From Candidatus Desantisiibacteriota bacterium (GTDB lineage: Bacteria > JACRDZ01), in assembly GCA_016209155.1 (NCBI GenBank), contig JACQWU010000039.1:1-12726 (forward strand): a stretch of DNA of 12,726 bases, written 5' to 3'. Positions 1 to 12,726 of the stretch are shown piece by piece; within the stretch, counting starts at the first letter, position 1, and each line of letters begins with the position of its first letter. The notes under the pieces were generated by a model that worked only from the letters and a program-made list of their open reading frames with translations, was not told the origin of the DNA and did no database searches. The translations under genes and the position numbers were made by a program.

Positions 1-2
1 TA

Positions 3-839
3 ATTCTTCTAATACTTTTATTTATTCTTCAAATTAAAATGATTGCAAAAGAAACTATTAATTTTTCTGAAGAATATGTTAAATTTAAAAAAGCAAAAGA
101 TTCTGCTTACGAAAAGCATATAAACGGAAATTATAAAGATGCAATTAAACAATATGGAAGTACTTTATCTAAATTGCAGGAATTACTTGATAAAAATAAA
201 GGATTAATAGAAAAAAACATACAAAATGATTTGATAAAATTGCAAAGAAACTTAAGCCTATGCTTAACAAATGATGGTTTTTTTATTGTTGATAAAGATA
301 CAAATAAAATTAAAGATTTTTCATTCCCGGACAAAATTGACAATATTATTGCAACAGCTTTAATAATCCAGGATGATATAAAAGTCTCTCTGACCTCTTT
401 AGCTTCTTCACCTATTAATCTTACTCTGGTTCTTGGCTATGGATGGATAGACATAAATGGAGATTATGGAGTAGATACTATATCCTCTATTGAAATCGAT
501 TTAAAACCATCTATTATTTATGAGGCTACTTTTAAGGGGATTCCACCTGTTAATGAAGATACTAAAGAAAAAACTTATTCTTATCCCGGAGTATTTTTAA
601 TTTCATCAGGAAATGAAAAAAAACAGAAAATTAATATTCAAGGAATAAAAAATGATTTTATATTTTTTACTAATTTATCTCAATACTATCAATTGCAATC
701 CAAACCAGCTTTTACTATTAACATAGCACAGCATGTAAAAAAAAATAATATTGAATATAGATTATACATAAGAAAAACAGCTCACACTATCAATAATAAG
801 AAAGTGAAATTAAGTTTAAAAATAAATCAAGGGTTATAA
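3..839 (+). CDS. 5'-partial hypothetical protein, TPR-like N-terminal part and beta-rich C-terminal part
   Basis: The first ATG in this frame is at 39, but it has no ribosome binding site. The frame stays open to the left edge and reads ILLILLFILQIK just before that ATG. This is a hydrophobic stretch that looks like the end of a signal anchor or membrane helix, so the true start probably lies outside the window. Counting from the ATG at 39, residues about 10-80 form charged amphipathic helices (YEKHINGNYKDAIKQYGSTL) resembling one or two TPR-type helix pairs. Residues about 100-266 are rich in alternating beta-strand-like segments with no recognised domain. The stop at 837-839 lies inside the open frame of the downstream HEAT-repeat ORF, and the two are probably halves of one protein (see the heptamer at 815-821). 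If so, the product would be an inner-membrane-anchored protein with repeat domains on one side. No function can be assigned. A protein scaffold or interaction role is only a guess from TPR and HEAT content. Confidence 0.6.
   Translation: MLLILLFILQIKMIAKETINFSEEYVKFKKAKDSAYEKHINGNYKDAIKQYGSTLSKLQELLDKNKGLIEKNIQNDLIKLQRNLSLCLTNDGFFIVDKDTNKIKDFSFPDKIDNIIATALIIQDDIKVSLTSLASSPINLTLVLGYGWIDINGDYGVDTISSIEIDLKPSIIYEATFKGIPPVNEDTKEKTYSYPGVFLISSGNEKKQKINIQGIKNDFIFFTNLSQYYQLQSKPAFTINIAQHVKKNNIEYRLYIRKTAHTINNKKVKLSLKINQGL
815..821 (+). promoter_or_regulatory. Candidate -1 ribosomal frameshift heptamer T TTA AAA
   Basis: The upstream gene's zero-frame codons here are TTA (816-818) and AAA (819-821), preceded by T815. 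This gives the X XXY YYZ form of a -1 slippery site. A -1 slip continues with AAT at 821 and reads NKSRVIKDFPVELKADISEL into the HEAT-repeat frame. That frame is open from 800, while the zero frame stops at 837. A weak downstream pairing is possible (TCAA at 827-830 with a TTGA further on), but no strong pseudoknot or stem is visible. Such heptamers arise by chance in AT-rich DNA. A simple indel mutation or a sequencing error in the same 40-nt interval would look the same. Confidence 0.35.
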
Positions 840-895
840 AAGATTTTCCTGTTGAACTAAAAGCAGATATATCCGAATTAACAGAAATTGATTTA

Positions 896-1963
896 TTGGA
901 TTTAAGTGCTATGCTTTTAGAAATTACAGATAATCCTCCTGTAACATTTTTTATCCCGGGTCAATCAGTTTTTCTTGTTGATAAAAAAACAAATTTTGAA
1001 TCAAATGAAATTATTATACCGGAACAAAAAAGAATAACTCAATTGCCTGAAGATACTACTGAAAATAAAGTAAAAAATTTAATCAATAAACTTAAAATTA
1101 ATTATTGGAATGTATCATATAACGCGCAGATTGATCTTATCAAGATGGGAAACGATGCTGTTCCTTTTTTATTAGATGAAATAGAAAATGACACGGAATT
1201 AAGAAAACAAGCTTTGCAGGTAATTACCGGAATTGGTATCCAAACAATTTCACATATAAATAAATTTTTAAGCAAAAATACTATTCATATAGATCTCTTA
1301 TTATATGAAGATTTAGCTAAAAGTTACGGGGATATTGGACTGGAAGCATTAAATCCGCTTATGGAGCTTACAAAAGAAAAAAATTTGAGTAAAACCGTTT
1401 TTGTTTATAAAGCTTTAGAAGCCATAAATGATAAATCAACGGGTACATATCTTGTTTTAATTTTAGAAGATATGGATAATGGATTATATGTATTCCCTAT
1501 AGATGAAAATTACGATATTTTAATAAGTAGAGAAAACTATCTTAAAAAAAATATAATACATACTCTGGGAGAATTAAAAGAAAAAAAAGCTGTTCCTATA
1601 CTTATATCTCTTGTTAATAAAAACCAAAATAATTCTATACTTGAAGAAATTGCTTTTGCACTTAAAAGTATTCAGGATCCATCATCAATTAATTCTCTTA
1701 TCTTTCTTGCTGATAAAGGGTATTCTAATGCAGTCCTGGGACTTTGCAGTATGAGAGCAAATTCTGCTCTGCCATCATTATTGAAAAATTTTACTAATTT
1801 TCCAGGTGTTTGCCAGACGGAGATACTTAAAATGTGTGTAGAAATTGGAGATGCATCAATATTGGATAAGCTTTTGAAACTTGTTGATAATAAAAATTTA
1901 AATCCAAACGTTAAAACTAAAATTGATTTGGCAATTGAACATATTATAAATAAAATGAAATGA
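896..1963 (+). CDS. HEAT-repeat (PBS-lyase-like) protein, possibly the 3' half of a frameshifted gene
   Basis: The earliest conventional start codon is TTG at 896, with an ATG at 911. Neither is preceded by a Shine-Dalgarno sequence. The reading frame is already open from 800 and its upstream translation (DFPVELKADISELTEIDLL) looks like coding sequence. This supports the view that translation comes from the preceding gene by a frame change. The protein is alpha-helical and repeats a HEAT/PBS-lyase pattern: W-x-V-x-x-x-A-x-x-D-L-I-x-M-G-x-x-A-V-P-F-L-L at residues about 70-100, KKAVPILISLVNK near 235, and SALPSLLKN near 295. HEAT repeats form curved solenoids that bind other proteins. There are no catalytic motifs. 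The length from TTG is 355 residues. Read through from the upstream ATG at 39 with a -1 shift, the product would be about 641 residues. The gene converges on the next one, with 72 nt between their stops. Confidence 0.65.
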   Translation: MDLSAMLLEITDNPPVTFFIPGQSVFLVDKKTNFESNEIIIPEQKRITQLPEDTTENKVKNLINKLKINYWNVSYNAQIDLIKMGNDAVPFLLDEIENDTELRKQALQVITGIGIQTISHINKFLSKNTIHIDLLLYEDLAKSYGDIGLEALNPLMELTKEKNLSKTVFVYKALEAINDKSTGTYLVLILEDMDNGLYVFPIDENYDILISRENYLKKNIIHTLGELKEKKAVPILISLVNKNQNNSILEEIAFALKSIQDPSSINSLIFLADKGYSNAVLGLCSMRANSALPSLLKNFTNFPGVCQTEILKMCVEIGDASILDKLLKLVDNKNLNPNVKTKIDLAIEHIINKMK

Positions 1964-2035
1964 TTTATCTGAAAGCTCATTAATACTTATGAGTACGGGA
2001 ATGTTTATCGAATTTTATTTTATAATAAATTTAGA

Positions 2036-3292
2036 TTAAATAATATATTTACACAATATATCTTCAGGCAAAAAATTTTTAAGTTCACTCAAATATTTTT
2101 TCCAGTCTTCTTTTTTATCTAAATTATTATAAAGCTGTTTTATTTCATTAAGACAGTTATTAATCATTTCGCAATGCGATTCTTCTTTACAACTTGAGGA
2201 AAAGAATTTAAGAATTTCTTTATAAAGGATTAGGGTATCTTCAGGAAAATCCTTTTTTGTATGTTCTGCAACCAAATATTTTTCTTCAATACTTATTTCC
2301 GGCAAGAGCGCAATTTCCAGCACATCCTCAATACGTTTTTCTTCCAGAAAGATTTCTATTAGTAAATCATATTGATTATTATCTCTTAAAAATTTTATAA
2401 TTTTGGAATTGTATTCCCGTGAATCAGGATAAAGTGAAAACATTTTTTTAATTTTGAAATAAACATTTTTGTTTTTTGTAATATACAAGCTTTTTGTTCT
2501 ATACGCAATTGCCTTTAAAAATTCATTTTGTTTTTCATATATCTCTGCTAATTTTTCAAAATACGCACCATGATTATCAGAATCATTATGAATTCCCTGA
2601 AAACAATATAAAACTGCATCATTCAAATTATTCTGTCTTATTGCAAAATTTATTAATCGCAGGTAATCATCAAGTCCATGAAGTTCGTTTAAGGCTAAAT
2701 TAAGATATTTTTCATCATTATTATTTTTTTCGTAAAAATTTAATAATAGTTCAACAATCATTAATCTTTCATTTTTTATTAAGGAATATTGAGTATTAGA
2801 TAAATATGCATCGGATTGTTTCTGGATTATATCTTTAAGATGAATACCCAAAATATTTTCTATGAAATCTTTTTCTAAATTTGTTTTATCAATAAATTTA
2901 TGTATAAAATCCTGCAAAAAATAATCATTACTGACAGGTAAATTTGTAAAGAAAGTGAAAATTTCTTTTAGTTTTTCCTGTGTGAATGAAGATTGGGTGA
3001 TTAAGTTAAAATAATTTTGTTCTATATTTTCAGTAAAAGATCTGATAGGAGAATCAGAAATCCCTATTTTGCTTAAATATATAAATAAATTATCAAATAA
3101 AGCTCTCCATGTTTTTTCTATCTTATAAATATTTTCTTCATTGATTATTATTTGCAGTTTATCTATTAATTCAGAAATTTTTTTAATTAGTTCTTCAGAA
3201 GTCATTTCCTGAGAAAAAATGTTTTCTATCTCTTTTATGTAAATATCTTTTTTCTCTTCTTCATTACTTTTTTTGTTAAAAAATTTAAACAT
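2036..3292 (-). CDS. Hypothetical alpha-helical TPR-like repeat protein
   Basis: This is a 418-residue protein with a start at 3290-3292, supported by AGGGA at 3301-3305 on the - strand, 8 nt upstream. There is no signal peptide or membrane segment, so it is probably cytoplasmic. The N-terminus is lysine- and glutamate-rich, and the whole protein is predicted helical. Residues about 190-300 show TPR-like pairs: NDEKYLNLALNELHG, NDAVLYCFQGIHNDSDNHGAYFEKLAEIYEKQNEFLKAIAY. The later part (LIEIFLEEKRIEDVLEIA, then FPEDTLILYKEILKF) resembles helical arrays near the C-termini of SWIM-type and other TPR proteins, though no SWIM Cys/His motif is present. Lysine, asparagine and isoleucine dominate, as expected for the base composition. 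It lies downstream of btuB on the same strand, but a terminator-like repeat separates them and it has its own leader, so it is probably not part of the B12 operon. The molecular role is unknown. Confidence 0.7.
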   Translation of the reverse strand: MFKFFNKKSNEEEKKDIYIKEIENIFSQEMTSEELIKKISELIDKLQIIINEENIYKIEKTWRALFDNLFIYLSKIGISDSPIRSFTENIEQNYFNLITQSSFTQEKLKEIFTFFTNLPVSNDYFLQDFIHKFIDKTNLEKDFIENILGIHLKDIIQKQSDAYLSNTQYSLIKNERLMIVELLLNFYEKNNNDEKYLNLALNELHGLDDYLRLINFAIRQNNLNDAVLYCFQGIHNDSDNHGAYFEKLAEIYEKQNEFLKAIAYRTKSLYITKNKNVYFKIKKMFSLYPDSREYNSKIIKFLRDNNQYDLLIEIFLEEKRIEDVLEIALLPEISIEEKYLVAEHTKKDFPEDTLILYKEILKFFSSSCKEESHCEMINNCLNEIKQLYNNLDKKEDWKKYLSELKNFLPEDILCKYII

Positions 3293-3421
3293 TTGATTAT
3301 TCCCTAATTTATGCCGGATTAGCAGTTCTCCTTATAAATTACTTTCTTCTTAAGATATTTAAATTAGGATTACTATTAAAACATGAAATTAATAAAAAAG
3401 TCAAATATTTATTTTGACACC

Positions 3422-3491
3422 AAAAAAAATCGCAGAACACAAGAGGTATCTCAGGATATATGCATAATTTTAAAACTCTGTGCCCTGCGGC
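3422..3491 (-). terminator. Candidate intrinsic terminator of the btuB transcript
   Basis: On the - strand, about 25 nt after the btuB stop, a 5' arm CCGCAGGGCACAGAG is followed by a roughly 27-nt loop. The partly complementary arm CTCTTGTGTTCTGCG comes next, and then eight Ts (A3422-A3429 on the + strand). Pairing is imperfect but GC-rich at the base of the stem. The arms are those of the dispersed repeat at 3431-3494. Confidence 0.5.
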
Positions 3492-3494
3492 TAA
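3431..3494. repeat. Imperfect inverted repeat of the CACAGAG type, copy 1
   Basis: The left arm CGCAGAACACAAGAGG (3431-3446) and the right arm ACTCTGTGCCCTGCGGC (3475-3491) are imperfect inverted complements around an AT-rich loop. The arms resemble those at 6202-6291. Short intergenic repeats with this CAGAG / CTCTG(T/C)G arm pattern are, to my knowledge, common in many bacterial genomes. I could not check a database. Confidence 0.55.
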
Positions 3495-3516
3495 TTTATT
3501 TATTCAAATTAAAAAT

Positions 3517-5421
3517 TTAAAAGCTGAATTTACCTCCTGCGTAAAAAGATCTGCGCTCTGTTTCGAATCCTTTTATTTCTTCATATTTTTTGTCAAAAAG
3601 ATTATTAATTTTTGCAAAAAGGCTAAAATTATTATTTATATCAAATGAAGTATTAAAATTAATCACCGTATAAGGGCTCATTCTTTTTTTATTGTCAGCA
3701 TCTATAAAGCGGTGTCCGACATATTTACTGTTAAGATTAATATTCCCCTGTTTTACATATTTCCAATTTATATAAGCTCCTCCTTGATGCTCCGGTCTTC
3801 TGATTAATTTTTTACCCGAATCTTTATCTTTGGTATCCATATATGTGTGATTAATACCGGTTGTGAAATTTTTTGTCTGGTTTAAGGAAATTTCCGTTTC
3901 AATTCCTTTTGTTTCTGCCTGTCCGATATTTTTATATTTCCATGAATTCATATCAAAATCAACCATATCCTTATAAGTATTATTGAAATATATAATATTA
4001 CAAGAAAGGATATTTCCTAGAAATTTTTTCCCTATTCCGAAATCATAGCTTACGCTTTTATCCGGCTTAAGATGTGGATCACCGATTAGTCCGCCTCCAT
4101 AGTTTTCTATAGAATAAAGCTGATAGAGTGAAGGTGCTTTGAACCCTGTTCCATAATTGGCGAAAAATCTTGTCTCTTTTGATAAAAGATAAGCAGTTGA
4201 TAATTTATAAGTTGTTACAACTCCAAAAAAATTATGATCATCAATTCTAAAACCCGGAGTAATAAAAAGTGAATTTTGTAATTTAATTTGATCCTGAAAA
4301 TAATATCCTTTTGTATAGATATCTTTTTTCCCAAACCGGCTGTCGTCCCATAAAAGATCTCTTACAACAGATTCTCCGGTCTCAATATTATATTCAAAAC
4401 CGGCTGTCAGAGTATTCATTTTTGATATAATAAAATTATTTTGCCATTCAAATTTTTTATCTATTCCTTTATACCAGCTATATGAACCTTCCCCTGTATC
4501 GATACTATCTTCATCATCATCGTATTTTCTTATAATATCAGAATACGATAAAACCAGTTTATGATTCCATTTTGGTTGTAAGATTTGTGTGAAATCAATT
4601 TTAGAAGCTATACTTCTGCTTCTTATTTTATTGTTTGGGTCATCTTCATTTGCTCCATCATCAATATCTGTATCAGCATCTGTAATACGCATAAAGAAAT
4701 TTATTTTTGAATTATCTTGAAGTTGATATCCTAATCGTGATGAAAAAGTTGTATTTCTATAACCATCTTTTTCAAAGGATTTACCACTTGCATTAGAAAT
4801 ACCTTCAGAATCAAGCTGAGAGAAGGATATGGAATAGTTCATTTTTTTTGCCTCACCGGAGAAACTGAGTGATTCTTGAAAAGTTTTATTTGCTCCTGCC
4901 TCGGCTGTAATCTCAATCCCGGGTTTATCTGTACCTTTTCTGGTAATAATATTAATTACTCCGCCTATAGCATTTGAACCATACAAGGTTGATTGAGGAC
5001 CACGTATAATTTCTATCTGTTCAATATTATCCAGAGTGAGATGAGCAAAGTTATATGCTCTGTCGGGCGAGATTGGATCATTTAACTGTATCCCATCAAC
5101 TAAAATAAGTGTTTGTCCTGGTTTTGAGCCGCGAAGATATATGTCTGTCAATGATCCAAGACTGCCGCTTTGGACGACAGTTACTCCGGGGACACTGCGC
5201 AAAACTTCTGCCACAGTTCTTTTACCTGTTTCTAATATCTCATCTTTAGTGATTACAGTTAATGAACTTCCTATTTCAGTTTGATAAGTTTCTGTTTTGG
5301 TTGCTGTTATAACGATTTCACCAGGGGCATAAAAAAGCGGTGTTTTTTCTTCTTCTGCAAATGCTGCGTTAAAAATAGTAGTAATAAATAATACGAATAA
5401 AATAAATATATTTTTTTTCAT
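3517..5421 (-). CDS. btuB: TonB-dependent outer-membrane cobalamin receptor BtuB
   Basis: This is an outer-membrane beta-barrel that binds corrinoids at the cell surface and passes them to the periplasm using TonB-ExbBD energy. The 634 residues compare with 614 for E. coli BtuB. A signal peptide occupies residues 1-22 (a hydrophobic run ending AFA before EEE). A TonB box EIVITATK follows at 35-42. The plug domain spans about 45-160, with the family motifs TVAEVLRSVPGV, IYLRGSKPGQTLILVDGI and IEIIRGPQSTLYGSNAIGGVINIIT. The rest is a barrel with a typical receptor segment FANYGTGFKAPSLYQLY and a C-terminal Phe (KFSF). An aspartate-rich loop (DADTDIDDGANEDDPNN) could bind calcium, as E. coli BtuB does, but this is inferred. 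The start at 5419-5421 has GGGAAGGA 6 nt upstream. A B12 riboswitch directly upstream and the neighbouring btuFCD and cobO genes identify the substrate as corrinoid rather than an iron chelate. Confidence 0.92.
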   Translation of the reverse strand: MKKNIFILFVLFITTIFNAAFAEEEKTPLFYAPGEIVITATKTETYQTEIGSSLTVITKDEILETGKRTVAEVLRSVPGVTVVQSGSLGSLTDIYLRGSKPGQTLILVDGIQLNDPISPDRAYNFAHLTLDNIEQIEIIRGPQSTLYGSNAIGGVINIITRKGTDKPGIEITAEAGANKTFQESLSFSGEAKKMNYSISFSQLDSEGISNASGKSFEKDGYRNTTFSSRLGYQLQDNSKINFFMRITDADTDIDDGANEDDPNNKIRSRSIASKIDFTQILQPKWNHKLVLSYSDIIRKYDDDEDSIDTGEGSYSWYKGIDKKFEWQNNFIISKMNTLTAGFEYNIETGESVVRDLLWDDSRFGKKDIYTKGYYFQDQIKLQNSLFITPGFRIDDHNFFGVVTTYKLSTAYLLSKETRFFANYGTGFKAPSLYQLYSIENYGGGLIGDPHLKPDKSVSYDFGIGKKFLGNILSCNIIYFNNTYKDMVDFDMNSWKYKNIGQAETKGIETEISLNQTKNFTTGINHTYMDTKDKDSGKKLIRRPEHQGGAYINWKYVKQGNINLNSKYVGHRFIDADNKKRMSPYTVINFNTSFDINNNFSLFAKINNLFDKKYEEIKGFETERRSFYAGGKFSF

Positions 5422-5453
5422 TTTTTTCCTTCCCTCGAGAATACTTCCCTCTA

Positions 5454-5542
5454 TATGCAGTCGTCCGGGCTCATAAGTCTTTATGCCTTATATTACCGTT
5501 GCGGGGCAGCGTTCTGAATCTTACAGAAACTTCCTCTGCATA
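5454..5542 (-). ncRNA. Cobalamin (AdoCbl-type) riboswitch controlling btuB
   Basis: On the - strand the leader contains the conserved core GCTGCCCCGCAACGGTAA (5493-5510 on +) and a B12 box, ATGAGCCCGGACGACTGC (5457-5474). The aptamer is closed by a perfect 7-bp P1: TATGCAG (5536-5542) with CTGCATA (5454-5460). Only about 32 nt separate P1 from the btuB ATG, and no terminator hairpin lies in between. Control is therefore probably by blocking the ribosome binding site when B12 is bound. Two tandem GAGGGAAG copies (5444-5451 and 5429-5436) lie in this short platform, and the second is the btuB Shine-Dalgarno. Confidence 0.9.
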
Positions 5543-5560
5543 CATGGATAAGTTATTTGA

Positions 5561-5589
5561 TTTTTATGTTTTTAAATTTATGCTAACAA
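5561..5589 (-). promoter_or_regulatory. Candidate promoter for the btuB riboswitch transcript
   Basis: On the - strand, TTGTTA (5584-5589), a 17-nt spacer and TAAAAA (5561-5566) stand about 20 nt before the aptamer. The match is moderate and the region is AT-rich. It would allow btuB to be transcribed independently of the upstream cobS-to-cobO genes. Confidence 0.35.
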
Positions 5590-5636
5590 ATTACAGGTAA
5601 TACTTTTGAAAAATTTTTTGCCTCCTTCTTTTTAAA

Positions 5637-6170
5637 TTAATAATCAATCCCTTTTCTTCCCTGAATACCCGAATCATAAGGATGCTTGATATTTTCTATT
5701 TCGCTGACCAGATCGGCTTTATGAATAATATTTTTTGATGCGCTTCGTCCTGTTAAGATTAATTCCAACTTCTCAGGTTTGGTATTAAGTATATCAATAA
5801 CTTCTTCTTCTTTTAAAAATCCATCACGGATGGAAATAATTATTTCATCCAGAATTAAAACATCATATTTATTTTCAATATAAATTTTTTTAATAAAATT
5901 AATAGCTTCAAGACATTCATCTTTTACTTTTTGTGAATTGATATCTTTATCAAAAAGCGGATGCCCTTTAGCAAAACCGAAAACATCGACTCCAAGCTTT
6001 TTTAAAGACGTATGTTCTCCATGTCCCCATCTGTCAGGTTCCTTATGAAAATAGATATAGCAGACTTTTAGATCATATGCGCGCGCTCTTACAGCAAGAC
6101 CTACTGCTGATGTGGTTTTCCCTTTTCCATTACCCGTATAGATTTGTATGAATCCTTTTTTATTTTCCAT
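5637..6170 (-). CDS. cobO: Corrinoid adenosyltransferase CobO/BtuR family
   Basis: The enzyme (ATP:cob(I)alamin adenosyltransferase, EC 2.5.1.17) transfers the adenosyl group of ATP to reduced corrinoid in the cytoplasm, making the coenzyme form. I chose the ATG at 6168-6170 (MENKKGFIQIYTG, 177 residues), because AGGAGG (6177-6182) lies 6 nt upstream of it. The alternative ATG at 6183-6185 overlaps that ribosome binding site and has none of its own. Family signs are a P-loop GNGKGKTT at residues 13-20, LILDEI at 105-110, TGRSAS at 140-145 (usually TGRxAP) with ADLVSEI at 152-158, and the C-terminal signature HPYDSGIQGRKGIDY. Length is normal for the family. It follows btuD in the same direction, with a dispersed repeat in the 100-nt gap. 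The product explains how imported cobinamide or cobalamin becomes the adenosylated substrate needed by CobS. Confidence 0.93.
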   Translation of the reverse strand: MENKKGFIQIYTGNGKGKTTSAVGLAVRARAYDLKVCYIYFHKEPDRWGHGEHTSLKKLGVDVFGFAKGHPLFDKDINSQKVKDECLEAINFIKKIYIENKYDVLILDEIIISIRDGFLKEEEVIDILNTKPEKLELILTGRSASKNIIHKADLVSEIENIKHPYDSGIQGRKGIDY

Positions 6171-6201
6171 CTCAAACCTCCTCATTATATTAATACCAGA
6201 A

Positions 6202-6291
6202 TTTAAACACAGAGAACTCAGAGGATTTTAAATACCAGAATCTTGCTCTTCAGATTCAGAAAATAATTTTTTCTCAGTGTCCTGTGGTAAA
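6202..6291. repeat. Imperfect inverted repeat of the CACAGAG type, copy 2
   Basis: The left arm TTTAAACACAGAGAACTCAG (6202-6221, then AGG) is loosely inverted-complementary to TCTCAGTGTCCTGTGGTAAA (6272-6291). It resembles the pair at 3431-3494. An 11-bp direct repeat AATACCAGAAT (6192-6202 and 6231-6241) lies just outside and inside the left arm. The right arm overlaps the last codons and stop of btuD. No T tract follows on either strand, so termination is not indicated here. Confidence 0.5.
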
Positions 6292-7086
6292 ATCTTTTGC
6301 GGTTTCTTTTCCCCTTCCTGAAACCAGAAAAACATAAGGTTTAAGTGAAAGAGGATTTTCTTTTACTATTACTGTTGTTCTATATACTTCTTCAATAATT
6401 GAATAAGTTAATACTTCCTCAGGTGATCCGTTTTTATACATGGAACCGTTGTTTAGCAAAATTAATTTTTCACAATACTCACCGGCTAAATTGAGATCAT
6501 GCAGTATCATGACAACTGAAAGCCCGAGTTCTTTGTTCAATTTATATATAAGATCCATTATTTTTACCTGATGGGTAATATCAAGATGAGATGTCGGCTC
6601 ATCGAGAAAGAGTAAAATAGGTTGTTGTGCAAGAGCGCACGCAATATGTACCAGTTGTCTTTCTCCTCCGCTCAATTGGTTGAGTGTTTTGTCCCTGAAT
6701 TTTACAACATCAGTAAGATGCATGGCATGTTCCGCAATATCTATATCGTTTTTTGTTTCAATAAACTGAAAATTTTCAAAATGAGGAATCCTGCCCATAA
6801 GAACAAATTCTTCTACTGTAATAAAATTTGCAGGTGAATCCTGAGTGACGATTGCTATTTTTTTTGCTAAGTCTTTATTTTTTATTTCCCATATGTTTTT
6901 TCCGTTAAAAAGAATTTCTCCTTCTTTCGGCGGCAATAAACGTGTCATAGCATGCATAAAGGTTGTTTTCCCTGAACCATTTGGCCCGATTATCCCTATA
7001 CGCTCACCGCAGTTCATTTTAAAATTTATATTTTTTAATAAAAATTTATTGTCATAACCGCAGGTCATATTTTTAATTTCAAGCAT
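6274..7086 (-). CDS. btuD: Corrinoid ABC transporter ATP-binding protein BtuD
   Basis: This cytoplasmic ATPase subunit drives BtuC-mediated import. I chose the ATG at 7084-7086 (MLEIKNMTCGYDN, 270 residues). It has GAGGGG close upstream, lies 7 nt after the btuC stop, and begins where ABC ATPases normally begin. An earlier ATG at 7143 would add 19 unrelated residues that overlap btuC. Motifs in order are Walker A GPNGSGKTT (34-42), Q-loop VTQDSP (Q82), signature LSGGERQ (138-144), Walker B ILLFLDEP (157-164), D-loop SHLD, and switch histidine in ILHDLNLA (H196). The FecE/BtuD/HemV subfamily is indicated by the sequence and by pairing with a FecCD-type permease. The last residues, KDFTTGH and stop, are encoded within the arm of a dispersed repeat, so the C-terminal tail may be recent. 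Heme or siderophore import is the alternative substrate, but the gene neighbours point to corrinoid. Confidence 0.92.
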   Translation of the reverse strand: MLEIKNMTCGYDNKFLLKNINFKMNCGERIGIIGPNGSGKTTFMHAMTRLLPPKEGEILFNGKNIWEIKNKDLAKKIAIVTQDSPANFITVEEFVLMGRIPHFENFQFIETKNDIDIAEHAMHLTDVVKFRDKTLNQLSGGERQLVHIACALAQQPILLFLDEPTSHLDITHQVKIMDLIYKLNKELGLSVVMILHDLNLAGEYCEKLILLNNGSMYKNGSPEEVLTYSIIEEVYRTTVIVKENPLSLKPYVFLVSGRGKETAKDFTTGH

Positions 7087-7093
7087 TTTCCCC

Positions 7094-8104
7094 TCACAAA
7101 GTTCTTTTTTTGGTAATTGCATAAACAAATAGACTTCCGCCAAATATTCCTGTTATCACTCCGACAGGCAGTTCCAGAGGAGCAATTATTGTTCTCGCTA
7201 ATGTATCACATAGTATGAGAAAAATTGCACCGCACAGATATGAACATATTAAAAGAATTCTATTGTCATTTCCAACAAGCATTCTTGAAAAGTGGGGGAC
7301 AACGAGCCCGATAAAACCTATCATGCCGCATATTGAAACACTTAATCCTGTGAGAATTGAAGAGATTAAAAAGAGTAGTCTTTTTGTTGTTTCAGTATTA
7401 ATACCTAAATGCTGAGCATTGTCTTCTCCAAGTGAAAGTGCGTTCAAGCTAATACTAAGTGAATAAGAAGCCAGAAGTCCGATCACTGAAATTAATACAG
7501 AAATTTTTATAAGCAACCAATTTGGTTCTTCCAGAGAACCCATCATCCAGAAGATTATACCGCGAAGATCTTCTGCCCCGGACACCGCCATAATAAGCAT
7601 AACAAAAGATGATGATACAAAGCTGATCATAACTCCGGTTAATAAAACTTCATAAATTTTAAATAACCCCCTTTTTATATTTAAGAAATAAATTAGTATA
7701 ATTACCATTCCCGCACCTAAAATTCCCAAAACAGGCATTGACAGGATTCCGAATTTATTTGTAAGCTTAAAGGATATTCCAAGACAAACTCCTAATGCGG
7801 CTCCACCTGAAATCCCGAGAGTATATGGTTCAACCAGCGGATTTACAAACATTCCCTGAAGGATTACACCTGCAATGCTTAGCGCTCCTCCGATAGCAAA
7901 TCCCAGAATTATCCTTGGTAGCCGGATATCAAAAATAATACTCAGTTCTACGCCGGTATTTTTATCAAAAAAAAAAGATATTATTTTTCGCAAAGGAATT
8001 CCTGATGCACCGACACAGAGCGAAAAGATACCGGTACAAAGAAGGATAATAAAAAGAATCATTATCAATGTTATCCATTTAATTATTTTTTTATTTATTT
8101 GCAT
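7094..8104 (-). CDS. btuC: Corrinoid ABC transporter permease BtuC (FecCD family)
   Basis: This polytopic inner-membrane subunit acts as a dimer to form the translocation path for the corrinoid delivered by BtuF. The 336 residues match the usual length, and about ten membrane helices are expected from the family and from the hydrophobic runs. FecCD motifs are RLPRIILG (61-68), AGVILQGMFVNPLVEPYTLGISGGAALG (79-106), GMIGFIGLVVPHFSRMLVG in the C-terminal half, and LPVGVITGIFGGSLFVYAI near the end. The PH and GxxG elements lie at the ATPase coupling region in known structures. Its ATG (8102-8104) is inside the last codons of btuF (14-nt overlap), and btuD starts 7 nt after its stop. The three genes are therefore translationally coupled. 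Confidence 0.92.
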   Translation of the reverse strand: MQINKKIIKWITLIMILFIILLCTGIFSLCVGASGIPLRKIISFFFDKNTGVELSIIFDIRLPRIILGFAIGGALSIAGVILQGMFVNPLVEPYTLGISGGAALGVCLGISFKLTNKFGILSMPVLGILGAGMVIILIYFLNIKRGLFKIYEVLLTGVMISFVSSSFVMLIMAVSGAEDLRGIIFWMMGSLEEPNWLLIKISVLISVIGLLASYSLSISLNALSLGEDNAQHLGINTETTKRLLFLISSILTGLSVSICGMIGFIGLVVPHFSRMLVGNDNRILLICSYLCGAIFLILCDTLARTIIAPLELPVGVITGIFGGSLFVYAITKKRTL

Positions 8105-8933
8105 GATTGAATATCTCTACCAACTTTTTTAACGTTTCTACAAAGCTTACAGGTGTCGGGCTGCATAAACTGTAAGCATCAAGTATATAAATGCGTTTAT
8201 TCTCTACTGCATTTATAGTTTTATATTTGTTCCAGATATTTTTCTCATTTTCACTTATAATCCCCATGTTTATAATAATTATTACATCAGGATTCTGTCC
8301 AAGTACATCCTCACGGCTACATAAACCCGTTTCTGTTCTGGAATAAATATTAATGCCACCGGCAAATTCAATGAAATCATTAATAAATGAATCTTTTGTT
8401 ATAGTAAAAAGAGGTTTTGCTCCAAGTTGAATAAAAACTTTTGGTTTTGTTTGATGTTTAATGGTTTTTTTTATCAAATCAATTTCTATTTTTGTTTTTT
8501 TTATAATTTCTTCTGCAGTATCTTTTTCACCGGTTAAACTGCCCAGCTTAAGAAATTGACTGCAAAGTTCAGTGAAATTTTTAGCTTGAGGAAAATTTAT
8601 ATTTTTTATGCCAAGGTTGTTAAACTTTTCTTTTGCTTTAATGTTTGTTAAAGGTGTTGTTATTACTAAGTCAGATTTAAGACTCAATATTTTTTCTATA
8701 TTTACATCAATAACTGTTCCAACTTTTTCTTTCTTTTGTGCATCAGGCGGATTAAGACAATATGTTGTTACTCCTATAATTTTGTCCTGTGCGCCCAGAA
8801 GATAAAGCTGCTCAGTTATAGAAGGGCTAAGAGATATTATTCTTTCAGGATAGATATTTTTACTATATGCTATAGAATTAGTATATAATAAAAATAATAT
8901 AAGTAAGAATAATTTTATTTTACAATTTGACAT
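8091..8933 (-). CDS. btuF: Periplasmic corrinoid-binding protein BtuF
   Basis: This is the substrate-binding subunit of the B12 ABC importer, 280 residues. A Sec signal peptide covers about residues 5-24 (KIKLFLLILFLLYTNSIAYS). There is no lipobox, so it is probably soluble in the periplasm. The mature part has the helical-backbone Peripla_BP_2 pattern: RIISLSPSITEQLYLLGAQDKIIGVTTYC (31-59), VGTVIDVNIEKILSLKSDLVITT (71-93), and a second lobe with FIQLGAKPLFTI, DFIEFAGGINIY and QNPDVIIIINMG. The start at 8931-8933 has GGAAGGG about 10 nt upstream (8944-8950). It begins 112 nt after cobS, a gap holding a 58-nt cloverleaf repeat. Family members also bind heme or ferric siderophores. Corrinoid is inferred from the riboswitches, CobO and CobS. 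Confidence 0.88.
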   Translation of the reverse strand: MSNCKIKLFLLILFLLYTNSIAYSKNIYPERIISLSPSITEQLYLLGAQDKIIGVTTYCLNPPDAQKKEKVGTVIDVNIEKILSLKSDLVITTPLTNIKAKEKFNNLGIKNINFPQAKNFTELCSQFLKLGSLTGEKDTAEEIIKKTKIEIDLIKKTIKHQTKPKVFIQLGAKPLFTITKDSFINDFIEFAGGINIYSRTETGLCSREDVLGQNPDVIIIINMGIISENEKNIWNKYKTINAVENKRIYILDAYSLCSPTPVSFVETLKKLVEIFNHANK

Positions 8934-8967
8934 TGTATGTAATCCCTTCCGAAGTTGATTTACGATT

Positions 8968-9025
8968 TTGTAGGGGTTCGATTCATCGAACCCGCTAACG
9001 GGCTTGATGAATCAAGCCCCTACAA
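8968..9025. repeat. 58-nt palindromic repeat that folds as a complete four-helix cloverleaf
   Basis: The outer arms TTGTAGGGG (8968-8976) and CCCCTACAA (9017-9025) are perfectly complementary. Between them lie three adjoining perfect hairpins with no unpaired joints: TTCGAT-TC-ATCGAA (8977-8990), CCCG-CTAA-CGGG (8991-9002) and CTTGAT-GA-ATCAAG (9003-9016). The two halves can also pair as one 27-bp stem with four mismatches. It occupies the cobS-btuF gap and reads the same on both strands. I recognise the GTAGGGG...CCCCTAC ends as typical of dispersed intergenic repeats, without a database check. Confidence 0.8.
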
Positions 9026-9045
9026 TAAAAACATATGTTTATAAT

Positions 9046-9780
9046 TCATTTACGTAAAATTAATCCAATTAAAAGTATTACTACTTCTGCCATTTCGCTT
9101 ACTGCACCGATTGTATCACCTGTCATGCCATTAATTTTTTTCTTTATATAGGTTATTATAAGCAAAATAAAAATTGTAGATAAAGATAGCAATATAATTC
9201 CCCATATCCCTTTTAATAATAAAAAAATTGCAAAAGTAAAAACAGTTCCAATTAAAAATTCTTTTTTTCCGCAGTATTTAATGAAATTTTTCCCTTTCCC
9301 GTCTTTTCGCGCATAATCCGATGTAAAACATGAAAGAACCTGTGTCCATCTTGCAAATGTTGTCATAAGTATTAAATATTTCCATAAGTTTAACGGTAAA
9401 TAACTCACCAAAATCGAAAACTTTATGAGCATAAGAACAACAATCCCAATTATCCCCATAGCGCCGACATGGCTATCCCTCATAATTTCAAGAGATCTTT
9501 CTTTAGTCCTAAATCCATATAACCCATCACAGGTATCAATAAATCCATCCAGATGAATGGCACCTGTTATAATAACTGACAGCAAAATAATAATTGCCGC
9601 CATTACCATATTGGGGAGAAAGTTTGAAAATAAAGTAATAGAAGCGAGCAAGGCTCCTATAGCAAGTCCCACCAGAGGGAAATAAATTATAGATTTACCA
9701 AAATCAGCATCTTTTAATTCCGATTTGATTTTTATTGGCAATATAGTCAGAAATTGAAACGCAATTAAAAATAAAGTCAT
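9046..9780 (-). CDS. cobS: Adenosylcobinamide-GDP ribazoletransferase CobS
   Basis: This inner-membrane enzyme (cobalamin 5'-phosphate synthase, EC 2.7.8.26) joins adenosylcobinamide-GDP with alpha-ribazole (phosphate), the last assembly step for the nucleotide loop. The 244 residues match the family length. The acidic metal-binding motif HLDGFIDTCDGLYG (76-89) is present, followed by the conserved ERSLEIMRDSHVGAMG (94-109). GDTIGAVSEMAEVV near the C-terminus matches the family's second conserved region, and several membrane helices fill the rest. The start at 9778-9780 has AGAGGTG (9785-9791) about 4 nt upstream. It is the first gene after a B12 riboswitch with a terminator. CobU/CobY, CobT and CbiB, which supply its two substrates, are not in this window. 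Confidence 0.93.
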   Translation of the reverse strand: MTLFLIAFQFLTILPIKIKSELKDADFGKSIIYFPLVGLAIGALLASITLFSNFLPNMVMAAIIILLSVIITGAIHLDGFIDTCDGLYGFRTKERSLEIMRDSHVGAMGIIGIVVLMLIKFSILVSYLPLNLWKYLILMTTFARWTQVLSCFTSDYARKDGKGKNFIKYCGKKEFLIGTVFTFAIFLLLKGIWGIILLSLSTIFILLIITYIKKKINGMTGDTIGAVSEMAEVVILLIGLILRK

Positions 9781-9803
9781 TAATCACCTCTTCAAGAACA
9801 AAC

Positions 9804-9839
9804 AAAAAAACCCCTGATATTAAAATTCAATATCAAGGG
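9804..9839 (-). terminator. Intrinsic terminator of the cobS riboswitch
   Basis: On the - strand, CCCTTGATATT (9829-9839) pairs with AATATCAGGGG (9811-9821). This gives an 11-bp stem with one G-U pair and a 7-nt loop, followed directly by seven Us (9804-9810). The 5' base of the stem, GCCCTT (9835-9840), can instead pair with the upstream AAGGGC (9859-9864), which would give an antiterminator. The site is between the B12 aptamer and cobS, so B12 binding should favour termination before the operon. Confidence 0.9.
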
Positions 9840-9885
9840 CTGCATCCTGCTTAGCTTGGCCCTTCCGCGAGGCACGTGATTCTTC

Positions 9886-10040
9886 TTTTAGCAGTTAGGT
9901 CTTCTGGCTCTCGGATCATGCTAATTTCCACGCCTTCCCGTACTTTACATCTTTGGTACAGTGGCATATGTGGATTTCGTCCCCGATAACAGCGGCGGGA
10001 CCGCACCCGGTTTAAACGGGTTTCCCTTTACCTGCTAAAA
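9886..10040 (-). ncRNA. Cobalamin (AdoCbl-type) riboswitch controlling cobS and the genes after it
   Basis: A perfect 9-bp P1 closes the aptamer on the - strand: TTTTAGCAG (10032-10040) with CTGCTAAAA (9886-9894). Inside are the conserved core GCGGTCCCGCCGCTGTTA with TCGGGG (9981-10004) and the B12 box GAGCCAGAAGACCTAACTGC (9891-9910). The AAGGGAAACCCG stretch is near the 5' end. It is larger than the btuB riboswitch because of an added peripheral arm (about 9915-9975). The P1 3' strand (CTGCT) is also complementary to AGCAG further down in the platform, a possible switching element. Confidence 0.93.
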
Positions 10041-10058
10041 ATATTATATTATTATTCT

Positions 10059-10087
10059 ATAATAATAATAAATAACTGCATTGTCAA
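10059..10087 (-). promoter_or_regulatory. Promoter of the cobS riboswitch/B12 operon
   Basis: On the - strand, TTGACA (10082-10087, full consensus), a 17-nt spacer and TATTAT (10059-10064, 5 of 6) put the start point near 10052, about a dozen nt before the aptamer. The remaining DNA from 10041 to 10134 is AT-rich and I see nothing else in it. Confidence 0.75.
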
Positions 10088-10134
10088 ACAAAATTATACA
10101 ATTACACAATTATAATATATTTTCCAGTTGCATG

Positions 10135-10143
10135 CGTTATATT
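10135..10143. repeat. Left copy of the 9-bp target site duplication
   Basis: CGTTATATT directly abuts the left terminal inverted repeat and is repeated exactly at 12076-12084 beyond the right one. Confidence 0.92.
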
Positions 10144-10158
10144 CAGCAATTCCGCAAC
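10144..10158 (+). repeat. Left terminal inverted repeat of the insertion sequence
   Basis: CAGCAATTCCGCAAC is a perfect inverted complement of 12061-12075. The similarity stops after 15 bp. Confidence 0.93.
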
Positions 10159-10344
10159 GGAATTAAAAAAATCAATAAAACATAAGGTATTATAAGGGAA
10201 TTATGGATTTTTTAACAATATAAATAAATCATGCAAATTCTCGAGGGTAATTTTAATGGTTTTTCTATCTTCAGGAGACACTGATGGCGGCGATTTTTTT
10301 AGATTTAAAACTAGGATATATAAATCAATAAATCAATATTTTAT

Positions 10345-11583
10345 TTATGTGGCAGGCAGAGGAACAAGCCATATTGCGACAAAATTGCAAGATGCAAGAG
10401 AAGTAAGAAATTGTATTGCAATAGAAATAAGTGAAAATTTGGAACGTAGCTGTGGTTTTATATTTAATTTATGGAAACTTTGTATTAACACAAAAGCAAT
10501 AAATAACGTAAGTAAAAAATTGATAATAGCATTTGGCTCATGTTTAAAACAATGATTCATATCCCAATGATTACCTAAATCATTAAAAAGATCATTTTCA
10601 ATATCCCATCTATCATGACCGGCTTGCCATAATAATTTTGTTGGTAATATATATGATGGTATAGTTGTTGCCCACCACCAATTATGTTCTTCTAACTCTT
10701 CAACCCATTCATTACCTTTTCGTCTACGTTTTATTTCTTTTTCTTCTGAATGCAAAACGCGTATTTTTTTATTAACTCCATCCATGCTCTCAAATCCTTC
10801 GCAGTCCCATATTTTTGCAGTTAAATTTTTTTCTTTTAAAATTATCGGTTTCATTGTCTTAAATATACCTTCTGCGTCTTGCATTAAAATACGTCTTTCA
10901 CTTTTTAAAACTGCAATAACATGTTTTTTATGTTTAATACAAAAATTAAAAAAAGGCGCTTCAAGATAAAGACCATCGCCTACTATGCCATCAAAAAATT
11001 TGGAATAATTTTTAAATACTCTTTCTATCAATCGTTTACCGGCAATAACTTCTCCTTCTCCAGGTTGTATAGGTTCAACATCAAGCGGCAATGCTAAATC
11101 AAATCCTATTAAGTGGCAGGCTACCACTCTGTGATAATATTCAATAACTTCTTCATCGTTAACTGTAATCTTTCGTGTAAGACATTTATCGCAACATCGA
11201 CAACGGCTGCTGAATAATTCATGTCCATCTATAGCTACAAAGCGCATTGGCCAATTTGTTTTAAGTCTTTTATTCCTTTTAAGTTTATGATTTATTTTAC
11301 ATAAAAAATTTCTAATATTATCTGTATCCATTTTTGTGAATACCCTTCCAATACTATCTCCGCTTGGTTTCCTTTTACCTATCAGCTTCTCCATTCGTTT
11401 TGGTAAATGTAGTTCTGTATCAACCGCGTTAAGTGAGCTTAACCGTAATACAAACATAAACATCCCACTTAACCAAATACTTTTTGTAGGAATTTCCGGT
11501 AATTCTCTATTATCTTTTATGTTTTGGATTTCTTTCCCAAAATTAAATACCTTATTAATGTAATCGCAAAATCTTTTAATCAT
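10345..11583 (-). CDS. DDE transposase of the insertion sequence (IS4-like superfamily)
   Basis: This 412-residue enzyme cuts and joins the element's ends through an RNase H-like DDE active site. Proposed catalytic residues are D119 (RFVAIDGHEL), D203 (IVGDGLYLEA) and E329 in RWDIENDLFNDL. The last fits the R-x-x-x-E arrangement of IS4-type enzymes, with HCFKHEPNAI following. A cysteine cluster C128, C130, C131 and C134 (SRCRCCDKC) lies just after the first Asp and may bind zinc. Residues about 35-90 form a helical N-terminal DNA-binding region with RKPSGDSIGRVF. The ATG (11581-11583) overlaps the end of the upstream small gene (ATGATTAA), suggesting translational coupling. The frame is intact to its stop. 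I cannot assign a named IS family. Confidence 0.88.
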   Translation of the reverse strand: MIKRFCDYINKVFNFGKEIQNIKDNRELPEIPTKSIWLSGMFMFVLRLSSLNAVDTELHLPKRMEKLIGKRKPSGDSIGRVFTKMDTDNIRNFLCKINHKLKRNKRLKTNWPMRFVAIDGHELFSSRCRCCDKCLTRKITVNDEEVIEYYHRVVACHLIGFDLALPLDVEPIQPGEGEVIAGKRLIERVFKNYSKFFDGIVGDGLYLEAPFFNFCIKHKKHVIAVLKSERRILMQDAEGIFKTMKPIILKEKNLTAKIWDCEGFESMDGVNKKIRVLHSEEKEIKRRRKGNEWVEELEEHNWWWATTIPSYILPTKLLWQAGHDRWDIENDLFNDLGNHWDMNHCFKHEPNAIINFLLTLFIAFVLIQSFHKLNIKPQLRSKFSLISIAIQFLTSLASCNFVAIWLVPLPAT

Positions 11584-11917
11584 TTTGTTTTGTATTTTTT
11601 AATTTTATTAAACGATTAATATGATAATCAGAAATAATATCTATCGAATTCATAATGTCCTTATATGTTTTTACCCAAGAGTGGATATCTTTTTCAAATT
11701 GCTTAGGAACACAGACCATTTTTCTTTTTCCTTCATGTTTAATAGATAGATATGTGGAAAGATGTTTTTCCCCGGTAGTACATTTGCATTGTGGTTTCCC
11801 GCACTTACGACCACTTGTTACCACACCTCCTTTAACAAATGGGTAATAATTAACAAGCTTGGTTAATTTTGAACGTGCATCTCTTTCCTTCTGTGGAATG
11901 AAATTTTTATTCTTCAT
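11576..11917 (-). CDS. Small DUF6788-like protein encoded in the insertion sequence
   Basis: The 113 residues include a Cys motif SGRKCGKPQCKC (C39, C44, C46), followed by TGEKHLSTYLSIKHEGKRKMVCVPKQ and a helical, coiled-coil-like tail (residues about 70-108). This layout matches the DUF6788 type, often found next to transposase genes. The function is unknown, and a zinc-dependent DNA-binding or accessory role is only inferred. The start at 11915-11917 has AAAGGAGAT about 8 nt upstream. It is the first gene of the element's transcript and couples to the transposase through an 8-nt overlap. Confidence 0.8.
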   Translation of the reverse strand: MKNKNFIPQKERDARSKLTKLVNYYPFVKGGVVTSGRKCGKPQCKCTTGEKHLSTYLSIKHEGKRKMVCVPKQFEKDIHSWVKTYKDIMNSIDIISDYHINRLIKLKNTKQND

Positions 11918-11930
11918 TTTTGATATCTCC

Positions 11931-11958
11931 TTTCTTACATTCTATATTATGTAAGAAA
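11931..11958 (-). promoter_or_regulatory. Hairpin overlapping the insertion sequence promoter and ribosome binding site
   Basis: The 10-bp perfect arms TTTCTTACAT (11931-11940) and ATGTAAGAAA (11949-11958) enclose an 8-nt loop. The 3' arm in the RNA ends exactly at the GGAG of the first gene's ribosome binding site, and the arms straddle the -10 box. A transcript from the element's own promoter would start near 11939 and lack the 5' arm. A read-through transcript would contain the full hairpin. Confidence 0.7.
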
Positions 11959-11974
11959 ATAATCAAAAAGTCAA
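11946..11974 (-). promoter_or_regulatory. Promoter of the insertion sequence genes
   Basis: On the - strand, TTGACT (11969-11974), a 17-nt spacer and CATAAT (11946-11951) each match the consensus at 5 of 6 positions. The start point would be near 11939, giving a leader of roughly 20 nt before the ATG at 11917. Confidence 0.7.
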
Positions 11975-12060
11975 GCAAATAATGAATGCGAATTTGCTTT
12001 TTTTTTAATTAAAGTCAGAAGTGATGAATTTTATTGGGTTTTTTTATATATTTTGTTTTT

Positions 12061-12075
12061 GTTGCGGAATTGCTG
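12061..12075 (-). repeat. Right terminal inverted repeat of the insertion sequence
   Basis: GTTGCGGAATTGCTG is the exact inverted complement of the left end. It contains an outward-facing TTGCTG (12070-12075). Confidence 0.93.
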
Positions 12076-12097
12076 CGTTATATTAATGAAATATAAT
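12070..12097 (+). promoter_or_regulatory. Candidate hybrid promoter for the nucleotidyltransferase pair
   Basis: TATAAT (12092-12097) is a perfect -10 box about 58 nt before the first gene's ATG. TTGCTG in the right IS end (12070-12075) stands 16 nt upstream of it. With the element removed and one target copy kept, TTGCAT (10128-10133) would stand exactly 17 nt from the same TATAAT. Both -35 candidates match the consensus only in TTG. Confidence 0.4.
12076..12084. repeat. Right copy of the 9-bp target site duplication
   Basis: CGTTATATT is identical to 10135-10143. Confidence 0.92.
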
Positions 12098-12154
12098 ATT
12101 TTTATTATTTGTTTGTCAAAGCGCATACGTTAAATATTAAAGAAGGAGATAGTT

Positions 12155-12343
12155 ATGATAAAAAAAATTGTAAAAAAATACAATTTGAATGATTCCTTTC
12201 AAATAGGATCAGATATGAAATACTGGTTAACAAAATCTCCTCAAGAACGTATTGCAGCTATTGAAATATTAAGGAGGCAATATAATGGAAGTACAGAAAG
12301 ACTTCAAAAAATTGTTAGAGTTATTCAACGCAAGCAAAGTTGA
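12155..12343 (+). CDS. Small protein paired with a nucleotidyltransferase, possible antitoxin or partner
   Basis: The 62-residue basic protein has the pattern F-x-x-G-S-D-x-x-Y-W-L-T-K-S-P-Q-E-R-I-A-A-I-E-x-L-R-R-Q-Y, ending RLQKIVRVIQRKQS. Small proteins with an SPEER-A-x-E-x-LRRQY core are commonly encoded just before AbiEii/MNT-type nucleotidyltransferases. The start has AAGGAGA about 7 nt upstream. Its last 59 nt overlap the next gene in another frame, and that gene's AGGAGG lies within it, which suggests coupled translation. A toxin-antitoxin relationship is an inference from such gene pairs, not proven for this type. Confidence 0.65.
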   Translation: MIKKIVKKYNLNDSFQIGSDMKYWLTKSPQERIAAIEILRRQYNGSTERLQKIVRVIQRKQS

Positions 12344-12719
12344 ATATGTTATTGTTGGAGGTTATGCGTTAGCTTTTCACGGAGTGCCACGCTATACCGG
12401 AGATATAGATATTGTAGTAAAACCAGACAGAGAAAATGCTCAGAAAATTTTAAATGCACTCAAGGATTTTGGATTTGCCTCATTAGATTTATCAATTACG
12501 GATTTTTCTTTACCGGGAAAAGTAGTTCAACTTGGAGTACCTCCGGTTCGTATTGATATAATAACTTCATTAACCGGACTTACCTGGGAACAAATTGCAT
12601 TAAATCGGATAGAGGGTGCATATGGCAGCGTTCCTGTATATTATATTGGGAAACATGAATTTATTATAAATCAAAATATTCCTCGAGGCTCTCAGACTGG
12701 GTCAAATCAATTTATTTAG
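12285..12719 (+). CDS. MNT/AbiEii-like nucleotidyltransferase, probably with a frameshifted C-terminus
   Basis: The 144-residue protein has the nucleotidyltransferase-fold signature VIVGGYALAFHGVPRYTGDIDIVV (residues about 22-45). The GG pair and the metal-binding D-x-D (DIDIVV) are intact. The middle part (VVQLGVPPVRIDIITSLTGLTW) matches the AbiEii-like family pattern, with R-I-D-I carrying the third acidic residue. The start at 12285 has AGGAGGC about 7 nt upstream. The family usually ends in N-K-x-A-x-G-R-x-x-D-x-A-D. Here the frame reads NQNIPRGSQTGSNQFI and stops, while a frame two bases further on reads SSRLSDW with the expected R-x-x-D spacing. A single lost base around 12678-12682 is likely, unless the tail has simply diverged. 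The enzymatic target is unknown. Relatives act as toxins, antitoxins or tRNA-modifying enzymes. Confidence 0.75.
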   Translation: MEVQKDFKKLLELFNASKVEYVIVGGYALAFHGVPRYTGDIDIVVKPDRENAQKILNALKDFGFASLDLSITDFSLPGKVVQLGVPPVRIDIITSLTGLTWEQIALNRIEGAYGSVPVYYIGKHEFIINQNIPRGSQTGSNQFI

Positions 12720-12726
12720 TTATGGA

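Follow-up and report, generated by a model that had tools for sequence, protein, structure and literature searches.

The 58-nt element at positions 8968-9025 of the window (the whole 12,726-nt stretch of DNA analysed here) belongs to the GTAG REP superfamily as a heterodimeric BIME/REPIN, a known kind of element of which this is a new family member in poorly known hosts. We are fairly confident that it is non-autonomous mobile DNA, a head-to-head (HH) heterodimer of GTAG REP hairpins that arose when a REP-RAYT-REP transposon (REPtron) lost its transposase gene through deletion. As the same hairpins flank RAYT genes in other genomes, where RAYT remnants and minimal dimers are also found, the element is best read as an internally deleted derivative of such a transposon. 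A previous reading of the sequence alone had offered two possibilities, a mobile REP- or MITE-like substrate of a Y1 transposase or an RNA function between cobS and btuF, and the first of them is supported by the dispersed copies, the covarying stems and the presence of the same REPs beside RAYT genes elsewhere.

Structure and conserved form of the element

As shown in Table 1, the element has two halves and a spacer, and reads TT, GTAGGGGTTCGATTCATCGAACCC, GCTAAC, GGGCTTGATGAATCAAGCCCCTAC and AA. Positions 8970-9023 thus hold two 24-nt units, each made of GTAG and a 20-nt perfect palindrome, which are inverted with GTAG outermost and separated by 6 nt. After GTAG both units follow the formula GGG NNN GAT TC ATC N'N'N' CCC, in such a way that half A reads GTAGGGG-TTC-GATTCATC-GAA-CCC and half B, on the opposite strand, GTAGGGG-CTT-GATTCATC-AAG-CCC. 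Stem types are named here by their three variable stem positions (e.g., TTC, CTT, TCG). In both halves the 5' GTAG is followed directly by a palindrome with a short loop, as is characteristic of the GTAG REP superfamily.

Table 1. Location of the element, of its neighbours in the window and of related features elsewhere in the same genome (G000; C, contig; L, locus).
Feature	Location	Strand	Basis or remark
Complete heterodimeric HH REP pair (BIME/REPIN) with its GTAG tags outermost	8968-9025		outer helix TTGTAGGGG/CCCCTACAA
REP half A, GTAG + perfect palindrome GGGTTCGAT-TC-ATCGAACCC	8970-8993	+	exact pattern match G000:C303:8970-8993
Spacer GCTAAC	8994-8999		variants in G000 and relatives; not conserved
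REP half B, GTAG + perfect palindrome GGGCTTGAT-TC-ATCAAGCCC, inverted relative to half A	9000-9023	-	exact pattern match on the - strand
btuF-like periplasmic binding protein	8091-8933	-	Pfam Peripla_BP_2, E=6.7e-30
cobS (cobalamin-5-phosphate synthase)	9046-9780	-	Pfam CobS, E=2.6e-56
Cobalamin riboswitch RF00174	9877-10050	-	92.9 bits; upstream of cobS
RAYT genes with other-stem GTAG REPs on both sides, the pair different in each	L013 (C89), L014 (C106), L011 (C349)		G000
Nested dimers, examples	C174:4351, C84:6965, C163:7800, C53:450, C70:5217, C95:12, others		G000; loci L046, L048, L049, L051, L053, L055

The region 8960-9033 folds far more strongly than expected by chance, with z = -7.0 as DNA and z = -10.0 as RNA and none of 200 shuffles equalling it; the 58-nt sequence and its palindromes are also as first described. 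The four-helix cloverleaf proposed in that description is a possible fold, but not the one of lowest energy. As DNA, the calculated energies were -19.8 kcal/mol for a long rod, -16.8 for the cloverleaf and -16.3 for two separate hairpins, so that the three forms lie within 3.5 kcal/mol, the rod having the lowest energy and the cloverleaf a small advantage over the hairpin pair; as RNA they were -38.4, -24.8 and -26.1 kcal/mol, respectively. The 2-nt loops of the perfect cloverleaf drawing become 4-nt loops in the folding model, and its middle hairpin is formed by the spacer GCTAAC together with the adjoining CCC/GGG. Among the copies in G000 and its relatives, the spacer differs in sequence and can be as short as about 1 nt or as long as 57 nt.

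Two stem pairs distinguish the halves, T-A being replaced by C-G and C-G by T-A. This compensatory variation (TTCGAT/ATCGAA versus CTTGAT/ATCAAG), already pointed out from the sequence alone, is real, and it keeps the pairing within each hairpin while breaking it between hairpins, which favours the view that selection acts on two separate hairpins. Covariation was measured in 317 sites picked by their left arm alone (GTAGGGGNNNGATTY), a sample that includes related copies, so the counts are not independent. In 285 of these sites all three variable positions of the right arm were complementary to the left, and 897 of 951 cells were paired, whereas 1000 shuffles gave a mean of 510 and never more than 560. 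The stem types that recur with their own complements number at least seven (TTC, CTT, TCG, TTT, GCG, CGC, CTC). The palindrome is maintained by compensatory change, as is also characteristic of the GTAG REP superfamily. Of the three inner helices whose covariation the sequence-only reading had proposed to test, the two REP hairpins keep their pairing and the middle helix varies with the spacer. Since the spacer, and with it the middle helix, is variable and the stems covary, the constrained unit, and the conserved object, is a single hairpin with its GTAG tag and not the four-helix cloverleaf.

Copies of the element and its setting between cobS and btuF

The element is not single in the window's genome (3.08 Mb, 79% complete), in which 38 BLAST matches at E<=0.001 were detected, together with 49 half-sites of GTAGGGGNNNGATTYATC compared with 0 for a reversed-pattern control. 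There are also 22 distinct neighbouring pairs, 20 of them HH and 2 tail-to-tail (TT), the inverted REP pair thus being the repeated unit, as in BIMEs and REPINs. Most of the scorable copies in this genome (21/24) lie outside ORFs, and 16 of the 24 are between co-directional genes.

Half-sites were also counted in other genomes, with 9-10 in each of two members of the same phylum and 54, often tail-to-tail, in a distant one (G058; record L182, MAG CSMAG_2693). At least 118 stretches of other GTDB genomes contain the exact TTC-stem 24-mer, with hosts in Omnitrophota, Atribacterota, WOR-3, Desulfobacteraceae, Auribacterota, Zixibacteria and others, in such a way that one hairpin sequence is common to many uncultured phyla; this distribution could be due in part to convergence or old inheritance. 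A plasmid search gave no match to the element, and viral contigs matched in only 4 stretches, so phages are no obvious carrier. Two genomes of one genus (G001 and G003, around 80-85% identical in the regions compared) share one dimer at the same site, with the REP arms unchanged and the spacer changed, and a second dimer is present only in G001, the corresponding site of G003 being occupied by a different insert. This comparison shows turnover of dimers, but not the clean empty site that the sequence-only reading had suggested looking for.

Around ten dimers of the window's genome are nested in a larger palindromic repeat whose ends resemble AAATTTCCCATCTTGA...TCAAGATGGGAAATTT, and some of these have a still wider repeat, GAAGGTGTGAAAAAATTGA...TCAATTTTTTCACACCTTC (examples in Table 1); no clean case of the outer palindromic repeat without a dimer inside was found. 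Nested repeats of a comparable kind have been reported for other REP families. Separately, other GC-rich palindromic elements seem to be inserted in or beside the REP hairpin loop at L286 1404-1470, L166 1254-1345 and L231 730-825, leaving REP halves on both sides.

In the window, the element occupies the intercistronic gap downstream of cobS, the btuF-like gene being next downstream. The riboswitch heads a co-directional run of cobS, the btuF-like gene, a FecCD-type permease, an ABC ATPase, CobO/BtuR and a TonB-dependent receptor. An IS-like unit at 10144-12075 lies just upstream of the riboswitch, and its 38-nt imperfect terminal inverted repeats (CAGCAATTCCGCAAC...) enclose a DDE_Tnp_1 transposase and a DUF6788 ORF. 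The riboswitch was the sole match in an Rfam scan of the window. A tRNA or other known RNA was ruled out at the element by scans without a match, and an intrinsic terminator by a terminator scan that found none.

It is conceivable, though unlikely, that this copy now acts mainly as RNA, as a stable transcript hairpin that keeps 3' exonucleases from degrading the upstream cobS message or uncouples the expression of cobS and btuF, a role that was earlier proposed for enterobacterial REPs. The high stability of the element as RNA (-38 kcal/mol), its position in an apparently riboswitch-led, co-directional cobalamin operon and the share of copies between co-directional genes are in favour of such a role. 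However, the element is dispersed in unrelated contexts and is not specific to this operon, the cobS loci of the same-phylum relatives G001, G003 and G002 do not have it (synteny differs there), the differences between the halves weaken the rod, which would be the best RNA-protecting form, and a terminator signal is absent. As the copies spread over many unrelated intergenic regions, the dedicated RNA function first suggested for the cobS-btuF gap is not required.

RAYT units bearing the same hairpins

Mobility of the element as DNA is the reading favoured by the RAYT genes that carry the same REPs in other genomes. The same REP as half A flanks the RAYT in L285 and L277, and a CTT-type REP, the type of half B, adjoins a RAYT remnant in L281. 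The REP-RAYT-REP units measure 471 bp in L285, with an intact 180-aa ORF, 471 bp in L277, with one in-frame stop, and 514 bp in L286, in which another palindrome is inserted in the 3' (RE) REP; in all three, one end is a TTC REP. The first of these units is thus intact, and the other two are decayed. The REP is translated in frame as VGVRFIEP, the N terminus of the RAYT protein. HUH (MPTHLH) and tyrosine (NYYEHVIRNE) motifs are present in the proteins, which score just above the cut-off for Y1_Tnp and below that of the NCBI REP_Tyr_transpos model (66.8 and 67.2 vs 80 bits); their best PDB match is E. coli TnpArep 4er8 (E=3e-6). Another RAYT (P0001, from G058), with TTC-type REPs on both sides, was first taken as the cognate one, but L285, L277 and L286 are preferred because their paired ends match local dimers. 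The TAG stop codon of P0001 is the TAG of the neighbouring REP's GTAG tag (L131 1421-1444).

Shorter units, with remnants of RAYTs between the same two ends, were found in L297 (188 bp), L303 (228 bp), L281 (194 bp), L350 (145 bp) and L266 (143 bp), the one in L281 being from Omnitrophota and ending in CTT and TTC. The polarity is not uniform, the TTC REP being at the RAYT 5' end in L285, L277 and L303 but on the 3' side of the L281 remnant. These internally deleted remnants (143-228 bp) and dimers of around 50-66 bp occur in the same genomes as the full units or in related ones. In RS_17_14, a WOR-3 genome, the spacers of the shortest dimers include, for example, GCAAAAGAAAC, which, to judge from its letters, appears to join the left-end inner flank of L286 (GCAAA) to its right-end flank (AGAAAC); the dimer spacer GCAAA/AGAAAC in L161 corresponds to the inner flanks of L286. 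Although single REPs are also present in the window's genome (e.g., in C285 and C288) and several variants lie close together in C60, it is very improbable that the dimers are two independent REP insertions facing each other by chance instead of one transposon-derived unit, since short fixed spacers and partners nearly always inverted and nearly always unequal are unexpected for random neighbours, and intermediates with RAYT remnants exist.

The window's genome has six Y1_Tnp loci. A search with PF01797, with P0001 and with a profile of L285 and L286 did not find a cognate RAYT in this assembly, which breaks at repeats; the RAYTs examined have either REPs of other types, as do those with readable flanks (L011, L013, L014, L142), or none. 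Three of the six loci (L011, L013, L014) have GTAG REPs of other stems on both sides and so follow the usual pattern of one RAYT with one REP. The REPs of L013 are situated inside a methyltransferase-like coding region. The Y1 transposase that the sequence-only reading had anticipated is thus found with the same REPs in other genomes, but not as a cognate gene in this one, and our claim is therefore of derivation from, and likeness to, REPtrons and not of a demonstrated working pair. The responsible RAYT was presumably lost or is missing from the assembly, and the dimers of this genome probably arose by the same deletion route as elsewhere.

By analogy with published work on other REPtrons (PMC8266576), each REP would fold separately in single-stranded DNA, for example on the lagging-strand template, and a RAYT (HUH/Y1, TnpAREP-type) acting in trans would recognise the hairpin and its GTAG guide, nick nearby and move the REP pair as one unit. 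The halves would be unlike because one comes from the left end of the parent element and the other from its right end, and the difference between them would also cut their mutual complementarity and so weaken the long rod.

Unequal halves and known systems

Inverted neighbours had different stems in 22/22 cases in the window's genome and in 98/99 in other, named genomes (120/121 overall), the latter set having been found via the TTC half, so that it tests TTC partners only, and including dimers copied as units, which are not independent. Direct neighbours were unequal in 2/6 cases and identical in 4/6. The REPs flanking RAYT genes differ in 15 of the 18 listed loci (L293 counted twice). The near-universal inequality of inverted dimers suggests that each dimer unites the parent transposon's left end with its right end, and the existence of several partner types in different lineages indicates that the rule exceeds a single event. 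We tentatively propose, at somewhat less than even chances, that a dimer is one left end plus one right end of a REP-RAYT-REP element, that the RAYT needs one of each, and that the partner types (CTT, TCG, CGC, GCG) mark distinct RAYT lineages sharing the TTC end across phyla.

A preference for heterodimers was noted by Di Nocera et al. (PMC3733652), whose text gives it "no obvious explanation" and suggests an escape from palindrome-cleaving enzymes. It is possible, though less likely than not, that the halves stay unequal not as transposon ends but as a safeguard against the deletion to which a perfect 50-bp palindrome would be prone (SbcCD-type cleavage, replication stalling). Besides that published suggestion, this view agrees with direct repeats being allowed to be identical and inverted ones not, but the REPs flanking RAYTs, 500-800 bp apart and forming no long uninterrupted palindrome, mostly differ too. 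Both origins may account for the inequality, and the derivation from left and right ends provides a testable answer to this unexplained preference.

Compared with the GTAG REP superfamily heterodimers of Di Nocera et al. (2013), as their text describes them, the element shares the GTAG tag, the perfect short palindrome and the head-to-head arrangement of unequal stems; both are intergenic, mostly between co-directional genes, and some dimers in that description also lie inside longer palindromes, as the nested copies do here. GTAGGGG does not appear in the paper's text, which names no candidate-phylum hosts. With the REPINs of Bertels and Rainey (2011; PMC3116915) it shares the REP doublet as replicative unit and the association with RAYTs, and alternative rod and "clover" folds were already described there; the Pseudomonas doublets, however, are symmetrical with compensation across the rod, whereas here the halves differ and compensation takes place within each half. 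IS200/IS605 elements and their MITEs have in common with it the hairpin ends in single strands, the 5' guide tetranucleotide and the Y1 transposase, but the ends here are GTAG REPs, and matches to the transpos_IS200 model are weak and below its cut-off.

With REPtrons (Nunvar et al. 2010, PMC2817692; PMC8266576), the units found here share a RAYT gene between inverted cognate REPs that co-vary with it, and an HUH/Y1 transposase related to E. coli TnpAREP (4er8). They differ in being compact (471 bp), in the translation of the REP within the ORF and in the graded internal deletions leading to dimers. The element of the window most likely descends from a RAYT transposon as a non-autonomous derivative. 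Mobile DNA of this kind is ordinary, but the present family offers an unusually complete series from the full element through partial deletions to the minimal dimer.
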